Source: Lactimicrobium massiliense
GTDB taxonomy: Bacteria; Bacillota_I; Bacilli_A; Erysipelotrichales; Erysipelotrichaceae
Direction of reading: 5' to 3'
Length of the DNA stretch: 64,000 nt
Assembly (NCBI RefSeq): GCF_900343155.1
Contig: NZ_OUNG01000001.1
Coordinates: 434,001 to 498,000 of the forward strand
Shown one piece after another: positions 1 to 64,000 of the stretch (position 1 is the first letter of the stretch; the number at the start of each line of letters is the position of its first letter). The notes under the pieces were generated by a model. That model saw nothing but the letters and a program-made list of their open reading frames with translations. It did no database searches and was not told the origin of the DNA. A program made the translations under genes and the position numbers.

Positions 1-95
1 AACGTTATAAGACATGGACACCTCACATGCAACGACAGCTAGTATATCCCTGTCAAAGCACAGTGTCATAAGAATTCAGTAATCTTAAGGTTTTT

Positions 96-521
96 TTAAC
101 GCTTCAGAATACGGATATTCCAGATATCGCCAATCGCAATCTTACTGCGGTCATCAAACTCCATCATGCCGCTGTCAATCCGGCGTACACTGCCTTCCTT
201 TTCCTGATAATGGCCGCCATCTTTCTTTTCATCTTTCACAAAGTAACAGACATCAACAGCCGGGTGGTCCAGCTGCAGTATTTCCTGCAGTACGGCATTG
301 ATCTCATCCTGCTCATCAGCCCCCGGCAGATGCCTGGCATCTACCTGTCTTCCGGTTTCATTGATTGCTTCCCCATAACCTGTCAGCGCTGAAAACGGTG
401 CAAACTGGGCAGCCCGTGCAGCCCGGGCCATCTGCGGATGTTTCTTTGACACATGATGCGGCAGATCAAGGATGTCATCATAGCGGTGAGGATCATTCTG
501 ATTCAAAGAAATCGGTGTCAT
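96..521 (-). CDS. YolD-like protein
   Basis: A 141-residue YolD-like protein. In Firmicutes these small proteins sit beside UvrX/UmuC-type polymerases and are regarded as accessory factors for lesion bypass; no enzymatic role is known. The recognisable core is AARAAQFAPFSALTGYGEA at about residues 35-55, followed by an acidic helix and a C-terminal beta-rich half of the WYL/OB-like kind usual for the family. Its ATG overlaps the stop codon of the polymerase gene (ATGA, 518-521), so the two should be translationally coupled. It is the last gene of a three-gene operon that starts with a zinc-ribbon protein. No clear terminator follows in the 95 bases to the window edge, which hold nothing else I can name. 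Confidence 0.88.
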   Translation of the reverse strand: MTPISLNQNDPHRYDDILDLPHHVSKKHPQMARAARAAQFAPFSALTGYGEAINETGRQVDARHLPGADEQDEINAVLQEILQLDHPAVDVCYFVKDEKKDGGHYQEKEGSVRRIDSGMMEFDDRSKIAIGDIWNIRILKR

Positions 522-2026
522 GCTTTATGTCCTCCAATCTGTGCATTGCGCTGTCTGCCCGTAGCCCCTTCCTCAAGATCCATGCCTTTGACTACAGCAT
601 TCTTGCCATACTTCTGCCGTACCTTCAGAATCGCTTCCTGCGCTTTATGTTCTTTTTCCATTGCCCGTTTCCAGGCAGCATCATCATTTTCTTCACGGGC
701 ACTGTCAAACAGGCTGGTCTGTTCGTTTTTGACAACCTTGCCAGCTTTGCTTTCATCCACAATATTCAAAGCAGTCAGATTCACTCTTCTGACTTTCAGG
801 GAAGGATTGGTGATCTTCTCATACAGGCTGAAAAAGGCTTTCCGCAGCATGGCAGCACTGTTGGTACGGTAATCAAGACGCACACTGCCATGGGCAGAAG
901 ACGGCACTTTGCGACCATACCAGTCTGTTGATACATTTCCGTCAAAATTATCATCATGCACAGAAGACGCATCATAGCCGATGCCAAGAAACAATTCATA
1001 TGTCACCAGATGTTTTTCTGTCAGATCCAGGGCCAGGGAATCACTCATCTCCTTGACGATCAATCCTGCTTTTTCATAGCTGTACGGCTCCATCAATACC
1101 TGTCCTGCACCTAAGGAATTGGCCGAAGGCGCATAGCCCTTGATATCTGCCATCGTACATGGTTCATAGCCCCAGGCATGATCAATCAGCAGTTCGGCAT
1201 TGATGCCAAACATGGAATACAAAAGATCTTCGTTGAAGAATTCACCTTTTTTCCCAAGCGAACATCTGGCCACATCACCCATGGTATACATGCCATTGGC
1301 TTCCAGCCGTCTGGCAATGCCATGGCCGACCCGCCAGAAATCGGTCAGCGGCTTATGGGTCCACAGGGTTCTTCGAAAACTCATTTCATCCAGGCAGGCA
1401 ATGCGCACACCATCTTTGTCCGCCGGAATATGCTTGGCCACAATATCCATGGCGCATTTACACAGGAAAAGATTTGTGCCGATGCCCGCTGTTGCCGTAA
1501 TACCGGTCTCATTCAGCACATCATGAATCATCTTTACGGCAAGCTGTCTTGCACTCAGATGCATGGCTTCCAGATAGTCCGTTGCATCCATGAACACTTC
1601 ATCAATGGAATACACATGGATATCATCCATGGATATGTATTTCAGATAGATATCATAGATCTTCGTACTTATCTCGATGTAATGGGCCATATGCGGCTTT
1701 GCGGCAATAAAGCCAAGCTTGAGGTAAGGATCTTTCTGCAGTTCAATCATGTCGGTTGAGACACCATGGAACGGTGCACCATGAATCGCCATACGGCGTT
1801 TCCGGTTGATCGCAGCGACATCCTGTTTGACTTCATACAGGCGCGGTCTGCCCGGGATGCCAAAGCTTTTCAAAGCCGGTGACACAGCCAGACAGATTGT
1901 CTTATCGGTGCGGGAAACATCCGCCACCACCAGATTGGTGCGCAGAGGATCCAGTCCACGCTTGCGGCATTCGACTGAGGCATAGAACGATTTCAGATCA
2001 ATGGCAATGTAAACACGTTCACTCAT
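518..2026 (-). CDS. Y-family DNA polymerase (UvrX/UmuC-like)
   Basis: Translesion DNA polymerase of the Y family, 502 residues. Visible motifs are the N-terminal palm segment IDLKSFYASVECR (about residues 8-20), which carries the first metal-binding Asp and the steric-gate region, and YSIDEVFMDATDYL near residue 140 with the catalytic Asp-Glu pair. Finger and little-finger regions follow (TAGIGTNLFLCKCAMD). A frame continues upstream, but the ATG at 2026 is chosen because it overlaps the stop of the zinc-ribbon gene (ATGA, 2023-2026) and begins with the conserved MSERVYIAIDLKSFY. The operon order zinc ribbon, polymerase, YolD resembles mobile or plasmid-type UvrX-YolD cassettes. The polymerase should insert nucleotides opposite damaged bases. 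I found no LexA box upstream. Confidence 0.93.
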   Translation of the reverse strand: MSERVYIAIDLKSFYASVECRKRGLDPLRTNLVVADVSRTDKTICLAVSPALKSFGIPGRPRLYEVKQDVAAINRKRRMAIHGAPFHGVSTDMIELQKDPYLKLGFIAAKPHMAHYIEISTKIYDIYLKYISMDDIHVYSIDEVFMDATDYLEAMHLSARQLAVKMIHDVLNETGITATAGIGTNLFLCKCAMDIVAKHIPADKDGVRIACLDEMSFRRTLWTHKPLTDFWRVGHGIARRLEANGMYTMGDVARCSLGKKGEFFNEDLLYSMFGINAELLIDHAWGYEPCTMADIKGYAPSANSLGAGQVLMEPYSYEKAGLIVKEMSDSLALDLTEKHLVTYELFLGIGYDASSVHDDNFDGNVSTDWYGRKVPSSAHGSVRLDYRTNSAAMLRKAFFSLYEKITNPSLKVRRVNLTALNIVDESKAGKVVKNEQTSLFDSAREENDDAAWKRAMEKEHKAQEAILKVRQKYGKNAVVKGMDLEEGATGRQRNAQIGGHKA

Positions 2027-2256
2027 GAAAGCTGGTGCATCTTTGCTCCGCAGTGCGGGCATACATCGTGTTCCGTGCTGCTGGTATAGCCGCACTCCGA
2101 GCAGTCACACTCAGGCAGATACTTGATGCCGCCGACATAGCTGGGATCCTCCACGGTATGATGGATCCAGTGCGGCACACTCTTCTTCAGTGCCTCATAG
2201 GCAGACTCATTCCTGCCTACATGCACACCTTTCTTCTTCAATTGCTGATTCTTCAT
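2023..2256 (-). CDS. small zinc-ribbon protein
   Basis: A 77-residue protein with a C-terminal zinc ribbon: CDCSECG and, 12 residues later, CPHCG supply the likely metal ligands. The preceding part, HWIHHTVEDPSYVGGIKYLP, is shared in outline with the protein at 23881-24102 (WIHH, G-x-YLPxCDCSECG, CPxCG), so the two are paralogues. The start at 2256 is set by GGGAG nine bases upstream; an earlier ATG in frame has no ribosome binding site. It heads the polymerase operon. The function is unknown; a DNA- or protein-binding adapter is only a guess from the fold. Confidence 0.8.
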   Translation of the reverse strand: MKNQQLKKKGVHVGRNESAYEALKKSVPHWIHHTVEDPSYVGGIKYLPECDCSECGYTSSTEHDVCPHCGAKMHQLS

Positions 2257-2279
2257 ATTCACATTCTCCCGAAGATACA

Positions 2280-2304
2280 AAAAGCACCAGAATGCTGTGC
2301 TTTT
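2280..2304 (-). promoter_or_regulatory. hairpin just upstream of zinc-ribbon gene
   Basis: An 8-bp inverted repeat (AAAAGCAC / GTGCTTTT, loop of 9) is followed by further T on the minus strand, which gives it a terminator-like look. It lies between a TATAAT -10 candidate (2356-2361) and the ribosome binding site, so it could act as an attenuator of the polymerase operon. A second short inverted repeat (GCACCA / TGGTGC) lies between the -10 and this hairpin. Confidence 0.4.
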
Positions 2305-2400
2305 CCATCTTTATTCTCTTATTTCACAGGCACCATTCTTCCTGGTGCTGCCCTTATTATAATCCTTCGCCATCGTTTCCCAAAGACAGATGAAAGCATA

Positions 2401-2437
2401 ATAAAACAGAGGCTGGCAGCAGCCAAAATCCTCTGTT
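2401..2437 (-). terminator. terminator of aldolase gene
   Basis: On the minus strand AACAGAGG and CCTCTGTT form the base of a stem with a further GC-rich pairing inside, followed by TTTTATTAT. It sits 27 bases past the aldolase stop codon. Confidence 0.75.
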
Positions 2438-2463
2438 ATAGATGCGCTGCTATTGCGTTGTCT

Positions 2464-3351
2464 TCAGGCAATGGATGCGGCATAGATCTTATCGATGGCA
2501 TCCTTCAGGGTTGCATTGAATTCTGCATCGGTCTGATTCACACGCAGATCCTGTGCAAGAGCACGTGAGAAGGACGCAATCAGGCCATGGTTGCGGGCCA
2601 GCTTCTCATTGGCTTCTGCCTGCGAATAACCGCCGGACAGTGCCACCACTCTGACAACACGCGGATCCTGCATCAGATCACTGTAGAAATTATCAACACT
2701 CGGGATGGTCACCTTGAACATCAGTTTGCATTCTTTCGGCAGATCCTTGAGATGTTTCATGATCTCTGCCTTCATCAGCTCTTCTGCCTTTTCCTTTTCC
2801 GGGCAGTGGATATCGACTTCCGGTTCAAGAATCGGTACAAGGCCATGATGGCCGATCTTCATGCCGACTTCAAACTGCTGGTCAATGATATCCTTGATTC
2901 CCTTGGTATTAGCTTCATGGATCACAGAACGCATCTTTGTACCAAAGATGTGATGTTTGACAGCAGAGTCAAGCAGCTCTTCCAGCTGCGGCATCGGTTT
3001 CATCAGCTGTACGCCGTCTTTCTCTTCGGCAAGGCCCTTGTCAACCTTGAGAATCGGCACTATACCCTTGCGCTGCCACAGATAATCCGCCGTCGGCATG
3101 CCATCAATGGTACGGTTCATGGTGTTTTCAAACAAAATTGCGGCCAGAATATGCTCACTTGTAAATGATGGTGATGTAATGATTCTCGTTCTCATCTGAT
3201 GCACGATATCAAACATTTCTTCATCATTATGCCAAGCAGAAGAATCGATACCATACGTCTTCAATGCCTTCGGTGTACTGCCGCCGCTCTGATCCAGTGC
3301 AGCAATAAACCCCTTTCCTGATTCCATACGTTTCAGTTGTTCTTCATTCAT
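2464..3351 (-). CDS. fda: fructose-bisphosphate aldolase class I
   Basis: Class I (Schiff-base) aldolase, 295 residues, the usual length for the bacterial FbaB/FdaB-type enzyme. It cleaves fructose 1,6-bisphosphate to dihydroxyacetone phosphate and glyceraldehyde 3-phosphate in glycolysis. Signature segments are [16 protein letters not shown] at about residues 15-30, ILKVDKG near 100, [11 protein letters not shown] near 170 and LMFKVTIP near 210, where the Lys forms the Schiff base. AGGAGCG and AGAGGA precede the ATG. It is monocistronic, between its own terminator and that of the MFS gene. A partial cre-like site lies upstream. Confidence 0.95.
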
Positions 3352-3445
3352 ACGTCCTCTGACGCTCCTTTCTGATACATTCCATATCGTTTGAACAATA
3401 CTGTTGGAAAGAAAACTCTTTCTCTACCTGCATTATGAATCATTT

Positions 3446-3460
3446 CCAAAACGATTTCAT
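3446..3460 (-). promoter_or_regulatory. cre-like site upstream of aldolase
   Basis: ATGAAATCGTTTTGG on the minus strand matches the CcpA cre consensus WTGNAANCGNWNNCA at 13 of 15 positions (the last two differ). It lies about 95-110 bases before the aldolase start. The promoter itself is not obvious. Confidence 0.35.
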
Positions 3461-3567
3461 CTAATGTGTTCATAATCAGGCATACAAAACCAGGATTTCG
3501 TATTGCCGCAGAGCAAAACCTTATTCTACTGCAATCGCAGCTCCATCATTCAGCAGCGTGAAGAAAG

Positions 3568-3600
3568 AAAAAAACATCTGTCTGAGAACCAGACAAGATG
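3568..3600 (-). terminator. terminator of MFS gene
   Basis: Minus-strand hairpin CATCTTGTCTG / CAGACAGATG (10 pairs, one bulge, 5-base loop) directly followed by seven T. It stops transcription coming from the MFS carrier gene. Confidence 0.88.
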
Positions 3601-3678
3601 CCTGATGAGAAGCCCATGCATTCATGAGTATTCACCCACCATGAGTACAGAAAAGCCTAAAAACTAAGTATCAATTTT

Positions 3679-4842
3679 CTATTGTTTGCTCTTTTTCAGC
3701 ATTGGCACAATGCTCAGCAATGATGCAATGATTGTCAGGACAAGGCCTAATACAGCCGGACTCTTGGCACCCAGGTGGTCCATCATGGCACCAGAATACA
3801 TCAGGGCAATGGTACCGGAGACACCGGAATACATCGTATCGCACAGTGCATGTGCCGTTGTGCGCAGGTCACTCATGACGGTTTCTTCGGTGATCTGTCT
3901 CTGGGTTACCAGCATGAGACCGTAGCTGAGGTTGACAAAACAGGTACTGAGAATGACCATGGCAGGATTGACGGCAAATACAATCAGCAACATCGTCACA
4001 AGCAGTGATGCGCTCATCAGGAACAGGCGCAGGTGGCTGTTGATCTTCTGCATAGGTCCGGCCATCATGATGCAAAGTGCCTGGATCATCACGCCCAGGA
4101 AGGAATCCAGACCCATGATGCCGACATCACCGCCGACACTTTTCAGAATGACAATCTTAAGATTATTGATGGGTGAAACAGACAGACCGCAGAGCAGAAT
4201 GATCACCAGCAAAAACATATATGGATGGATCTGAAACAGGTCTTTCATGCCGGTTTTTTTCTGCTGTGCCTGTTTCTTGGGATAGGGCTCTTCTTTTGCA
4301 GCAAATGCAAAGACAAACACAAGAATGCCAAGAACAGTCATCGCAATGGGCATGACATCATAACCTTGTTTCTGGATCCAGATGCCCATGATTAACATGG
4401 CAAAGGCATAGCCGGCAGATCCGGATGAACGCGCCCGGCCGTATTTGGCGCCATCGTTGTGGAAGCTTCTCAGCATCCAGGCATCCAGGCTGGATCCCAG
4501 CGGCAGGCACAGAAAGCCAAACAGGATGAAAAGGATGGCAGCGATAGTCAGGTTTGTTTTCGCCATGAAAAAGGCAAGAAAGGCTGTTAATACAGACAGT
4601 GCAAATACGGGCAGGAAGACCTTGCGGTTGCTGGTGAGACGGTCACACAGCTGGCCAAGGACAAAGCTTCCCACAAAGCTTGCCAGCATGTAGCCGGCGA
4701 GGGTGATGCTCAATGTGGTATTTGCCATGCCGCAGGCAAGGAAATAGGCACTGACCAGACCGCCGAAGCAGGCAAAGAATGCCCAGAACAGGCCATCCAG
4801 CAGGCTGAAGTGCAGTACACTTTCACCTTTCATCATACTCAT
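3679..4842 (-). CDS. MFS transporter
   Basis: Major facilitator superfamily carrier, 387 residues with about twelve hydrophobic segments and a central cytoplasmic loop (KEEPYPKKQAQQKKTGMKD, near residue 190). The motif GQLCDRLTSNRK after the second helix is the family's loop 2-3 signature. It resembles the sugar- or nucleoside-proton symporter branch (MFS_1-like), but substrate residues cannot be read from sequence alone. AAGGAG stands 11 bases before the ATG. It follows the DUF4256 gene with a 14-base gap, so the two may be cotranscribed, and has its own strong terminator. Confidence 0.85.
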   Translation of the reverse strand: MSMMKGESVLHFSLLDGLFWAFFACFGGLVSAYFLACGMANTTLSITLAGYMLASFVGSFVLGQLCDRLTSNRKVFLPVFALSVLTAFLAFFMAKTNLTIAAILFILFGFLCLPLGSSLDAWMLRSFHNDGAKYGRARSSGSAGYAFAMLIMGIWIQKQGYDVMPIAMTVLGILVFVFAFAAKEEPYPKKQAQQKKTGMKDLFQIHPYMFLLVIILLCGLSVSPINNLKIVILKSVGGDVGIMGLDSFLGVMIQALCIMMAGPMQKINSHLRLFLMSASLLVTMLLIVFAVNPAMVILSTCFVNLSYGLMLVTQRQITEETVMSDLRTTAHALCDTMYSGVSGTIALMYSGAMMDHLGAKSPAVLGLVLTIIASLLSIVPMLKKSKQ

Positions 4843-4856
4843 GGAATAAGCGCTCC

Positions 4857-5393
4857 TTATGCATTGCCCTTTTCAGATAAGGGCAGAATCAGTTTACATC
4901 GGAAGCCGCGTACCTGATAGTAGGAGTCGGCTCCATTATGATAGATGAAAATATGGCCATAGCGCTTCTCGCCAAATAGAGCGCCACCACTGTTACGGAT
5001 ATCATCTGGCGTTAACAGCCAGCAGCTCGTTTTCAGATCAAAATCGCCAGATTCCTGCAGGGCACGGTAATCTTCTTCATCCAGCAGTGTAAGTCCATGG
5101 CGTGCAGCCAACGCCATGGCACTGTCGCCAGGCGCATTCTTCTTTCTTGCCAGTCTTGCCTGTTCGTCATAGCAGACACTTCTTCTGCCAGCTGGTTCCT
5201 CATTGGAAAAGTCCACAAAGACAATCTGGTAATCATCTCTTTGCAGCACATCCGGCATTCCGCCGGTTTCTTCCATCCACTCCAGGCTTTCCCTGGCATC
5301 AGAATCTTTTTCCAGCAAAGATTCCACCTGATCCCAGCTGATATCCGGATGTCTGTTCATATTTGATAGGAAACGTTCTTTCAGCCATTCCAT
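4857..5393 (-). CDS. DUF4256 family protein
   Basis: A 178-residue cytoplasmic protein of the DUF4256 family, function unknown. The typical C-terminal block is present: CWLLTPDDIRNSGGALFGEK, then IFIYHNGADSYYQVRGFR. The ATG at 5393 has GGAGGA seven bases upstream; an ATG two codons earlier is too close to that site. It lies downstream of a 29-residue membrane peptide gene and a promoter with a palindromic operator, and upstream of an MFS carrier, so the three could form one regulated unit. Confidence 0.82.
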   Translation of the reverse strand: MEWLKERFLSNMNRHPDISWDQVESLLEKDSDARESLEWMEETGGMPDVLQRDDYQIVFVDFSNEEPAGRRSVCYDEQARLARKKNAPGDSAMALAARHGLTLLDEEDYRALQESGDFDLKTSCWLLTPDDIRNSGGALFGEKRYGHIFIYHNGADSYYQVRGFRCKLILPLSEKGNA

Positions 5394-5450
5394 ATACATT
5401 CCTCCATGGCATATGGTACGGCATGTCCATGCACAAAGCAAAGCCGGTTT

Positions 5451-5540
5451 TTACTGTAAACCGGCCTTCTGTCTGACGGTGCGCCGCAGGGTAACAAATC
5501 CAGCTACCAGCAGGGCTGCCAGAGTAAATTGTGTATACAT
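5451..5540 (-). CDS. 29-residue predicted membrane peptide
   Basis: Short open frame of 29 residues with a near-perfect ribosome binding site (AGGAGG, five bases before ATG) right behind a consensus-like promoter. The peptide has one hydrophobic segment (FTLAALLVAGFVTL) and a basic C-terminal tail (RRTVRQK), the usual form of a small single-pass membrane protein. Its last codons are inside a GCCGGTTT / AAACCGGC hairpin. It stands 57 bases before the DUF4256 gene. It may be a bona fide small protein or a leader peptide; no homologue comes to mind. Confidence 0.6.
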   Translation of the reverse strand: MYTQFTLAALLVAGFVTLRRTVRQKAGLQ

Positions 5541-5552
5541 GGCTTCCTCCTG

Positions 5553-5570
5553 AGTTAGTTATATCTAACT
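5553..5570 (-). promoter_or_regulatory. palindromic operator
   Basis: AGTTAG and CTAACT arms separated by six bases, a form often bound by MarR-family dimers. It covers the expected transcription start of the promoter at 5577-5605, which suggests repression by blocking initiation. Confidence 0.5.
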
Positions 5571-5576
5571 ATTTGG

Positions 5577-5605
5577 AATATAGCAGGGTCTGCCGGAGAT
5601 TTCAA
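5577..5605 (-). promoter_or_regulatory. promoter of small peptide / DUF4256 genes
   Basis: Minus-strand TTGAAA (5605-5600), 17 bases, TATATT (5582-5577). It is back to back with the promoter of the ECF gene. Confidence 0.65.
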
Positions 5606-5614
5606 CCGGCATGA

Positions 5615-5642
5615 TTCAAAGTCTTTACTTGTTTTGTATAAT
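5615..5642 (+). promoter_or_regulatory. promoter of ECF S-component gene
   Basis: TTCAAA (5615-5620), 16 bases, TATAAT (5637-5642), about 15 bases before the likely transcript start and 22 before the ATG. The short leader leaves no room for a riboswitch. Confidence 0.6.
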
Positions 5643-5663
5643 AGTGAAAAAGGGGATTTTTCT

Positions 5664-6173
5664 ATGCATAAAACAAGAAGTATTGTACTGACCGGCCTGA
5701 TGATTGCCATCGGCCTGGTTATTGTCACCATATGCCGGACACTGCTTGGTGTTTCGTTCATGATTCTGTTTTCGCCAATGCACTTTCCGGTGCTGATTGC
5801 CGGTCTTGTCCTTGGGCCATGGGAAGGACTGATCTGCGGTATTGTCACACCTGCTCTTTCTTATCTGATCAACGGGCTGCCCCAGATCGGGCCGCTTGCC
5901 ATGATGGCAGAGCTTGGTGTTTATGGCCTGGTAACAGGCCTGATCATGAAAAAGGCAGATAAACGGAAGATGTCTTCCATCTATCTGGCACTTGTTCCAG
6001 CAATGATTCTGGGCCGTATTGCCGGCGGACTGATTACCGCACTGCTTGTTTCCAGCTATTCCTTCAATGTCTGGATCACAGCATACTTTGTCTCTACAGC
6101 ACCGGCAATTGTCATTGACCTGATTGTCATTCCATTCCTTGTCAAGGCACTGCAGAAAGCGCATCTTGCCTGA
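5664..6173 (+). CDS. ECF transporter S component
   Basis: Substrate-binding membrane subunit of an energy-coupling-factor vitamin transporter, 169 residues with five to six hydrophobic helices. The segment LFSPMHFPVLIAGLVLGPWEG and the following GIVTPALSYLINGLPQIGP are typical of S components. It needs the shared EcfA-EcfT module, which is not in this window. The substrate is not clear; there is no riboswitch that would name it. The ATG at 5664 is preceded by AAGGGG; frames upstream lack a site. Confidence 0.8.
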   Translation: MHKTRSIVLTGLMIAIGLVIVTICRTLLGVSFMILFSPMHFPVLIAGLVLGPWEGLICGIVTPALSYLINGLPQIGPLAMMAELGVYGLVTGLIMKKADKRKMSSIYLALVPAMILGRIAGGLITALLVSSYSFNVWITAYFVSTAPAIVIDLIVIPFLVKALQKAHLA

Positions 6174-6356
6174 TCACAGTCATTCATTTCCGGGTATGAT
6201 CTGCTGCGGCACATCATATCCTTTTTTTCATTTACACAAAGCTGCTGCCCTTCACTGCCTTTGCGAGCCGTTTTGCATTCGTGATCCGCCGCATCAGGTC
6301 ATCCACGCTTTTGATTTAGTTGCGGCGCATACCCCGTCTATAGCGGTAAAAGACGT

Positions 6357-6827
6357 TTAGGCGGGGTTAGCCGCCTTTCTTCTTCCTGCATGACGGCGAT
6401 ATCCTTCATTATCACGCTTCTCCTGTTCCTGAATATAAATTCTTACTGCTTCTTCTGCAGTCTCGGATACGGTACTCAGGAAGTAGGTGTCAGACCAGAA
6501 TCGGTCCTTACAATCATATTTTTCTAATGCGGACGAAAACTCTTTCCTTAGCAGCCGGGAGGTGACGGTTTTATAATTGTTCACCAGTTTAGAGAGCTGC
6601 GTCTGCGGAGAGGCTTCAAAAAGAATATGAACATGATCCTTGTCCGTATTAATTTCCAGGATCCGGCATTTCCAATCGTCTTCTATTACTTTGCGGCTGA
6701 TCTGGATCAGCCGATCCGAGAGTTCTTCTGTAAGCACTGGATGTCTGTTTTTTGTAACGACAACCAAATGGTATTGAAGTTTGTAGATTGCGTGTCTATT
6801 CTTATGATATTCAGTGGAATAGTCCAT
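6357..6827 (-). CDS. tnpA: IS200/IS605 transposase TnpA
   Basis: Single-strand HUH transposase of the Y1 type, 156 residues. The HUH motif is HVHILFE (near residue 82) and the catalytic Tyr is in RIYIQEQEKR near the C-terminus, both in the family positions. The ATG at 6827 follows AAGGAGA. The gene ends in the GGCGG hairpin of the element terminus. It appears intact. It differs clearly from the second IS200 transposase at 38410-38925. Confidence 0.9.
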   Translation of the reverse strand: MDYSTEYHKNRHAIYKLQYHLVVVTKNRHPVLTEELSDRLIQISRKVIEDDWKCRILEINTDKDHVHILFEASPQTQLSKLVNNYKTVTSRLLRKEFSSALEKYDCKDRFWSDTYFLSTVSETAEEAVRIYIQEQEKRDNEGYRRHAGRRKAANPA

Positions 6828-6893
6828 AATAATGTCTCCTTCTGTATATATTACCACTAAATATGTTGTACTGTACACAGGAGGAAATAAACC

Positions 6894-7283
6894 ATGCAGG
6901 TTGCTGGCAGCTATGGTGTGCGTATTCGGGATGACTATGCTGCACTGAAAAGAACAGCAGATCTCTTTTCAAATACCGTTTCCTATTTTGTCCGCCCTGC
7001 ACTTGAAAATTGGGAAACTCTGTGTGAAGCAAATACCTTGCAAAGGCGTCAGAGAATGCTTGAATGCATGATTCATTCTTCTGATGGGTTTTCTTCATCT
7101 GGCTCCTTCGATCAGAGGTTCCCAAAATCTCCATCCTACTATCGCAGAGCTGCTATTACACAGCCACTTGGCATCGTTTCTGCTCATCAGTCCGCTTTTT
7201 CTGCATTCACATTCCTCTTTTTCTAAATCCCCAAAATGCTGGCATAACATAACAGATCCATGTAAAGCATTCGTCTTGCTATG
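6894..7283 (+). pseudogene. tnpB: tnpB (IS605 OrfB) remnant
   Basis: The first 105 residues read as an N-terminal fragment of a TnpB/OrfB protein: SYGVRIRDD, TVSYFVRPALENWETL, and FDQRFPKSPSYYRRAAI match the family pattern (SYGV..., AVSYF, DFDxxFPKxPSYLRRAAI). It has AGGAGG eleven bases before its ATG. The frame stops at 7226; a continuation that looks like the next family segment (KSPKCWHN...CKAF) appears in another frame up to about 7283. The RuvC and zinc-finger regions are absent, so no guide-RNA-directed nuclease can be made. Confidence 0.72.
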
Positions 7284-7302
7284 ATAAGCACCAGGCAAAC
7301 AG

Positions 7303-7335
7303 AAAAAGAGCCTCTGGCATATCAGCCAAAGGTTC
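7303..7335 (-). terminator. terminator of beta-helix protein gene
   Basis: Minus-strand hairpin built from GAACCTTTGGC / GCCAGAGGCTC (one mismatch) with a six-base loop, followed by five T. Confidence 0.82.
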
Positions 7336-7362
7336 CTTGGAAATTGGTATCAAAAGCTTAGA

Positions 7363-9024
7363 TCAGCTCTTGTTCTTTCTGCTATGCATCACTGCATATA
7401 CAGCCAGACCAGCTGCTGCCGCAACAGCCGCAATCACGATGATCGTCTTTGCAGAAACACTGTCCTTTGTACTGGCTGTCTCTGTGGAAGAAGAGGCAGG
7501 GGCAGAAGCAGATGCGGAAGCAGTAGAGACTGCTGTGGTTGTTACAGAAGCTAACTGGGAAGGTGCTGCCACCTTGTAATCATCATAGCTGACACCGCTG
7601 ATGGCACCGCTCATATCCACCGTTGTGGAATAGCTGGAAACCGTGATGGTATAGCTGCTTGTTCCCTGTACATAGACAGTACCGTCTGTACCCTTGATGG
7701 TAACGGCATTGCCATCGGCGTCCTTGATCGTACCGGTGTTATACAGATTTGTCACAGTAGAATCACCTGTTACGATCCATGTGGAGCCGCTGTCGATATA
7801 CAGGTTTGCATAGCCTGATCCGCCGCTGCCGGCATAGGTTTCATCATCCACAACAGCACCTGTTAAGGCCGAACCGTTTTCCATATAGAAATCCAGTGTC
7901 GAGATGGAGTCCCAGATAACATCACCCTTCATTTCCTGATCATTGGCAGTGAAGTTTGTCTGGGCACCATTGGAACCACTGGTACCCCAGCCTCTTTGGT
8001 TATTGTTGCCAGAGACACGAAGGAAGTATTCAGCATCATCACTCTGTGTGATCTTGACATTTTCCAGATAGAAGTTGGACTCTGTATTGGTTGTATAGAA
8101 CAGTCCGCCATTCTTTGAATTCAGGCTGCCATCCACCATATAGAAACTGGAGCTGCCAACCTCGGAATCGCCTGACATGGACTGATACAGAATCACGGAC
8201 CATGTGCTGTCATTCTGCGAGAGATCCTGCATGGAGGATGTCAGGTTCGAATTGAACAGCCGCAGTGTATTGAGACCTTCAATGCACACACCTTCTGAGT
8301 TGTTAGCCGTCAGATCTGCATTGGCTGCGGTCACATCGGCTGTGACATAAACTGCCGGGGAACCGGTGCCATTGGTTGTATAGCTGCCGCCATCCACGAC
8401 CATCGTACCGCCGCCTCTGTCAGAACGAATCGCCGCTGAGCTTTCACCCTGGGTTGTCACATTCAGGTTGTAGGCATACAGCTTGCCGCCGCCTGCGACA
8501 TGAATACCGCCGGCTGTATTGCCGCTTGTTGAAATCGTTGTATTGCCTGCATAGGCAGTGCCATTGCTGTAGGCAAACACACCAGCTGCACCATTGGCAT
8601 TGGTTGTGATGGTGCCTCCGTCAATGTAGGATGTACCATCCGTTGTCAGCACGGCTGCGCCAACACCATAGAAACTGGAGTTATTACCGCCGGAACTTTC
8701 ACTGCTCGTTCTGGTAATTGTCGGATTATGCAGGACAACATTGCCGCCGCTGACATGGATGGCATTCTCATCCGTGCCGGTGGAATCATACGTTCCATCA
8801 CTCTCTTCCGTATCAGAAGAATATTCCTTGACGGCATCCCAGGAAGTCACAGCAGAACTGCCGCCACCGGATCCACCCGGAGCACCATCGGGTGGCGTGC
8901 CTTGGGGTGCTGAGCCACCCGGGCCTCCTCCTGTCTGATCATCCGCCAGCACTGCCGCTGAGGAAAAACTTCCTGTCAGCATGCCCACTGCCAGCAATGC
9001 ACTTACGACGCTGTGCTTTTTCAT
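7363..9024 (-). CDS. secreted beta-helix-like surface protein
   Basis: A 553-residue exported protein. It has a signal peptide (MKKHSVVSALLAVGMLTGSF..., cleavage near AVLA-DD at about 27), a Gly/Pro-rich stretch at 30-58, and a long Gly/Ser/Thr/Asn-rich region made of short turns such as IHVSGGNVVLHNPTI, STSGNTAGGIHVAGGG and GTSYIDGGTI, which fits a right-handed beta-helix (adhesin- or pectate-lyase-like). A Ser/Ala-rich spacer and a C-terminal membrane helix (about 522-545) with tail RKNKS follow. There is no LPxTG motif, so it is probably held by the helix. AGGAGG precedes the ATG. Possible roles are adhesion or glycan binding; no catalytic motif is visible. Confidence 0.72.
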   Translation of the reverse strand: MKKHSVVSALLAVGMLTGSFSSAAVLADDQTGGGPGGSAPQGTPPDGAPGGSGGGSSAVTSWDAVKEYSSDTEESDGTYDSTGTDENAIHVSGGNVVLHNPTITRTSSESSGGNNSSFYGVGAAVLTTDGTSYIDGGTITTNANGAAGVFAYSNGTAYAGNTTISTSGNTAGGIHVAGGGKLYAYNLNVTTQGESSAAIRSDRGGGTMVVDGGSYTTNGTGSPAVYVTADVTAANADLTANNSEGVCIEGLNTLRLFNSNLTSSMQDLSQNDSTWSVILYQSMSGDSEVGSSSFYMVDGSLNSKNGGLFYTTNTESNFYLENVKITQSDDAEYFLRVSGNNNQRGWGTSGSNGAQTNFTANDQEMKGDVIWDSISTLDFYMENGSALTGAVVDDETYAGSGGSGYANLYIDSGSTWIVTGDSTVTNLYNTGTIKDADGNAVTIKGTDGTVYVQGTSSYTITVSSYSTTVDMSGAISGVSYDDYKVAAPSQLASVTTTAVSTASASASAPASSSTETASTKDSVSAKTIIVIAAVAAAAGLAVYAVMHSRKNKS

Positions 9025-9102
9025 GTTTGTATGTCCTCCTTGCAGTTATGAATTTAGTACTGCAATGTGAGCAATATCTGTACACTGCCTGCAGGGTATA
9101 TG

Positions 9103-9123
9103 AAAAGGAGCATTCACTCCCTT
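9103..9123 (-). terminator. weak terminator after ilvE
   Basis: Minus-strand AAGGGAG / CTCCTT hairpin (six pairs with one bulge) followed by TTTTC, 14 bases after the ilvE stop codon. Confidence 0.45.
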
Positions 9124-9136
9124 CATTTTGTACAAT

Positions 9137-10213
9137 TCACTTCTTTACAATTTCCACTGTCCAGTGATAGGGATCTTCTTCCCGTCCCCACTGAATCCCG
9201 CTGAGGCGGCCATACAGCATCTGAGAAACGGGGCCGATGCGTCCCTGGGAAATGACGACAGATTCATCATGATAGCGAAGTTCGCCAATCGGTGCAATCA
9301 ATGCGGCAGTGCTTGTGCCAAAGCACTCCTGCAGACTGCCATCCTTTCCATCTTTCATGACATCGTCGATGTCTATATGCATTTCCTTTGTCTCTATGCC
9401 CTGTTCTTTGGCAAGAGTGATCACACTGCGGCGGACAACACCATCCAGGATCGTACCTTCGCATGGTGCAGTATACAGGACATTGTCCTTCAGAAAGAAC
9501 ACATTCATGGAGCCTGCTTCTTCGACATAGCGGTGATGAATGCCATCCAGCCAGAGCACCTGATCATAGCCCAGCTGGTTGGCCTTGGCCATCGACTTCA
9601 TGCTGGCAGCGTAGTTGCCGCCGCACTTGGCATAGCCTGCCAGTCCCGGGGCAGTGCGGATGTATTTATCCTCGACATAGACCTTGATTGGTTCCAGTCC
9701 GTTTTCATAGTAGCAGCCGCTGGGACTGGCAATGATGACAAAGCGGTATGCGGAACTTGCCTTAGCGCCAAAGCCGGTACCAGTCGCAATAATAAATGGT
9801 CTCAGATACAGTGATGTACCAAACCGATGGGGAATCCAGTCACGGTCAATCTGAATCAGTGCCTTGATGCCATCAATGAAGTCAGACTGCAGCACAGGCG
9901 GAATGCACATTCTTTCGGCACTCTTCTGAAAGCGTTCAGCGTTGTCCCACGGTCTGAAAAGAAGAATCCTGTCATCCTTGGTCCGATATGCCTTGATACC
10001 TTCGAACACTTCCTGACCATAGTGGAATACACCGGCACACGGATCCAGCTGAAAACTGTGATATGGCTCAATGCGGGCATCATGCCAGCCTCTTTTGGCA
10101 TCCCAGTCCATCAGGAACATATGATCCGTAAAGTATTTGCCAAAGCCAAGCTGGGTTTCATCCTTCGGCTTTGGTTTAAATGACTTGGTCTGTGTAATCT
10201 TGATCTTCAGCAT
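9137..10213 (-). CDS. ilvE: branched-chain amino acid aminotransferase
   Basis: PLP-dependent class IV aminotransferase, 358 residues, of the BCAT type found in Firmicutes and eukaryotes. It exchanges the amino group between Leu, Ile or Val and 2-oxoglutarate. Motifs: VFHYGQEVFEGIKAYR at about 62-77, LYLRPFIIATG near 135, GYAKCGGNYAAS near 200 with the PLP-binding Lys, and EEAGSMNVFF near 235. It starts 23 bases after asnB on the same strand with no terminator between, so it should be read from the Asn T-box-controlled transcript. Confidence 0.95.
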   Translation of the reverse strand: MLKIKITQTKSFKPKPKDETQLGFGKYFTDHMFLMDWDAKRGWHDARIEPYHSFQLDPCAGVFHYGQEVFEGIKAYRTKDDRILLFRPWDNAERFQKSAERMCIPPVLQSDFIDGIKALIQIDRDWIPHRFGTSLYLRPFIIATGTGFGAKASSAYRFVIIASPSGCYYENGLEPIKVYVEDKYIRTAPGLAGYAKCGGNYAASMKSMAKANQLGYDQVLWLDGIHHRYVEEAGSMNVFFLKDNVLYTAPCEGTILDGVVRRSVITLAKEQGIETKEMHIDIDDVMKDGKDGSLQECFGTSTAALIAPIGELRYHDESVVISQGRIGPVSQMLYGRLSGIQWGREEDPYHWTVEIVKK

Positions 10214-10236
10214 TTCCCCTTCTGCCCTTTCTTTGC

Positions 10237-11814
10237 TTAATATGCACTGGCTCCATAGTTGGACAGGTAGCGTGCACTAGGATCGTTCACGTCGCATCCC
10301 TTCCAGCTGCGGTTCGGCATCCAGAAATCCTTAATCATATCTGCTTCACCAGGATAGAACTTTTCAAAGATTTCACGATACAGCAGTGATTCTTTTGTAA
10401 ACGGTGTGCAGTAGGCATACTGTCTGCGCTTCTGTTCATATTCTTCATCTGTATAGCATTCAGCTGCATATGCCTTCAGATCATCTGCCAGGGAATGGCC
10501 GACAGCATCTGAGAAGGCTGCCTTGTCACGGAACAGAATGTTATGGGGCAGGCAGTTGTCCTTTTCAAAGGCATGGCGCAGCAGATACTTGCCCATGTGG
10601 TACGTGTTCATCTTCATAGCCGGATCAATGCCCATGACATAGCGGACAAAGGTAAGGTCACCAAACGGCACTCTGCCTTCCAAGGAGTTGGAAGAGATAC
10701 AGCGGTCAGCGCGCAGCACATCGTACATATACAGCTCCCTGATACGCTTCTCAGCTTCCTTTTCAAAGCTGTCCGCATCCGGAGCAAAGTCGGTGTATTT
10801 GTAGCCAAACAGTTCGTCGGAAATTTCGCCGGTAAACAGTACTTTGATGTTGGTTGTCTCATGGATCTTCCTGCACAGCAGATACATGCCAAGTGAAGCA
10901 CGGATGGTCGTGATATCCCAGGTGCCAAGGATCCGGATCACCTCCGGCAGTGCTTCCAGGATGTCACTCTTTGTCATGCGGAACTCAGTGTGCTCACTGC
11001 CGATGAAGTCAGCCACTTCACGGGCATAGCGGCAGTCGATGGCATCAGTATCCATGCCGATGGAGAACGTGCGGATCGGCTTGTCAGAATGGCGCTGGGC
11101 AATCGCACAGACAAGGGAGGAATCCAGACCGCCGGAAAGCAGGTAGCCTGCCTCGGCATCCGCATCCATCCGCTTTAATACGCCATCAATCAGCAGATCA
11201 TGAATGGTGCCGCATACTTCTTCCAGAGATTCTTTGCCAACATGCATCGGCTGCCAGATTTCGGTATATGGCGTGAACTTGCCATCCTTATAGAAAGTGC
11301 CCGGCGGGAATGGCATGATGCGCTGGGCAATTGGCTGTAAGGATGCGGCCGTGGAGCCAAAGCAGATCTTTCCGTTTTCGGTATAGCCATAGAACAAAGG
11401 ACGGATGCCGATCGGATCACGGGATGCGATCCAGCCATCTTTTGCGGAATAGATTACCATGGCATACTCCGCATCCAGCAGTGAGAACATAGCTGTTCCC
11501 ATCTCTTTGTACAGCGGCAGAATAATCTCACAGTCTGAGCCGGACTTGAATGTATATTTATCAGAAAGTGTTTCTTTGATCGGACGGAAGCCGTAAATTT
11601 CACCATTGCATACGACCAGATCATCACCCAGTTTAAATGGCTGCATGCCTGCCGGAGTCAGACCCATGATTGCCAGGCGGTCAAAGCCAAGCATGCCATG
11701 ATCTGTTGTTACAATGCGGCTGTCATCAGGCCCGCGGTCCTGCAGTCTTCTTAACCCTTTTTCAAAAGCTTCCCTGCTGGTGGCAGGATCTGTTGTTACA
11801 AGCAATCCACACAT
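10237..11814 (-). CDS. asnB: asparagine synthetase (glutamine-hydrolysing)
   Basis: AsnB-type enzyme, 525 residues, making Asn from Asp, Gln and ATP. It starts MCGLL with the nucleophile Cys2 of the N-terminal glutaminase domain; LQDRGPDDS is the next conserved block. The synthetase domain has the pyrophosphate loop SGGLDSSLV near residue 225. The ATG follows GGGGAGG. The gene is preceded by a T-box leader whose apparent specifier codon is AAC (Asn), so shortage of charged tRNA-Asn should raise expression. ilvE follows in the same operon. Confidence 0.96.
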   Translation of the reverse strand: MCGLLVTTDPATSREAFEKGLRRLQDRGPDDSRIVTTDHGMLGFDRLAIMGLTPAGMQPFKLGDDLVVCNGEIYGFRPIKETLSDKYTFKSGSDCEIILPLYKEMGTAMFSLLDAEYAMVIYSAKDGWIASRDPIGIRPLFYGYTENGKICFGSTAASLQPIAQRIMPFPPGTFYKDGKFTPYTEIWQPMHVGKESLEEVCGTIHDLLIDGVLKRMDADAEAGYLLSGGLDSSLVCAIAQRHSDKPIRTFSIGMDTDAIDCRYAREVADFIGSEHTEFRMTKSDILEALPEVIRILGTWDITTIRASLGMYLLCRKIHETTNIKVLFTGEISDELFGYKYTDFAPDADSFEKEAEKRIRELYMYDVLRADRCISSNSLEGRVPFGDLTFVRYVMGIDPAMKMNTYHMGKYLLRHAFEKDNCLPHNILFRDKAAFSDAVGHSLADDLKAYAAECYTDEEYEQKRRQYAYCTPFTKESLLYREIFEKFYPGEADMIKDFWMPNRSWKGCDVNDPSARYLSNYGASAY

Positions 11815-11833
11815 GATTTGTATCCTCCCCGTG

Positions 11834-12104
11834 AAAAAACAGTCCTCATCCCATGTTTGGGACGAAGGACTGTACTCCGCGGTGCCACCCAGAATTATTG
11901 ATCACTCGATCAATCGCTTAGTCTCCTGACAATCATCAGGGGTCAATCAGATAACGGTCTGCTCCCGTCGAAGCCTACTTTTCACATTTCGGTCCGAGGC
12001 TCAGGGGTGTTCTTTCAGCAATGCGCAATATCGAAGTTCTCACTGTTCTTCGACTCACTTGGATCCGCCTTCTGCTTACTTCTCCCCTTCATCGCTTGTG
12101 TCTC
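11834..12104 (-). promoter_or_regulatory. T-box leader, Asn specifier
   Basis: Minus-strand T-box sequence GGTGGCACCGCGG (11889-11877) is followed by a terminator hairpin ACAGTCCT / AGGACTGT (11874-11840) and six T (11839-11834). In Stem I the loop-E strand AGTA (5' side) faces GAA on the 3' side, and two bases on comes AAC followed by A (12011-12008), then CCCC closing on GGGG. AAC is an asparagine codon, in keeping with asnB downstream. Low charging of tRNA-Asn should favour the antiterminator. Confidence 0.9.
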
Positions 12105-12105
12105 T

Positions 12106-12134
12106 GTTTTACGCCTGATGAAAATGAATGTCAA
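12106..12134 (-). promoter_or_regulatory. promoter of asnB-ilvE
   Basis: Minus-strand TTGACA (12134-12129), 17 bases, TAAAAC (12111-12106), placed directly before the T-box leader and partly overlapping the region after the coaD stop. Confidence 0.6.
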
Positions 12135-12176
12135 TCAAATTTTCTTGTTTTCTGCAAATTTCTAAATCTTTTTCAT

Positions 12177-12683
12177 TTATTTCTGACTTTGTTTCATCTG
12201 CTCCTGCAGTGCCTGCATGACTTCTTTCTCAATTTCCTGCGGCACCATGCCGGTGATCGCACCGCCATTGAGTGCAATCTCCTTTACAACCGAGGAAGAC
12301 AGGAACGAATACTGCGGCCTTGCAATCATTAACATCGTCTCAATATCGGGATTGAGCATCATGTTGGCTGTTGCCTGTTTCAGCTCATACTCATAGTCTG
12401 AAACTGCCCGGATGCCTCTGACGATTGCCACTGCCCCCAGCTGTCTGGCCATATCGACTGTTAAGCCCTCACCAATCACCACCGAAACATTGTGCACCTG
12501 CGGCAGTGTCTGAAGGCTTCTGACGATCAGATCACGGCGCTCTGTCTCGGTAAACAGGCACTTCTTGTTTACGTTGCGCATGATCAGAACCGTCACTTCA
12601 TCAAACATGCGGCTTGCCCGCTCGATAATATCCAGATGGCCATTTGTGATCGGATCAAATGTGCCAGAATAGACTGCTTTCAT
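12177..12683 (-). CDS. coaD: phosphopantetheine adenylyltransferase
   Basis: CoaD, 168 residues, transfers AMP from ATP to 4'-phosphopantetheine in coenzyme A synthesis. The nucleotidyltransferase motif GTFDPITNGHLDII is at residues 8-21, VRGIRAVSDYEYE near 88 and the SSSVVKEIA block near 128. The ATG at 12683 has AAGGGGG seven bases upstream. It lies between the divergent butyrate kinase operon and asnB. The 90 bases before it can fold into an extended structure (see the separate entry). Confidence 0.96.
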   Translation of the reverse strand: MKAVYSGTFDPITNGHLDIIERASRMFDEVTVLIMRNVNKKCLFTETERRDLIVRSLQTLPQVHNVSVVIGEGLTVDMARQLGAVAIVRGIRAVSDYEYELKQATANMMLNPDIETMLMIARPQYSFLSSSVVKEIALNGGAITGMVPQEIEKEVMQALQEQMKQSQK

Positions 12684-12689
12684 CAAAAT

Positions 12690-12780
12690 GCCCCCTTAAA
12701 AGGCAGGTCCCCTCCTGAATATTGATCATCATATGGAAAAGATCATCAATGCGTTCTGTGTAAGGGCTTTCCTGCCTTGA
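12690..12780 (-). other. structured leader upstream of coaD
   Basis: On the minus strand AAGGCAGG (12778-12771) and CCTGCCTT (near 12708-12700) can close a long stem, and inside it TTGATGATC and GATGATCAA pair at eight of nine positions. The segment ends a few bases before the coaD ribosome binding site. It could be an RNA control element or a DNA site for the intergenic region; no known riboswitch class matches. Confidence 0.35.
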
Positions 12781-12805
12781 ATCTATCATGTGAATATGTT
12801 AACAT
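12777..12805 (+). promoter_or_regulatory. ptb-buk promoter with Rex-like operator
   Basis: TTGAAT (12777-12782), 17 bases, TAACAT (12800-12805). TGTGAA-TATG-TTAACA (12789-12804) fits the Rex operator form TTGTKAANNNNTTMACAA except at the outer bases, and it overlaps the -10. Binding there at low NADH would block transcription of ptb-buk. Confidence 0.6.
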
Positions 12806-12848
12806 ACACATGCTGTAAAAGTAAACAAGGAGGCTGTTACACAAGATT

Positions 12849-13775
12849 ATGGCGAAAAACTTTCAGGAGCTGTTATCAAAGCTTTCTTCCTGCGGCCGCA
12901 AGACACTGAGTGTTGCCTGTGCACAGGACACGGCGGTTCTCGAGGCTGTCAAGGAGGCTCATGACCTTGGCATCATCGATGCCGTTCTCGTCGGCGATGA
13001 GGCAAAGATCCGTGAAATTGCCAATGAAATCAAGATGGACTGCAGCCAGTTCACCATCATTAATGAACCGGATAGTGACAAGGCACCGTTAACAGCAGTG
13101 CAGCTTGTCCATGATGGCAAGGCAGATATGTATATGAAAGGAATTCTTCCGACAAAGAATTTCCTGAAGTCTGTATTAAACAAGGAAGTCGGCCTGCGTA
13201 CAGGCAAGCCTCTCTCCCATGTCTGTGTCTTTGAAGTACCGGGCATCGACCGTCTGCTGTTTTTGTCCGATGTTGCCTTCATTCCGTATCCGACACTGGA
13301 AGACAAGAAGCACATCATTGAATATGATGTTGACGTTGCCAATGCATGCGGCGTAGAGAATCCGAAAGTTGCTCCGCTGGCTGCGGTTGAGGTTGTCAAC
13401 CCGAAGATGCCGTGCACGGTAGATGCGGATGAGCTGCGCAAGGCCAATGAAGCCGGCGAGATCAAGGGCTGTGTCGTGGATGGACCGCTGAGTCTGGATA
13501 TTGCCCTGTATCCTGCCGCTGCCAAGGAAAAGGGTGCCGAAGATCGTCCGGCTGCCGGCAAGGCAGACATTCTGCTGTTCCCGGATATTCATGCCGGCAA
13601 CCTCGTATACAAGACCATGGTACACATGGTGCCGGGGCTCAAGAACGGCAATGTGCTGGTTGGCACAGCTGCCCCGGTCATTCTGACATCACGTTCCGAT
13701 TCCAAGGAAACCAAGGTATATTCCATTGCCCTGGCCGCCCTGCTGGCAGAACATATGAGAAAGGTAAACGGATAA
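12849..13775 (+). CDS. ptb: phosphate butyryltransferase
   Basis: Converts butyryl-CoA and phosphate to butyryl phosphate and CoA, 308 residues, the normal length. Family features: GIIDAVLVGDEAKI near residue 40, DMYMKGILPTKNFLKSVL near 93, and the C-terminal DIHAGNLVYKTM and NVLVGTAAPVILTSRSDS. It is followed three bases later by the kinase gene. The AGGAGG is 15 bases before the ATG, longer than usual, with no alternative start nearby. Together with buk it ends the butyrate pathway whose other genes lie at 15.8-21.9 kb on the other strand. Confidence 0.94.
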   Translation: MAKNFQELLSKLSSCGRKTLSVACAQDTAVLEAVKEAHDLGIIDAVLVGDEAKIREIANEIKMDCSQFTIINEPDSDKAPLTAVQLVHDGKADMYMKGILPTKNFLKSVLNKEVGLRTGKPLSHVCVFEVPGIDRLLFLSDVAFIPYPTLEDKKHIIEYDVDVANACGVENPKVAPLAAVEVVNPKMPCTVDADELRKANEAGEIKGCVVDGPLSLDIALYPAAAKEKGAEDRPAAGKADILLFPDIHAGNLVYKTMVHMVPGLKNGNVLVGTAAPVILTSRSDSKETKVYSIALAALLAEHMRKVNG

Positions 13776-13778
13776 CAT

Positions 13779-14876
13779 ATGGCATATAACATTCTTGTAA
13801 TCAATCCTGGCTCCACTTCCACCAAGATTGCGATCTTCGCAGATGAAGAGAAAGTCATGGAAGTCGGCCTTGACCACCCGGTATCTGAAATCGAAAAGTT
13901 CAAGAAAACCATCGATCAGCTGGATTTCCGCTATCAGGTCATCATGAATTATCTGAAGGAACAGAACTATGACATTCATCAGCTGGATGCCTGTGTTGGA
14001 AGAGGCGGTTATCTGCATCCGATTCCAGCCGGCACTTTCACCGTCAATGATGCCATCGTGCATGATCTGACCATTGCCCTGCATGGTGACCATGCCGCAA
14101 ACCTCGGTGCCCTGCTGGCCAAGAAGATTGCTGATCCGCTGGGCATTCCGGCTTACACGGTTGATCCTACCGCAGTTGATGAAATGCAGGATGTTGCCCG
14201 CATTTCCGGTATGCCGGATATCACCAGACGGTCCAAGATTCATGCCCTGAACATCCGTGCTGTCACCAGAGAATATGCAAAGTCCATCGGCAAGAAGTTC
14301 AATGAGATCAATGCTGTGGTTGCCCACATGGGCGGCGGCTGCACAACAGCTGTGCTGCGCAAAGGCAAGATCATTGATATGTACAATGGCCTGGATGGCG
14401 ACGGCGCCTTCGCTCCGACAAGAAGCGGCGGTGTTCCGGTCGGTGATCTGATTCATCTGTGCTACTCTGGCAAGTATCCGACGGAAGATGCCATGATGCG
14501 TCACGCGGTTGGTGATGCCGGCATGGTTGCTTACCTTGGCACGGCAGATATGCGTGAAGTCAATAAGATGATTGAAAAGGGTGACAAGAAAGCTGCTCTG
14601 ATCAAGGAAGCCTTCGTTTACCAGCATTCCAAGGATATTGCAGCTCTGGCAGCAGTCCTCAAGGGTGATGTCGATGTCATCATTCTGACTGGCGGCATTG
14701 CCTATGGCAAGGATGTCACGGATGCCATCAAGTCTTATGTCGGCTGGATTGCACCGGTGGCTGTCATTCCTGGTGAGCGTGAGATGATCGCACTTGCTCA
14801 GGGTGCCCTGCGTGTATTGACCGGTGAGGAAAAAGCACAGGTTTACGAAGAAGAACCTGAAGATTCCAACTATTGA
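13779..14876 (+). CDS. buk: butyrate kinase
   Basis: ASKHA-fold kinase, 365 residues, making ATP and butyrate from butyryl phosphate. The phosphate-binding start ILVINPGSTSTKIAIF is at residues 4-19; RGGYLHPIPAGTF near 70, HMGGGCTTAVLRKGK near 185, and LTGGIAYGKDVTD near 305 follow the family. It is coupled to ptb with a three-base gap and ends in a strong terminator. The presence of buk rather than a butyryl-CoA:acetate CoA-transferase defines the route of butyrate formation in this strain, as far as this window shows. Confidence 0.95.
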   Translation: MAYNILVINPGSTSTKIAIFADEEKVMEVGLDHPVSEIEKFKKTIDQLDFRYQVIMNYLKEQNYDIHQLDACVGRGGYLHPIPAGTFTVNDAIVHDLTIALHGDHAANLGALLAKKIADPLGIPAYTVDPTAVDEMQDVARISGMPDITRRSKIHALNIRAVTREYAKSIGKKFNEINAVVAHMGGGCTTAVLRKGKIIDMYNGLDGDGAFAPTRSGGVPVGDLIHLCYSGKYPTEDAMMRHAVGDAGMVAYLGTADMREVNKMIEKGDKKAALIKEAFVYQHSKDIAALAAVLKGDVDVIILTGGIAYGKDVTDAIKSYVGWIAPVAVIPGEREMIALAQGALRVLTGEEKAQVYEEEPEDSNY

Positions 14877-14886
14877 GATCAAACGC

Positions 14887-14938
14887 AAAACAGACTGTAA
14901 ACAGTGTGTGCAATACACTGTCTGCAATCTGTTTTTTC
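14887..14938 (+). terminator. terminator of ptb-buk
   Basis: Nested stems AAAACAGA / TCTGTTTT and ACAGTGT / ACACTGT, then TTTTTTC. It abuts the stop codon of the convergent peptidase gene, so it may serve both strands. Confidence 0.88.
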
Positions 14939-15655
14939 TTATGCTGTACGGTAAACGATCCTGGATCCAAGTCCTTCAAACAGCGGTTCAAAATTGGAAT
15001 AGGTCATATGATACGTTGTACCGCCATTTGGATCCGCAATCCAGAATCCCGTGGAATCATAGCCGTAGATGACCACAGCATGCATTTCCAGGGGATATTC
15101 CACTGTTTTTCCAGTTTCAAGATCTGTCCATTCTGTATATTCCGTAGAGGTGGCATCGTCATCCAGATAGCGCCATGCCTCTACCGGATTGCCGCTGTCC
15201 AGGATTGCCTTGATCTCACTGAGAGAAACACCTGTTTCTGCTGTAAAGCCGCCATCCAGCAAAGTATTGGCAGCCTCGGCAATCGGACCGTTATAGCTGC
15301 CCCAGCAGGCAATTGTAGGATTGCCGATATAATATTCTTCCGGATCATAGCCAACAAAGCCTTCTCTGGATTGATAGGGATTATCTGCAATGGGCAGTGC
15401 ATCAATGACATCTTCCATCGTGATGGAACTGTCATAGTACTGCATTAACATATACAGGGATACCGCTTCACAGCCATCCGGATAATCTGGATACTGGTTC
15501 ACCGCATCCACGCCTTCCAGAATCACACCGCTTCCTGATACCTTCTCATAGGCATCTGCAGCATCCTGTACAAGTTCTTCTTTCTTCATGCCAAAACCGG
15601 TAAAAAGTGCTGCTGCCCCGCCTGCGCAGCATAGCAGTGATATCAGTTGTTTCAT
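14939..15655 (-). CDS. C39-like peptidase family protein
   Basis: A 238-residue exported protein with a C39-like papain-fold domain. Likely active-site residues are Cys in YPDGCEAVSL (near residue 60), His in EMHAVVIYGYD (near 190) and Asp in IADPNGG (near 203). The N-terminus MKQLISLLCCAGGAAALFTG is a membrane or signal segment. The ATG at 15655 has AGGAG seven bases upstream; a GTG six codons earlier lacks one. Proteins of this type in Firmicutes are unlinked to bacteriocin export and of unknown substrate. Its position between the two butyrate operons looks incidental. Confidence 0.75.
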   Translation of the reverse strand: MKQLISLLCCAGGAAALFTGFGMKKEELVQDAADAYEKVSGSGVILEGVDAVNQYPDYPDGCEAVSLYMLMQYYDSSITMEDVIDALPIADNPYQSREGFVGYDPEEYYIGNPTIACWGSYNGPIAEAANTLLDGGFTAETGVSLSEIKAILDSGNPVEAWRYLDDDATSTEYTEWTDLETGKTVEYPLEMHAVVIYGYDSTGFWIADPNGGTTYHMTYSNFEPLFEGLGSRIVYRTA

Positions 15656-15777
15656 ACGGTTTCTCCTGTTCACATTCAGAGAATACCGGAGGTACGCGAA
15701 GTAAACTTTAAGGAATTATGAAGATTTTCTGAACATCTGGAAATGAATATGTGACGTTCCTTTCATCATCTATGCGC

Positions 15778-15820
15778 AAAAAAATCCGATCCTCCATGTT
15801 TGCCATGAAAGACCGGATTT
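15778..15820 (-). terminator. terminator of the butyryl-CoA operon
   Basis: Minus-strand AAATCCG / CGGATTT stem with an inner CATG pairing and seven T. It lies 14 bases beyond the etfA stop. Confidence 0.82.
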
Positions 15821-15833
15821 ATTTTTGAATCAA

Positions 15834-16898
15834 TCAGTTCTGGTTCGCCTTGGCAATGGCAGCCTTCAGCTTTTCTGTCAGCAGCGGCACTACCTTGTTC
15901 AGATCACCAACGATACCATAGTCGGCGACATCGAAGATCGGTGCATTCTCATCCTTGTTGATGGCAATGATGATATCGGACTCTTCCATGCCGGCAACAT
16001 GCTGAATCGCACCGGAAATACCGATTGCGAAGTAAACATGCGGACGGACAGTCTTACCAGTCTGGCCAACCTGCAGTTCCTTCGGCTTCCAGCCTGCATC
16101 AACAACTGCTCTGGAGCAGGATACTGTTCCACCCAGAACAGCAGCCAGATCATCCAGAAGCTTGAAGTTTTCAGCAGAACCAACACCACGGCCGCCGGAA
16201 ACAAGGATCTTGGCAGCAGAGATATCCGCAACCTTGGAGACTTCCTTGACAACCTTTTCGATTGTGACATAGCAGTTGTTCTCTTCCAGAGCCGGCTTCC
16301 AGTTGATCACTTCAGCCTTGGCACCCTTGCGAGGCTCAATCTTCTGCATAACACCCGGACGGACAGTAGCCATCTGAGGACGGTTGTTCGGGCAGGCAAT
16401 GGTAGCGATTGTGTTGCCGCCAAATGCAGGACGTGTCATGAGCAGCTGCTTATGCTTCTGTTCCTGACCTGGGATTGCGACCAGCGGATAATCACCGATA
16501 TCCAGCTTTGTGCAGTCAGCAGTCAGACCAGTTTCAACACGGGCAGAAGTACGCGGACCAAGATCACGGCCGATGGCAGTAGCACCAACCAGAACGATTT
16601 CAGGCTTGAACTCATTGATATAGCCAGCCAGTGCCTGTGTATACGGCTCTGTGCGGTAATCCTTCAGCTTCGGGTCATCGATGACGACAACCTTATCTGC
16701 ACCATATTCAGCCAGCTCATCAACCAGGCCGCCGACATTCTCACCAATCAATACAGCAGTGACTGTCTTGTCATCCAGAGACTCAGCGAGTTCTCTGGCT
16801 TTGCCAAGAAGCTCCAGGGTAATCGGAGAAAGCTTTCCATCAACCTGCTGGGCATAAATTGCAGTACCCTTGTATTCTTCCAGATTCTTCTTAATCAT
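15834..16898 (-). CDS. etfA: electron transfer flavoprotein alpha subunit
   Basis: EtfA, 354 residues, the FAD-holding subunit that with EtfB and butyryl-CoA dehydrogenase forms the electron-bifurcating complex coupling crotonyl-CoA reduction by NADH to ferredoxin reduction. The C-terminal FAD domain is clear: ILVSGGRGVGSAENF near 233, GQTGKTVRPHVYFAIGISGAIQH near 285-307, then INKDENAPIFDVADYGIVGD. It is the last gene of thl-crt-hbd-bcd-etfB-etfA, 19 bases after etfB, with GGGAGG before its ATG. Confidence 0.95.
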   Translation of the reverse strand: MIKKNLEEYKGTAIYAQQVDGKLSPITLELLGKARELAESLDDKTVTAVLIGENVGGLVDELAEYGADKVVVIDDPKLKDYRTEPYTQALAGYINEFKPEIVLVGATAIGRDLGPRTSARVETGLTADCTKLDIGDYPLVAIPGQEQKHKQLLMTRPAFGGNTIATIACPNNRPQMATVRPGVMQKIEPRKGAKAEVINWKPALEENNCYVTIEKVVKEVSKVADISAAKILVSGGRGVGSAENFKLLDDLAAVLGGTVSCSRAVVDAGWKPKELQVGQTGKTVRPHVYFAIGISGAIQHVAGMEESDIIIAINKDENAPIFDVADYGIVGDLNKVVPLLTEKLKAAIAKANQN

Positions 16899-16917
16899 CT
16901 CTTCTTCCTCCCATTAC

Positions 16918-17709
16918 TCAGATCACATGCTTTTCAGCAAGCACATTGACGATATAGTCAGCTGCATCTGCCGGTGTATCCGGTGTCACCTTGACACCCT
17001 TGCCCTTGGCAACCTTATCAGATGCCTTGGCAATCATGGTCGGAGAACCTGCCTTACCAATATCGGAGTCATCAACATCCAGGTTTTTTCTGCCCCAGAC
17101 AGTCACATCCTTGGCATATGCATCAAAGATTCCACCAGGTGTCATATAACGAGGCGTATCCAGCTCAGAAAGAGCTGTGATCAGGCAAGGCATCTTGGCT
17201 CTGACAATCATATAGCCATCATCAAACTGTCTCTTGACGACAACCTCATTGCCCTCAACCTTGACTTCTCTTGCATAAGAGATCACCGGAATGCCCAGAT
17301 GTTCTGCAATCTGCGGACCAACCTGTGCAGTATCGCCATCGATTGCCTGACGTCCTGTAAAGATCAGGTCATACTTCATATTCTTCAAAGCACCGGCAAT
17401 TGTAGAAGAAGTAGCCCATGTATCAGCACCGCCGAGCACTCTGTCAGTTACCAGGACACCATCATCAGCGCCCATGGCCATTGCTTCACGCAGTACCTCA
17501 TCGGCCTTCGGAAGACCCATGGTCAGTACAGTAACCTTGATATTCTCAGGATCCTTGTCCTTGATTTCCAGAGCTGCTTCAAGACCAGCCTTATCATCAG
17601 GGTTCATGATCGCCAGCATAGCGCCGCGGTCCAGGGTTCCATCCGGTTTGAACTTGACGCCGCCCGCTGTATCAGGAACCTGCTTGATGCATACTACGAT
17701 ATTCATCAT
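16918..17709 (-). CDS. etfB: electron transfer flavoprotein beta subunit
   Basis: EtfB, 263 residues. Signature stretches are VVCIKQVPDT at the start, NPDDKAGLEAAL near 37, and ALKNMKYDLIFTGRQAIDGDTAQVGPQIAEHL near 110-140, which in bifurcating EtfB lies by the second FAD. It stands between bcd (16-base gap) and etfA (19-base gap). GGAGA lies six bases before the first of two adjacent ATG codons. Confidence 0.95.
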   Translation of the reverse strand: MMNIVVCIKQVPDTAGGVKFKPDGTLDRGAMLAIMNPDDKAGLEAALEIKDKDPENIKVTVLTMGLPKADEVLREAMAMGADDGVLVTDRVLGGADTWATSSTIAGALKNMKYDLIFTGRQAIDGDTAQVGPQIAEHLGIPVISYAREVKVEGNEVVVKRQFDDGYMIVRAKMPCLITALSELDTPRYMTPGGIFDAYAKDVTVWGRKNLDVDDSDIGKAGSPTMIAKASDKVAKGKGVKVTPDTPADAADYIVNVLAEKHVI

Positions 17710-17725
17710 CTTCTGTCTCCTTCTC

Positions 17726-18886
17726 TTATTTCAGCATATCTGCGGAAATGACCATTCTCTGTACTTCAGAAGTACCTTCATAGATTTCCGTGATCTTCGC
17801 ATCTCTCATCATACGTTCAACTTCATATTCTCTGATGTAGCCATAGCCGCCCATCAGCTGAACACACTCGGTTGTAACATGCATTGCTGTTTCAGCCGCA
17901 AACAGCTTAGCCTCAGCAGCCTCTACAGAATAACGCGGCTTGAGAGCCTTGGCCTCAGCAGCACGGTATACAAGGAACTTGGCTGCCTCAACCTGTGTCT
18001 TCATATTAGCAAGCTGGAACTGTGTATTCTGGAACTGAGACAGAGATCTGCCAAACTGCTTTCTTTCCTTGACATATGCCACACAGCGGTCCAGAGCACC
18101 TTCCGCAAGGCCAAGAGCCTGCGCAGCGATACCAATACGGCCGCCATCCAGTGTATGCATGGCAATCGGGAAGCCCTTGCCTCTTGTGCCAAGCAGATTG
18201 TCCTTCGGAATACGGCAGTCCTGGAAGATCAGCTCATATGTGGAAGAACCGCGGATACCCATCTTGTTCTCCTTTGTACCAAAGGTGAATCCCGGTGTAC
18301 CCTTTTCAACAATGAAGGTAGAGAATCTCTTCTGCTTTCTGCCCTTCTTGTCCAGCACGATGTCTGTGTAAGCAATGATGATATAGATATCTGCTTCCTT
18401 ACCATTGGTAATGAAGCACTTGGAACCATTCAGAACCCACTCCTGGGTAGCTTCATCAAAGACAGCCTTTGTCTGAGCACCCTGAGCATCTGTACCAGCA
18501 CCCGGCTCAGTCAGAGCGAAGGCACCAAGCTTTTCACCCTTGGCCAGCGGAACCAGGAACTTCTTCTTCTGCTCCTCTGTACCAAATGTATTGATCGGAT
18601 CCATGCACAGGGAAGTATGTGCAGATACGATGACGCCGGTTGTGCCGCAGACCTTGGAAAGCTCCTCAACGAGCATGACATATGTCAGCGGATCGCAGCC
18701 CTGGCCGCCATATTCCTTCGGAATCGGAACACCCATGAAACCGTACTTCTGCATCTTCTTGACAGTTTCCCGCGGGAATTCTTCCGTTTCATCCACTTCA
18801 ATTGCATGCGGCTTTACTTCTGTTTCAGCAAAGTCTTTGAAAAGCTTCTGCGCCATCTGATGTGGCTTGTCCAACTGGAAATCCAT
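17726..18886 (-). CDS. bcd: butyryl-CoA dehydrogenase
   Basis: Short-chain acyl-CoA dehydrogenase, 386 residues, reducing crotonyl-CoA to butyryl-CoA with electrons from EtfAB. Motifs: FALTEPGAGTDAQG near 120, CFITNGKEAD near 150, RGKGFPIAMHTLDGGRIGIAAQ near 225, and IYEGTSEVQRMVIS near the end with the catalytic Glu. The ATG at 18886 follows GGAGG by nine bases; the frame extends eight codons upstream without a site. A 118-base gap with hairpins parts it from hbd. Confidence 0.95.
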   Translation of the reverse strand: MDFQLDKPHQMAQKLFKDFAETEVKPHAIEVDETEEFPRETVKKMQKYGFMGVPIPKEYGGQGCDPLTYVMLVEELSKVCGTTGVIVSAHTSLCMDPINTFGTEEQKKKFLVPLAKGEKLGAFALTEPGAGTDAQGAQTKAVFDEATQEWVLNGSKCFITNGKEADIYIIIAYTDIVLDKKGRKQKRFSTFIVEKGTPGFTFGTKENKMGIRGSSTYELIFQDCRIPKDNLLGTRGKGFPIAMHTLDGGRIGIAAQALGLAEGALDRCVAYVKERKQFGRSLSQFQNTQFQLANMKTQVEAAKFLVYRAAEAKALKPRYSVEAAEAKLFAAETAMHVTTECVQLMGGYGYIREYEVERMMRDAKITEIYEGTSEVQRMVISADMLK

Positions 18887-18918
18887 TTCTATATTCCTCC
18901 AATATTTCAAACATGGCC

Positions 18919-18988
18919 GGGAGCGTCTATTCTTTCATCTCCCGCATACCATAGCAACAGCGCTGAGCGTCAAATACGTCCAGCGCTG
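18919..18988 (-). other. intercistronic hairpins between hbd and bcd
   Basis: Two inverted repeats occupy the 118-base gap: GGGAG / CTCCC (18919-18942) and two copies of the self-complementary CAGCGCTG (18958-18965, 18981-18988). All other gaps in this operon are 2-22 bases. They could mark RNA processing or protection of a half-transcript; no T-run follows, so they are not a terminator. Confidence 0.45.
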
Positions 18989-19004
18989 AAGTTCGCAACT
19001 GATC

Positions 19005-19883
19005 TTATAACTCGTCTACCGGTGTCTTGGTTCTGTCCGCATTGTACTTGTAGAAGCCAAAGCCAGTCTTGACACCCAGATGTCCGCCTCTGACCATCTT
19101 TCTTAACAGCATAGCCGGACGGTACTTGGAATCGCCTGTCTCTTTGTACAGTGTATCCATGATGGCAAGAACGATATCCAGACCAATGAAGTCGCCCAGT
19201 TCCAGCGGTCCCATCGGATGGTTGCAGCCAAGCTTCATGGCAGTATCGATGCCTTCGATGTTGGAGACACCTTCGCTGTAAACCTGGATACCCTCGTTGA
19301 TCATCGGGATCAGGATACGATTGACAACAAAGCCCGGAGCCTCATTGACTTCAACCGGCGTCTTGCCCAGCTTGACAGCGATTTCCTTGACTGCCTTGAC
19401 ATCTTCATCAGATGTGTTGGCACCCTTGATGACCTCAACCAGCTTCATCACCGGAGCCGGGTTGAAGAAATGCATGCCGATCACAGGCTTCTTCAGGCCT
19501 GCGCCAATCTCTGTGACAGACAGAGAAGAAGTATTTGTGGCAAAGATGCACTTGTCATTCTTGACAATGTTCTCTTCCAGATCCTTGAATGTGCTCTTCT
19601 TGATGTCCATGACTTCCAGAGCTGCCTCAACAACCAGATCCGGATCCACAGCCTGAGAGTTCAGGCCTGTCTGCATCTTGTTCAGGATGGCATCCTCTGC
19701 TTCCTGTGTCATCTTGCCCTTGGCAACACGCTTATCAAGAGAAGCTTTGACCTTGGCCTTACCGCCATCAGCGAACTCCTGCTTGATATCGCAAAGATAC
19801 ACTTTCTCAACATCAGCGCACTGGGCAAATGCCTGGGCAATGCCGCGGCCCATTGTGCCAGCACCAATAACTGCTACCTTCAT
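19005..19883 (-). CDS. hbd: 3-hydroxybutyryl-CoA dehydrogenase
   Basis: NAD(P)H-dependent reduction of acetoacetyl-CoA to 3-hydroxybutyryl-CoA, 292 residues. The Rossmann motif VAVIGAGTMGRGIAQAFA is at residues 3-20; NTSSLSVTEIG near 117, GMHFFNPAPVMKLVEVI near 137-153 with the catalytic His, and NHPMGPLELGDFIGLD near 225. GGAGG precedes the ATG. It lies 22 bases after crt. Confidence 0.96.
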   Translation of the reverse strand: MKVAVIGAGTMGRGIAQAFAQCADVEKVYLCDIKQEFADGGKAKVKASLDKRVAKGKMTQEAEDAILNKMQTGLNSQAVDPDLVVEAALEVMDIKKSTFKDLEENIVKNDKCIFATNTSSLSVTEIGAGLKKPVIGMHFFNPAPVMKLVEVIKGANTSDEDVKAVKEIAVKLGKTPVEVNEAPGFVVNRILIPMINEGIQVYSEGVSNIEGIDTAMKLGCNHPMGPLELGDFIGLDIVLAIMDTLYKETGDSKYRPAMLLRKMVRGGHLGVKTGFGFYKYNADRTKTPVDEL

Positions 19884-19905
19884 CTGTTATTCCTCCTGTC
19901 TTACC

Positions 19906-20700
19906 TTATGCATTCTTGAAAGCCACATGCTTGACTTTCTTTGGATCATCTTTCTTGCGAAGGAAATTGGCCATACCTTCCTTCTGATCCTCACTCTCGA
20001 AGCAGCTGCCAAACAGTCCTTCTTCCACTGTCACAGCTTCATCCATCTCTTTTTCAAGACCTTCGTTGACAGCCTTCTTGCAGGCACGTACCGCAATCGG
20101 TGCATTTGCAGCGATTGTCTGGGCCAGCTTCAGTGCTGTCGGCATCAGTTCTTCTGCAGAGACAACCTGATTGACCAGGCCAATGCGCAGTGCCTCATCT
20201 GCCTTGATATTGCGGGCAGTATAGATCATCTGCTTGGCATAGCCAGGTCCAACCAGTCTTGCCAGACGCTGTGTACCGCCAAAACCAGGTGTGATGCCCA
20301 GGCCTGCCTCAGGCTGGCCAAACACAGCATTTTCACTGGCGATACGGAAGTCGCAGCTCATTGCAAGCTCATTGCCGCCGCCAAGAGCGAAGCCATTGAC
20401 AGCCGCAATCACCGGGATCGGGAATGTCTCAATACGGCGGAAAAGATCATTGCCCTTCTTGCCGAATGCCTTTCCTTCTTCCTTGGTCAGTGTGCTCATC
20501 TCACCAATATCAGCACCAGCCACAAAGCTTCTGTCACCAGCACCCGTTACAATCAGGCAGCGCACTGTATTGACATCGACACCATCCAGCACGGCGCTCA
20601 GATCATCCAGAACCTGAGAATTCAGTGCATTCAGTGCCTTCGGACGGTCAATGGTAATGATGCCAACCTGACCGTTTACCTCATAATCGACAAAGCTCAT
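19906..20700 (-). CDS. crt: 3-hydroxybutyryl-CoA dehydratase (crotonase)
   Basis: Enoyl-CoA hydratase family protein, 264 residues, dehydrating 3-hydroxybutyryl-CoA to crotonyl-CoA. The oxyanion-hole stretch AVNGFALGGGNELAMSCD at about 100-117 and FGQPEAGLGITPGFGGTQRL at about 127-146 hold the two catalytic Glu residues. Its start is two bases from the thiolase stop, so the two are tightly coupled. Confidence 0.95.
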   Translation of the reverse strand: MSFVDYEVNGQVGIITIDRPKALNALNSQVLDDLSAVLDGVDVNTVRCLIVTGAGDRSFVAGADIGEMSTLTKEEGKAFGKKGNDLFRRIETFPIPVIAAVNGFALGGGNELAMSCDFRIASENAVFGQPEAGLGITPGFGGTQRLARLVGPGYAKQMIYTARNIKADEALRIGLVNQVVSAEELMPTALKLAQTIAANAPIAVRACKKAVNEGLEKEMDEAVTVEEGLFGSCFESEDQKEGMANFLRKKDDPKKVKHVAFKNA

Positions 20701-20702
20701 TG

Positions 20703-21902
20703 TCAGTCCTCACGCTCCACAACAGTAGCGCAGCCCATGCCGCCGCCGATGCACAGTGTTGCAAGACCTCTGTGTGCATTCTTCTGCTTCATGGCATACA
20801 GCAGAGTAACCAGGATTCTGGCACCGGAAGCGCCAACCGGATGACCCAGGGCAATGGCACCGCCATTGACGTTCAGCTTTTCAGGATCGAAATGCAGTTC
20901 CTTGGCAACTGCGCAGCTCTGTGCAGCAAATGCCTCGTTAGCCTCATACAGATCGAAGTCATCGATGGTCAGGCCTGTTCTCTTCATGACCTTGCGTGTT
21001 GCCGCAACCGGACCGACACCCATAATTGCCGGATCAACACCAGCCAGGCAGCCGGCAATCCATGTTGCCATCGGCTTGATGCCCAGTTCCTTTGCCTTGT
21101 CTTCAGACATGATGACAAGCGCAGCAGCACCATCATTGATACCAGAAGCGTTGCCAGCAGTAACAACACCGCCCTGCTTGCCAGAGCAGCACTTCAGCTT
21201 GGCAAGAACCTCAGGTGTCTGACCCTCTCTCGGGCCCTCATCTGTATCAACAGTTACAATACCCTTCTTGCGGCCCATGTTGACCTCAATCGGAACAATC
21301 TCTTCCTTGAAGCGGCCATTGTCACGGGCATCGCATGCTTTATTCTGAGAATGAGCGGAGAACTCATCCAGCTCTTCTCTTGTCAGATGCCATCTTTCAG
21401 CTACGTTCTCAGCTGTAATCATCATGTGATAGTCATTGAATGCATCCCACAGCGCATCATGGACCATAGCATCAACCAGGCCATCCTTCGGTGTATTCAT
21501 ACGATAACCGAATCTTGCATGCGGCAGCAGGTAAGGACCATTGGACATGGATTCCATACCACCGGCAACGACGACATCCGCATCACCTGCTTCAATCATC
21601 TCAGCTGCCATATTGACGCAGTTCAAACCAGAACCACAGACAACATTCACGGTGACAGCCGGTGTTTCTACCGGCAGACCAGCCTTGATCGAAGCCTGTC
21701 TTGCCGGGTTCTGTCCCAGACCAGCCTGGATCACATTACCCATATATACATGGTCGACCTGCTCAGGCTTCAAGCCTGCACGCTTTACTGCTTCCTTGAT
21801 CACAGCAGCACCGAGATCCACTGCCGGAACGGTGCTGAGTTCGCCGCCCATCTTACCAATGGCTGTACGGCAGGCACTCGCAATAACAATTTTCTTTGAC
21901 AT
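20703..21902 (-). CDS. thl: acetyl-CoA acetyltransferase (thiolase)
   Basis: Condenses two acetyl-CoA to acetoacetyl-CoA, the first committed step to butyrate; 399 residues. Active-site segments: [14 protein letters not shown] near 87 (nucleophile Cys), [17 protein letters not shown] near 345 (His) and [14 protein letters not shown] at the end (Cys). The ATG at 21902 has AAGGAG upstream. It is the first gene of the six-gene operon and has a promoter with a Rex-like site directly before it. Confidence 0.96.
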
Positions 21903-21930
21903 CTGATGTGTCTCCTTCCTTATGAGCAAC

Positions 21931-21986
21931 TTGTTAAAGTTTTCTCATGCACGAATAAAGATACCACAAGCCTGTATGATTTTCAA
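21931..21986 (-). promoter_or_regulatory. butyryl-CoA operon promoter with Rex-like operator
   Basis: Minus-strand TTGAAA (21986-21981), 17 bases, TATCTT (21963-21958). Just downstream, over the expected transcript start, is TTGTTAA-AGTT-TTCTCAT when read on the plus strand (21931-21948): one half-site is a perfect Rex half (TTGTTAA), the other is partial. Confidence 0.55.
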
Positions 21987-22242
21987 TCAGGTTTCTGTAA
22001 AACAAAGTTCAATATGTGCTTTTATTCACAAATTGTTTTTATATATTTCAAATCTTTGCCAAATTGAAATTTCCATCTGCCTGCCAATATATATCATCGT
22101 TTTATTTATGCATCATTTTGCTAAAGTACCATTAAAAAGCTGCTTCAGAAAAAATCATTATAAAAGAAGCTGATCTGAACCACCAAAAGTGAAAAGGAAT
22201 ATGAATATTGTCATATAATATTCTCATCAGGGAAGAAATACT
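21987..22242. other. AT-rich intergenic stretch
   Basis: No reading frame with a credible ribosome binding site. It holds the -10 TATAAT (22214-22219) of the plus-strand gene at 22243. I see no strong hairpin. Confidence 0.5.
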
Positions 22243-22716
22243 GTGAAACTGCTATTTAAACAGCGCATCTTAAGCTGGTTCGACAGCTATGACATTTATG
22301 ATGAGGAAGGAAATACCATTTACGTCGTCAAAGGACAACTGGCATGGGGACACTGTCTGAAAATCTTCGATAACTGTGGAAATGAACAGGGAACAGTACA
22401 GGAAAGAATATTCCGTCTTCTGCCTCATTTCGACCTGTATGTGGCAGATCAGAAAATCGGCTCTGTCCAGAAACGATTCACATTCTTCAGTCCGGTCTAT
22501 GACATTGACTTCAACGGCTGGCAGGCAAAAGGATCCTTCACCGGGTGGAATTATTCCATCTTTGACCGCCATGGTGAAATCATCGCAGAGATCCGCAAAG
22601 AACTGTTCCACCTCAGCGACACCTATGTTATTGATGTCAAAAAGGACGAAGACTCACTATATTGCCTCATGTTCGTTCTCGCCATCGATGCCGAAAAATG
22701 TTCCCAGGGCAATTGA
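22243..22716 (+). CDS. LURP-one-related (YxjI-like) protein
   Basis: A 157-residue protein of the LURP-one-related/tubby-like fold: alternating short beta strands such as WFDSYDIYDEEGNTIYVVKG, YVADQKIGSVQKRFTFFSPVYDI and WNYSIFDRHGEIIAEIRKEL. The start is GTG at 22243 with GGAAGAA upstream. Such proteins are common single genes in Firmicutes; the biochemical role is unknown and phospholipid binding has been proposed for relatives. It is monocistronic and convergent with the nucleoid-associated protein gene. Confidence 0.72.
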   Translation: MKLLFKQRILSWFDSYDIYDEEGNTIYVVKGQLAWGHCLKIFDNCGNEQGTVQERIFRLLPHFDLYVADQKIGSVQKRFTFFSPVYDIDFNGWQAKGSFTGWNYSIFDRHGEIIAEIRKELFHLSDTYVIDVKKDEDSLYCLMFVLAIDAEKCSQGN

Positions 22717-22763
22717 ACTGAAGACAACGTACCCAGTCGGTCCATACTGATTCAGGTTATCCC

Positions 22764-22790
22764 GCAAAAAAACAGGCACAATGTCCTGTT
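22764..22790 (-). terminator. terminator of nucleoid-associated protein gene
   Basis: Minus-strand AACAGG / CCTGTT hairpin followed by seven T. It begins at the stop codon itself. Confidence 0.78.
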
Positions 22791-23833
22791 CAGCTTCGAT
22801 TCAGTATTTTCCCAATGTGCTTGATCTCAATCGTGATGGTGCCATCCTCATGCTTGATAAACTCAATCAGATCCGGATTCTGAAAGTACTCCACCGGAAA
22901 GCTCAACTCAATACCGGTATCCGTCTTGAGCTTCTGGTTCTTCATTTTGCGCACCACGGCTGCCTTTGGCACTTCCAGCGCATCCGGCACCTCGGCCTCT
23001 TTGCGCTTCTGCTCAAACGCAGCAGCCATCTCTTCCTGGTGATCATAACCGGCAAATGCTTCTTCCACTGCCTCCTCCATCGCCAGCGGCCTTTCTTCCT
23101 TTGCACTGGTGCGTACCGCCCGCTTGATGCCGGATACCGCAATCGATGGATTCTCATCATACTGCTGGGCAACCTCATTGGCGATCTGTGTCATCTGGGA
23201 AATGACTTCCTGATCTGATTTCTTCCCAGTGCAGTGCAGCAGCACATCCTGCAGCAGGGCTGTATCATCCGGCCAGTTTGTTTCATCTGTATACAGAATC
23301 TCATCATTGAGCAGATTGACAAAGCAGAAGGAAGAAAGCTTCCGGGTGGCAGAAGGCAGAATCGGCTGGTGTGCAAAGCTGTTAGCCACCCTGTCACCAT
23401 TCATCTGTGTTGTATGCGTCCAGGCACTCTGGTTCATTAACAGCATGATGCCAAAGTATGGTACCTCATCTGCCCGAAAATCCACAGCCAGTACATCCAG
23501 GCAGGCACCAGGATGCTCTTTCAGCCAGGCTGAAAGCACCCCTGCCGCATCACCACTGGTTTCTTCAAAGTCTTTGTGCTGATGAAAAAAGTCATGCATC
23601 AGCACCTGAAACGGACTGTCGGGCAGAAACGTGCCATGGCGGCTGCGCAGGTCATTGAAACATCTTCTCGTATGCCCATAGACATACTTCTGGATTTCCG
23701 GCTTTTCCAGATCCAATGTCTGCTGTGAGAGAATTTCGGTATCTGTACTGCTGTCAAGAATATGCAAAATCGCCCTTGTCAGAACAATGCCGGCACTCTT
23801 GTCTTCCAGTACTGCTTCTTCGTTATCTTCCAT
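22790..23833 (-). CDS. nucleoid-associated protein (NdpA/YejK-like)
   Basis: A 347-residue protein of the 37-kDa nucleoid-associated family. The start IVLTRAILHILDSSTDTEILS and the central MLLMNQSAWTHTTQ... region fit the family; the C-terminal third is acidic and helical, ending in a small beta domain (IELSFPVEYFQNPDLIEFI). It is predicted to bind DNA non-specifically. It follows a zinc-ribbon protein gene on the same strand, but a terminator lies between, so they may be separate units. Confidence 0.75.
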   Translation of the reverse strand: MEDNEEAVLEDKSAGIVLTRAILHILDSSTDTEILSQQTLDLEKPEIQKYVYGHTRRCFNDLRSRHGTFLPDSPFQVLMHDFFHQHKDFEETSGDAAGVLSAWLKEHPGACLDVLAVDFRADEVPYFGIMLLMNQSAWTHTTQMNGDRVANSFAHQPILPSATRKLSSFCFVNLLNDEILYTDETNWPDDTALLQDVLLHCTGKKSDQEVISQMTQIANEVAQQYDENPSIAVSGIKRAVRTSAKEERPLAMEEAVEEAFAGYDHQEEMAAAFEQKRKEAEVPDALEVPKAAVVRKMKNQKLKTDTGIELSFPVEYFQNPDLIEFIKHEDGTITIEIKHIGKILNRS

Positions 23834-23842
23834 CTTCTTCGT

Positions 23843-23868
23843 TTAAAAAAGCGGGATCCTGCCCGCTT
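23843..23868 (-). terminator. terminator of second zinc-ribbon gene
   Basis: Minus-strand AAGCGGG / CCCGCTT stem, six-base loop, six T. Confidence 0.82.
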
Positions 23869-23880
23869 TTGCAAGTCCTT

Positions 23881-24102
23881 TCAATCTTTTTTATCCGTTT
23901 CCGGTTCGCCTTCAATCGGGCCTTCCTGATCTGCAGGTGCGGTCCGGTCCATGATCGTGCCGCAGTATGGACAGATCGGCTTTTCGATATTCACTGTATG
24001 GCCGCACTCCGAACAATCGCAGGCAGGCAGATACAGATAGCCGCCCATGACTGTGTCAGATGGCTTTCTGTGATGAATCCAATACCCATGTTTCTTGCTC
24101 AT
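23881..24102 (-). CDS. small zinc-ribbon protein, paralogue
   Basis: A 73-residue protein with GYWIHHRKPSDTVMGGYLYL followed by PACDCSECG and CPYCG: the same design as the protein at 2023-2256. The tail is acidic (EGPIEGEPETDKKD). The ATG at 24102 has AGAGGT seven bases upstream; ATG codons two and three residues earlier are too close. It lies 71 bases after an unknown gene and before the nucleoid-associated protein gene. Function unknown. Confidence 0.78.
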   Translation of the reverse strand: MSKKHGYWIHHRKPSDTVMGGYLYLPACDCSECGHTVNIEKPICPYCGTIMDRTAPADQEGPIEGEPETDKKD

Positions 24103-24173
24103 TCCCATCACCTCTATTGAAACTTATGTGCTCTTATTATATCAGATGCCAGCGGACTTGTGATGCAGTCGTC

Positions 24174-24746
24174 TCAATTCTGCTCCAGAAAGACTTCTGC
24201 CCGTTTTCTGGCAATGGCAAGCAGGCTTGCTACATCCTGCTGCAGATGAAAGCGGGCAGGCACTTCTTCCAACATTTGTGAAAGATCGTCCATCACTGCT
24301 GCACTGACCGTATCCTGATCCCTTCTGCCCATGCCAAGAAATGCCGGCCGGGAGAAAGATTTGCGTGAAACAGTCAGATAACAGTCAAACAGATCCGCCC
24401 ATTCTGCCTCCATCACAGGATCTTCATCATAGACACCAAGTGTCTCCAGATGCGTGATCAGCTGTTCATTCATCGTCTTACGATTAAAAGCATTTGGCTT
24501 TGTGTCTGCCATCTGCCGGATCATGAGCAAAGTATGCATGAAGTTGTCCGGCCGCTGTTTCAGCTGCGCTCTGCCATATCGCTTCTGCAGAATCACAAGA
24601 CGCCGCTGATCATCAGGATCATCATACTGTGCGATCCTTTCCTGCAGGATTTTCTCACGCAGGCTGATATCCTTGATCTCATAGTAATGGAGTGGCCAGT
24701 CTTCAAGATACTGGCTGTGATCCGCTTCTTTCTTTTTCATGAACAT
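24174..24746 (-). CDS. uncharacterised helical protein
   Basis: A 190-residue soluble, mostly helical protein rich in charged residues and Met. I do not recognise it with certainty; it may belong to one of the DUF families of gut Firmicutes (DUF6553 is a guess). Start at ATG 24746 (HM-MFMKKKEADH region): a TATAAT -10 at 24759-24754 would place the transcript start at or one base before this ATG, so the mRNA may be leaderless. Otherwise AGAGG lies 13 bases upstream. A palindrome AACATATGTT covers the start codon. Confidence 0.6.
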   Translation of the reverse strand: MFMKKKEADHSQYLEDWPLHYYEIKDISLREKILQERIAQYDDPDDQRRLVILQKRYGRAQLKQRPDNFMHTLLMIRQMADTKPNAFNRKTMNEQLITHLETLGVYDEDPVMEAEWADLFDCYLTVSRKSFSRPAFLGMGRRDQDTVSAAVMDDLSQMLEEVPARFHLQQDVASLLAIARKRAEVFLEQN

Positions 24747-24759
24747 ATGTTTTATTATA
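24741..24759 (-). promoter_or_regulatory. -10 element and LexA/DinR-like palindrome
   Basis: TATAAT (24759-24754) is followed after two bases by a palindrome reading GAACATATGTTT on the plus strand (24741-24752), close to the Bacillus LexA (DinR) box CGAACATATGTTCG. A -35 is not evident. The site covers the predicted start of the 24174-24746 gene. Confidence 0.4.
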
Positions 24760-24782
24760 CCTCTTTCCCACATTTTCCCATG

Positions 24783-24810
24783 AAAAAGAGACTGTGCATC
24801 CTGCACAGTC
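24783..24810 (-). terminator. terminator of mglBAC
   Basis: Minus-strand GACTGTGC / GCACAGTC perfect 8-bp stem with a five-base loop, then TCTTTTTC. Confidence 0.88.
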
Positions 24811-24848
24811 CCAATTTCCCATAACTCAGGAGGAGATACAGCAATTGA

Positions 24849-26504
24849 TTACTTCTTCTGAACGTACTTCAGGCAGTCCAGTGTAACGGCAGCCAGAATG
24901 ATGATACCTTCGAAGACGAACTGCAGGTTGGTATCAATACCAAGAATCGTCAGGGAATATGTCAGAGAAGTGAAGATCAGAACACCAACGACGACGCCGG
25001 AGATCTTACCAATACCACCAGTGAAGGAGACACCGCCGACCACGCAGGCAGCAATGGCATCCATATCCCAGCCCTGTCCATACGCAGCAGAACCAGAACC
25101 AACCATTCTGTTGCACTCGAGCCATGCACCGATACCATACATGATACCAGCAAGAATGAAGGCACTCAGTGTTGTCTTGAAGACAGAGATACCGGAAACA
25201 GTCGCTGCTTCAGGGTTGCCGCCGACGGCATACAGATTCTTGCCAAGAGTTGTCTTGTTCCAGATGAACCAGACAACGAAGATGGCAGCCACAGCCCAGA
25301 GGATAATTGTCGGGAAACCATTGACCTTAGGAATGAATATCTGAGGAATCTTGGCATCGATAGCACCGAAGGATACACCTTTTGTCGCATAGGTAACAAT
25401 ACCGAAGATAATCAGCATGTTGCTCATTGTGGAAATGAACGGATGCATGCGGAACTTTGCCATGAAGAAGCCAGCCACAGTAGCAAATGCTGTTGTCAGG
25501 ATGATGCATACCAGCAATGCAAACAGTGCCTTGCCGACCAGCGGCCAAGATGTGAAGTCAAAGATATGTCCGAACACAGCACCGGTGTTGATTCCCTGGT
25601 GCATGATGATCGTCGCGGTAACCATACCCATACCGACCATACGTCCGACAGACAGATCGGTACCGGTTAACAGGATCAGTCCGGCAACACCCAGTGCCAG
25701 GAACATACGCGGACTTGCCTGCTGCAGAATGTTCAGCACATTGGTGACAGTAAACAACTGAGTATGTTTGACAACCGGCGTGATGATTGCCAGGAAGATG
25801 AAGATTGCCACAATGACAATGTACAGTCCATTCTTGAGGAAGAACTGCTTCTTATTAAATGTGTAGCGGTAGTTCTCCCACTTCTGAGCCTGTTTCTGTC
25901 CGAATGTGAATCTGGACATGCGCAGATTATCAATCAGATGATACTGGTAAGTGAAGGCCTCATGACGTCTGTCCTTGATTTCCTGCAGTTCATTCTGATA
26001 TGTCATCTTGGCATCAAACTGACGGTTCTTGTAAACGTAGTTCTCATCCTTGATTTCATGCTTGTCACTCAGCTTGGCAAGATTGGCATCATGTTCCTTC
26101 TTCAGGGTATCCAGCGCAGCAGCGTATTTCTGCTTTGCCTGATCAAGCTCGGCATCGCAGCTGGCATTCACCTTGTCCAGATACTTGCTCTTGTAGTTCT
26201 CCTTGAGGTATCCCTCAGCCTTGCTGACAAGCGCCTTGATCTCATCCTTATGCTTGTTTTCAACAACCTTGGCGTCCTCAATCTCCTTGTGAATCGCCAC
26301 ACTCCGGTCATTGGCTTCTCTGGCATCGAGTGTCTTGTCATTCTTTACATGAATCAGCTCGTTGCGCAGCGTCTGAATCTTTGTGCTTCCCTCAGCACGC
26401 ATTGCATCAATCTGTTTCTGGATGTCTTCTACATATGCACTGATCGGCTCGCGGAGCTGTTCCTCCTGCTCTGCCGTCAGAATATCCTTATTTGTATTCT
26501 CCAT
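24849..26504 (-). CDS. mglC: galactose/methylgalactoside ABC permease with coiled-coil extension
   Basis: Membrane subunit of the MglBAC sugar importer, 551 residues. The permease part starts with LYIVIVAIFIFLAI at about residue 227 and runs about 325 residues, which is the usual whole MglC length; it contains GLILLTGTDLSVGRMVGM, the family signature, and VVGGVSFTGGIGKISG near the end. The first ~215 residues are an extra cytoplasmic, highly charged helical domain (many K/E/D/Q, heptad-like LxxxxxxL spacing), probably a coiled coil. There is no stop or start between the two parts. GAAGGGG precedes the ATG. Last gene of the operon. Confidence 0.9.
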   Translation of the reverse strand: MENTNKDILTAEQEEQLREPISAYVEDIQKQIDAMRAEGSTKIQTLRNELIHVKNDKTLDAREANDRSVAIHKEIEDAKVVENKHKDEIKALVSKAEGYLKENYKSKYLDKVNASCDAELDQAKQKYAAALDTLKKEHDANLAKLSDKHEIKDENYVYKNRQFDAKMTYQNELQEIKDRRHEAFTYQYHLIDNLRMSRFTFGQKQAQKWENYRYTFNKKQFFLKNGLYIVIVAIFIFLAIITPVVKHTQLFTVTNVLNILQQASPRMFLALGVAGLILLTGTDLSVGRMVGMGMVTATIIMHQGINTGAVFGHIFDFTSWPLVGKALFALLVCIILTTAFATVAGFFMAKFRMHPFISTMSNMLIIFGIVTYATKGVSFGAIDAKIPQIFIPKVNGFPTIILWAVAAIFVVWFIWNKTTLGKNLYAVGGNPEAATVSGISVFKTTLSAFILAGIMYGIGAWLECNRMVGSGSAAYGQGWDMDAIAACVVGGVSFTGGIGKISGVVVGVLIFTSLTYSLTILGIDTNLQFVFEGIIILAAVTLDCLKYVQKK

Positions 26505-26522
26505 TTTGCTTTCCCCTTCTAA

Positions 26523-28031
26523 TCAAAGATACTTTGCACTGAGCCGCAGCAGCTCTTCCTGATTTGTTTCCTTCGTATTGACAATGCCGGACAGATGGCC
26601 GTTGCTCATGACGCCGATCCGGTTTGTGATACCAAGAATTTCAGGCATTTCCGAAGAAACAACGATAATTGTCTTGCCCTGCTTTGCCATCTGAATAATC
26701 AGTTCATAGATTTCATACTTGGCGCCGACATCAATGCCGCGGGTAGGCTCATCCATCATGAATACATTCGGATTTCTCTCCAGCCATTTGCCGAAGATCA
26801 CTTTCTGCTGGTTGCCGCCGGAAAGAGAGGCTATGCTGTCTTCCGGTCCCATGCATTTGGTATGCATGATCTTGATTTCCTTGGCTGTTGCCTTGACCAT
26901 CTTCTGATCAGAAAGAGCAATGCCATTCTTATAGTGATCCAGATTGGCAATGCACGTATTGAAGGTCAGATCACCCTTGAGGAAAAGACCATTTGCCTTA
27001 CGTTCCTCTGTAATCATGGCAAAGCCATGATCCATTGCCTCACGCGGACTGTTGAAATTGCACAGCCTGCCGTTGTAGTACACACGGCCGCTAGCTCTGG
27101 TCCGGGCCCCAAAGATCGTCTCCAGAAGTTCTGTACGGCCGGCACCAACCAGACCATACAGACCGAAGATCTCACCCTTGCGGACATCGAAGCTGATATC
27201 CTGCAGATGAGGCGCATATTTCGTCGAAAGATGCTGAATCGAAAGAATCGGCTTCTCGGGTGTATTGTTGACTGGTGGGAACCGATTGTCGAGCGAACGG
27301 CCAACCATGGCTGCAATCAGTTCATTCAGGTTTGTATCCGCGGTTGCTCTGGTCATGACCATCTTGCCATCACGCAATACTGACACCTCATCGCAAATCT
27401 CGAAGATTTCATCCATCTTGTGAGAAATATAGATGAGAGAAATGCCCTGGTCGCGAAGCTTGCGCATCATGCTGAACAGCTTGCGGACTTCCGGCTCTGT
27501 CAGAGATGAAGTCGGCTCATCCAGAACAATCAACTTGGAATGGTAGGAGATTGCCTTGGCGATCTCACACATCTGCCTTGCCGATACACTCATCGTCCGC
27601 ATAGGCGCTGTCAGATTGACTGTCAGGCCAAGGCTGCGGAAGAGATCCGCTGCTTCCCTGCGCATTCTGCCTTCATCAACAACCCCAAGTGAGTTGGTTG
27701 GATAACGGCCCAGGAACAGGTTGTCTACAACACTTCTTTCCAAAGCCTGGTTCAGTTCCTGATGGACCATGGCAATGCCATTTTCCAATGCGTCTTTCGG
27801 CCCTGAGAAGCTGACTTCTTTCCCATCCAGATAGATCGTTCCTTCATCTTTCTGGTAAGTTCCGAACAGACACTTCATCATCGTCGACTTTCCGGCACCA
27901 TTTTCTCCCATCAGACCCATGATAGTTCCGCGCTTCACATCCAGGTCAATGTGATCGAGAACTCTGTTTCGTCCGAAGGTCTTGCACATGCCTCTGATCG
28001 ACAGAATATTGTCTTTCTTTTCTTCGCTCAT
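26523..28031 (-). CDS. mglA: galactose/methylgalactoside ABC ATPase
   Basis: Tandem ABC ATPase of the sugar CUT2 family, 502 residues. Domain 1 has Walker A GENGAGKSTMMK near 40, signature VSARQM near 145 and Walker B KLIVLDEPTSSL near 160. Domain 2 has the degenerate first loop GLVGAGRTELLE near 290, signature LSGGNQQKV near 405 and VFMMDEPTRGIDVG near 425. Such asymmetry is normal for MglA/RbsA. It powers uptake through MglC and is 18 bases from mglC. Confidence 0.96.
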   Translation of the reverse strand: MSEEKKDNILSIRGMCKTFGRNRVLDHIDLDVKRGTIMGLMGENGAGKSTMMKCLFGTYQKDEGTIYLDGKEVSFSGPKDALENGIAMVHQELNQALERSVVDNLFLGRYPTNSLGVVDEGRMRREAADLFRSLGLTVNLTAPMRTMSVSARQMCEIAKAISYHSKLIVLDEPTSSLTEPEVRKLFSMMRKLRDQGISLIYISHKMDEIFEICDEVSVLRDGKMVMTRATADTNLNELIAAMVGRSLDNRFPPVNNTPEKPILSIQHLSTKYAPHLQDISFDVRKGEIFGLYGLVGAGRTELLETIFGARTRASGRVYYNGRLCNFNSPREAMDHGFAMITEERKANGLFLKGDLTFNTCIANLDHYKNGIALSDQKMVKATAKEIKIMHTKCMGPEDSIASLSGGNQQKVIFGKWLERNPNVFMMDEPTRGIDVGAKYEIYELIIQMAKQGKTIIVVSSEMPEILGITNRIGVMSNGHLSGIVNTKETNQEELLRLSAKYL

Positions 28032-28097
28032 GCACGATTCCCCTTTTCAATTGGCGGACTGGTTTACGTCATGCCGTAAACTATTCCATAAATAAGA

Positions 28098-28137
28098 GAA
28101 AGGGCTGCAGGGAAACTCTTTCCCAAGCTGCCCTTTC
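28098..28137 (-). other. strong intercistronic hairpin between mglB and mglA
   Basis: GAAAGGGC / GCCCTTTC plus inner GGGAAA / TTTCCC pairing with a 3-base loop, followed by TCTTATTT on the minus strand. It may stop most transcripts after mglB or protect the mglB mRNA, giving more binding protein than ATPase and permease. Confidence 0.65.
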
Positions 28138-28164
28138 AAAACTGCATTCAGATCAATCCTTCGA

Positions 28165-29445
28165 TCAGGAAAGCAATGATGTATAGGAAGCTGCGTTATC
28201 CGTCTTCACCATATTGATGGCGAATGCATCATACTGATCCGGGTTGCCAAGTCTGTTGGTGATGTTGGACTCTGTCTGGCCATCGCCGCCGATATATTCA
28301 ACATCAAGATTCAGCAGATCATCATACTTCTCAAGAAGCGGCTGATATGTAGAACTCAGGAAGTTATCGGAAGCGTTATAGATGTCAAGCCAAACCTTCT
28401 TGCTCGGAGACTTGGAAGAATCCAGCTGGTTGGAAACCGGCTTGTAAACGACTGTGGAATCCAGGAAGTCCTTGTAGTTGTCAGCTGTAACAGCGAGGTT
28501 CAGAGCATAGAAGCTTCTCTCATCTGCGTTGTATTCATAGTCTTCGCCTTCAACCAGAACGTTGCCGGCATCATCAGCAGTGGAAATACCTGTGTTGATA
28601 TCAACGCCATCCAGAGCATTTCTCAGAACTCTCAGAGTCAGATAAGCCTGTACGTCAGCATGCTGGGAAATTGTTCCTGCATAGCCGTCAGCGATAGCTG
28701 CAACTGCATCAGAGTTTGCATCGTAGCCGAATGTCGGAACCTTGTTGTCCTTGGACCATGCATTGAACATTGCCATGCCCATGCCATCATTATTGGAGAC
28801 AACCAGATCAATCTGATCGCCGAAGGAAGAAGACCATGTACCGATCGCATTTCCGGCTGTAGCTGCATCCCATGTTGCACCGGCAGAGTTCTTCATTTCC
28901 TGAGAAGCGAGCTCTCTGATCTTGAATGTCTTGCCGCCGGCATCAATAGTGCCATCCTGTACAACTGTGGAAGAGCCATCTGTATTTGTGCCGCACGGTT
29001 CAGAGTTCAGATCATCGCCGTCTTTGACACCTGTGCCAAGAGCCTTGCGGACACCCCTTGTACGGGCAATGGAGTCATTGTGTCCGATATCACCAATTGC
29101 CAGAACATAGCCGATGATGCCATCGCCGTTTCTGTCAATTTCATCCGCATGCTTTGTGATGTAATCAACTACCATCTGGCCCTGTAGCTCAGCACCCTGC
29201 TTGGCGTCGAAGCCAACATAGTAAGTGTCCTTGTTCCAGTTCAGAGCAGTCATGTCAAGCTCACCAGTGGAGCTGTTGGACGGCTGGCGGTTGAACCAGC
29301 AGACCGGCTTGTCAGCGTTGGCACCGGAAGACTTGCTGCCGGCATCTGCAGTTGAAGCTGCTGTGGACGAGCCGCCGCAGCCAGCCAGCAGGCCAGCCGA
29401 CATAGCAACCGTCGTGAAAATGCTTAATGCTTTTTTCTTGTTCAC
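28165..29445 (-). CDS. mglB: galactose-binding lipoprotein
   Basis: Sugar-binding lipoprotein of the MglBAC importer, 426 residues, longer than the ~330 of proteobacterial MglB. The start is GTG at 29445 (AAGGAGG nine bases upstream), giving the signal MNKKKALSIFTTVAMSAGLLAGC with lipobox LLAGC. Sugar-protein features: CWFNRQPSN near 50, the EF-hand-like calcium loop DRNGDGIIGYV near 105, GHNDSIARTRGV near 122, VVSNNDGMGMAMF near 215. The N-terminal spacer after the Cys is Ser/Thr/Ala-rich. It is divergent from the two-component genes, with a cre site in its promoter. Confidence 0.93.
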   Translation of the reverse strand: MNKKKALSIFTTVAMSAGLLAGCGGSSTAASTADAGSKSSGANADKPVCWFNRQPSNSSTGELDMTALNWNKDTYYVGFDAKQGAELQGQMVVDYITKHADEIDRNGDGIIGYVLAIGDIGHNDSIARTRGVRKALGTGVKDGDDLNSEPCGTNTDGSSTVVQDGTIDAGGKTFKIRELASQEMKNSAGATWDAATAGNAIGTWSSSFGDQIDLVVSNNDGMGMAMFNAWSKDNKVPTFGYDANSDAVAAIADGYAGTISQHADVQAYLTLRVLRNALDGVDINTGISTADDAGNVLVEGEDYEYNADERSFYALNLAVTADNYKDFLDSTVVYKPVSNQLDSSKSPSKKVWLDIYNASDNFLSSTYQPLLEKYDDLLNLDVEYIGGDGQTESNITNRLGNPDQYDAFAINMVKTDNAASYTSLLS

Positions 29446-29499
29446 AATTATTTCCCTCCTTGTGAATTTTTTGAGGTCTCCCTCAACACACCAATACTT

Positions 29500-29530
29500 T
29501 AGCAAGCGCTTTCATTTTTCAACATAGAAT
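29500..29530 (-). promoter_or_regulatory. mglB promoter with cre site
   Basis: Minus-strand TTGAAA (ending near 29517) is followed by -10 candidates TAAAGT or AGTATT. Between them lies the CcpA-type site TAGCAAGCGCTTTCA on the plus strand (29500-29514), one mismatch from WTGNAANCGNWNNCA. Catabolite repression by blocking the promoter is likely. Confidence 0.62.
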
Positions 29531-29628
29531 TTTTTTTGATGAATTATTAAAGATTTTTCATCGTTTTTTCACAATTCACGTTCTGTCGCAATCTTTCCGT
29601 AAGGGCATACAAATGACTTTTTCCATAA

Positions 29629-29634
29629 TATAAT
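29629..29634 (+). promoter_or_regulatory. -10 element of two-component operon
   Basis: TATAAT, 20 bases before the response-regulator ATG; the -35 region is weak, which suits an activated promoter. Confidence 0.5.
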
Positions 29635-29653
29635 GGAATCATTCGAGGCTGTT

Positions 29654-31249
29654 ATGAGTAAATATAAAGTAATGCTTGTTGACGATGAAAAGGATGTCAT
29701 GGATATGATCTGTGCGCGGATTGACTGGAATGCCTGCGGGCTGGACAGTCCCGTTTATGCCGCCAATGGTCTGGAAGCACTGGAGCTTGCAGAACAGGTT
29801 CACCCGGACATCGTCATGACTGATATCAAGATGCCCTATATGGATGGTCTGGAACTGAGCCGGCAGCTGAAGCAGCTCTATCCAAATATCCGCATCATCA
29901 TCCTGTCAGGTTTTGATGAGTTTGAGTATGCAAAGGAAGCTGTTTCTCTCAATGCGGAAGAATATCTGCTCAAGCCGATTGATGCCATTCAGCTGCAGCA
30001 GGTATTTACGCGCATTAAAAATGCGCTGGATAAAGAAATCAGTGAACGGCAGAATCAGCAGATGCTGGAAAACTATTATCGCCAGTCCCTGCCGGTTCTG
30101 CAGGAAAACTTCTTTGCTTCCCTGGTGCAGGGCAGCATACCTCCTGAGGAATATGAAAAGTACCTGCATGACTACCAGATTTCCATGCCCGGTCCCTTCT
30201 ATGCCTGCGCCGTACTGTATACAAGCACCAACCACGTTCCCAAAGGCATGGACTACATGCTTCTGTTCATGAGTGTCCGCAAGCTTGCAGAAGAAAAGAT
30301 CAGCAGCAAGTGGAAGCCATACTATTTCAATTACCTTTCCCATCTGTGCATGGTGATCTCTCTGCAGAAAAAGGAAGACATCACGGAGTTCACAGATGAA
30401 CTGGACCGTTTCTGCCGGCTTGCCCACAGCATGGTCAATGCTGTTGTTACTGCCGGCATCGGTCAGGTATGCGCTTCTCCTGCTGAAATCTCAGCCTCCT
30501 ATGCAGGTGCCCGTCAGGCTGTCTCCTACCGCGTTATTTACGGTTCCTGCCAGGCAATTAACATCACCGAAATTGCACCGAGTGAAAAAGAAGAAGCGAC
30601 GGATGTCAGCGATGCGGATCTGCGCGAATTGATCAAGCAGATTTCACTGGAGGATCCATCCCGCCTCAAAGCTGCCATTGACAAGTACTTCTCTGCCAAT
30701 GCCGGTATCAGTTCTGTGATCACCTACAATCTGTTTGTCATGGATCTGGTCGGCAGACTCGGCCGCTTTGCCCGCAACAACAATCTGGATCCACAGGAAA
30801 TCTTTGGCAAGGATTCACTGGACTGGCAGAATCTGCAGTCACGTGATCCCGATACAGTAAAATCATGGACGGTAAATGTATGCCTTGATATGCAGGCAAA
30901 GCTTCATGAAAAGCGCTCCTCCTCTACGCGTGACTTTGTAGAAAAGGCCAAAGCCTATGTCAATGAGCACTATATGGACCAGGATCTTTCCCTGAATACC
31001 CTGTGCCATGTCCTTGGTGTATCCGGATGCTACTTTTCAACTGTATTCAAGCGTGAAACAAACCAGAGCTTTGTCAGCTATCTGACAGATGTGCGTATGA
31101 ACAAAGCTGCCGATCTGCTTGTGGAACAGAATGAGAAAGCATATATTGTGGCAACCCAGGTAGGCTATAACGATCCCAATTACTTCTCCTATGTCTTCCG
31201 CCGCAAGTTTGGCGTATCGCCAGGCAAATACAAAGCAGGCAGACAATGA
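29654..31249 (+). CDS. YesN-type response regulator (AraC family output)
   Basis: Response regulator of 531 residues. The receiver domain begins YKVMLVDDEKDVMDMI with phosphoacceptor Asp in IVMTDIKMPYMDG (near residue 56) and Lys in EYLLKPID (near 106). A middle region of about 300 residues follows, then an AraC/XylS DNA-binding domain at the C-terminus (LNTLCHVLGVSGCYFSTVFKRET and VGYNDPNYFSYVFRRKFGVSPGKYK). GAGG is five bases before ATG 29654. It overlaps the kinase gene by ATGA and probably activates the divergent mglBAC operon. Confidence 0.93.
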   Translation: MSKYKVMLVDDEKDVMDMICARIDWNACGLDSPVYAANGLEALELAEQVHPDIVMTDIKMPYMDGLELSRQLKQLYPNIRIIILSGFDEFEYAKEAVSLNAEEYLLKPIDAIQLQQVFTRIKNALDKEISERQNQQMLENYYRQSLPVLQENFFASLVQGSIPPEEYEKYLHDYQISMPGPFYACAVLYTSTNHVPKGMDYMLLFMSVRKLAEEKISSKWKPYYFNYLSHLCMVISLQKKEDITEFTDELDRFCRLAHSMVNAVVTAGIGQVCASPAEISASYAGARQAVSYRVIYGSCQAINITEIAPSEKEEATDVSDADLRELIKQISLEDPSRLKAAIDKYFSANAGISSVITYNLFVMDLVGRLGRFARNNNLDPQEIFGKDSLDWQNLQSRDPDTVKSWTVNVCLDMQAKLHEKRSSSTRDFVEKAKAYVNEHYMDQDLSLNTLCHVLGVSGCYFSTVFKRETNQSFVSYLTDVRMNKAADLLVEQNEKAYIVATQVGYNDPNYFSYVFRRKFGVSPGKYKAGRQ

Positions 31250-33078
31250 AGAGATCCTTGCCCAAACAGCCGCGCTCCATCCGGCTGATCATTCTGGTAT
31301 CCTACAGTATTGCCTCCATGATGATCGTGGCAATACTTGGTTTCTCTTTTGCCAATATGTTTTCCAAGCGTACCAGGAAGATGCTGACAGAGAACACCAG
31401 CAATGTCTCCCGCCAGGAAGTGATCAATATCGAGGCATATCTTGCCAATATGCGTGGTATTGCCAATGCCCTGTATTACGATGTCATCAAGAGTGCAGAT
31501 CTTGCCAGCAGCGATCTTTCTGAGCGCATCTCGCTGCTGTATGCCGCCAACAGTGATGAAATTGTCTCCATTGCCCTGTTCAAGGAAGATGGAAGCCTTG
31601 TCTCATCTGCTCCGGCTGTCCCTTTGAAGCCAGGAGTGGATCCCTCTGAACAGGCATGGTTTACAACCGCTCTGGCTGAAGTTGAGAATGTCCATTTTTC
31701 CCAGCCCCATATCCAGAACCTGTTTATATCCAATACGTATTCTTATAACTGGGTGATTTCACTGTCGATGGCCGTTGACCTGAATGAAAACGGAACAGCA
31801 AGCCGCGGCGTTCTGCTTGTGGATATGAATTACCAGGATCTGGAACAACTGCTGGAAAGTACCAATCAGGACATGTCCAGCCGCTATACCTACCTTCTCG
31901 CCGATACAGGTGTTATGATTTACCATCCCTATCAGTCACAGATTCAGGCAAATCACTATCAGGAGAATACTGGGGATATTCTGAAAGAACAGGATGGCGC
32001 CCATCAGGAAATCTTCAACGGCAGCAGGCGCATTATTTACATTGATACTGTTTCCTACACCGGCTGGAAGCTTGTCAGCGTGATTCCCGCCAGTGCTCTG
32101 GCCATTGATGCCCGCAGCACCAGATGCCTGATCGTCATGATTCTCTCGCTGACCATTATGATCATGATTCTGATCAACCGTGCTCTGGCCAACCGTGTCT
32201 CCGGGCCTTTGATCCGTCTCAATGATGCCATTGCCAATATGGAAGGCGTCCGCAATATTCCTGCCAGTGTATATGCCAACGGCTCCCGTGAAGTACAGGA
32301 GCTGGGCAGTACGCTGCACAGCTACATGAATCAGATCAATCGCCTCATGGATGACATGGTCGAAGAGGAAGAGGAAAAGAGGCGCAGTGAGCTTGATGCC
32401 CTGCAGGCACAGATTAACCCGCACTTTCTGTACAATACTCTCGACTCCATCGTATGGATGATTGAAGGCGGCAGAAATCAGGAAGCAGTCTACATGATTA
32501 CCCAGCTGGCTTCATTTTTCCGCATGTCGCTCAACCGCGGCAAAGCAATGATCTCGATCGGAAATGAAATTAAACAGGCACAGTCGTATCTGGCAATTCA
32601 GAAGATCCGCTACAAGCAGTCCTTCCAGGATTACTACGAGATCGAAGACGGCATTGAAAACGATATGATCGTCAAGCTTGTCATTCAGCCGATTCTGGAG
32701 AATGCCATATATCATGGCATCAAAGAGGCAGAGCAGGATGGTGAGATCCGCATTCATGGCTGGAAAGAGGATCATGATATCTATATTGCGATCTCTGACA
32801 ATGGGTATGGCATGACTCCGGAAGAAGTGAGGTCGATTCTCGATGAGAAGAAACGGCCTGCTGTAGAAAAACATGGGTCCGGCGTTGGTCTGATCAATGT
32901 TGACAAGCGGCTGAGGCTGCGCTTTGGCGAAGGATATGGACTGAAGGTAGAGAGCGAACTGGATGAGGGCACAACCGTTACCATCCATATTCCTGCCATT
33001 GAAGCAACCCCTGAGAATCTGGAGCGCTATGAGAATGGAAAGGAAGGTGAGCCTCATGAACCACCGCAAGCTCAATGA
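31246..33078 (+). CDS. YesM-type sensor histidine kinase
   Basis: Membrane sensor kinase, 610 residues: first helix at about 15-37, a large extracytoplasmic domain of the dCACHE type to about 285, a second helix (LIVMILSLTIMIMILINRAL), a HAMP domain, then the LytS/YesM-like kinase core with phosphorylated His in QINPHFLYNTLDSIVWM (near 395), QPILENAIYHGI (N box) and GSGVGLINVDKRL (G box). It starts within the regulator stop (ATGA). It probably senses sugar through the two binding proteins encoded next. Confidence 0.93.
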   Translation: MKRSLPKQPRSIRLIILVSYSIASMMIVAILGFSFANMFSKRTRKMLTENTSNVSRQEVINIEAYLANMRGIANALYYDVIKSADLASSDLSERISLLYAANSDEIVSIALFKEDGSLVSSAPAVPLKPGVDPSEQAWFTTALAEVENVHFSQPHIQNLFISNTYSYNWVISLSMAVDLNENGTASRGVLLVDMNYQDLEQLLESTNQDMSSRYTYLLADTGVMIYHPYQSQIQANHYQENTGDILKEQDGAHQEIFNGSRRIIYIDTVSYTGWKLVSVIPASALAIDARSTRCLIVMILSLTIMIMILINRALANRVSGPLIRLNDAIANMEGVRNIPASVYANGSREVQELGSTLHSYMNQINRLMDDMVEEEEEKRRSELDALQAQINPHFLYNTLDSIVWMIEGGRNQEAVYMITQLASFFRMSLNRGKAMISIGNEIKQAQSYLAIQKIRYKQSFQDYYEIEDGIENDMIVKLVIQPILENAIYHGIKEAEQDGEIRIHGWKEDHDIYIAISDNGYGMTPEEVRSILDEKKRPAVEKHGSGVGLINVDKRLRLRFGEGYGLKVESELDEGTTVTIHIPAIEATPENLERYENGKEGEPHEPPQAQ

Positions 33079-34024
33079 TTATCTGATCTTCCTGATCTGC
33101 GGTGCACTGCTGCTGTGTGCTCTGCTGGCAGGCATCATTGCCAATCTTCCTGAAAACACCACCCAGCCAATTGCCATTTCTGTCATCGTCCCAGATTCCG
33201 GCAATGCCAGATGGGCAAATTTCAAAAGCGGCCTGCGGGCTGCTGCCAGGGAATATTCTGTGGATCTCAGCATTGTCAAAACAGATGCTTTTACCGGGAG
33301 CCAGCAGGAACAGGATGTGATCCAGCAGGAAATCAGCCAGGGCGCTAAAGGCATCATCACCCAGCTGGCTTCCAGTACCGGCGCAAAGTCTTTTGTTGAG
33401 GAAACGGCAAAGACCGTCCCGATCGTTCTTTGTGACAGCGTTGTTTCTGTTAACCAGGACAATGTCAGTGTGTTAAGCATGGAAAATGAGAAAGCTGGGA
33501 GTACCCTCGCCATTCAGGCCAGCAGGATGCGGAAAGGAAGTTCTTTTACGGTTGGCATCCTTGCAGGCCGCAGCAATACAGCAAGAGCGAGCCAGCGCGT
33601 GCTGGGCGTAATGAATGCACTGGGGGAAAACAGAGGCGTGATTGCATGGCTGCTGTACAGCGATGATACAAGCATCGAAAAACTGCAGTCACTGCAGAGC
33701 CAGACCCCTGTGGATATGATCATCGCCCTGGATAATGATGCCCTTGAAACGGCAGTTGACTACTGCCAGCTGGCCATAGAAAATGCCCCTGCCCTGTTTG
33801 GCATCGGTGTTTCCGATAAGTGTATTTACTATACAGATGTCGGCACGATCTCAAAGCTGATTGTGGAAGATGAGTACGCTATGGGCTACCAGGCAATTGA
33901 GCAGCTTGCCGGCCGTCTGCAGCACCACAGCAGTATGCAGAGTGTCACAATTGACTTCAAAGTCATTACCAAAGACAATATGTTTACCGCGCAGAACCAG
34001 GAACTTCTGTTTCCTCTGAAATAG
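33056..34024 (+). CDS. membrane-anchored sugar-binding protein
   Basis: Periplasmic-binding-protein-like (LacI/RbsB fold) protein of 322 residues held by one N-terminal helix (YLIFLICGALLLCALLAGIIA). Ligand-fold segments: ISVIVPDSGNARWANFKSGLRAAA, QGAKGIITQLAS, ILAGRSNTARASQRVLGVMNAL and DMIIALDNDALETAVD. There is no lipobox. The ATG at 33056 lies inside the kinase gene (23-base overlap) with GGAAGGTGA upstream. As it is linked to a sensor kinase and not to transport genes, it is most likely a signal receptor. Confidence 0.82.
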   Translation: MNHRKLNDYLIFLICGALLLCALLAGIIANLPENTTQPIAISVIVPDSGNARWANFKSGLRAAAREYSVDLSIVKTDAFTGSQQEQDVIQQEISQGAKGIITQLASSTGAKSFVEETAKTVPIVLCDSVVSVNQDNVSVLSMENEKAGSTLAIQASRMRKGSSFTVGILAGRSNTARASQRVLGVMNALGENRGVIAWLLYSDDTSIEKLQSLQSQTPVDMIIALDNDALETAVDYCQLAIENAPALFGIGVSDKCIYYTDVGTISKLIVEDEYAMGYQAIEQLAGRLQHHSSMQSVTIDFKVITKDNMFTAQNQELLFPLK

Positions 34025-34027
34025 CCT

Positions 34028-35020
34028 ATGAAGAATATAACAATCCTGTGTGCATTGGCCATCGCCCTTTCGGGCTGCAGGGCAATGCCACCAAAAAAGA
34101 ATTTCAGTATTGGCGTTGCTGTCTATGACAGCAATGATGTTTTTGTCAGTTCTATCTGTGATATGCTTCAGAAAGAAGCAAGCAATGATGGCATTCACGT
34201 CTCCGTTGCGGATGCCGCCCGCTCCCAGCTCAATGAAAATGAACAGGTCTCGGATCTGATCGCCGATGGTGCAGACATCCTGTGCATCAACCTGGTAGAC
34301 AGGTCTGCCACCTCCACGATCATCAATGCGGCAATAGATAAAAATATCCCGGTCATTTTCTTCAACCGTCAGCCGGTAGAAAGTGATCTCAACCGCTGGG
34401 AAAAGCTCTATTATGTCGGTGCCGATGCCCAGGAAAGCGGCCGTCTGCAGGGACAGATTGCGGCCAGCTGGCTGCGCAGCCATCCCGAAGCAGACCGCAG
34501 TCATGACGGCATCATCCAGTACTACATTCTGGAAGGAGAGCCAGGCCACCAGGATACCATTATCCGTTCAGAGACATCTGTTGACACTTTGAGTGAAGCT
34601 GGCATCTCTCTTGAAAAAACAGGCTATGCCATCTGTGACTGGCAGAAAGAAAAAGCACAGGAACAGACAGCCAGCCTGATCGAAAACGGCACATATTTTG
34701 AGCTTCTTATCTGCAATAATGACGAAATGGCAGCGGGTGCTGTACAGGCATATCAGGATGCTGGAATTCCTGAAGACCAGCGGCCTGCCATTGTCGGCGT
34801 AGATGGCACAGACGACGGCATCAGTCTGGTAAGCAGCGGCGAAATCATCGGTACTGTCTATAACAACTACAAAGATCAGGCAGAAATGATTTACAGACTG
34901 GCAGATGCTTTGATGAATCATAAAAATCTGCAGGAATTCAACCTGCAGAATGGTCACAGCTATTTTTCATCCTACCAGAAAATTACAAGTGACAACGTTT
35001 CCTCTTTCGGGAATCAATAA
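34028..35020 (+). CDS. MglB-like sugar-binding lipoprotein (second)
   Basis: A 330-residue lipoprotein: signal MKNITILCALAIALSGC with lipobox ALSGC. It is closer to classic MglB than the operon's own MglB in having FNRQPVESDLNRWEKLYYVGADAQ and HDGIIQYYILEGEPGHQDTI, the region that in MglB forms the calcium loop (here DRSHDGIIQ) and hinge. It is three bases after the previous gene and ends the operon. It may present galactose or glucose to the kinase or feed MglAC. Confidence 0.88.
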   Translation: MKNITILCALAIALSGCRAMPPKKNFSIGVAVYDSNDVFVSSICDMLQKEASNDGIHVSVADAARSQLNENEQVSDLIADGADILCINLVDRSATSTIINAAIDKNIPVIFFNRQPVESDLNRWEKLYYVGADAQESGRLQGQIAASWLRSHPEADRSHDGIIQYYILEGEPGHQDTIIRSETSVDTLSEAGISLEKTGYAICDWQKEKAQEQTASLIENGTYFELLICNNDEMAAGAVQAYQDAGIPEDQRPAIVGVDGTDDGISLVSSGEIIGTVYNNYKDQAEMIYRLADALMNHKNLQEFNLQNGHSYFSSYQKITSDNVSSFGNQ

Positions 35021-35029
35021 CACATACGA

Positions 35030-35848
35030 TCATGCCTGATCCCTGTCCGGTGCCTGTTCCATTGGCCTTGGTATCAAATGTGCCACAATGGACTTCCTGT
35101 CACGGTGCTTGACATAGAAATAGCCAAACACGCTGAAAACGGCTGCCCCGATCAGATTGACAAACAAGTCAGACATCGTATCAATCAGGCCAATGTCAAG
35201 ATATCCTTTATCCATCGTATATACCGAGCCGTCTTCCAGGTAGAGCTCGGTTTTTTCTATGCCTTTGACAATGACCGGACTGTTTTTCTTTTCCGGATTC
35301 AGGGAGACGCTGGAGATACTGTGCACCCACGTATCTTTCTGCATGTCTGTACGCATCAGGCTGTCTGCAGAGAATTCAATGAACTCCCAGCAGACCCCGA
35401 TCGTCATCGAAAAGCAGAAAGATACAATGCACAGATACAGCGGAGACAGATTCAGGCGATGACTGTGCTGGTTCAGCAGATCAACAAGAGAAAAGCCGAT
35501 AGCTGCACACAGGAATCCGTTGATCGTATGCAGAATCGTATCCCAGAAAGGAATGATCGTGTAGAAATTATTAATTTCACCAAGAATTTCAGCAGCATAA
35601 ATAAACAGATAGATGATAATTTCCAATGCGCCCGGAAGTTCGATTCTGAACCGGGAGGAGATCAGATGCGGCAGTGTAAACAGAATCAGAGACAGAATGC
35701 ACAGCACAGCATTATTCAGATCACCTTTGGCAAATTCACGTATCAAAGACAGAATGACAAGTCCCCGCAGCACAAAGTATACAATGACAGTTCTGCGGTC
35801 TGAATCACCGTATTTCTTTCTGATATAATTGCGGATCTTTCTGAACAT
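35030..35848 (-). CDS. multi-pass membrane protein
   Basis: A 272-residue protein with about seven hydrophobic helices and a soluble insertion (about 185-225, SVSLNPEKKNSPVIVKGIEKTELYLEDGS). Conserved-looking polar groups in helices are FWDTILHTINGF, GVCWEFIEFSAD and IDTMSDLFVNLIG, a pattern seen in the YjdF/DUF2238-like membrane family. The ATG at 35848 has AGAGGA seven bases upstream. The stop is nine bases from that of the convergent lipoprotein gene. The role is unknown. Confidence 0.65.
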   Translation of the reverse strand: MFRKIRNYIRKKYGDSDRRTVIVYFVLRGLVILSLIREFAKGDLNNAVLCILSLILFTLPHLISSRFRIELPGALEIIIYLFIYAAEILGEINNFYTIIPFWDTILHTINGFLCAAIGFSLVDLLNQHSHRLNLSPLYLCIVSFCFSMTIGVCWEFIEFSADSLMRTDMQKDTWVHSISSVSLNPEKKNSPVIVKGIEKTELYLEDGSVYTMDKGYLDIGLIDTMSDLFVNLIGAAVFSVFGYFYVKHRDRKSIVAHLIPRPMEQAPDRDQA

Positions 35849-35993
35849 ATACATTTCCTCTTTTTTAGTTTCAGATATCATAGCAGAAAACAGAAAAAAT
35901 ACGCGCCTGCCCGCATCAAAAGCATCTGATCCTGCTGCTTTGCCTTTAACGCATGTATGAATACCATGTTTGATGGACTTTTATCATCTATGA

Positions 35994-36022
35994 TTCCATT
36001 CATGAAGGCAAACCGATATAAT
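35994..36022 (+). promoter_or_regulatory. promoter of ribbon-helix-helix gene
   Basis: TTCCAT (35994-35999), 17 bases, TATAAT (36017-36022). Confidence 0.5.
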
Positions 36023-36048
36023 GATGTTAACCACGGGGAGGCTTGATC

Positions 36049-36225
36049 ATGAAAATTGAACTCAATCTGGACGGGGACCTTGTCAAAGATCTGCAGGAGG
36101 CTGCCGACAGCCGAAGCTGCAGCCTGAATGATTTCATTTCAGCAGCATTGAAAGCAGACCTGCTTCGCTCAGAAGTCTTTCTGAATGAAGTATATACTGC
36201 CAGAAAAAAAACAGAATCCCGCTAG
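36049..36225 (+). CDS. ribbon-helix-helix protein
   Basis: A 58-residue protein: a short beta strand (KIELNLDGDLVKDL), then two helices (QEAADSRSCSLNDFISAALKA), the outline of a MetJ/Arc (CopG-like) DNA-binding dimer. GGGGAGG is seven bases before ATG 36049. It stands alone, with its own promoter and terminator, and no toxin gene beside it. It could regulate itself or a distant target; an antitoxin role is not supported by the context. Confidence 0.7.
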   Translation: MKIELNLDGDLVKDLQEAADSRSCSLNDFISAALKADLLRSEVFLNEVYTARKKTESR

Positions 36226-36238
36226 AGATTCTGTTTTT
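36203..36238. terminator. bidirectional terminator
   Basis: AACAGAATC / GATTCTGTT stem (36210-36218, 36227-36235) with T on the plus side and a run of A on the other, so it works for the ribbon-helix-helix gene and for cysE. Confidence 0.87.
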
Positions 36239-36246
36239 CATTGCAT

Positions 36247-37068
36247 TTACTTTTGACTGCCCGTGTAATAGATCACAGATCCCGGGGGTACACTGTGCAG
36301 CAGCCACACATTGCCGCCAATGACAGAATGATCGCCAACCACTGTATCACCGCCAAGTATAGTCGCATTGGCATAGATCACAACGTGGCTGCCGATATCC
36401 GGGTGGCGTTTTCCACCTTTGACAGGATTGCCGTCCTGATCGAGCTGGAAGCTGCGGGCTCCAATCGTCACGCCCTGATAGAGTTTGACATGTTCCCCGA
36501 TTCTTGCCGTTTCGCCAATGACGATGCCAGTTCCGTGATCAATGCAGAAATATGCACCGATTGTAGCACCGGGGTTAATATCAATACCGGTTTTTTCATG
36601 GGCATATTCTGCCATGACTCTGGGCAGATATGGCACATGCAGTGTATAGAGGACATGGGCAATACGGTAAATCATGACCGCATAGAAGCCCGGATAGCAG
36701 AGTATGATCTCTGCTTTGCTTTTGGCAGCAGGATCACCATCATAGATTGCCTGCAGATCACTCATCAGCAGCTTCTTAACCTGAGGCAGCGAAGACATGA
36801 AGGCATCCGCAATCGTAGAGGCGTCCACAGAGGGATCGCCGATCCGGTTATTCACAATCCGGATTTCTTTCTCCAGGCATGCCTGCAGTTCTATAAAGGC
36901 CTCACTCTGACTCAGATCAGAGAAATGATAATAGCCTGGCAGCAGAATGACCTGTGCTTCCTTCAGAAGATAGACGATCACCTTCCGGTCCGGCAGTCCT
37001 GAGGATGCCATCAATGATGGATCACTGATTTCATTCAGTTCTGCCAGAATTTCTGCTGCCTTGCTCAT
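36247..37068 (-). CDS. cysE: serine O-acetyltransferase
   Basis: Makes O-acetylserine from serine and acetyl-CoA, 273 residues. An N-terminal helical domain (to about 145) is followed by the left-handed beta-helix hexapeptide repeats: DINPGATIGAYFCIDHGTG, VIGETARIGEHVKLYQGVTIGA, then HPDIGSHVVIYANATILGG. The catalytic His is in DHGTG. It starts 20 bases after cysK, so both are under the cysK leader. Confidence 0.94.
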   Translation of the reverse strand: MSKAAEILAELNEISDPSLMASSGLPDRKVIVYLLKEAQVILLPGYYHFSDLSQSEAFIELQACLEKEIRIVNNRIGDPSVDASTIADAFMSSLPQVKKLLMSDLQAIYDGDPAAKSKAEIILCYPGFYAVMIYRIAHVLYTLHVPYLPRVMAEYAHEKTGIDINPGATIGAYFCIDHGTGIVIGETARIGEHVKLYQGVTIGARSFQLDQDGNPVKGGKRHPDIGSHVVIYANATILGGDTVVGDHSVIGGNVWLLHSVPPGSVIYYTGSQK

Positions 37069-37088
37069 GTGTCCCCCTTGTCGTTCAG

Positions 37089-38021
37089 TTACTCTGCAAA
37101 CATGGATGTGGAAAGATAGCGGTCACCGGAATCCGGCAGAATAATGACGATATTCTTACCCGCATTCTCTTCACGCTGTGCCAGCTTGATGGCTGCAGCC
37201 ACAGCAGCACCGGAAGAAATACCAACCAGCACACCCGTACGGCGGCCAAACTCACCGCCAACCTTTAATGCCTCATCATTGGTGATGCGCACAATCTCAT
37301 CAATCAGGCTTGTATCCATGACTTCCGGAATAAAGCCGGCACCAATACCCTGAATCTTGTGCGGGCCTGGTTTCTCACCAGAAAGCACTGCCGAAGAATC
37401 CGGTTCCACTGCCACAACTTTGACATTCGGATTCTTTTCCTTCAGATACTTTCCTGTACCAGTCAAAGTACCGCCGGTGCCGACACCGGACACCAGGATA
37501 TCGACCTTGCCATCGGTATCATTCCAGATTTCAGGGCCAGTGGTTGTATAGTGTGCCTTCACATTGGAAGGATTGACAAACTGACCGGCAACCCAGGAAC
37601 CCGGGATCTCTTTGGACAGTTCATCTGCCTTAGCAATGGCACCCTTCATACCCTTGGCACCTTCGGACAGCACCAGCTCTGCACCATATGCCTTCATCAG
37701 CTTGCGGCGCTCCACGGACATGGAATCCGGCATCACAATGATCACCCGGTATCCTCTGGATACACCGACAGCACTCAGGCCAATACCGGTATTGCCAGAT
37801 GTTGGTTCAATAATTGTACCACCTTTTTTCAGGCGGCCATCCTTTTCTGCATCATCAATCATCTGTCTGGCAATTCTGTCCTTGATGGAGCCTGTCGCAT
37901 TCAGATACTCCAGCTTGCCCAGCAGCTTTGCCTTCACTCCATACTCTTCTTCAATACCTTTCAGTTCCAGCAACGGCGTATTGCCAATCAGCTGCTCTAC
38001 GGATGTGTAAATCTTACTCAT
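37089..38021 (-). CDS. cysK: cysteine synthase (O-acetylserine sulfhydrylase)
   Basis: PLP enzyme making cysteine from O-acetylserine and sulfide, 310 residues. LEYLNATGSIKDRIA near 40-55 holds the PLP Lys; PTSGNTGIGL near 72 and GVGTGGTLTGTGKYL near 178 bind the cofactor phosphate and substrate. The ATG at 38021 has GGAGAAGAG upstream. The frame continues far upstream, but that part is the leader region with an attenuator hairpin only 23 bases before the start. First structural gene of cysK-cysE. Confidence 0.96.
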   Translation of the reverse strand: MSKIYTSVEQLIGNTPLLELKGIEEEYGVKAKLLGKLEYLNATGSIKDRIARQMIDDAEKDGRLKKGGTIIEPTSGNTGIGLSAVGVSRGYRVIIVMPDSMSVERRKLMKAYGAELVLSEGAKGMKGAIAKADELSKEIPGSWVAGQFVNPSNVKAHYTTTGPEIWNDTDGKVDILVSGVGTGGTLTGTGKYLKEKNPNVKVVAVEPDSSAVLSGEKPGPHKIQGIGAGFIPEVMDTSLIDEIVRITNDEALKVGGEFGRRTGVLVGISSGAAVAAAIKLAQREENAGKNIVIILPDSGDRYLSTSMFAE

Positions 38022-38043
38022 GTTCTCTTCTCCTTTTCCAAAC

Positions 38044-38073
38044 AAAAACCCGGTGTATCTCTTTACACCGGGT
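38044..38073 (-). terminator. attenuator terminator before cysK
   Basis: Minus-strand ACCCGGTGT / ACACCGGGT perfect 9-bp stem, eight-base loop, TTTTTG. It lies between a leader peptide and cysK. The 5' arm (CCCGGT, 38072-38067) can instead pair with ACCGGG at 38134-38129 in the leader peptide gene, extended by an A-T and a T-G pair to eight pairs. Confidence 0.85.
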
Positions 38074-38113
38074 ATCACTTCTACTGCTTTCTGATGCACG
38101 TAAAATACGTGAA

Positions 38114-38182
38114 TCACGCAAGGTGAATCCCGGTATGATACATGCAACAACATACGGCCGTGAATACTGTTACGATCTTCAT
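38114..38182 (-). CDS. cysteine-rich leader peptide of cysK-cysE
   Basis: A 22-codon open frame with AGGAGG exactly seven bases before its ATG. Codons 11-13 are TGT TGT TGC, three cysteines in a row (peptide core TAVCCCMYHTG). The stop codon lies 41 bases before the attenuator hairpin. Codons 17-18 (ACC GGG) form the segment that can pair with the terminator arm. A ribosome stalled at the Cys codons would leave ACCGGG free for antitermination; a ribosome reaching the stop would cover it and permit termination. A further hairpin CACGTA / TACGTG lies between the peptide stop and the attenuator. Confidence 0.8.
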   Translation of the reverse strand: MKIVTVFTAVCCCMYHTGIHLA

Positions 38183-38205
38183 ATGGGATCCTCCTGACAT
38201 GTTTT

Positions 38206-38233
38206 ATAATACCTGAACTTTTCCAAATGTCCA
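38206..38233 (-). promoter_or_regulatory. cysK-cysE promoter
   Basis: Minus-strand TGGACA (38233-38228), 16 bases, TATTAT (38211-38206), giving a transcript that starts about 17 bases before the leader peptide ATG. Confidence 0.62.
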
Positions 38234-38261
38234 GTGTTTTGATATGAATTACGGAAAATCA

Positions 38262-39025
38262 TGACCGCCCGTAAAACGGGCGGTTTGTCCTACGCCTATA
38301 AGGCTTTATTACTAGCCAGCGTCTTAAGGCGCTGGCTTTCGCATCTTCAATGTTCAAGCCACGATTGCAGTTTAACTCTCTCGCATGCCCGTTAAACGGG
38401 CTCTTTTACTCATGACTTCGCTGTTGTCTTCCGATTCGGATTCGGCTTTCTGTTTTCTTTATCCTCTCCGAATGGATCTTCATATTCCTTTACGCTTAAC
38501 TTATCTTTTGCGATATCTGCGCTTTCCTGTTCACGGATATATTTGCGTATTGTGGATTCATTGATCCCTACTGTGCTCGCATAGTATCCTTCCGCCCAAA
38601 AATGTCTGTTCCCATATTTGTATTTCAGGTTCGCATGCTTATCAAATATTTCAAGCGAGGACTTTCCTTTGATGTATCCCATGATCTGTGATACAGAGTA
38701 CTTTGGAGGGATACTCAAAAGAAGATGTACGTGGTCGGGCATCAGATGCCCTTCCAGAATCTCCACTCCTTTGTATTTGCACAGCAGTTTTATGATATCC
38801 CGGATATCTGGGCGCAGTTGATTATAAATTACTTTTCTTCTATACTTCGGAGTGAACACGACATGATATACGCAGTAATATTTCGTGTGAGCTAATGAAT
38901 CATATTTGTTAGCCGTATTTGGCACCTCATCTTTCTAGAATCGTGACTTGGACAATCACCATTCTAGATAGATGGGGTGCTTCTTTCTATAAGAAGCACC
39001 GGCCTTCCTCCCGCATAGCGGGAGG
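38262..39025 (-). mobile_element. IS200-like element (approximate limits)
   Basis: Single-gene element bounded by hairpins typical of this family: GACCGCCCGT / ACGGGCGGT (38264-38283) with a second AGCCAGCG / CGCTGGCT stem near 38316-38339, and CCTCCCGC / GCGGGAGG (39007-39025) at the tnpA-upstream side. An inverted pair TCTAGAAT / ATTCTAGA (38934-38967) lies just before the gene and may hide its start signals. It sits between the cysK promoter and galE. Confidence 0.65.
38410..38925 (-). CDS. tnpA: IS200-family transposase TnpA
   Basis: HUH transposase of 171 residues: YHVVFTPKYRRKV near 20, HUH motif MPDHVHLLLSIPP near 65, WAEGYYASTVG near 112 and catalytic Tyr in IRKYIREQE near 130. It carries a basic tail (KENRKPNPNRKTTAKS) beyond the usual end. 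It appears intact. No tnpB is present in this element. Confidence 0.92.
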   Translation of the reverse strand: MPNTANKYDSLAHTKYYCVYHVVFTPKYRRKVIYNQLRPDIRDIIKLLCKYKGVEILEGHLMPDHVHLLLSIPPKYSVSQIMGYIKGKSSLEIFDKHANLKYKYGNRHFWAEGYYASTVGINESTIRKYIREQESADIAKDKLSVKEYEDPFGEDKENRKPNPNRKTTAKS

Positions 39026-39073
39026 TTTTCTGTTTCGCACCTCTTCGGTGCTCAACAGCGCTCCTACGCATAA

Positions 39074-39100
39074 TAAAAAACAGGCTGCCATGCAGCCTGT
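39074..39100 (-). terminator. terminator of galT-galE
   Basis: Minus-strand ACAGGCTGC / GCAGCCTGT 9-bp stem with a three-base loop, then seven T, directly after the galE stop. Confidence 0.88.
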
Positions 39101-39103
39101 GTG

Positions 39104-40120
39104 TTAATCGCCGTAACCGTCTGGATTCTTGCACTGCCAGTTCCAGGCATCTCTGCACATGTCATCCAGGTTCTTTTCTGCCTTCCAGCCAAGCACTTTA
39201 TATGCCTTGGTCGGATCAGAATAGCATGTGGCAATATCGCCCGGGCGGCGCGGATCAATCACATACGGAATCTCTTTGCCGCATGCCTTGGAGAAGGCAT
39301 GGATGATATCCAGCACAGAATAGCCGACACCTGTGCCAAGGTTGAAGATGTTCACACCCTGCAGCTTGTCAAAGCCGCGGATCGCACTGACATGTCCCTT
39401 GGCCAGATCAACGACATGGATGTAGTCACGTACGCCGGTGCCATCCGGTGTGTCATAGTCATTGCCAAAGACATGAACCTTTTCCAGCTTGCCAAGGGCA
39501 ACCTGGCTGACATATGGCAGCAGGTTGTTCGGAATACCCTTCGGATCCTCGCCAATCAGACCAGATTCATGGGCTCCAATCGGATTGAAATATCTCAGCA
39601 GCATGACCTGCCATTCATTATCTGCCTTCCAGATATCGGTCAGGATTCTTTCCTGCATGGACTTGGTTTCGCCATACGGATTGGTTGTCTTGCCCAGCGG
39701 GCACTCTTCTGTGATCGGTACAAATGCCGGATCACCATAGACCGTTGCACTGGATGAGAAGACAAAACGCTTGCAGCCATGGTGGCGCATCACATCACAC
39801 AGCACCAGGGTTGTATTCAGGTTGTTTGTATAATATTCAATCGGCTTGCGGGTGGATTCCCCAACAGCCTTGTAGCCGGCAAAATGAATCACAGCATCAA
39901 TCTTTTCATGATCAAACAGATCATTCAGTGCCTTGCGGTCTGCCACATCAATGTTATAGAAGGCTGGACGCCTGCCTGTAATCTTTTCAATCCTGTCCAC
40001 AACAAGTTCCTTGGAGTTGTACAGGTTGTCCGCAATCACGACATCATAGCCTGCATTGAGCAGCTCCACACATGTATGGCTGCCGATAAAGCCGGTGCCG
40101 CCAGTTACCAGAATCTTCAT
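39104..40120 (-). CDS. galE: UDP-glucose 4-epimerase
   Basis: Short-chain dehydrogenase-type epimerase, 338 residues, interconverting UDP-galactose and UDP-glucose. ILVTGGTGFIGSHTCVELL at residues 3-21 binds NAD; SSSATVYG near 123 has the catalytic Ser/Thr and NPYGETKSMQE near 148 the YxxxK pair. It follows galT by 46 bases with GGAGAAAACGG upstream, and ends in a strong terminator. Confidence 0.96.
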   Translation of the reverse strand: MKILVTGGTGFIGSHTCVELLNAGYDVVIADNLYNSKELVVDRIEKITGRRPAFYNIDVADRKALNDLFDHEKIDAVIHFAGYKAVGESTRKPIEYYTNNLNTTLVLCDVMRHHGCKRFVFSSSATVYGDPAFVPITEECPLGKTTNPYGETKSMQERILTDIWKADNEWQVMLLRYFNPIGAHESGLIGEDPKGIPNNLLPYVSQVALGKLEKVHVFGNDYDTPDGTGVRDYIHVVDLAKGHVSAIRGFDKLQGVNIFNLGTGVGYSVLDIIHAFSKACGKEIPYVIDPRRPGDIATCYSDPTKAYKVLGWKAEKNLDDMCRDAWNWQCKNPDGYGD

Positions 40121-40166
40121 GTTTCCGTTTTCTCCTTTGCTATTCCATTATAGCCTGCCAAGACAA

Positions 40167-41681
40167 TTATGCACCAAGTGCCTGCAGGAAACGTGCAAAC
40201 TGTGTCCTGCCGGTTTCTGTATCCTTGAAGACGCCACAGTCTTCCAGCACATGCAGGAATACCGTTCCAACTTCCTGCTGCAAGACATTGTTTACAAGAT
40301 TTTCGTCCGTGCTTCCGACAATTTCCGGATGGCGTGCTTCCACTTCCTTCAGCCATGGTGCATGTGCTTCCAGGGCAGGAACCTTCATCACATCTTCCCC
40401 CTTCATTTCTGTCTCCTTCATCAGCTCCATATCCTTTAACAGACGAGAAGGCAGAACAGCCAGGCCCATCACTTCAATCAGGCCAATATTTTCTCTTTTA
40501 ATATGATGATATTCAGGATGCGGATGGAAGATGCCAAGCGGATATTTCTCACTTGTGCAGTTATTGCGCAGCACCAGATCCAGCTCATACGTATTACCCT
40601 TGCGGCGGGCAATCGGTGTAACCGTATTGTGGCGCACATCGCCATCAAAAGCATGGAAGCCAGCTTCTTCATCACTGTAATGAATCCATGTCTGCAGAAT
40701 ATGATCCGCGCATTCACAAAGACGCTTTGGATCTTCTCCATCCAGGCGGATGACACTCATCGGCCACTTGACGATGCCAGCCTGAATATCCTGAAAGCCA
40801 CGGACTGTAAATGTCTGACGCACAGGTGCCTTTGCCATGGCAAATTCATACTTGCCGCCCTGGAAATGTTCATGTGTCAGAATAGAGCCGCCAACAATCG
40901 GAATATCGGCATTGGAACCAATCATGTAATGTGGGAACTGTCCGACAAAATCAAGAAGGCTGGCAAAAGCATGGCGGTCAATATGCATCGGCTCATGCTT
41001 TTCAGACAGCACAATACAATGCTCATGATAATAGCTGTACGGACTGTACTGCATGTAATACCGTGCTCCGTCCAGTGTTAAAGGAATCAGCCGGATTGTC
41101 TGTCTGGCCGGATGATCCAGACGTCCTGCATAACCTTCATTCTGCCGGCACAGCAGACACTTCGGATACATTTCCTGCTTCTTCTTTAATGCCGCCGCAA
41201 TGGCACGTGGATCTTTCTCCGGCTTGGAAAGATTGATCGTGATGTCAAAGTCACCATACGGCGTTGCTGTCTTCCATCTGCGGTCCTTTGCAATCCGGTA
41301 CGTGCGCACATAATCACTGTCACAGCTCAGCTGATAGAAATAATCCGTCGCTTTTTCCGGGCTTTCCTGATCATACTGACGAAATTTTGAAATCACCTGG
41401 GAAGGGCGCGGCGTCAGCACACCCATCAGTCTTGTATCAAACAGATCACGGGTGGCAATGCCATCTTCAATGATGCCTCTTGCCACAGCATCATCCAGAA
41501 GTTCTTTCAAGATTTCTTCCAGCGGTCTGCTGCCATTTCCACCTTCAATCGTAAAATCAGCCGGCGGTTCCAGCTTCATGACATCCAGAAGCTGATTGCC
41601 AGCATATACGGCATCCTCTGGTTCAATCAGATGACGACTGATCCCATAGGCTGTCAGATCCTTTACTGCATCCAAAACCAT
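40167..41681 (-). CDS. galT: galactose-1-phosphate uridylyltransferase, type 2
   Basis: Exchanges UMP between UDP-glucose and galactose 1-phosphate in the Leloir pathway; 504 residues, the Firmicutes type 2 form that is longer than the E. coli enzyme. Visible blocks: LMGVLTPRPSQVISKF, KCLLCRQNEGYAGRLDHPARQT, SPYSYYHEHCIVLS, GGSILTHEHFQGGKYEFAMAK and FHPHPEYHHIKRENIGLIE. ATG 41681 has GGAGG seven bases upstream; the ATG two codons earlier is too near it. No galK is in the window. Confidence 0.94.
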   Translation of the reverse strand: MVLDAVKDLTAYGISRHLIEPEDAVYAGNQLLDVMKLEPPADFTIEGGNGSRPLEEILKELLDDAVARGIIEDGIATRDLFDTRLMGVLTPRPSQVISKFRQYDQESPEKATDYFYQLSCDSDYVRTYRIAKDRRWKTATPYGDFDITINLSKPEKDPRAIAAALKKKQEMYPKCLLCRQNEGYAGRLDHPARQTIRLIPLTLDGARYYMQYSPYSYYHEHCIVLSEKHEPMHIDRHAFASLLDFVGQFPHYMIGSNADIPIVGGSILTHEHFQGGKYEFAMAKAPVRQTFTVRGFQDIQAGIVKWPMSVIRLDGEDPKRLCECADHILQTWIHYSDEEAGFHAFDGDVRHNTVTPIARRKGNTYELDLVLRNNCTSEKYPLGIFHPHPEYHHIKRENIGLIEVMGLAVLPSRLLKDMELMKETEMKGEDVMKVPALEAHAPWLKEVEARHPEIVGSTDENLVNNVLQQEVGTVFLHVLEDCGVFKDTETGRTQFARFLQALGA

Positions 41682-41707
41682 TTTCATGCCTCCTGCATTC
41701 TCACACG

Positions 41708-41736
41708 ATTATAGAAATGCAATCGCAGAATGCCTA
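41708..41736 (-). promoter_or_regulatory. galT-galE promoter
   Basis: Minus-strand TAGGCA (41736-41731), 17 bases, TATAAT (41713-41708). No cre site is evident. Confidence 0.55.
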
Positions 41737-41799
41737 CAGAAAATCTTTTGTATCTTCGTGAAATTCGTTCACTTTCCACCCCATTTTCTGCGTTTTCCT

Positions 41800-41805
41800 T
41801 ATAAT
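41800..41805 (+). promoter_or_regulatory. -10 element of M16C protease gene
   Basis: TATAAT, 26 bases before the GTG start; the -35 region is poor. Confidence 0.45.
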
Positions 41806-41831
41806 AGCCTTTGTAACTGGAGGTAATACGC

Positions 41832-44726
41832 GTGGAAGAAAAACATTCCATCAGAAACTACGAACTGGTCAGCACCCGTTTTCTGCCCGATTTCCAGGCA
41901 GAACTGCATGAGTACCGGCACATCAAGACCGGTGCCCGTATCTGCTGGCTGGACAATCATGATGAAAACAAGACGTTTGCCATCTGCTTCAAGACCATTC
42001 CCTCTGATGACACCGGCGTCTTTCATATCCTTGAACATTCCGTGCTCAACGGCAGTGACCGCTATCCGGTCAAGGAACCATTTGTCGAACTGCTGAAAAG
42101 CAGTATGAACACATTTCTCAATGCCATCACCTTTGATGACAAGACGATGTATCCGATCTCAAGCCGCAATGACAAAGACTTCATGAATCTGATGTCCGTC
42201 TATCTGGATGCGGTCTTCTGCCCGGCTGTACGCCACAACCCGAATATTTTCTATCAGGAAGGCTGGCATTATGAAATCCACGATGCAAAACAGCAGCCTG
42301 TATACAAAGGCGTCGTGCTCAATGAGATGAAAGGTGCTTTTGCCAATGTGGATGAAACAGTGCTGAATGCCATGAACCGCCTGCTCTTCCCGGATTCCTG
42401 CTATCAGTATGTATCCGGCGGTGATCCTGCCTGCATTACAGATCTCAGCTATGCAGATTTTGTGGCGGCCCATCAGAAATTCTATCAGCCTGGCAATGCC
42501 AGAATCTGGCTGGATGGTGATCTCGACATTGAAAAAGTACTGGATTATATCGATGTCAATTACCTTTCCCATGGCACAAAGATGGCCCATGACTTTGACA
42601 TTCCCATGCAGCAGCCAACGCAGGGAAAAACAATTCAGGTACCATTTGAAATCTCCCCGGAAGAAGACAGCAGAAACCGCTCCATCATCAGCTTTGGCCG
42701 CATCATGTCACGCTTTGATGATGCCAAACGAAACATTGCCCTTTCGGCACTGTCAGAAGTGCTCACCGGCAATAATGATGCCCCGCTGAAAAAGCCATTG
42801 CTGGAGAAAGGACTGTGTGAAGATGTATCGTTTGATCTGTACGATGGCATTCAGCAGCCTTACTGCCTGTTAACTGTGCGCAATACAGAACCTGAAAAGC
42901 TGGATGAAATCAAGGCTGCGGTTACAGACGCAATCAATCAGCTGTGCAAAGACGGCATTGATCAGAGTGAACTGACTGCATCATTGAACCAGATGGAGTT
43001 CCACTATCGTGAAAAGCAGGAACCAAGCGGTGTCATGAATGCCGAGGATGCCATGGAAAGCTGGCTGTATGGCGGTGATCCTGCCTTGTATCTCAATGTC
43101 GGATCCCTGTATCAGCAGCTGCGTGAGGAAGCAGGTTCCGGTTACTTTGAGAAGCTGCTGGATGAATTCTTTGCGAATGATGGCAGGCTGCAGACCGTGA
43201 TTGCCGTGGCTGACAGACAGGCTGGCAAAGCCCGTGTGGAAGCAGAGCAGGAAAAACTCACCGATGCAAAAAAGAGCTGGAAAGATGTCAATGTGATGGT
43301 GGAAGCCACCAAAGCACTGGAAGCCTGGCAGGCTGCACCAGACAGTGAAGAAAACAAAGCTACGCTGCCAAAACTCACTCTGGATGATGTGGAAAAGAAA
43401 CCGCGGCCTGACCACTTTCAGGAAACAGCCTATCGGGATGTGCCGATGCTGGTATATCCGAAAGAACCTTCTGGCATTGTCTATCTCAACCTGTACTTCA
43501 ACATTGCCGGCATTCGGAAAGAGCTTCTTCCTGAAGCTGGCTTCCTGACATCCCTGCTTGGCGAGCTGCCAACCAGTCATCACAGTGTTGCCGAGCTGCA
43601 GAAACTTGTGCATACATGGATCGGATCGCTGTCCTTTACACCGGTCTGTTATGCTCCGGATTGTGATCCGTCCGCAACAATTCCAATGATTGCGGTGCGC
43701 TGCTCTGTGCTTTCTGCCAACAAGGAAAAAGCCGTCCAGCTGATCCAGGAAATCCTGCGGGATACCCAGTTTGATGCAAAGCTGATTCTGCCCCTGCTGC
43801 GCCAGTCCGTGCAGGACTTTGAGCAGGCATTGACGAGCAGCGGACATGCCTTTGCGGCAGGCCGCGTCAATGCCCGCCTCAGTGCAGACGGCGTCTTCTC
43901 TGAATATACCGCCGGCTTTACCAGCGGCAGATGGCTGGAAAGCCTGGAAGCAGATTATGACAATCAGATCGGTGCCGTCATCAATGATCTTCAACTGTTC
44001 CGTGACAACTTCTTTATTGGATCCCGTCTCAGTGTTTCCTGCACAGAAGATGGCGATACAGAGTGGATTCACCAGTTGATTGATAGTCTGCCAATGGGTG
44101 ATGCCCATCGGGCAAAGGTACATTATCCCCTGCTGGAAAAGCAGAATGAAGGCATTGTTATTCCGGGTGATGTTTCCTATGCCGCCAAAAGTGTATTACT
44201 GCCGGCATATAATGCCCATATCCATGTCATGACGCATCTGTTAACCTATGACTGGCTGTGGAATGAAGTCAGAGTCAAAGGAGGTGCCTATGGCACTGGC
44301 ATCAATGGCAATTCTCTTGGCGGTGTGACTGCATATTCCTACCGTGATCCCGATCCCGCCAATGCTCTGCATGCCTTTGCCAATATCGGCAGCTATCTGC
44401 ATGCAAAAGCAGAAGAAAACATGGATATCACGTCCTATGTGATTGGTGCCATTGCAGCTGTATCACCATTGCTTTCACCAAGATCCCGCATCATTGTGTC
44501 TGATGCCAGATGGTTTGGCCGCATCTCTTATCAGACAAGATGCGAAAACAGGCAGAAAATGCTGGGAAGCACCATTCAGGAACTGGATGCACTTGGCGCA
44601 GAGCTTTCCGAGGCGATGCAAAACGGTCCGGTATGTATCATTGGCCCGGCCGCAAAGCTGCAGGAAATGCAGGATGAGCATCTGACGATCCTGCCGGCAA
44701 GACCAAAACACACTGATACAAAATAA
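41832..44726 (+). CDS. M16C metalloprotease (insulinase/PreP family)
   Basis: Single-chain M16C peptidase, 964 residues, the usual size for the HypA/PreP-like group. The zinc motif HxxEH is HILEH near residue 68 with the distant Glu in LNEMKGAFANVDETV near 170; KEPFVELLKSSMNTFLNAITF follows directly as in the family. The second half repeats the fold without the motif and ends with VKGGAYGTGINGN and SYRDPDP near 825-850. It should degrade short peptides in the cytoplasm. Start GTG with GGAGGT seven bases upstream. Single gene with its own terminator. Confidence 0.93.
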   Translation: MEEKHSIRNYELVSTRFLPDFQAELHEYRHIKTGARICWLDNHDENKTFAICFKTIPSDDTGVFHILEHSVLNGSDRYPVKEPFVELLKSSMNTFLNAITFDDKTMYPISSRNDKDFMNLMSVYLDAVFCPAVRHNPNIFYQEGWHYEIHDAKQQPVYKGVVLNEMKGAFANVDETVLNAMNRLLFPDSCYQYVSGGDPACITDLSYADFVAAHQKFYQPGNARIWLDGDLDIEKVLDYIDVNYLSHGTKMAHDFDIPMQQPTQGKTIQVPFEISPEEDSRNRSIISFGRIMSRFDDAKRNIALSALSEVLTGNNDAPLKKPLLEKGLCEDVSFDLYDGIQQPYCLLTVRNTEPEKLDEIKAAVTDAINQLCKDGIDQSELTASLNQMEFHYREKQEPSGVMNAEDAMESWLYGGDPALYLNVGSLYQQLREEAGSGYFEKLLDEFFANDGRLQTVIAVADRQAGKARVEAEQEKLTDAKKSWKDVNVMVEATKALEAWQAAPDSEENKATLPKLTLDDVEKKPRPDHFQETAYRDVPMLVYPKEPSGIVYLNLYFNIAGIRKELLPEAGFLTSLLGELPTSHHSVAELQKLVHTWIGSLSFTPVCYAPDCDPSATIPMIAVRCSVLSANKEKAVQLIQEILRDTQFDAKLILPLLRQSVQDFEQALTSSGHAFAAGRVNARLSADGVFSEYTAGFTSGRWLESLEADYDNQIGAVINDLQLFRDNFFIGSRLSVSCTEDGDTEWIHQLIDSLPMGDAHRAKVHYPLLEKQNEGIVIPGDVSYAAKSVLLPAYNAHIHVMTHLLTYDWLWNEVRVKGGAYGTGINGNSLGGVTAYSYRDPDPANALHAFANIGSYLHAKAEENMDITSYVIGAIAAVSPLLSPRSRIIVSDARWFGRISYQTRCENRQKMLGSTIQELDALGAELSEAMQNGPVCIIGPAAKLQEMQDEHLTILPARPKHTDTK

Positions 44727-44735
44727 CACATACTG

Positions 44736-44761
44736 CCGCATGCATTTGCATGCGGTTTTTT
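44736..44761 (+). terminator. terminator of M16C gene
   Basis: CCGCATGC / GCATGCGG with a four-base loop and six T. Confidence 0.9.
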
Positions 44762-44766
44762 CATAA

Positions 44767-44788
44767 GAAAAGACCGGCATAACCGGTC
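44767..44788 (-). terminator. terminator of HAD/unknown operon
   Basis: Minus-strand GACCGG / CCGGTC hairpin followed by TTTTCTTAT. It lies 160 bases beyond the stop codon of the last gene, after a structured stretch. Confidence 0.7.
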
Positions 44789-44948
44789 AAACAAGGAAAG
44801 GCAGGAACCAGATATCAGTTTGCGGAAAGTATCAAAGTACAGCCCGCCTTTCAGCAGACAGAGTCTGTCTGCTGGCAGCAATACTGCCTGTTATCAGTTT
44901 AGCATTCCTGAAATATTTGCCCATCCGCAACTGTGAGTATTAACAATA
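44789..44948 (-). other. structured non-coding stretch
   Basis: No credible frame. On the minus strand there are in order a GGCAG / CTGCC hairpin, a perfect 11-bp inverted repeat CAGCAGACAGA / TCTGTCTGCTG with one central base (44852-44874), and AAAGGC / GCCTTT arms closing a further domain, then the terminator. It may be a long 3' untranslated region or a small RNA. AAACTGATA occurs twice as a direct repeat. Confidence 0.4.
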
Positions 44949-45293
44949 TTATTTCTTCAGCTGCTCTTTATCCTTCAGATAGGCCACAAACGGCATGGCA
45001 GGATTATAGAAGACACGTGTCTGGGTGCCCTCCCGAAACAGTCTGTCATCAGACGGCACCCCTTCAATCAGTGTGTAGGAGATGCCGTACACATTGTACT
45101 GTACGCTGATATTGTCAATGCCTTTGGATACCTGTGTACGGTGCATAATGTAGCCATTGACAATGCCCGTGCAGTTTTTCTTTGATTTGCGGGTGACCGG
45201 ATGATGCACCGTTAACATCAGATCAATTGCAAACAGCAGAGCAAATGCGGCCAGACAGATCACAATCAGCAGCAGTGTCATATCTTTAGACAT
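44949..45293 (-). CDS. small membrane protein (DUF3592-like)
   Basis: A 114-residue protein with one N-terminal membrane helix (LLLIVICLAAFALLFAIDLML) and a soluble beta-rich domain: CTGIVNGYIMHRTQVSK, ISVQYNVYGISYTLIEGVP, TRVFYNPAMPFVAYL. This layout (strand pair, conversion motif V-x-YNP) resembles DUF3592-type membrane-linked proteins. Its start shares one base with the stop of the upstream gene, so it is coupled to it. Function unknown. Confidence 0.6.
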   Translation of the reverse strand: MSKDMTLLLIVICLAAFALLFAIDLMLTVHHPVTRKSKKNCTGIVNGYIMHRTQVSKGIDNISVQYNVYGISYTLIEGVPSDDRLFREGTQTRVFYNPAMPFVAYLKDKEQLKK

Positions 45294-46129
45294 CAGGCAT
45301 CATCCTTTCCATACATCATCACAAAACAGACACATGCATCCTGTCTGTCCTGGACAACCATCATATTCAGCTTCTCATAGCCATAACATACCATGCCATT
45401 CAGATTCTGGCGGAAACCTTCCTGCCCGCTGGCATGATTCAATAACGCACATGCCTGATCAAAGCCAAGGCTCATCTCACCCGCATCCAGGTTCTGATAG
45501 TGGGCCTGTCCGTTTTTCCCCGGCATGATCAGACGCATACTGATCAAAGATAAATGATTCGCAAAATGCAGCGACATCACCCATTCCCGGCCAAACAAAG
45601 ATACTGGACGGCCGATATTCACCTTCTCCTTTGATACAGGAGGCAGCACATCCCGGTACAGACGCGTCTTCTGGAAATCATCCCAGGTCATTCTGTCATC
45701 CAAAACGACTTTCTGGTTGATGATCAAAGAGCCTGAGCCAAAATGAACCGTAGCAGAATACAGCTGATTGACGTCCGGAAAGACCATGCCGACAGCTTTG
45801 ATCAGCTGGAAGACAAACTCTTCTGCCTCTTCCGGTGTACCATCATAATTCAGCACTGGTTTCTGTCCTTTTTCAAAAGTAAGAGAAATTTCATGCAGGA
45901 CAGAAGACTTTCCATGATAGACAAGCTTGTCCGCACTGCACATTCTGCTGGCAAAATCGGATGCTTTACGGCTGTCCTGCAGGCTTTCAGACAACTGCTC
46001 TGATGGATATGCCTGCTCCCCAATCTCGATCCTTTCCAGCGCAGGATCATCACTGTTCATCAGCGTAATGATGGTCAGTACATGTTCCTGCCATGTATCA
46101 AAGCCATCCTGTATTTCCATCCGGTTCAT
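45293..46129 (-). CDS. uncharacterised protein
   Basis: A 278-residue soluble protein that I do not recognise. It starts MNRMEIQDGFDTWQEHVLTIIT; the middle has beta strands (HEISLTFEKGQKPVLNYDG, ATVHFGSGSLIINQKVVLDD) and the end YGYEKLNMMVVQDRQDACVCFVMMYG. There are no membrane helices and no obvious metal or nucleotide motif. Start and stop each overlap a neighbour by one base, so it is cotranslated with the HAD phosphatase and the small membrane protein. Confidence 0.6.
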   Translation of the reverse strand: MNRMEIQDGFDTWQEHVLTIITLMNSDDPALERIEIGEQAYPSEQLSESLQDSRKASDFASRMCSADKLVYHGKSSVLHEISLTFEKGQKPVLNYDGTPEEAEEFVFQLIKAVGMVFPDVNQLYSATVHFGSGSLIINQKVVLDDRMTWDDFQKTRLYRDVLPPVSKEKVNIGRPVSLFGREWVMSLHFANHLSLISMRLIMPGKNGQAHYQNLDAGEMSLGFDQACALLNHASGQEGFRQNLNGMVCYGYEKLNMMVVQDRQDACVCFVMMYGKDDA

Positions 46130-47025
46130 TATTTCTGACTCCCTTCCTGGCGGGCAAGTGCTTCCAGAATCTCATCATACTGCTCCACTGTGATGAGATT
46201 TTCATGCAGAAATGCTATCAGGATGCCATGTGAGCCAATATCGGCCGTCACCCAGTCAGCCGCTTCTTTGGTCACCGGGGTGGCATTGCCCATGGCAATG
46301 GCATGATGGACAGCACGAAACATCGGAATATCATTACTGCTGTCACCAATCCCGATCGTATCTTCCACACTGCCGCCATAATACGAAAGCACATGTCCGA
46401 TGCCCGTACCCTTGTTAACCGTCCCATTGGTAATCTCACCAATGCAGAAATGATCATCCGGCAGATTCATGGACTGGGTCAGGATATACGGCTTTTTCAA
46501 ACGTTTTTCCAGTTCTGGATATTTTGGCTCCCAGCTGTCTCCAAATGCACAGATCTTATAAATGTGATCCGATGCTTCATCACCATACGACACCGGATAC
46601 GTACAGTTTTTCTCAGCATTGGCAATCTGTACGCTCCTGTCCTTTGATCCTCCGGAAAAATACCATAACAGCTTCTCATAGCCAGCCGGCGAACAATAGG
46701 CACCGGCACTGCCTTCCAGGGAATAGCCCAAGCCCATGCCATCCAGCAGCTGCCGGAACTCTGTCACATCATCCGGCGGGATGGGATGGTCAAAGATCCG
46801 CTTCCGTTCGGCATATACCATCGCGCCGGCACCCATAATGAAACCATCACATTTATAATCCAAATAACTTACAATCTCAGCCAGTGATCTTCCTGTACAA
46901 AGAAAAATCTTATGGCCGTTATGTCTGGCCGCAAAGATTGCCTGCTCGGCACTGGCAGGAATGCCGCCCTGGGCAACGCTGTACAGCGTTCCATCAATAT
47001 CAAGAAATATATACTTTCTATTCAT
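46129..47025 (-). CDS. HAD-superfamily (Cof-type) phosphatase
   Basis: Cof-like HAD hydrolase, 298 residues. Motif I FLDIDGTLYS at residues 7-16 with the nucleophile Asp, motif II LCTGRS near 42, motif III Lys in NKGTGIGHVL near 205, and motif IV IGIGDSSNDIPMF near 225. A C2-type cap lies between. Such enzymes hydrolyse sugar phosphates or flavin and pyridoxal phosphates; the substrate is not predictable. First gene of the three-gene unit with one-base overlaps. Confidence 0.88.
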   Translation of the reverse strand: MNRKYIFLDIDGTLYSVAQGGIPASAEQAIFAARHNGHKIFLCTGRSLAEIVSYLDYKCDGFIMGAGAMVYAERKRIFDHPIPPDDVTEFRQLLDGMGLGYSLEGSAGAYCSPAGYEKLLWYFSGGSKDRSVQIANAEKNCTYPVSYGDEASDHIYKICAFGDSWEPKYPELEKRLKKPYILTQSMNLPDDHFCIGEITNGTVNKGTGIGHVLSYYGGSVEDTIGIGDSSNDIPMFRAVHHAIAMGNATPVTKEAADWVTADIGSHGILIAFLHENLITVEQYDEILEALARQEGSQK

Positions 47026-47052
47026 GCAAAAATTGTACCTGTTCGGGATATA

Positions 47053-47415
47053 TCAGTCCAGTTTTGACTGCAGCCATGCTGCAAGCACAGGCGCATTGTT
47101 ATGTTCTTCATCTTTGGATCCAAACACGAGTGTTACATTTCCCTTTGCAAGCTGTTCTTTCACCATGGCAAGCAGATCAGATGCGGCCGGATTATTTTCC
47201 AGTTCCTTCTGATATGCAGCTGTAAAGGCATCAAAGTCATGATCCGCATGAAACTGTTTGCGCAGATCACTGCTGGGCGCAGCCTCTTTTGCCCAGGAAA
47301 ACAATTCTGCCTTTTCTTTGGAAATTCCTCTTGGCCACAGCCTGTCCACCAGAATCCGGCAGCCATCTGTTTCTGCTGGAGCCAGATAAATTCTTTTTAC
47401 CTGCAGCACACCCAT
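47053..47415 (-). CDS. DUF488 family protein (YeaO-like)
   Basis: A 120-residue cytoplasmic protein of the DUF488 family. Typical stretches: VKRIY at the start, GCRILVDRLWPRGISKEKA near 20-38 and LAKGNVTLVFGSKDEEHNNA near 90-108. The ATG at 47415 has GGAGGT five bases upstream; the long upstream extension of the frame is not coding. Function unknown. It is followed by the HAD gene after 27 bases. Confidence 0.88.
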   Translation of the reverse strand: MGVLQVKRIYLAPAETDGCRILVDRLWPRGISKEKAELFSWAKEAAPSSDLRKQFHADHDFDAFTAAYQKELENNPAASDLLAMVKEQLAKGNVTLVFGSKDEEHNNAPVLAAWLQSKLD

Positions 47416-47456
47416 ATCACACCTCCAGATTTCATTCTTATTGTAGTCTTGCCAAA

Positions 47457-47480
47457 CAAAAAAGGCATCCGCAGATGCCT
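47457..47480 (-). terminator. terminator of ECF S-component gene
   Basis: Minus-strand AGGCATC / GATGCCT with a four-base loop and six T, 12 bases past the stop. Confidence 0.86.
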
Positions 47481-47491
47481 GAATCGAGCAA

Positions 47492-48088
47492 TCAATACTT
47501 TGGGCCAATCTTCTTCAGTGTGCCATTGTTAGCTAAGCGGGGGCGCAGAGCCAGATACAGAAAGCTTGCAATAATCACAGCCAGAATGGCATTGGTGAAG
47601 GTTGTTACAGCATTCCACTTTGCAAGTGCTGCAGCAGCCTTGGCTGGTGCCCCAAGAATATAAGCTGTATAGAAATAACCAAATAGCGGCTCGCCAATGC
47701 AGTTAAACAGCATGCCGCCGGCACAGGAGATCACGGTTGCCCAGACCAGCTTCCTGCCAGACAGACGGTTGATGTGAAAGGCATGATGGGCAATCAGACC
47801 TGTAACCACGCCAATGCCAAGTTTCAGGATAATGGTCTTTGGTGCTACTGTAATGTAAACCGGATCCAGCAGATCGCCAATGCCCATACCGATGGCACCG
47901 GCAATGCCGCCAGGCAGACCGCCCAGCAATAAAGCTGCCAGCACATCAAACGTATTGCCAAGATGGAAGGCTGTGTAACCACCCGGTGTTGGAATATTGA
48001 TCTTCAGATATGTGAATGAAACATAGGCCAGTGCCGCCATCAAACCAATGACGCAAAGCCGCAGAACCGGATTTCTTTTGTTCTCCAT
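47492..48088 (-). CDS. ECF transporter S component (second)
   Basis: A 198-residue membrane protein with six hydrophobic helices. INIPTPGGYTAFHLGNTFDVLAA and GGLPGGIAGAIGMGIGDLLDP..., then PKTIILKLGIGVVTGLIAHHA are the hallmarks of the ECF-type vitamin S subunits (PF07155-like). The substrate is unknown. It lies 90 bases after cytidine deaminase with a palindrome and a -10 in between, so it may be transcribed on its own. Confidence 0.85.
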   Translation of the reverse strand: MENKRNPVLRLCVIGLMAALAYVSFTYLKINIPTPGGYTAFHLGNTFDVLAALLLGGLPGGIAGAIGMGIGDLLDPVYITVAPKTIILKLGIGVVTGLIAHHAFHINRLSGRKLVWATVISCAGGMLFNCIGEPLFGYFYTAYILGAPAKAAAALAKWNAVTTFTNAILAVIIASFLYLALRPRLANNGTLKKIGPKY

Positions 48089-48115
48089 ATAATTGTCCCC
48101 TTTTCTTTGAGAGCA

Positions 48116-48150
48116 ATTATACCGTCATCTGGTTATATGAATATATCCAG
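48116..48150 (-). promoter_or_regulatory. promoter region and palindrome before ECF gene
   Basis: -10 TATAAT (48121-48116) with no good -35. In the -35 position lies a 22-bp palindrome (48129-48150): CTGG and CCAG outer arms, TATAT and ATATA inner arms, one mismatch. A repressor or activator dimer site is likely. Confidence 0.5.
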
Positions 48151-48178
48151 TTTTGGCAAATATTATATGGCCAGATAA

Positions 48179-48601
48179 TCAGCAGGCACCTTCAAGATCC
48201 TTAGGTCCAAATCCCTGCGGCAGCAGCTGCTTCAATGTATAAACCTCACTGTGTGAAGGATCAATGCCAAGGATGATCTGGAATGTATCCGGATTGCAGA
48301 ACTCCATCATGACCTGCCGGCAGACACCGCACGGCGGGCAGAATACAGTTGGTTCCTCTCCTGCCTTGCCGCCGACAATCGCAATTTTCACAAAATCATG
48401 ATGACCTGCACAAACCGCAGAAAAGAAGGCTGTGCGTTCCGCACAGTTAGTAGCGGAAAAACCGGCATTTTCAATGTTGCAGCCAAGGAATACTTCACCA
48501 TCTGCAGTTTCAACAGCAGCACCTACCGCCCAGTGCGAATACGGTGTATACGCATTTTTTCTGGCTTTTAAAGCCATCCTGATCAATTCACTGTTTTCCA
48601 T
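48179..48601 (-). CDS. cdd: cytidine deaminase
   Basis: Zinc enzyme converting cytidine or deoxycytidine to the uridine forms, 140 residues. The catalytic sites are NCAERTAFF near 52 (zinc Cys and proton-shuttle Glu) and CPPCGVCRQ near 88 (two zinc Cys). AYTPYSHWAVGAA near 17 binds the nucleoside. Role in pyrimidine salvage. The tail EVYTLKQLLPQGFGP is typical. Confidence 0.96.
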   Translation of the reverse strand: MENSELIRMALKARKNAYTPYSHWAVGAAVETADGEVFLGCNIENAGFSATNCAERTAFFSAVCAGHHDFVKIAIVGGKAGEEPTVFCPPCGVCRQVMMEFCNPDTFQIILGIDPSHSEVYTLKQLLPQGFGPKDLEGAC

Positions 48602-48633
48602 AAATCATTACCTCTGTCCTTTCAGGATAGCAC

Positions 48634-48666
48634 AAAAAGATGATGACCACGCCAATGATCATCATC
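48634..48666 (-). terminator. terminator of 58-residue protein gene
   Basis: Minus-strand GATGATGATC / GGTCATCATC (ten pairs, one wobble) followed by five T. Confidence 0.78.
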
Positions 48667-48676
48667 CCGCATTGCA

Positions 48677-48853
48677 TTATCTTATTACTTTCTGCAGATG
48701 TCTGTCTGCCTCATTCATCATCTGGGCATTATGGCAGCGTGCACCATCCATCATCACAGCCGTCCAGCCATAAATCTCCAGGCCCTGACGAATCGAATCG
48801 ATCATCCGTGAAGCTAAACTTGTATGTCTCTGCTCTGTTCTTAATACAGTCAT
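48677..48853 (-). CDS. 58-residue uncharacterised protein
   Basis: Small frame of 58 codons with GGAGG eight bases before the ATG, a TATAAT about 20 bases before it, and its own terminator ten bases past the stop. The protein is predicted helical: RTEQRHTSLASRMIDSIRQG, then EIYGWTAVMMDGARCHNAQ and NEADRHLQKVIR. It has no membrane segment. I do not recognise it. The unit looks like a real independent gene. Confidence 0.62.
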   Translation of the reverse strand: MTVLRTEQRHTSLASRMIDSIRQGLEIYGWTAVMMDGARCHNAQMMNEADRHLQKVIR

Positions 48854-49044
48854 ATTATATTCCTCCTGATACGAATAATATTATATTGTCATAGTTCTTA
48901 TAAGATAGCTTATTAGCACCTGTTTTATAGTATATTATTATCATATTAGAGTGATGATGAATATTCTGATATCGATACATCTGCCTGCGCACAGAAGTGT
49001 ATTTTATCCTATAATTCTCATAGAAAGATCAGGAGGAACATACG

Positions 49045-49713
49045 ATGAAAGCCTGTCCAAAATGCGGTAAAGAAAACCGTGATGATGCAAACTACTGTTC
49101 CTGGTGCGGCACAAAGCTGGATGAACCGCAGCCTGACGATCCTGCAATAAAGCCAGAATCTTCGGATCATGCGGAAGAAAAGAAGGAAGAAAGCCCAGTA
49201 ACAGACCTCGGTACCACAGAGAAAAACACGGAAGAGCCAAAGAAACCTGAAACAGAAAACAGCGATGTGAAGCCACAGCCGGAAAAGAAGTCATTTCAGA
49301 TTGATTACCTGTATGGCATCAGCGGTGTTCTGTTAATTGCCGGCACAGTATTGCCACTATTTTCTGTAAAAATGTCAATGCTTGAGACAAGCTGGTCCAT
49401 CAGCGGCAATGCCTATGATATTGATTCTTTGCTGGCAGTGCTGCTGGATGTGATTGGGATTGCCGCATTAATCATTCCTTATCGTTCCAAAAAGTACATG
49501 CCGCTTCTGCACATTGGTGCCGTATTTGCATTGATCTTCACTTTTGTCCTTCATCATCAGATCAACTATGCCACCAGGATGAATTATTCCGGCTATGATA
49601 CCGGCATGAATATTCATGCAGGAATCGGTAAATGGCTGCTTGTCATCGGTGCCGTCGGCCTTGCGGCTGCCAGCATCATTACCTGGCGCAAAGAGAATCA
49701 TTCCTCATACTGA
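49045..49713 (+). CDS. zinc-ribbon membrane protein
   Basis: A 222-residue protein: N-terminal zinc ribbon (CPKCGKENRDDANYCSWCG, residues 4-22), an acidic Pro/Glu/Lys linker to about 80, then four hydrophobic helices (YLYGISGVLLIAGTVLPLF; SLLAVLLDVIGIAALIIPY; LLHIGAVFALIFTFVL; WLLVIGAVGLAAASIITW). This zinc_ribbon_2 plus membrane layout is widespread in Firmicutes with no assigned function. AGGAGG is eight bases before the ATG. Confidence 0.75.
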   Translation: MKACPKCGKENRDDANYCSWCGTKLDEPQPDDPAIKPESSDHAEEKKEESPVTDLGTTEKNTEEPKKPETENSDVKPQPEKKSFQIDYLYGISGVLLIAGTVLPLFSVKMSMLETSWSISGNAYDIDSLLAVLLDVIGIAALIIPYRSKKYMPLLHIGAVFALIFTFVLHHQINYATRMNYSGYDTGMNIHAGIGKWLLVIGAVGLAAASIITWRKENHSSY

Positions 49714-49945
49714 TCATGGCATATATTCTGAATGTCATCCAGAATGATACGGCACGCTTCAAAAGTAAGATGACTGTTCTTATTCGTTAAACTCATTTCA
49801 GTACCTGCTGAGAGCCAGAGCAGATATCGGATAAGAAAAATTGTACGGCTGAATTCCACTGATGAAAGCGTGGACATTCCTGTAAGATAAGATCAACTTC
49901 AGCGACGCTATTGTGAAACTTACTTTTTCACACTTGCAGAACCTG
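49714..49945. other. non-coding stretch with possible element remnants
   Basis: No good gene. The minus frame 49796-49698 (32 residues, SHLTFEACRIILDD...) vaguely recalls the start of IS30 transposases. GACGCTATT followed by a near match at about 49902-49915 resembles the terminal repeat of the IS1595 element at 60352-61539. TGTGAAA / TTTCACA arms lie near 49912-49931. Confidence 0.3.
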
Positions 49946-49979
49946 AAAACCCGGGATGGGATAAACCATTCCGGGTTTT
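49946..49979 (-). terminator. terminator of metQNI operon
   Basis: A 14-bp stem (AAAACCCGG... / CCGGGTTTT outer part, ATGG / CCAT inner part) with a six-base loop; on the minus strand it ends in TTTT. Confidence 0.72.
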
Positions 49980-49994
49980 ATATGCGGTGCAGGA

Positions 49995-50636
49995 TCAGCT
50001 CTTTTTACGATACAGCCAGTTGCCAACAGCCTGTACAAGCTGGACAAACACAATCAGGATTACAGATGTCCAGAACAGATACTTGATATCGTAGGACTGG
50101 TAGCCTTTTCTGATGGCGACATCACCAAGACCGCCGCCGCCAACGGTACCTGCCATTGCAGAGGCACCGACCATGTTGATGATGAGAAGGACGATGCCAT
50201 TGAGCAGACGGGGAACACTTTCCTTGAAGTATACTCTCCAGATGATCTGCATGTCTGTTGCACCAAAGGACTTGGCAGCCTCAATGACACCGGCATCTGT
50301 TTCCCGCATTGCGTTTTCAAACACACGGGCAATGAACGGAATCGCATAGATGGTCAGTGGCACGATGGCAGCGGTTGTACCGATGGACTTGCCGACAATG
50401 AGTCTTGTCAGCGGGATCACCAGCAGCATCAAAATGATAAACGGGAAGGAACGGAAGATATTGACGATGACATCCAGGATGCCATAGACAACCTTGTTGG
50501 GCTTTAATCCATCCGGTGCAGTCAGTGTCAGTACAATCGACAGGAAGAATCCGACGATGACAGCGACCAGTGTGGAGAAAAATACCATGTACAGGGTCTG
50601 CTGTGTGCCCTGCCACAAAACAGATGACATACTCAT
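49995..50636 (-). CDS. metI: methionine ABC transporter permease
   Basis: MetI, 213 residues, five membrane helices. It has IVNIFRSFPFIILMLLVIPLTR near 62 and the EAA loop EAAKSFGATDMQIIWRVYFKESVPRL near 138-163, which contacts the ATPase. Its ATG overlaps the metN stop (ATGA). Imports methionine with MetN and MetQ. Confidence 0.95.
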   Translation of the reverse strand: MSMSSVLWQGTQQTLYMVFFSTLVAVIVGFFLSIVLTLTAPDGLKPNKVVYGILDVIVNIFRSFPFIILMLLVIPLTRLIVGKSIGTTAAIVPLTIYAIPFIARVFENAMRETDAGVIEAAKSFGATDMQIIWRVYFKESVPRLLNGIVLLIINMVGASAMAGTVGGGGLGDVAIRKGYQSYDIKYLFWTSVILIVFVQLVQAVGNWLYRKKS

Positions 50637-51604
50637 GCTTTCAGCACCTCCCAGGACACGCCTTTCTCCTTAAGGAAGGCAGCGACGCGGTCCTGATCTT
50701 TTTCGCTAATATTCAAGACAAGTGATCCGTAGATATCGGTGCGGAATTCTTCCAGCTTTGCCCAGCAGATCGAGAAATCGATGCCAAGCTCTCTGGCCAT
50801 TTCCGTGATGACCGGTTCCTTGGAACTGTCATCTGTAAAGAACAACTGGATATTGACACCAGTTGTTGGCAAATGCTGTCCTTCTTCACCAAGGAAGCGG
50901 CGGATATCTTCAGTCGGCCGCACAAACAGATCTTCTGGTTTGCCTTCTGCCAGCACAACACCATTCTTCAAAAACGCAACTCTTTCACAGATCTGCTTGA
51001 CGACTTCCATCTGGTGAGTCACAACCACAATCGTAATGCCCATCTCTTTGTTGATCTTTTTCAGCAGTTCCAGAATACCGTTGGTAATACGCGGATCCAG
51101 CGCAGAGGTTGCTTCATCGCAAAGCAGGATCTTAGGATCATTGACCAGTGCTCTGGCAATGGCAACACGCTGCTTCTGACCACCGGAAAGCTCAGATGGA
51201 CGGGCATGGACCTTGTCACTGAGGCCGACAAGCTCAATCAGATGTTCAATCTTTGCCTTGTTCTCCGGCTTGTTAGGATTAATGCCCCAGAAATGCATAG
51301 GCAGCGCCACATTGCCATAAACATCCAGACGACTCAGCAGATTAAAGTTCTGGAAAATCATGCCCATGTCCTTGCGCTGCAGGCGCAGCTGCTTCTTGTT
51401 ATGGCAGTCAATCTTCTGACCATCTACTGTGATCGTGCCGGACTGGAAATCCTCCAGGCCATTGATGCAGCGCAGCAGCGTGGACTTGCCGGCGCCGGAC
51501 TGACCGATGATGCCGTAGATTTCCTTGTCGTTGATATGAATATTGATGTTTTTGAGAACTTCGTTATCACCGAAGCTCTTCTGTACATTTACCAGATCGA
51601 TCAT
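50633..51604 (-). CDS. metN: methionine ABC transporter ATPase
   Basis: MetN, 323 residues. Walker A GQSGAGKSTLLR near 37, signature LSGGQKQRVAIARAL near 138, Walker B ILLCDEATSALDP near 158. The C-terminal ~90 residues are the NIL regulatory domain that binds methionine and inhibits transport. Starts 77 bases after metQ, with a hairpin between. Confidence 0.95.
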   Translation of the reverse strand: MIDLVNVQKSFGDNEVLKNINIHINDKEIYGIIGQSGAGKSTLLRCINGLEDFQSGTITVDGQKIDCHNKKQLRLQRKDMGMIFQNFNLLSRLDVYGNVALPMHFWGINPNKPENKAKIEHLIELVGLSDKVHARPSELSGGQKQRVAIARALVNDPKILLCDEATSALDPRITNGILELLKKINKEMGITIVVVTHQMEVVKQICERVAFLKNGVVLAEGKPEDLFVRPTEDIRRFLGEEGQHLPTTGVNIQLFFTDDSSKEPVITEMARELGIDFSICWAKLEEFRTDIYGSLVLNISEKDQDRVAAFLKEKGVSWEVLKA

Positions 51605-51632
51605 TGTTTACTCCTTCCTTGAAACAACAAAT

Positions 51633-51657
51633 GTTCAGGAGCACAGGACTCCTGAAC
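51633..51657 (-). other. intercistronic hairpin metQ-metN
   Basis: Perfect 9-bp stem GTTCAGGAG / CTCCTGAAC with a seven-base loop. The following ATTTGTTGTTTC is a poor T-run, so a partial terminator or an mRNA-stabilising element is likely, giving excess binding protein. Confidence 0.6.
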
Positions 51658-51681
51658 AAATGCTTATGATTGATGTAAGAC

Positions 51682-52569
51682 TCAGTCAGAAGTGACCGGG
51701 TTGCCATTCTCATCAATGAAGGATGCGATGACAGATCCCTTATATGTATCATCAATGTACTGCTTGACCTTGTCAGATGTGATAGCCTTGACCAGTGCCT
51801 TTGTCTTCTCGCTGTTCAGCTGATCTTCTTCTACAACGATGAAGTTTGTGCGGGCAATCTTCTTGGCATCATCGAACTGCTCAACATAGATGGCAGGATG
51901 TGTGGAAGGCAGGCTTGCTTCAAGGGCATAGTTGCCATTGATGACAGCGATATCGACATCATCGAGTGTACGGGAAACCTGAGCTGCTTCAACCGGTGTG
52001 ATCTTGTAGTTATGCGGGTTCAGATCACTGTTGCCATTGTATGTGGACTCAGTGACATAATCTGTTGTGCCAGGATCCTTCAACAGACCAGCCTGTACAA
52101 GTACTCTCAGGCCGCGGTCTAGGTTATCTGCATCGTTCGGCAGAGAAATCTCAGCACCATCCTGCAGATCATCCAGGCTTGTCAGCTTGGAAGAATAGAT
52201 GCCCATCGGTTCAATATGAACACCAACAGCAGCAGCCAGATGCAGGCCATTGGTCTTATTCTGATCTTCCATGTATGTCAGAGTCTGGAAATAGTTGGCA
52301 TCCAGAGAGCCCTCTTCCAGAGCAGTGTTCGGTGTGACATAGTCAGTAAATTCTGTGACTTCCAGTGTCCAGCCATCTTCAGCCAGGACATCCTTGACAA
52401 CATTGTTCAGGATCTCGGCATGCGGTGTAGATGAAGCACCAACCTTGATAACCTTGTCAGATGAATCTGCAGATGCACTGCCGGATGCTGCAGTGGAAGC
52501 ACTTCCGCATCCTGCCAGGGATGCTGCCAGCACTGCGGCTGTGATAGTTCTGATCACATTCTTTTTCAT
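51682..52569 (-). CDS. metQ: methionine-binding lipoprotein MetQ (copy 1)
   Basis: Substrate-binding lipoprotein of MetNIQ, 295 residues: signal MKKNVIRTITAAVLAASLAGC with lipobox SLAGC, then VIKVGASSTPHAEILNNVVKD, the NlpA-family start, and FTDYVTPNTALEEGSLDANYFQ. The ATG at 52569 has GAGGAGG 13 bases upstream. The second copy at 53075-53962 is almost the same protein. First gene of metQ-metN-metI under a methionine T-box. Confidence 0.95.
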   Translation of the reverse strand: MKKNVIRTITAAVLAASLAGCGSASTAASGSASADSSDKVIKVGASSTPHAEILNNVVKDVLAEDGWTLEVTEFTDYVTPNTALEEGSLDANYFQTLTYMEDQNKTNGLHLAAAVGVHIEPMGIYSSKLTSLDDLQDGAEISLPNDADNLDRGLRVLVQAGLLKDPGTTDYVTESTYNGNSDLNPHNYKITPVEAAQVSRTLDDVDIAVINGNYALEASLPSTHPAIYVEQFDDAKKIARTNFIVVEEDQLNSEKTKALVKAITSDKVKQYIDDTYKGSVIASFIDENGNPVTSD

Positions 52570-52623
52570 AGCGTTTTTCTTTTCCTCCTCTTTTGATTTG
52601 CTTGAAGCGGAAAGATACTGGCA

Positions 52624-52902
52624 AATATATAAAGACAGCACCCTTCTCCTATAAGGGCGCTGTCTGCGCTTTACCACCTTACTTCAAAATAACCTCACGG
52701 CTACTTCCTCTTCAAGTACGCTGAAACCAGAAATACTCGCAATCTATAACGGGATTCCCCGTCCTGACCTACATATCAGCCAGGCAGCTCCAGGACCATC
52801 TTCAATCAGTGCCTCCACAGTCCCCTTTCACCGAATGCAGGAACTTCTCTGTCATGCTTTGGCGTCTGTTTACTCTTCCCTTCCTTGCCTTTGATGGTTC
52901 CT
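52624..52902 (-). promoter_or_regulatory. T-box leader of metQNI, Met specifier
   Basis: Minus-strand T-box variant AAGGTGGTAAAGCGC (52680-52666), terminator GACAGC...AAGGG / CCCTT...GCTGTC (52664-52634) and T-rich TTTATATATT. In Stem I the GAA of the loop-E motif is followed by G then ATG, then GTCCTGG; ATG fits a Met specifier and is also kept in the second copy, though part of it could pair with an upstream CCATC. The terminal loop with GGTGAAA is present. Confidence 0.85.
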
Positions 52903-52930
52903 AGTATACCTTCCCTTTTCTGTGATGCAA
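52903..52930 (-). promoter_or_regulatory. metQNI promoter
   Basis: Minus-strand TTGCAT (52930-52925), 16 bases, TATACT (52908-52903). Confidence 0.55.
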
Positions 52931-53022
52931 TACTTCCACAAATACCAGAAAGCAATCATCAGTTATAGATTGAGACTATAGCACAGTCTCATGCATCTAA
53001 TCAGATTGGCAGGAGAATAAAG

Positions 53023-53054
53023 AAAAAAGTCCCATGGCAGAACTGCCACAGGAC
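53023..53054 (-). terminator. terminator of metQ copy 2
   Basis: Minus-strand GTCCTGTGGCA / TGCCATGGGAC stem with a four-base loop and six T. Confidence 0.88.
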
Positions 53055-53074
53055 CAGAATTATTAATGCAGCTC

Positions 53075-53962
53075 TCAGTCAGAAGTGACTGGATTGCCTT
53101 CTGCATTAATGAAGGACGGAATCACAGAGCCCTTATAGGTATCCTCAATGTACTGCTTGACCTTGTCAGATGTGATCGCCTTGACCAGTGCCTTTGTCTT
53201 GTCACTGTCCAGCTGATCTTCTTCCACGACGATGAAGTTTGTGCGCACAACGGTTGTCTCATCATCAAACTGTTCGACATAGATGGCAGGATGTGTAGAA
53301 GGCAGATCTGCCTCCAGCGCATAGTTGCCATTGACAACCGCAATATCAACATCATCAAGTGTACGGGAAACCTGGGCAGCTTCTACTGGTGTGATCTTGT
53401 AGTTATGTGGATTGAGTTCACTGTTGCCATTGAAGTCAGTCTCAGTCAGGTTGCCATCTGTACCCGGATCATTCAGCAGTCCCGCCTGAATCAGAACTCT
53501 GAGGCCGCGGTCTGTATTCTCGGTATCATTCGGCAGGGAAATCTCGGCACCATCCTGCAGATCATCCAGACTTGTAATCTTGGAAGAATAGATGCCCATC
53601 GGCTCAATATGCACACCAACTGCAGCCGCCAGATGCATGCCCTTGTCCTCATTCTGACCTTCCATATAGCCAAGTGTCTGGAAATAGTTGGCATCCAGAG
53701 AGCCCTCTTCCAGGGCAGTGTTCGGCGTCACATAATCTGTGAACTCCGTGACTTCCAGCGTCCAGCCATCCTCAGCCAGGACATCCTTGACAACATTGTT
53801 CAGGATCTCGGCATGCGGGGTTGCGGAAGCACCCACTCTGATCACCTTGTCACTTACCGCAGATGCACTGCTGGTAGATGCGGCTGTGGAAGCACTGCCG
53901 CATCCTGCCAAAGATGCTGCCAGCACAGCAGCTGTAATAGTTCTGATCACATTCTTTTTCAT
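53075..53962 (-). CDS. metQ: methionine-binding lipoprotein MetQ (copy 2)
   Basis: 295 residues, near-identical in plan and much of its sequence to copy 1: same signal and lipobox, VIRVGASATPHAEILNNVVKD, FTDYVTPNTALEEGSLDANYFQ and PSFINAEGNPVTSD at the end. Differences are spread along the gene, so the duplication is not recent. It has its own terminator and no metN or metI. Its original leader is interrupted: an ISL3 element begins 30 bases upstream of the ATG, and the T-box lies beyond two insertion sequences at 57.1 kb. Expression must now depend on promoters in or beyond the insertions. Confidence 0.93.
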   Translation of the reverse strand: MKKNVIRTITAAVLAASLAGCGSASTAASTSSASAVSDKVIRVGASATPHAEILNNVVKDVLAEDGWTLEVTEFTDYVTPNTALEEGSLDANYFQTLGYMEGQNEDKGMHLAAAVGVHIEPMGIYSSKITSLDDLQDGAEISLPNDTENTDRGLRVLIQAGLLNDPGTDGNLTETDFNGNSELNPHNYKITPVEAAQVSRTLDDVDIAVVNGNYALEADLPSTHPAIYVEQFDDETTVVRTNFIVVEEDQLDSDKTKALVKAITSDKVKQYIEDTYKGSVIPSFINAEGNPVTSD

Positions 53963-53992
53963 AGCGCTTTTCTTTTCCTCCTCTTTTATTTT

Positions 53993-55640
53993 GGTTCAGT
54001 CCTAATTCCTGTTGATAGATGTACCCAGAGGTCATGAGAATTTCCTGCTGGCATCAATGATCTTCAGGAAGAAATATTCATCATCTGGATAGCCGTATCC
54101 TTTGCGTCTCAATGTTTTTATCATCTGGTTGGTTCCTTCAACTTTGCCGGATGAGATATGGACTCTTGCATGAGAGATAATTCCTTTCATGTGTTCCTCC
54201 AGCAGCTTGGCAAACCATATGAAATGCTTGTTCTCTGTTGCTTTGCAGGTGCGTATGATCCGTTTAATATGAATCTTCATGCCTCTTTCGCTATTTGCTT
54301 TGTATGCTTTATCAAGCTGTTCCTTTACCAGATCCATGGTGAAGAACAGCTTGTTTTCATCCAATAGCTTCTTGTATTCTTCTTCAACGCCTGCTTTCTG
54401 CTTCACCTCCGGCTTCTTGAACAGATCGCTTCCACGGGCAATGGTTTTGCCCGCTTTGGCATCTTTTTCTTTCTGCTTTCTTGTTTCAGCACTTGTCATC
54501 AGAACATACTTAGAGCCTTTGAGAGCTTTGGCAGCTTCTGTATTGCCTTCTTCTATCAGGCGCTTCTGTTCCTCTTTACGGACTTCTGATACCACCTTGT
54601 CATTGAAGTTTTTGACCAGATGGAAATGGTCATAGACAATATCCAGCCATTCACAGCGATCTTTAAAGGCTTCTTCAAAGTCACTGTTCATATCACAGGC
54701 CACAGCCTTCACGTTCTTCATCCAGTCGCTGCCGACCCAGTCAATAAAGTCATTTACAGTCTGTTTCTTCCTGCCATAGGCAAGGTACAGCACATGTCCG
54801 CTGTTCAGGTCCATGATCAGCGTAGCGTATTTATGGCCTTTATGAAGAAGAAATTCATCAATGCCAAGATACTCCAGGCATTCTGCAGGCTTCTTCAGTT
54901 CCTTGCCTTCACCATTAACGGTATACAGCTCCTGAAGGCGCTTCTTATCGATCTCCTTGACTGTATTCTTGCTTAAACCGGTAATGATGGATATTTCCTT
55001 CATTGTCAGTCCAAAGCGAAGCAGATCGCGTGTATAGTTCTCAAGAGCAGCTGTAATCAGATGTCCCTGAGCCTTGAAATCTAGTGGTTCTGTATAAGTA
55101 CTGACCGGACAGTTCTTATTCTGGCAGAGTGCTCTCTGCTTGGATACAACGATATGAGTATAGATACCTCCCATAGGAATGTGTTTCAAGTCAACCTCAG
55201 TTGTGCCGTTATACACCATTTCCTGACCACAGCAGCTGCAGTAAATCGGCTGTCCGTTCAGACGATTCAGCTTTCCCTTAAAGAAATATTCAGTGACACT
55301 GCGCCTGGCAGGTCTGGATGATGTGCCTACAGAGATCTCTTTAACGGCCGTTTCCGGCATACCAACCTGGGTAAAGGATGGCAGACCTGATGAGAATGTT
55401 AAAATGCCACTCTGGAGTTGCACATCAGAAATTGAATCAATCAGATCATGTGCATCGGAGCGCAGATCGTCTGATCTGGTATCAAGTAATTCTTCCTGAA
55501 TAAGCGGCTGTGTGTTAACATTCATATGGATCTCCTATCTTGTATGTTTGGGTACACACAATTATACGAGATCCATTTTTATATTCGTACTATATCTCCG
55601 TCCCACATGGCGTCATATCAACAGGTTTTGGGATTGAGCC
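53993..55640 (-). mobile_element. ISL3-family insertion sequence
   Basis: A 1,648-bp element. Ends: GGTTCAGTCCTAATTCCTGT at 53993 and, on the other strand, GGCTCAATCCCAAAACCTGT from 55640, imperfect inverted repeats of about 26 bp continuing TGATA. It is flanked by an 8-bp direct repeat TTTATTTT (53985-53992 and 55641-55648), the usual target duplication for ISL3. It lies between the metQ copy 2 ribosome binding site and the T-box. Confidence 0.92.
54032..55525 (-). CDS. ISL3-family transposase
   Basis: Transposase of 497 residues. Order: zinc-binding region (YCSCCGQEM and ALCQNKNCPV, near 98 and 135), helix-turn-helix (LTMKEISIITGLSKNTVKEID near 180), then the DDE core with Asp in YLGIDEFLLHKG near 228, Asp in AVACDMNSDFEEAF near 275 and the C-terminal Glu in ISSGKVEGTNQMIKTLRRKGYG. 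It appears complete and may be active. Confidence 0.93.
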   Translation of the reverse strand: MNVNTQPLIQEELLDTRSDDLRSDAHDLIDSISDVQLQSGILTFSSGLPSFTQVGMPETAVKEISVGTSSRPARRSVTEYFFKGKLNRLNGQPIYCSCCGQEMVYNGTTEVDLKHIPMGGIYTHIVVSKQRALCQNKNCPVSTYTEPLDFKAQGHLITAALENYTRDLLRFGLTMKEISIITGLSKNTVKEIDKKRLQELYTVNGEGKELKKPAECLEYLGIDEFLLHKGHKYATLIMDLNSGHVLYLAYGRKKQTVNDFIDWVGSDWMKNVKAVACDMNSDFEEAFKDRCEWLDIVYDHFHLVKNFNDKVVSEVRKEEQKRLIEEGNTEAAKALKGSKYVLMTSAETRKQKEKDAKAGKTIARGSDLFKKPEVKQKAGVEEEYKKLLDENKLFFTMDLVKEQLDKAYKANSERGMKIHIKRIIRTCKATENKHFIWFAKLLEEHMKGIISHARVHISSGKVEGTNQMIKTLRRKGYGYPDDEYFFLKIIDASRKFS

Positions 55641-55669
55641 TTTATTTTTCTTGAAGCGGAAAGCAATGG

Positions 55670-57097
55670 TGTTAAGATTTTTTGAAAATGTCCCATCTTG
55701 TTATAAAACTTTGATGCATCACAATCATTTAGTTTTTTCTTCCGCCATCTCATTGAGAACTTTCTGAAGTTCTTTCTCGTTATTAACTGAATAGATTCTG
55801 TCGCGCTTCCGCTCCCCAACCTTCATGCATGTGTAATGCTTTCCATATCTTTCAATGTAGATCTCTTCAGTGATCGCATCTTCATATACTGTAATACTCT
55901 GCTTCTGATTGAAGCGGACTACCTCTCCATCGCTTGTTACTGCTGTATACAGACTGTTTCCCATTGAGAATACGTTGTTCCTGATCTGCCTCGGATACTC
56001 AGCTCTGAAGATTTTCGAAGAGTTGAAGTCAGCGGGTATTGGACGGAACAGATCGTTCGGATCCTTCACCGGATATGAGAATTTCATATTCAGATAGAGC
56101 CGATATTTCCTGTTGAACCAGTCATTCAGAAGGTCATAGTTATGAGGAATCTTCCACCGAATCAAATCATTCGGGAGCCTCATCTGCGCGGTGCCGTTGT
56201 AGCGTTCCACACGTCCCTTTGCCTGGGAAGAATTGGCAAAGATCATCGTTACTCCCAGCTTATCCATCATTCTGGCAAACTGTGTCGGTGTACCTGCCTT
56301 AACGCTGCGAAACACTGAGAATTTATCCGAATACAGCGCTTCCGGAATACCGTAATTCTCCAGAACAAGCTTCATCATACGGGCATATCCGCGTGCACAT
56401 TCTTCAGGCATGAAGTATCCTGCAAGCACTCTGGTACTGGCATCATCCACTGCAAGATGCAGTACATAGTCTCTTCCGTCATTGAACCAGTCGTAAGGAG
56501 TTCCATCAATCTGGACCAGTTCTCCCATATGTGCTCTTGGAGGCCTCGTTGAATGTGTGACGCGGGAGCCGTCCATTCTGATCGGTTTATCTGCAGGGGA
56601 CTTCCATCCTTCTCTGACAAACAGTTCACGGAACCAGGATTTGCTGCGTTCCTTCAGTCCATACTTCACCACGTCAGCTTCCATATCCTTGTTTCTGATG
56701 ACGTCTTCCAGATAGATATCCCTGAATTGTGCTATGGTGATAGACGGATACGTCTTCTTAAGTCCCTCAAGGTACCTGATCTCTTGGTCGGAGGCAGTGG
56801 TTGCCGGCTTTCTTCCGGTATTGCCGTGAGTTAGGATAGCAGACGTATCCTTTTCCTTTCTTTCGGCAGACAATCGTTCAATCTGCTTCCTGCTGTAACC
56901 GCATTGATCAGCTATCCACTGGCATGTAATCTTTGGGTTTGAATCCCTCTGCTGCAGTAATTCCAGAGCCTTGACTTTGTCTTTGATCTTCTTCATCTGG
57001 ATCACCTCCAGATGAATGCATTAGTTCGGAAGAAACATGAAATCAATGGGACATTTTCATTTGATCACGTGTGGGACATTTTCATTTAACTATGACA
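55670..57097 (-). mobile_element. IS1202-like (ISNCY) insertion sequence
   Basis: A 1,428-bp element. Ends TGTTAAGATTTTTTGAAAAT (left) and TGTCATAGTTAAATGAAAAT (right, other strand), both followed by GTCCC. A 17-bp direct repeat GAAGCGGAAAGCAATGG flanks it (55653-55669, 57098-57114). The right end has the segment GGGACATTTTCATTT twice (57074-57088 and near 57048-57062), which may be transposase-binding repeats. It is inserted 21 bases from the ISL3 element. Confidence 0.9.
55725..56996 (-). CDS. IS1202-like (ISNCY) transposase
   Basis: Integrase-core (rve-type DDE) transposase, 423 residues. N-terminal helix-turn-helix (ITCQWIADQCGYSRKQIERL near 25), a charged linker, then the core: VQIDGTPYDWF near 165, LHLAVDDASTRVLAGYF near 180, and ANSSQAKGRVERYNGTAQ near 255 with the last Glu. 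ATG 56996 has GGAGG eight bases upstream. A related but distinct copy enters at 63398. Confidence 0.92.
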   Translation of the reverse strand: MKKIKDKVKALELLQQRDSNPKITCQWIADQCGYSRKQIERLSAERKEKDTSAILTHGNTGRKPATTASDQEIRYLEGLKKTYPSITIAQFRDIYLEDVIRNKDMEADVVKYGLKERSKSWFRELFVREGWKSPADKPIRMDGSRVTHSTRPPRAHMGELVQIDGTPYDWFNDGRDYVLHLAVDDASTRVLAGYFMPEECARGYARMMKLVLENYGIPEALYSDKFSVFRSVKAGTPTQFARMMDKLGVTMIFANSSQAKGRVERYNGTAQMRLPNDLIRWKIPHNYDLLNDWFNRKYRLYLNMKFSYPVKDPNDLFRPIPADFNSSKIFRAEYPRQIRNNVFSMGNSLYTAVTSDGEVVRFNQKQSITVYEDAITEEIYIERYGKHYTCMKVGERKRDRIYSVNNEKELQKVLNEMAEEKTK

Positions 57098-57114
57098 GAA
57101 GCGGAAAGCAATGG

Positions 57115-57400
57115 AAATAAAAGACAGCACTCCCGTCAATAAGGGCGCTGTCTGCGCGTTACCACCTTACTTCAAAATGACCTCACGGCCACTTCCTCTT
57201 CAAGTACGCTGAAACCAGAAATACTCGCAATCTGTAACGGGATTCCCCGTCCTGACCTACATATCAGCCAGGCAGCTCCAGGACCATGTTCAATCAATGC
57301 CGCCGCAGTTCCCTTTCACCAAATGCAGGAACCTCTCTGTCATGCTTTGACATCTGTCTACTCTTCCCTTCTTCGCTTTGTTAGTCATAGTTTACGAAAG
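57115..57400 (-). promoter_or_regulatory. orphaned Met T-box leader of metQ copy 2
   Basis: Closely similar to the T-box at 52.6-52.9 kb: T-box AAGGTGGTAACGCGC (57168-57154), terminator GACAGCGCCC / GGGAGTGCTGTC (57152-57123), TTTTATTT, Stem I with GAA-C-ATG-G. Beyond its terminator the sequence runs into the IS1202-like element instead of metQ. The sequence left of both elements (TTTATTTT next to the metQ copy 2 site) joins on as in metQ copy 1. Confidence 0.88.
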
Positions 57401-57544
57401 AAACCGGCAGATGAAAAATACAAGAAAATAATCAGCAGATATAAAAATTTCCTATACCTTTCTGGCAGGACAATCATTGCACGCCATCTGTTTTCAGATC
57501 GGACTGCATGGATTATGATGGTAAAAAGGAAGAGGTGAAAGTAT

Positions 57545-58024
57545 ATGCATGCATATTATACCGGCATGAATGTGGTTATGACAGGATCTGTTGCCATACA
57601 GGAAAACAGTTCCATCTGGCACAATGCCGTGCTGCGTGGGGATATGGCGCCTATTGCCATTGGTGCCAACACAAATATTCAGGATCTTGTCATGGTGCAT
57701 GGCTCCAAGGGCCATCCCGTCACAATTGGGAACAATGTTACAGTTGGCCATAGTGCCATCATCCATGGCTGCACCATTGATGACAATGTACTGGTTGGCA
57801 TGGGTGCCATCATCATGAATGGTGCCCATATTCATGCAAATACCATTGTGGCCGCCGGCGCGCTTGTTTCCCAGGATAAAGAATATCCTGAAGGAGTTCT
57901 GATCATAGGAGTACCAGCCAGAGTGATGCGTCCTTTGACAGCAGAAGAGATCAATGGCATCCAGCAGAATGCCGACAGCTACTGTCAGCTTGCCAAAGAC
58001 AGTCTTACCGTGAAATCACTTTGA
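57545..58024 (+). CDS. gamma-carbonic anhydrase-like protein
   Basis: A 159-residue left-handed beta-helix protein of the gamma-carbonic-anhydrase/PaaY-like family. Hexapeptide turns: SSIWHNAVLRGDMAPIAIGA, NTNIQDLVMVHGSKGHPVTI, NVTVGHSAIIHGCTIDDNVL and VGMGAIIMNGAHI. His in MVHGS, VGHSA and IHGC are the three likely metal ligands. GAGGTG is seven bases before the ATG. Whether it hydrates carbon dioxide or binds a CoA compound is open. It is convergent with the LacI gene, overlapping nine bases. Confidence 0.9.
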   Translation: MHAYYTGMNVVMTGSVAIQENSSIWHNAVLRGDMAPIAIGANTNIQDLVMVHGSKGHPVTIGNNVTVGHSAIIHGCTIDDNVLVGMGAIIMNGAHIHANTIVAAGALVSQDKEYPEGVLIIGVPARVMRPLTAEEINGIQQNADSYCQLAKDSLTVKSL

Positions 58025-59035
58025 AAGCTGGCAGACACTCTCTCCTTCCACAATGTGAAACGGCACCATATTGTGGCGGGAAGGGGCATCTGTCTTGATC
58101 CGCATTAACAGATCATTGACACTGCTGCGCACAATCGTCTCTGTATCCTGACATACAGTTGTCAGACGTGGAACCGTAAACTGAGAATAATCGATACCAT
58201 CAAATCCAATAACAGAAATATCTTCCGGAATGCGGCGTCCTGCTTCTGAGAATGCCCGCATGGCGCCAATGGCAACGGTATCACTCATGCAGAAAACGGC
58301 AGTGACTTCAGGAAATGTATGCAGCAGATTTTTGCCGGCTTCATAGCCGCCCTCCAGAGAAAATTCACAGGGAGAATACTGCCGGCTGCGCACAAAGGAA
58401 AGATTGTGCTCCTTCAGGCATCTGCTCAGGCCATGATAACGCTTATAGGCAACCTGTCCCTGCACATCGGGATCCACACCGCCAAGCAGACCGATGTGAC
58501 GGTGGCCATGGTCAATCAGATATTCTGCGGCTGCCCTTGCCCCGGCATCATCATCCGTGCAGTAAGAAGACAGGCTGTCAATATGCAGACCATTGCCATC
58601 AGCGGCCACCAGTACGCCTGGCACACCCATTTCTTCATATTCATGGCGGAAATGATCCAGATCCGCACCTAAAAACAGCAGGCCGCGCGGATGATTGTCA
58701 TGACAAATACGTTTTGCGGCCAGAACCTCATCACTGTTTTCATCCATAAACACAACTTTTACTTCTTCCCCTGCCTGTTTCAGCATGCTCTGAATAGTCT
58801 CCAGCATGCCATTGAGGAAGATATTGCATGTACTCTTGATGAATACGGTAATACTGTTTGTATGCGTCTGTTTGAGCAGCTTGGCATTGGCATTGGGCTG
58901 ATAGCCCTGCTCCTCGATCGCCTGTTCAATCTCTTTTCTTGCTTTATCGGAAACATCCTGATGATGATTTATCACCCGGGATACGGTCCCAATACTGTAG
59001 CCGGTAATCCTGGCAATATCCTTAATCGTTGCCAT
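58016..59035 (-). CDS. LacI-family transcriptional regulator
   Basis: A 339-residue LacI/GalR repressor: N-terminal helix-turn-helix TIKDIARITGYSIGTVSRVI (residues 3-22) and hinge NANAKLLKQ, then the ribose-binding-like sensor domain (GLLFLGAD, DHGHRHIGLLGG, AVFCMSDTVAIGAMRAF, SVIGFDGIDYSQFTVPRLTTV). The first residues after the hinge (TNSITVFIKSTCNIFLNGML) fit sugar regulators. There is no sugar operon adjacent, so the target is unknown. GGAGG precedes the ATG. Confidence 0.9.
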   Translation of the reverse strand: MATIKDIARITGYSIGTVSRVINHHQDVSDKARKEIEQAIEEQGYQPNANAKLLKQTHTNSITVFIKSTCNIFLNGMLETIQSMLKQAGEEVKVVFMDENSDEVLAAKRICHDNHPRGLLFLGADLDHFRHEYEEMGVPGVLVAADGNGLHIDSLSSYCTDDDAGARAAAEYLIDHGHRHIGLLGGVDPDVQGQVAYKRYHGLSRCLKEHNLSFVRSRQYSPCEFSLEGGYEAGKNLLHTFPEVTAVFCMSDTVAIGAMRAFSEAGRRIPEDISVIGFDGIDYSQFTVPRLTTVCQDTETIVRSSVNDLLMRIKTDAPSRHNMVPFHIVEGESVCQLSK

Positions 59036-59245
59036 GTTTTCCTCCTGTTATTGATCTCTTGGACTGACTGTTTTTCTTGTGTCTGTGCCCATTCCGATGC
59101 CAGTATGAAGCACCTCTTTGATCCTTGTCTGCAGAACCTGTAACGTCCTTCTTCGTCAGCCATACCATTGGTTTTATCTTCATTTTAACCTCTGTATTAC
59201 AAGTATAAACATGTCCGGATACCATCACAACGTTCACTTTCTATC

Positions 59246-59275
59246 AAAAAAGCGCATCAGGATTCTCCGATGCGC
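59246..59275 (-). terminator. terminator of EAL gene
   Basis: Minus-strand GCGCATC / GATGCGC hairpin with six T, overlapping the stop codon of the EAL remnant. Confidence 0.78.
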
Positions 59276-60347
59276 CATGCAATTGCCTCATCCGCCGGAA
59301 TCGGCCGGCTGAAATAATAGCCCTGGATATAATCACAACCCTGTTTCTTCAGGATTTCATACTGTTCCTTTGTCTCGACACCTTCCGCTACCAGACTGCG
59401 GCCAAGATGATGGGCCATGGAAATCAAATCGTTCATCGCATCCTGGCGGCCTGGCTGCAGCCATGTCGTCACGACCGAACGGTCAATCTTAATCGTATTG
59501 AACGGAATCCAGTTAAGATAGCTCAAAGAAGAATAGCCAGTGCCAAAATCATCCATCATCAGGCCTACATGAATCTTGTGCAGCTGGTCAAACAGGCGCA
59601 CAGACTCCTGGGCATTGTTCATAAACATGCTTTCGGTGATCTCAGTCTTCAAAAGATGCGGTGGAATCCGATACTTTTTGAGCATTTCCTGCAGCCAGTC
59701 AACATAGCAGGTGCACTTTGGCATCCGCTCTCTCACCCAGGGCTTCCTGCAGATCTTTCTGATCCCTCAGTCCCTGTCCGCTGCTGTCGGTAATGACGGT
59801 CAGACAGCTTGCTTCTGGCAGAATATGTGCAAATGCAGAAATGGCATTTTCCAGCCGACTGCTGTCACAGATTCCGGCAAACAGCGGATTGGACTGCACC
59901 TGCTGACGGGCAAGATCCTGGTCTGTCATATCCATGAAGAATACCGGCAGACTGGCAAAAAAGCCGGTTTGTTCATGGCAGGCAAGCGTAAAAGCCGGAT
60001 CACCGCAGACAATCACGCCCTGCATGCCATGATCAATTTTTTCCTGCAATTCCTGCTGCACAAGCGCATCTGACGCATCCCTGAGATACACAGCTTCATA
60101 GCCAATTCCCTGCCGGTACAAAGTATCCTGTATAGCATTCAGCTCAAACTGGGCGTCCAGATCACCGGCTGCTCCAGAACAGACAACCAGCACCTTTTTG
60201 CCAGTATCATTGTGGATATCCCTGGCAATGTCCTGATTCATCAGATCAGAGGATTGATTTTCCTTCACAATAGAAAAAAGAACAGAATAGCAGAAAACAG
60301 CCAAGAACAATTAAAAATATTTCGGACAGCCTCTTCCATTTTTTCAT
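59257..60347 (-). pseudogene. decayed sensor/EAL-domain protein gene
   Basis: Remnant of a cyclic-di-GMP signalling protein. 5' part: after the ATG (60347) a membrane helix (KKWKRLSEIFLIVLGCFLLF) reads in one frame, then a shift at the T6 run (60273-60279) leads into a 190-residue binding-protein-like sensor segment (GKKVLVVCSGAAGDLDAQF ... VITDSSGQGLRDQKDLQ). At about 59700-59735 the frame changes again and only the last ~150 residues of an EAL phosphodiesterase remain (LLKTEITESMF, MMDDFGTGYSSLSYL, KIDRSVV, VAEGVETKEQ, QGYYFSRP). The GGDEF and first half of EAL are missing. An IS1595 element separates the gene from its ribosome binding site. Confidence 0.78.
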
Positions 60348-60351
60348 ACAA

Positions 60352-61539
60352 CGCTATTTTCAAAGATTTAGTTGATGAGGCTGTAAACACCAAAATATCA
60401 TGAGCTATATGCCTCATAGAGGTTAATTGGCATTTTAAGCTTTGGGATCTCCGCACAGGTAAATGGAATCTGTTCAAACATTGTTTCCATGTATGCTTCT
60501 GATTTCCATTTGCGCATGTCCAGCCTGTACTTTAAATATTTCTTCATGACGATCCAATTCAAATAACCCTGGAGATGTCTTGTGCTGATACCATGTTTCT
60601 GCCTGATCATGTTTTTTAGCTCAGAGTGAAGCTCGTTTACTTCAGATACTGTATTGCCCTTTGGTGTTAAATAACCGTTAGATGGAATAATGTCACTGTT
60701 GAAGTGATTATCGCCCACGAAAGTTTGAATGCTATGGCTGTCATCACTGATAATTGTTGAATGCGCTGCGAAGTGAGAGCTATATTGATTCAGAATTTCT
60801 GCACTCTCTCTGCCTAATCCTCCAATTTTAAAGAGAATATTGTCATGCTCATCAATAGCTGTTACCAGGCAGATCTTGTGATGGCTGGTGCCAGGTAAAG
60901 CACGCTTGGTTGAATGACGGCGATGCTTTCCACGCTGTTTGCTGAATCTTGGCATTTTATCCTTCCCGGTCCCTTTCAGGTTGATTTTGGTATAAGTAGG
61001 ATCCAATTCAACATTTCCACTTAAGACCACATTATTCTGAATCTTTGCTGCAGCCTGATATAACTTGTGACGCATGTTGAAGCAGGTAGTAACTGATAAG
61101 CCTGTAGCTACACTCTGCTGAGTCAGAGTCATTCCGTTAAGCTCGCCAGAGATAAAAGTAGTCCAGATATCAAAGCTTGTTCTGGAATGAGTAAACATCG
61201 TACCTGTTGTTGCCATAAAAACAGATTTGCATTTTTTACATCTGTATTTCTGACGATTATGTGGGTTAAAGCCATTCTTAACAAAGTGAGTTGAACCACA
61301 ATGAGGACATTTCTCAACATGCAAAGAGAGATTCTCGTAATTTGTTGTCGTACAGTTTACTTTCTCTCTGAATAGCTTTTCTAAACCAACACGAATGAAT
61401 TCAATTTCGACAGGAGATAAAGAATTCAGGAAATTCTGATTAACGAGCATATCATCACCTCAACTGAAGTCATGATAAGTTATAGATATTAACTTGATGT
61501 ACTTGTTCGGGTACATCAACTATTTATTTGAAAATAGCG
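60352..61539 (-). mobile_element. IS1595-family insertion sequence
   Basis: A 1,188-bp element with terminal repeats CGCTATTTTCAAA and nearby TAGTTGATG on both ends, flanked by an 8-bp direct repeat TCATACAA (60344-60351 and 61540-61547). The duplicated target holds the start codon of the EAL gene; its GGAGGG site stays on the far side (about 61555). Confidence 0.92.
60398..61450 (-). CDS. IS1595-family transposase
   Basis: A 350-residue ISXO2-like transposase. An N-terminal zinc ribbon (KCPHCGSTHFVKNG and YRCKKCKSVF near 48-80) precedes the DDE core: ELDPTYTKINLKG near 148, IISDDSHSIQTFVG near 235 and the last acidic residue in the helix EVNELHSELKNMIRQKHG near 275. It appears complete. Confidence 0.93.
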   Translation of the reverse strand: MLVNQNFLNSLSPVEIEFIRVGLEKLFREKVNCTTTNYENLSLHVEKCPHCGSTHFVKNGFNPHNRQKYRCKKCKSVFMATTGTMFTHSRTSFDIWTTFISGELNGMTLTQQSVATGLSVTTCFNMRHKLYQAAAKIQNNVVLSGNVELDPTYTKINLKGTGKDKMPRFSKQRGKHRRHSTKRALPGTSHHKICLVTAIDEHDNILFKIGGLGRESAEILNQYSSHFAAHSTIISDDSHSIQTFVGDNHFNSDIIPSNGYLTPKGNTVSEVNELHSELKNMIRQKHGISTRHLQGYLNWIVMKKYLKYRLDMRKWKSEAYMETMFEQIPFTCAEIPKLKMPINLYEAYSS

Positions 61540-61547
61540 TCATACAA

Positions 61548-61798
61548 AAAAACCCTCCAATCCGCAAACTTCCCCATATATCGCAGAATGCCATAATATT
61601 ATCATGTATGCATATCCTGTCCACTATGCGATCTGAATCTGAAACATTTCTTCGAAAAATGAAAAAGATCCATGCTGGCACAAGGATCTTTCTCCAATCA
61701 TGATTCATTTCAGGGAGGAAAAGAAATCATTTTTGCAGATGTTTTCTCATCTGACAAGCATATAGTACAAGCATGCTGTGCACAAACGATGAAACAAA
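61548..61798. other. intergenic stretch left by IS insertion
   Basis: Holds the original ribosome binding site of the EAL gene (GGAGGG near 61555), a minus-strand hairpin AAGATCC / GGATCTT with TTTTTC (61662-61690) that could stop transcription, and a CAGATG / CATCTG pair near 61737-61753. No gene seen. Confidence 0.45.
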
Positions 61799-61827
61799 TG
61801 TGAAAGCTTGATGAAAAAGTGTATGAT
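61799..61827 (+). promoter_or_regulatory. promoter of transglutaminase-like gene
   Basis: TGTGAA (61799-61804), 17 bases, TATGAT (61822-61827). Confidence 0.5.
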
Positions 61828-61848
61828 ATTCCGAAAAGGAGATGTTTT

Positions 61849-63198
61849 ATGCTCGAAAAACTTGTTTCCCTGCGTTTTCCGCTGCCGGAAGATGTTGCCA
61901 AAGCCAAGGCAGCCGGCGATTTTAACAAAGCAGAACGCCTGATTTTGCTGTATCTGCAGGATTCCTATACACCCCAATGCATGAAAGACCGTCTGGAGAC
62001 AGAACGGGAAGTTCTTTCCCGCCTGCCATCAGCCTACCCATATGATGAAGAACAGGCACTGGCCCTTGTGCAGAAAGAAATTCCATCCTTTACGATGGCA
62101 CAGCTGCATCACTATGAAGACAGCAAGGCAGCCGACTGGATCTATATCAATGGCAAAGTGCATCTGCAATCCCGTTTCTTTGCGTCCATGCAGAAAGTAT
62201 GGCCAGAGATTGCCGAAGCAGTGGGAAGTCCTCTGCAAAAACACAATAAACTGCTGGAAGACAATGCCGATGAAATGGCAGAAAAAGGCTGGGCAGGCCG
62301 CCACATTCATCTGCGGACAGAAATCAGAATCAAGGATGAAGCCTTCCATCCCGGCAAAGTACTTGTCCACCTTCCCATTCCAGCAGAATGCATGAATATG
62401 CATAATATCCGCATTCTGGATCACAGCGAGCATGCGTTCATTGATGATCCAAAGAGTCTCAGCCGCACCATCTCCTTCCAGGAAGATCTGAAAGAGAATC
62501 ATCCGTTCTTTGTGGAATATGAATACGATTCGATCGTGAATTATCATGAAGATCAGCACATCAGCACAGAGACTGCAGATTTTGATATCGAAGAAGAGCA
62601 GCCGCAGATTGTCTTTTCTCCATTGATCAAAGCGTTATGCGAAGAACTTTCCGGCAATGAAACAGATCCGTACCGCAAGGCATGGAACTTCTACCGCTAT
62701 TGCACGGAGAACATTACATATGCCTACATGCGAGAATACATGACACTGGGTTTGATCAATGAATACTCTGCCACCCAGCGGATTGGTGACTGCGGTGTCA
62801 AGGCACTGCTGTTTATCACGCTTTGCCGCTGTGCTGGCATTCCTGCCCACTGGCAGTCCGGTCTCTATGTCACCCCTGACAGTGCCGGCAACCATGACTG
62901 GGCCATGTTCTACATCAAGCCATACGGGTGGCTGTTTGCGGATCCTTCCTTTGGCGGCTCTGCCTTCCGGGTAGGAAATCTGAAACGGCAGAAGTTCTAC
63001 TTTGGCAATCTGGATCCTTTCCGCATGGCTGCCAACAACGCCTTCCAGAAAGAATTCACTCCAGCTAAGAAATGGTGGCGCAGCGACCCCTATGACAATC
63101 AGTCTGGTGAGATTGAATATGAAGACAGAGGCCTGCACGGCAATGAACTTGAATCCACCAAGACAGTCATTGCCATGGAAAAGCTCACCCACAAATAA
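61849..63198 (+). CDS. transglutaminase-like domain protein
   Basis: A 449-residue soluble protein with a transglutaminase/protease-like core in the C-terminal half. The catalytic triad is probably Cys in QRIGDCGVKALLF (near 315), His in AGNHDWAMFYI (near 350) and Asp in LFADPSFGG (near 368). The N-terminal half (helical to 80, then beta-rich) has no clear homologue. There is no signal peptide, so it is cytoplasmic. ATG 61849 has AAAGGAG seven bases upstream. Monocistronic. The role could be peptide cleavage or cross-linking. Confidence 0.85.
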   Translation: MLEKLVSLRFPLPEDVAKAKAAGDFNKAERLILLYLQDSYTPQCMKDRLETEREVLSRLPSAYPYDEEQALALVQKEIPSFTMAQLHHYEDSKAADWIYINGKVHLQSRFFASMQKVWPEIAEAVGSPLQKHNKLLEDNADEMAEKGWAGRHIHLRTEIRIKDEAFHPGKVLVHLPIPAECMNMHNIRILDHSEHAFIDDPKSLSRTISFQEDLKENHPFFVEYEYDSIVNYHEDQHISTETADFDIEEEQPQIVFSPLIKALCEELSGNETDPYRKAWNFYRYCTENITYAYMREYMTLGLINEYSATQRIGDCGVKALLFITLCRCAGIPAHWQSGLYVTPDSAGNHDWAMFYIKPYGWLFADPSFGGSAFRVGNLKRQKFYFGNLDPFRMAANNAFQKEFTPAKKWWRSDPYDNQSGEIEYEDRGLHGNELESTKTVIAMEKLTHK

Positions 63199-63259
63199 AA
63201 ACAGCGGAAGAAGATCCAATGTCAGTAAGTTAACGGATAGCATTGACTGTTAACCCAAG

Positions 63260-63293
63260 AACACTCGTTTCAAAATGCGGCGAGTGTTTTTTA
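63260..63293 (+). terminator. terminator of transglutaminase-like gene
   Basis: AACACTCG / CGAGTGTT stem with a 13-base loop, then TTTTATTTT. Confidence 0.82.
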
Positions 63294-63339
63294 TTTTGCA
63301 ATATCCTGACAGAAGTCTTTGCAGTGCTTGTATGGAGAT

Positions 63340-64000
63340 TGTTAAGATTTTTTGATTTTGTCACCGTTTGTTAATTGTTACTGTTTTGTCACGAATACTA
63401 CTTTCTATGATCTTCCAGAACACTGAGGATGCGCTGTACGTCCTTCTGACTGTCCGCTTCATAGATCGGATCTCTTCTACGCTCGCCCACCTTTACGCAT
63501 TTGTAGTGTTTGCCATATCGATTGATGTACATTTCTTCAGTAAAGGCATCAATCTTCACAGTAATAGGTGTCTTCTGATAGATTTCGAGCATTACTCCAT
63601 CAGCGTCAAAGGCTTCATATAATGAGTTTCCCATCGAAAACATATTGTTTCTCATGGTCCTTGGATATTCCGCATAGAACACGGCAGAATAATCAAAATC
63701 TGTCGGAAGCGGACGAAATGCATCGACTGGATCCAGAACCGGGAATGAGAACTTTGCGTTGAGATAACGAATGTACTTCTCATTAAACCAGCGGTTCAGC
63801 GTGTTGTAGTTATGTGGAATATGGAATCGAATGATATCATTCGGAAGGCGTCCCTGAGCAGTGCCGTTGTACCGCTCTACACGTCCTTTAGCCTGTGGTG
63901 AATTGGCAAAGATCATCTTGATATCAAGACGGGCAAGCATGTCCGCGAACTGTGACGGCTTTCCGGATTTAACACTTCTGAAGACAGAATCCTTGTCAGA
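63340..64000 (-). mobile_element. IS1202-like element, cut by window edge
   Basis: Left end TGTTAAGATTTTTTGATTTT at 63340 matches the left end of the element at 55670 for 16 bases, then differs (TGTCAC instead of TGTCCC). TTTTGTCAC occurs twice within 55 bases of the end, like the repeated GGGACATTTT motif in the other copy. The right end is outside. Confidence 0.8.
63398..64000 (-). CDS. IS1202-like (ISNCY) transposase, partial
   Basis: The C-terminal ~200 residues of a transposase; the 5' part is beyond the window. It aligns with the copy at 55725-56996 (SDKDSVFRSVKSGKPSQFADML versus SDKFSVFRSVKAGTPTQFARMM; FANSPQAKGRVERYNGTAQ with the catalytic Glu), with perhaps 60 percent identity by eye, so it is a different element of the same family. 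Confidence 0.85.
   Translation of the reverse strand, partial: SDKDSVFRSVKSGKPSQFADMLARLDIKMIFANSPQAKGRVERYNGTAQGRLPNDIIRFHIPHNYNTLNRWFNEKYIRYLNAKFSFPVLDPVDAFRPLPTDFDYSAVFYAEYPRTMRNNMFSMGNSLYEAFDADGVMLEIYQKTPITVKIDAFTEEMYINRYGKHYKCVKVGERRRDPIYEADSQKDVQRILSVLEDHRK

Follow-up and report, generated by a model that had tools for sequence, protein, structure and literature searches.

On the minus strand of the window (the whole 64-kb stretch of DNA that was analysed), a cysteine synthase gene, cysK, is followed by a cysE-like serine acetyltransferase gene and preceded by a leader that holds a short upstream open reading frame (uORF) with a run of cysteine codons and a predicted intrinsic terminator (Table 1). 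The cysE-like product scores 159 bits with the TIGR01172 cysE model, less than its cutoff of 211, and 152 bits with the EpsC model NF041874 (cutoff 150). The original prediction had described, from the letters, a 22-codon frame with an AGGAGG site and TGT TGT TGC at codons 11–13, a 9-bp terminator hairpin with a T-run before cysK, an ACCGGG element four codons past the cysteine run that forms eight pairs with the 5′ arm of the terminator, and a CACGTA/TACGTG hairpin in between. All of these lie where they were placed, with small refinements. The terminator stem (ACCCGGTGTA/TACACCGGGT) consists of the nine pairs plus a closing A-U, ten in all, and starts 40 bases past the uORF stop; the T-run ends upstream of the cysK start codon, an ATG at 38021. 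The ACC of ACCGGG is the fourth codon after the cysteine run, and the pairing of segment 2 with the terminator 5′ arm, ATACCGGG:CCCGGTGT, has eight pairs, one of them G-U, with an extension, TCAC:GTGA, past two unpaired positions. Transcription from the predicted promoter to the terminator would yield an attenuated RNA of ~155 nt. Directly upstream of the leader is an IS200/IS605-family transposase gene (38410-38925, minus strand), followed by GC-rich hairpins, and a terminator-like hairpin (38284-38264) lies behind the transposase gene.

Table 1. Features of the cysK-cysE leader and operon, in window coordinates.
Feature	Position	Strand	Basis
Candidate sigma-70-like promoter, TGGACA-16-TATTAT	38206..38233	-	10/12 consensus positions; consensus match alone
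Leader-peptide ribosome-binding site, AGGAGG	38190..38195	-	Sequence
Segment 1, uORF ribosome-binding/start region, can pair with segment 2	38180..38198	-	AUCCC:GGGAU plus flanks; covariation, one held-out control also deviating
Leader peptide frame MKIVTVFTAVCCCMYHTGIHLA, 22 sense codons	38114..38182	-	ATG at 38182, stop TGA 38116-38114; cysteine run recurs in relatives
Cysteine codons 11-13 (TGT TGT TGC), proposed sensing codons	38144..38152	-	Sequence
Segment 2, antiterminator 5′ side, ATACCGGGATTCAC	38123..38136	-	Pairing and permutation tests
Hairpin CACGTA/TACGTG, separates segments 2 and 3	38097..38111	-	Sequence; present in full-length fold
Segment 3, GTGATACCCGGTGT, terminator 5′ arm and antiterminator 3′ side	38065..38078	-	Pairing, folding
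Intrinsic terminator, stem 38073-38048, T-run to 38044	38044..38073	-	Predicted from sequence
cysK, cysteine synthase A	37089..38021	-	TIGR01139, 427 bits (cutoff 351)
cysE-like serine acetyltransferase, 20 nt past cysK	36247..37068	-	SATase_N PF06426 and Hexapep above cutoffs

The combination is rare within the window. Among frames of up to 45 codons with a Shine-Dalgarno (SD) sequence, an ATG start and at least three consecutive cysteine codons at codons 5–17, the leader is the single case on both strands of the 64 kb, and it has a terminator behind it; two further frames contain two consecutive cysteine codons, both without a terminator. In first-order Markov copies of the same 64 kb, three-cysteine frames average 0.07 and two-cysteine frames 1.73, and none of 30 copies had a three-cysteine frame with a terminator. 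No Rfam family, the T-box RF00230 included, matches the window leader at gathering score, and relaxing the threshold to an E-value of 5 yields two sRNA matches, both far under their cutoffs. Elsewhere in the window, T-box leaders are found at 57138-57382 (minus strand, 94.5 bits), before a gene (55725-57005, minus strand) that by eye resembles a transposase and not an amino-acid gene, and at 11855-12101 (minus strand, 110.6 bits), before a gene that, judged by eye from its start, resembles an asparagine synthetase gene.

We consider it very probable, on sequence grounds, that the leader controls cysK-cysE as a ribosome-mediated transcription attenuator, with charged tRNA-Cys as the signal sensed. 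Such a device needs a translatable leader frame with a ribosome-binding site, a codon run for the amino acid that the operon makes, an intrinsic terminator before the first gene and a covarying antiterminator that excludes the terminator. By sequence, the leader has AGGAGG and an ATG ahead of 22 codons, with similar arrangements in relatives; its cysteine run precedes a cysteine synthase; a terminator is predicted in the window and in 37 of 38 leaders; and the antiterminator covaries in permutation tests, though a column count is weak. When cysteinyl-tRNA is scarce, the ribosome would stall at cysteine codon 11 with its front edge short of segment 2, which would pair at once with the nascent 5′ arm of the terminator and let the polymerase enter cysK. 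When it is plentiful, the ribosome would cover or pass segment 2, leaving the 5′ arm free, and the terminator would form. A ribosome on the cysteine codons would also keep segment 1 apart from segment 2; after it leaves, segments 1 and 2 may pair, which would occupy segment 2, close the leader’s own start site and favour termination. Enterobacterial trpL and hisL attenuators follow this logic of 1:2, 2:3 and 3:4 pairing, with the sensing codons of trpL near codon 10; segment 1 of the present leader would be the ribosome-binding site of the uORF, not the sensing-codon region.

The geometry of the leader fits this scheme. Among 57 leaders, 48 have their first sensing codon at codon 8–11, and in 55 the start of segment 2 lies at least 13 nt past that codon, a spacing that is partly built in because the script searches behind the cysteine run only; the two exceptions, L203 and L208, arise from the script’s choice of cysteine run. 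With a ribosome footprint assumed to extend from −15 to +16 of the P site, segment 2 of the window leader stays clear of a ribosome at Cys11 and is covered by one at the stop codon. In partition-function calculations, up to the point at which half of the terminator 3′ arm is made, the probability of pairing between the 5′ arm and segment 2 is 1.00 for a ribosome at Cys11, 0.98–1.00 at Cys12 and 0.66 at Cys13, and falls to 0.00 for a ribosome at the stop; a ribosome-free partial transcript also prefers the antiterminator. The original prediction, in which a stalled ribosome frees ACCGGG and a stop-bound one covers it, agrees with the window leader, but its second half does not carry over to many relatives, where the stop codon lies 20–40 nt beyond the pairing segment, so that a stop-bound ribosome passes segment 2 rather than covering it. 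The finished terminator wins in every ribosome state (−31.3 versus −28.2 kcal/mol with a stall at Cys11). Because it is finally favoured by ~3 kcal/mol even in that state, readthrough would be kinetic, the choice being made during transcription.

Similar leaders recur in the genus. Of 70 genomes, the window’s own included, 59 have a CysK match at E ≤ 0.001, which in some is no more than a weak paralogue. The upstream regions inspected were those of the best 70 CysK matches (30 loci and 40 fetched stretches), outside which lay fragments and matches of at most 49% identity; three of the 70 (L037, L067 and L069) have little upstream sequence. A manual count found a uORF with at least two consecutive cysteine codons and at least a weak SD in 31 of these 70 regions, leaving aside L039 (ambiguous), L043 (an unconvincing TTG start) and L031 and L033 (no SD); in the other 39 inspected regions the uORF was not counted as present. 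The relatives’ cysteine runs comprise 2–6 codons, in similar SD-led short frames. A strong terminator-like hairpin (score ≥ 25, single scan) is found in 37 of 38 Cys-uORF leaders from the genus and from named loci, L111 being the weak exception. Genus regions that lack the uORF reach this score in 14 of 38 cases, and shuffled leaders in 5 of 38. With the threshold at its lowest, the counts are 38, 21 and 22 of 38, respectively, so a faint hairpin is uninformative by itself. Within 500 nt after cysK, cysE is seen at 24 of 47 leader-bearing loci and not seen at two (L021 and L025), 21 having too little sequence; of nine leaderless loci, it is seen at five and not at three, and one has too little sequence.

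A covariance model, R1, built from 27 leaders and given terminator pairs only, returns the window leader as its sole match below E 0.1 in its own genome. At E ≤ 1e-3 it matches 59 of 272 genomes of the family and 60 of 315 of the order; a single match, G279 (E 3.4e-4), comes from another family. Thirty-three matches not used in training were fetched, and 25 of them precede cysK. A script finds a Cys-run uORF with an SD in 24; five more carry a cysteine run whose SD is weak, missing or at an unusual distance (L192, L200, L206, L207 and L209), two have a methionine run and one a histidine run. L216 is a chance match inside a gene, as is L252, which lies outside the 33. Four further family matches (G093, G098, G140 and G184) are partial. 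R1 adds the genera g18, g44 and g51, which points to the same leader in three further genera, that is, four genera of Erysipelotrichaceae, and perhaps elsewhere in Bacillota. The family is taken to be Erysipelotrichaceae because one leader deposited under that name, L074, is found unchanged in G121, a genome of the family. A relaxed model search of 40 genomes gave one leader-like sequence, L247 (E 6.8e-8), among ten weak or partial matches fetched; L248-L256 look like chance matches inside or beside genes. A loose pattern search of 272 genomes returned mostly apparent coding chance beside known leaders and was discarded as evidence.

The antiterminator covaries across these leaders, as judged from their pairing letters. 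Segment 2 is of CCCGG type in many of them, yet it varies together with the terminator arm, giving pairs such as CCTGGATC/GATCCAGG in L202, CGGATTA/TAATCCG in L210, AGGAAAC/GTTTCCT in L061 and GGCGA/TCGCC in L046. When terminator arms are permuted among leaders, the own arm pairs better throughout: −17.1 versus −12.8 kcal/mol (sd 0.6) for 24 leaders, with 0 of 20000 permutations as good; −18.2 versus −13.3 kcal/mol for the 22 leaders of a non-redundant training set (0 of 10000); and −21.1 versus −16.6 kcal/mol for 19 held-out leaders (0 of 10000), figures that ignore phylogeny and are not strict probabilities. The 24-leader set omits the near-identical L008, L010, L012 and L019, along with type-B leaders (described below) and those from other Bacillota; in this set, L040 and L041 pair with their own arm no better than with the arms of others. 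The training set omits L008, L010 and L074 and was thinned by similarity from 25 to 22. The held-out set omits L187 (terminator mis-assigned), L203 and L208 (second cysteine run taken), L213-L215 (methionine or histidine runs) and L178, identical to L074 of the covariance-model training set; it was thinned from 25 to 19, near-identical leaders being removed, and L200 and L209, without an SD, are absent.

An alignment of relatives had been proposed as the check, with cysteine codons, ACCGGG/CCCGGT pairing and terminator expected to covary. The cysteine run, frame, terminator and ACCGGG/CCCGGT-type pairing do recur, with different pairing letters, but a column count on the MAFFT alignment A1 is weak for the antiterminator: 74.8% paired versus 72.4% after shuffling (30 of 500), and a slide of one column scores higher, some rows having segment 2 out of register. 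For the terminator, A1 gives good support, with 14 two-sided cells (0 of 500). Overall, the recurrence and the pairing covariation support the predicted ribosome-mediated cysteine attenuator.

A third helix, an addition to the earlier reading, likely joins the ribosome-binding site of the uORF to segment 2, or belongs to a helix that reaches further upstream. The window’s 1:2 pairing joins AUCCC with GGGAU plus flanks; segments 1, 2 and 3 read ACAGG, CCTGG and CCAGG in L202, and ACGGG, CCCGG and CCGGG in many other leaders. Segment 1 pairs better with segment 2 of its own leader, permutations matching it in 0 of 10000 cases for the training set and 9 of 10000 for the held-out set. A control pairing of the ribosome-binding site with the terminator arm gives no signal (9351 and 2474 of 10000). 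A second control, the stretch just upstream of the ribosome-binding site, shows nothing in the training set (3998 of 10000) but does depart from the permutations among held-out leaders (115 of 10000; 520 of 10000 with L178 still included), which makes the third helix less certain. The 1:2 helix would shut the leader’s own translation.

Several other explanations of the leader can be weighed against attenuation by tRNA charging. The cysteine-rich peptide might itself be the sensor, through nascent-chain arrest or thiol or metal binding, and respond to redox state, metal or free cysteine. Runs of up to six cysteines in some relatives and the recurring CCRVLCSRA sequence of the leader type of L056, L057 and L059 speak for it, but in the main type the cysteine run is kept and the other residues vary, a pattern that arrest peptides are not known to show. 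Similar leaders in which methionine codons precede a MetN-like gene, or histidine codons a binding-protein gene, also argue against a peptide sensor, which we regard as improbable. It is extremely improbable that the terminator merely ends transcripts of the IS200-like transposase gene, with the short frame arising by chance: that gene does lie upstream on the same strand, but the hairpin behind it already resembles a terminator, and among 30 loci of the genus, taken with 1.5 kb flanks as far as sequence allowed, an IS200/IS605-family transposase accompanies the window’s own locus only, whereas the relatives have uORF, terminator and pairing.

Control of cysK by a T-box, S-box or other ligand-binding leader, with an incidental uORF, has a precedent in the Cys T-box of Clostridium perfringens cysK-cysE (PMC2940859). 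The original prediction named a riboswitch here among the findings that would overturn it; besides the blank Rfam result for the window leader, no family reaches gathering score at the leaders of 18 Cys-uORF loci, and no T-box appears in the 48 genus regions scanned (of 70), with and without uORF. The same search does detect T-boxes at other places in the window, and also ahead of metN at three of four loci, and we find a ligand-binding leader very unlikely. A comparably slight probability attaches to translation coupling or Rho, as proposed for actinobacterial Cys-run uORFs, with a hairpin that does not terminate in vivo: the actinobacterial uORFs indeed lack conserved terminators in the parts of that report consulted (PMC1262725), but a strong terminator-like hairpin is seen in 37 of 38 of the present leaders, with a covarying partner for its 5′ arm.

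Attenuation by cysteinyl-tRNA would place the leader among systems in print: Cys-run attenuators of cysS, mycobacterial Cys uORFs and His-run attenuators of Erysipelotrichales, to which the cysK-cysE case in Bacillota adds. For mycobacteria, an experimental study by Canestrari from 2020 reportedly names cysteine-responsive, leaderless attenuators in its title. The uORFC-8-2 motif of Rhodobacterales cysS, for which Cys-tRNA attenuation has been proposed, likewise combines a short uORF containing tandem cysteine codons with an intrinsic terminator behind it; as described in the sections consulted, it differs in belonging to Proteobacteria and cysS and in having two cysteine codons, usually 14–15, inside the first stem (PMC8632094). 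His attenuators of his operons, reported from Erysipelotrichales, Eubacteriales and the B. cereus group, share the codon-run leader peptide, terminator and antiterminator but serve histidine codons and his operons, and the word cysteine is absent from the main text of that report (PMC9413887). The rli60 leader of Listeria ilv-leu is also a Firmicute ribosome-mediated attenuator, with four regions forming alternative structures, but has branched-chain codons and other genes, going by the portions consulted (PMC8079631). Cys-run uORFs precede cysteine genes in Mycobacterium, P. acnes and B. longum, where, in the parts consulted, the run lies near the stop codon and no terminator hairpin is conserved (PMC1262725). 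The C. perfringens system shares the gene pair, the signal and premature termination but is a T-box riboswitch with a Cys specifier codon and no uORF; for cysteine genes of Bacillota at large, the portions consulted name T-boxes as the regulators of clostridia, and CymR or CysR as those of Bacillales and streptococci (PMC2940859).

The arrangement had been thought new, and no Cys-run attenuator before cysK in Bacillota was found in the open PMC literature (including PMC2965389, PMC8546594 and PMC13236596, as far as consulted; most subscription papers are outside this scope). Its novelty is smaller than supposed, given the cysS and His-run cases (PMC8632094, PMC9413887). Rfam flagged none of the leaders scanned, and the cysK-cysE leader would offer a testable switch with natural sequence variants.

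Related leaders precede other genes and may be cases in which amino-acid specificity has changed through the codon run. L195, with a CCC run, precedes an ATC hydrolase gene (PF14196, E 3e-18), and the gene after the Cys leader L207 is, by eye, nearly identical. In both, the hydrolase gene is followed by one that looks binding-protein-like by eye; these are perhaps cysteine salvage operons. The Cys leader L206 precedes a transporter gene (best model a GPH symporter, far below cutoff), and the gene after L247 is similar to it by eye. L213 and L214 have a methionine-rich frame (MKTMM...) before coding sequence; MetN is the best model for the cut protein of L214 (334 bits, cutoff 500), L213 being masked there. 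In the window’s own genus, L257 has a KMMMCM leader before metN and is the one of four scanned metN loci without a T-box. L215 combines six consecutive histidine codons and an 11-pair segment 2 with a downstream ABC-type binding-protein gene, for which a cystine-binding model is best (62 bits, cutoff 312) and HisJ gives 21 bits, leaving its link to histidine unconfirmed.

A broader reading is that Erysipelotrichaceae reuse one attenuator scaffold, its antiterminator segment shared by the leader’s ribosome-binding site and the terminator arm, with interchangeable codon runs: cysteine for cysK-cysE, the ATC hydrolase and the transporter, methionine for metN and histidine for an amino-acid binding protein. 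It would sometimes stand where relatives use a T-box (metN only), and after the decision the leader’s own translation would be closed down as well. We hold this tentatively, as a possibility with the odds somewhat against it, and slightly less readily than before because the held-out 1:2 control deviates and the protein behind the histidine run is no clear histidine protein.

L179 carries a Cys-run leader before a gene of unassigned kind whose protein has a membrane-like start. A second, type-B leader precedes cysK in L056, L057, L058 and L059, with a CCRVLCSRA-like peptide and a different pairing layout; L059 corresponds to R1 match G058:C1. Among the best 80 named CysK loci listed (434853 bases, both strands), five SD-led CCC frames occur, all directly before cysK: L074, L095 (a Phascolarctobacterium MAG) and L100, L103 and L145 (Clostridia MAGs), with MAG names as deposited. 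A strict terminator scan is positive in four of the five and negative in L074, and L095, L100, L103 and L145 have pairing layouts unlike the main type. Together with L143, these four MAG loci from other Bacillota have Cys-rich uORFs and terminators before cysK, and in all of them the ribosome-binding site of the uORF is able to pair strongly with the uORF’s own 3′ part.
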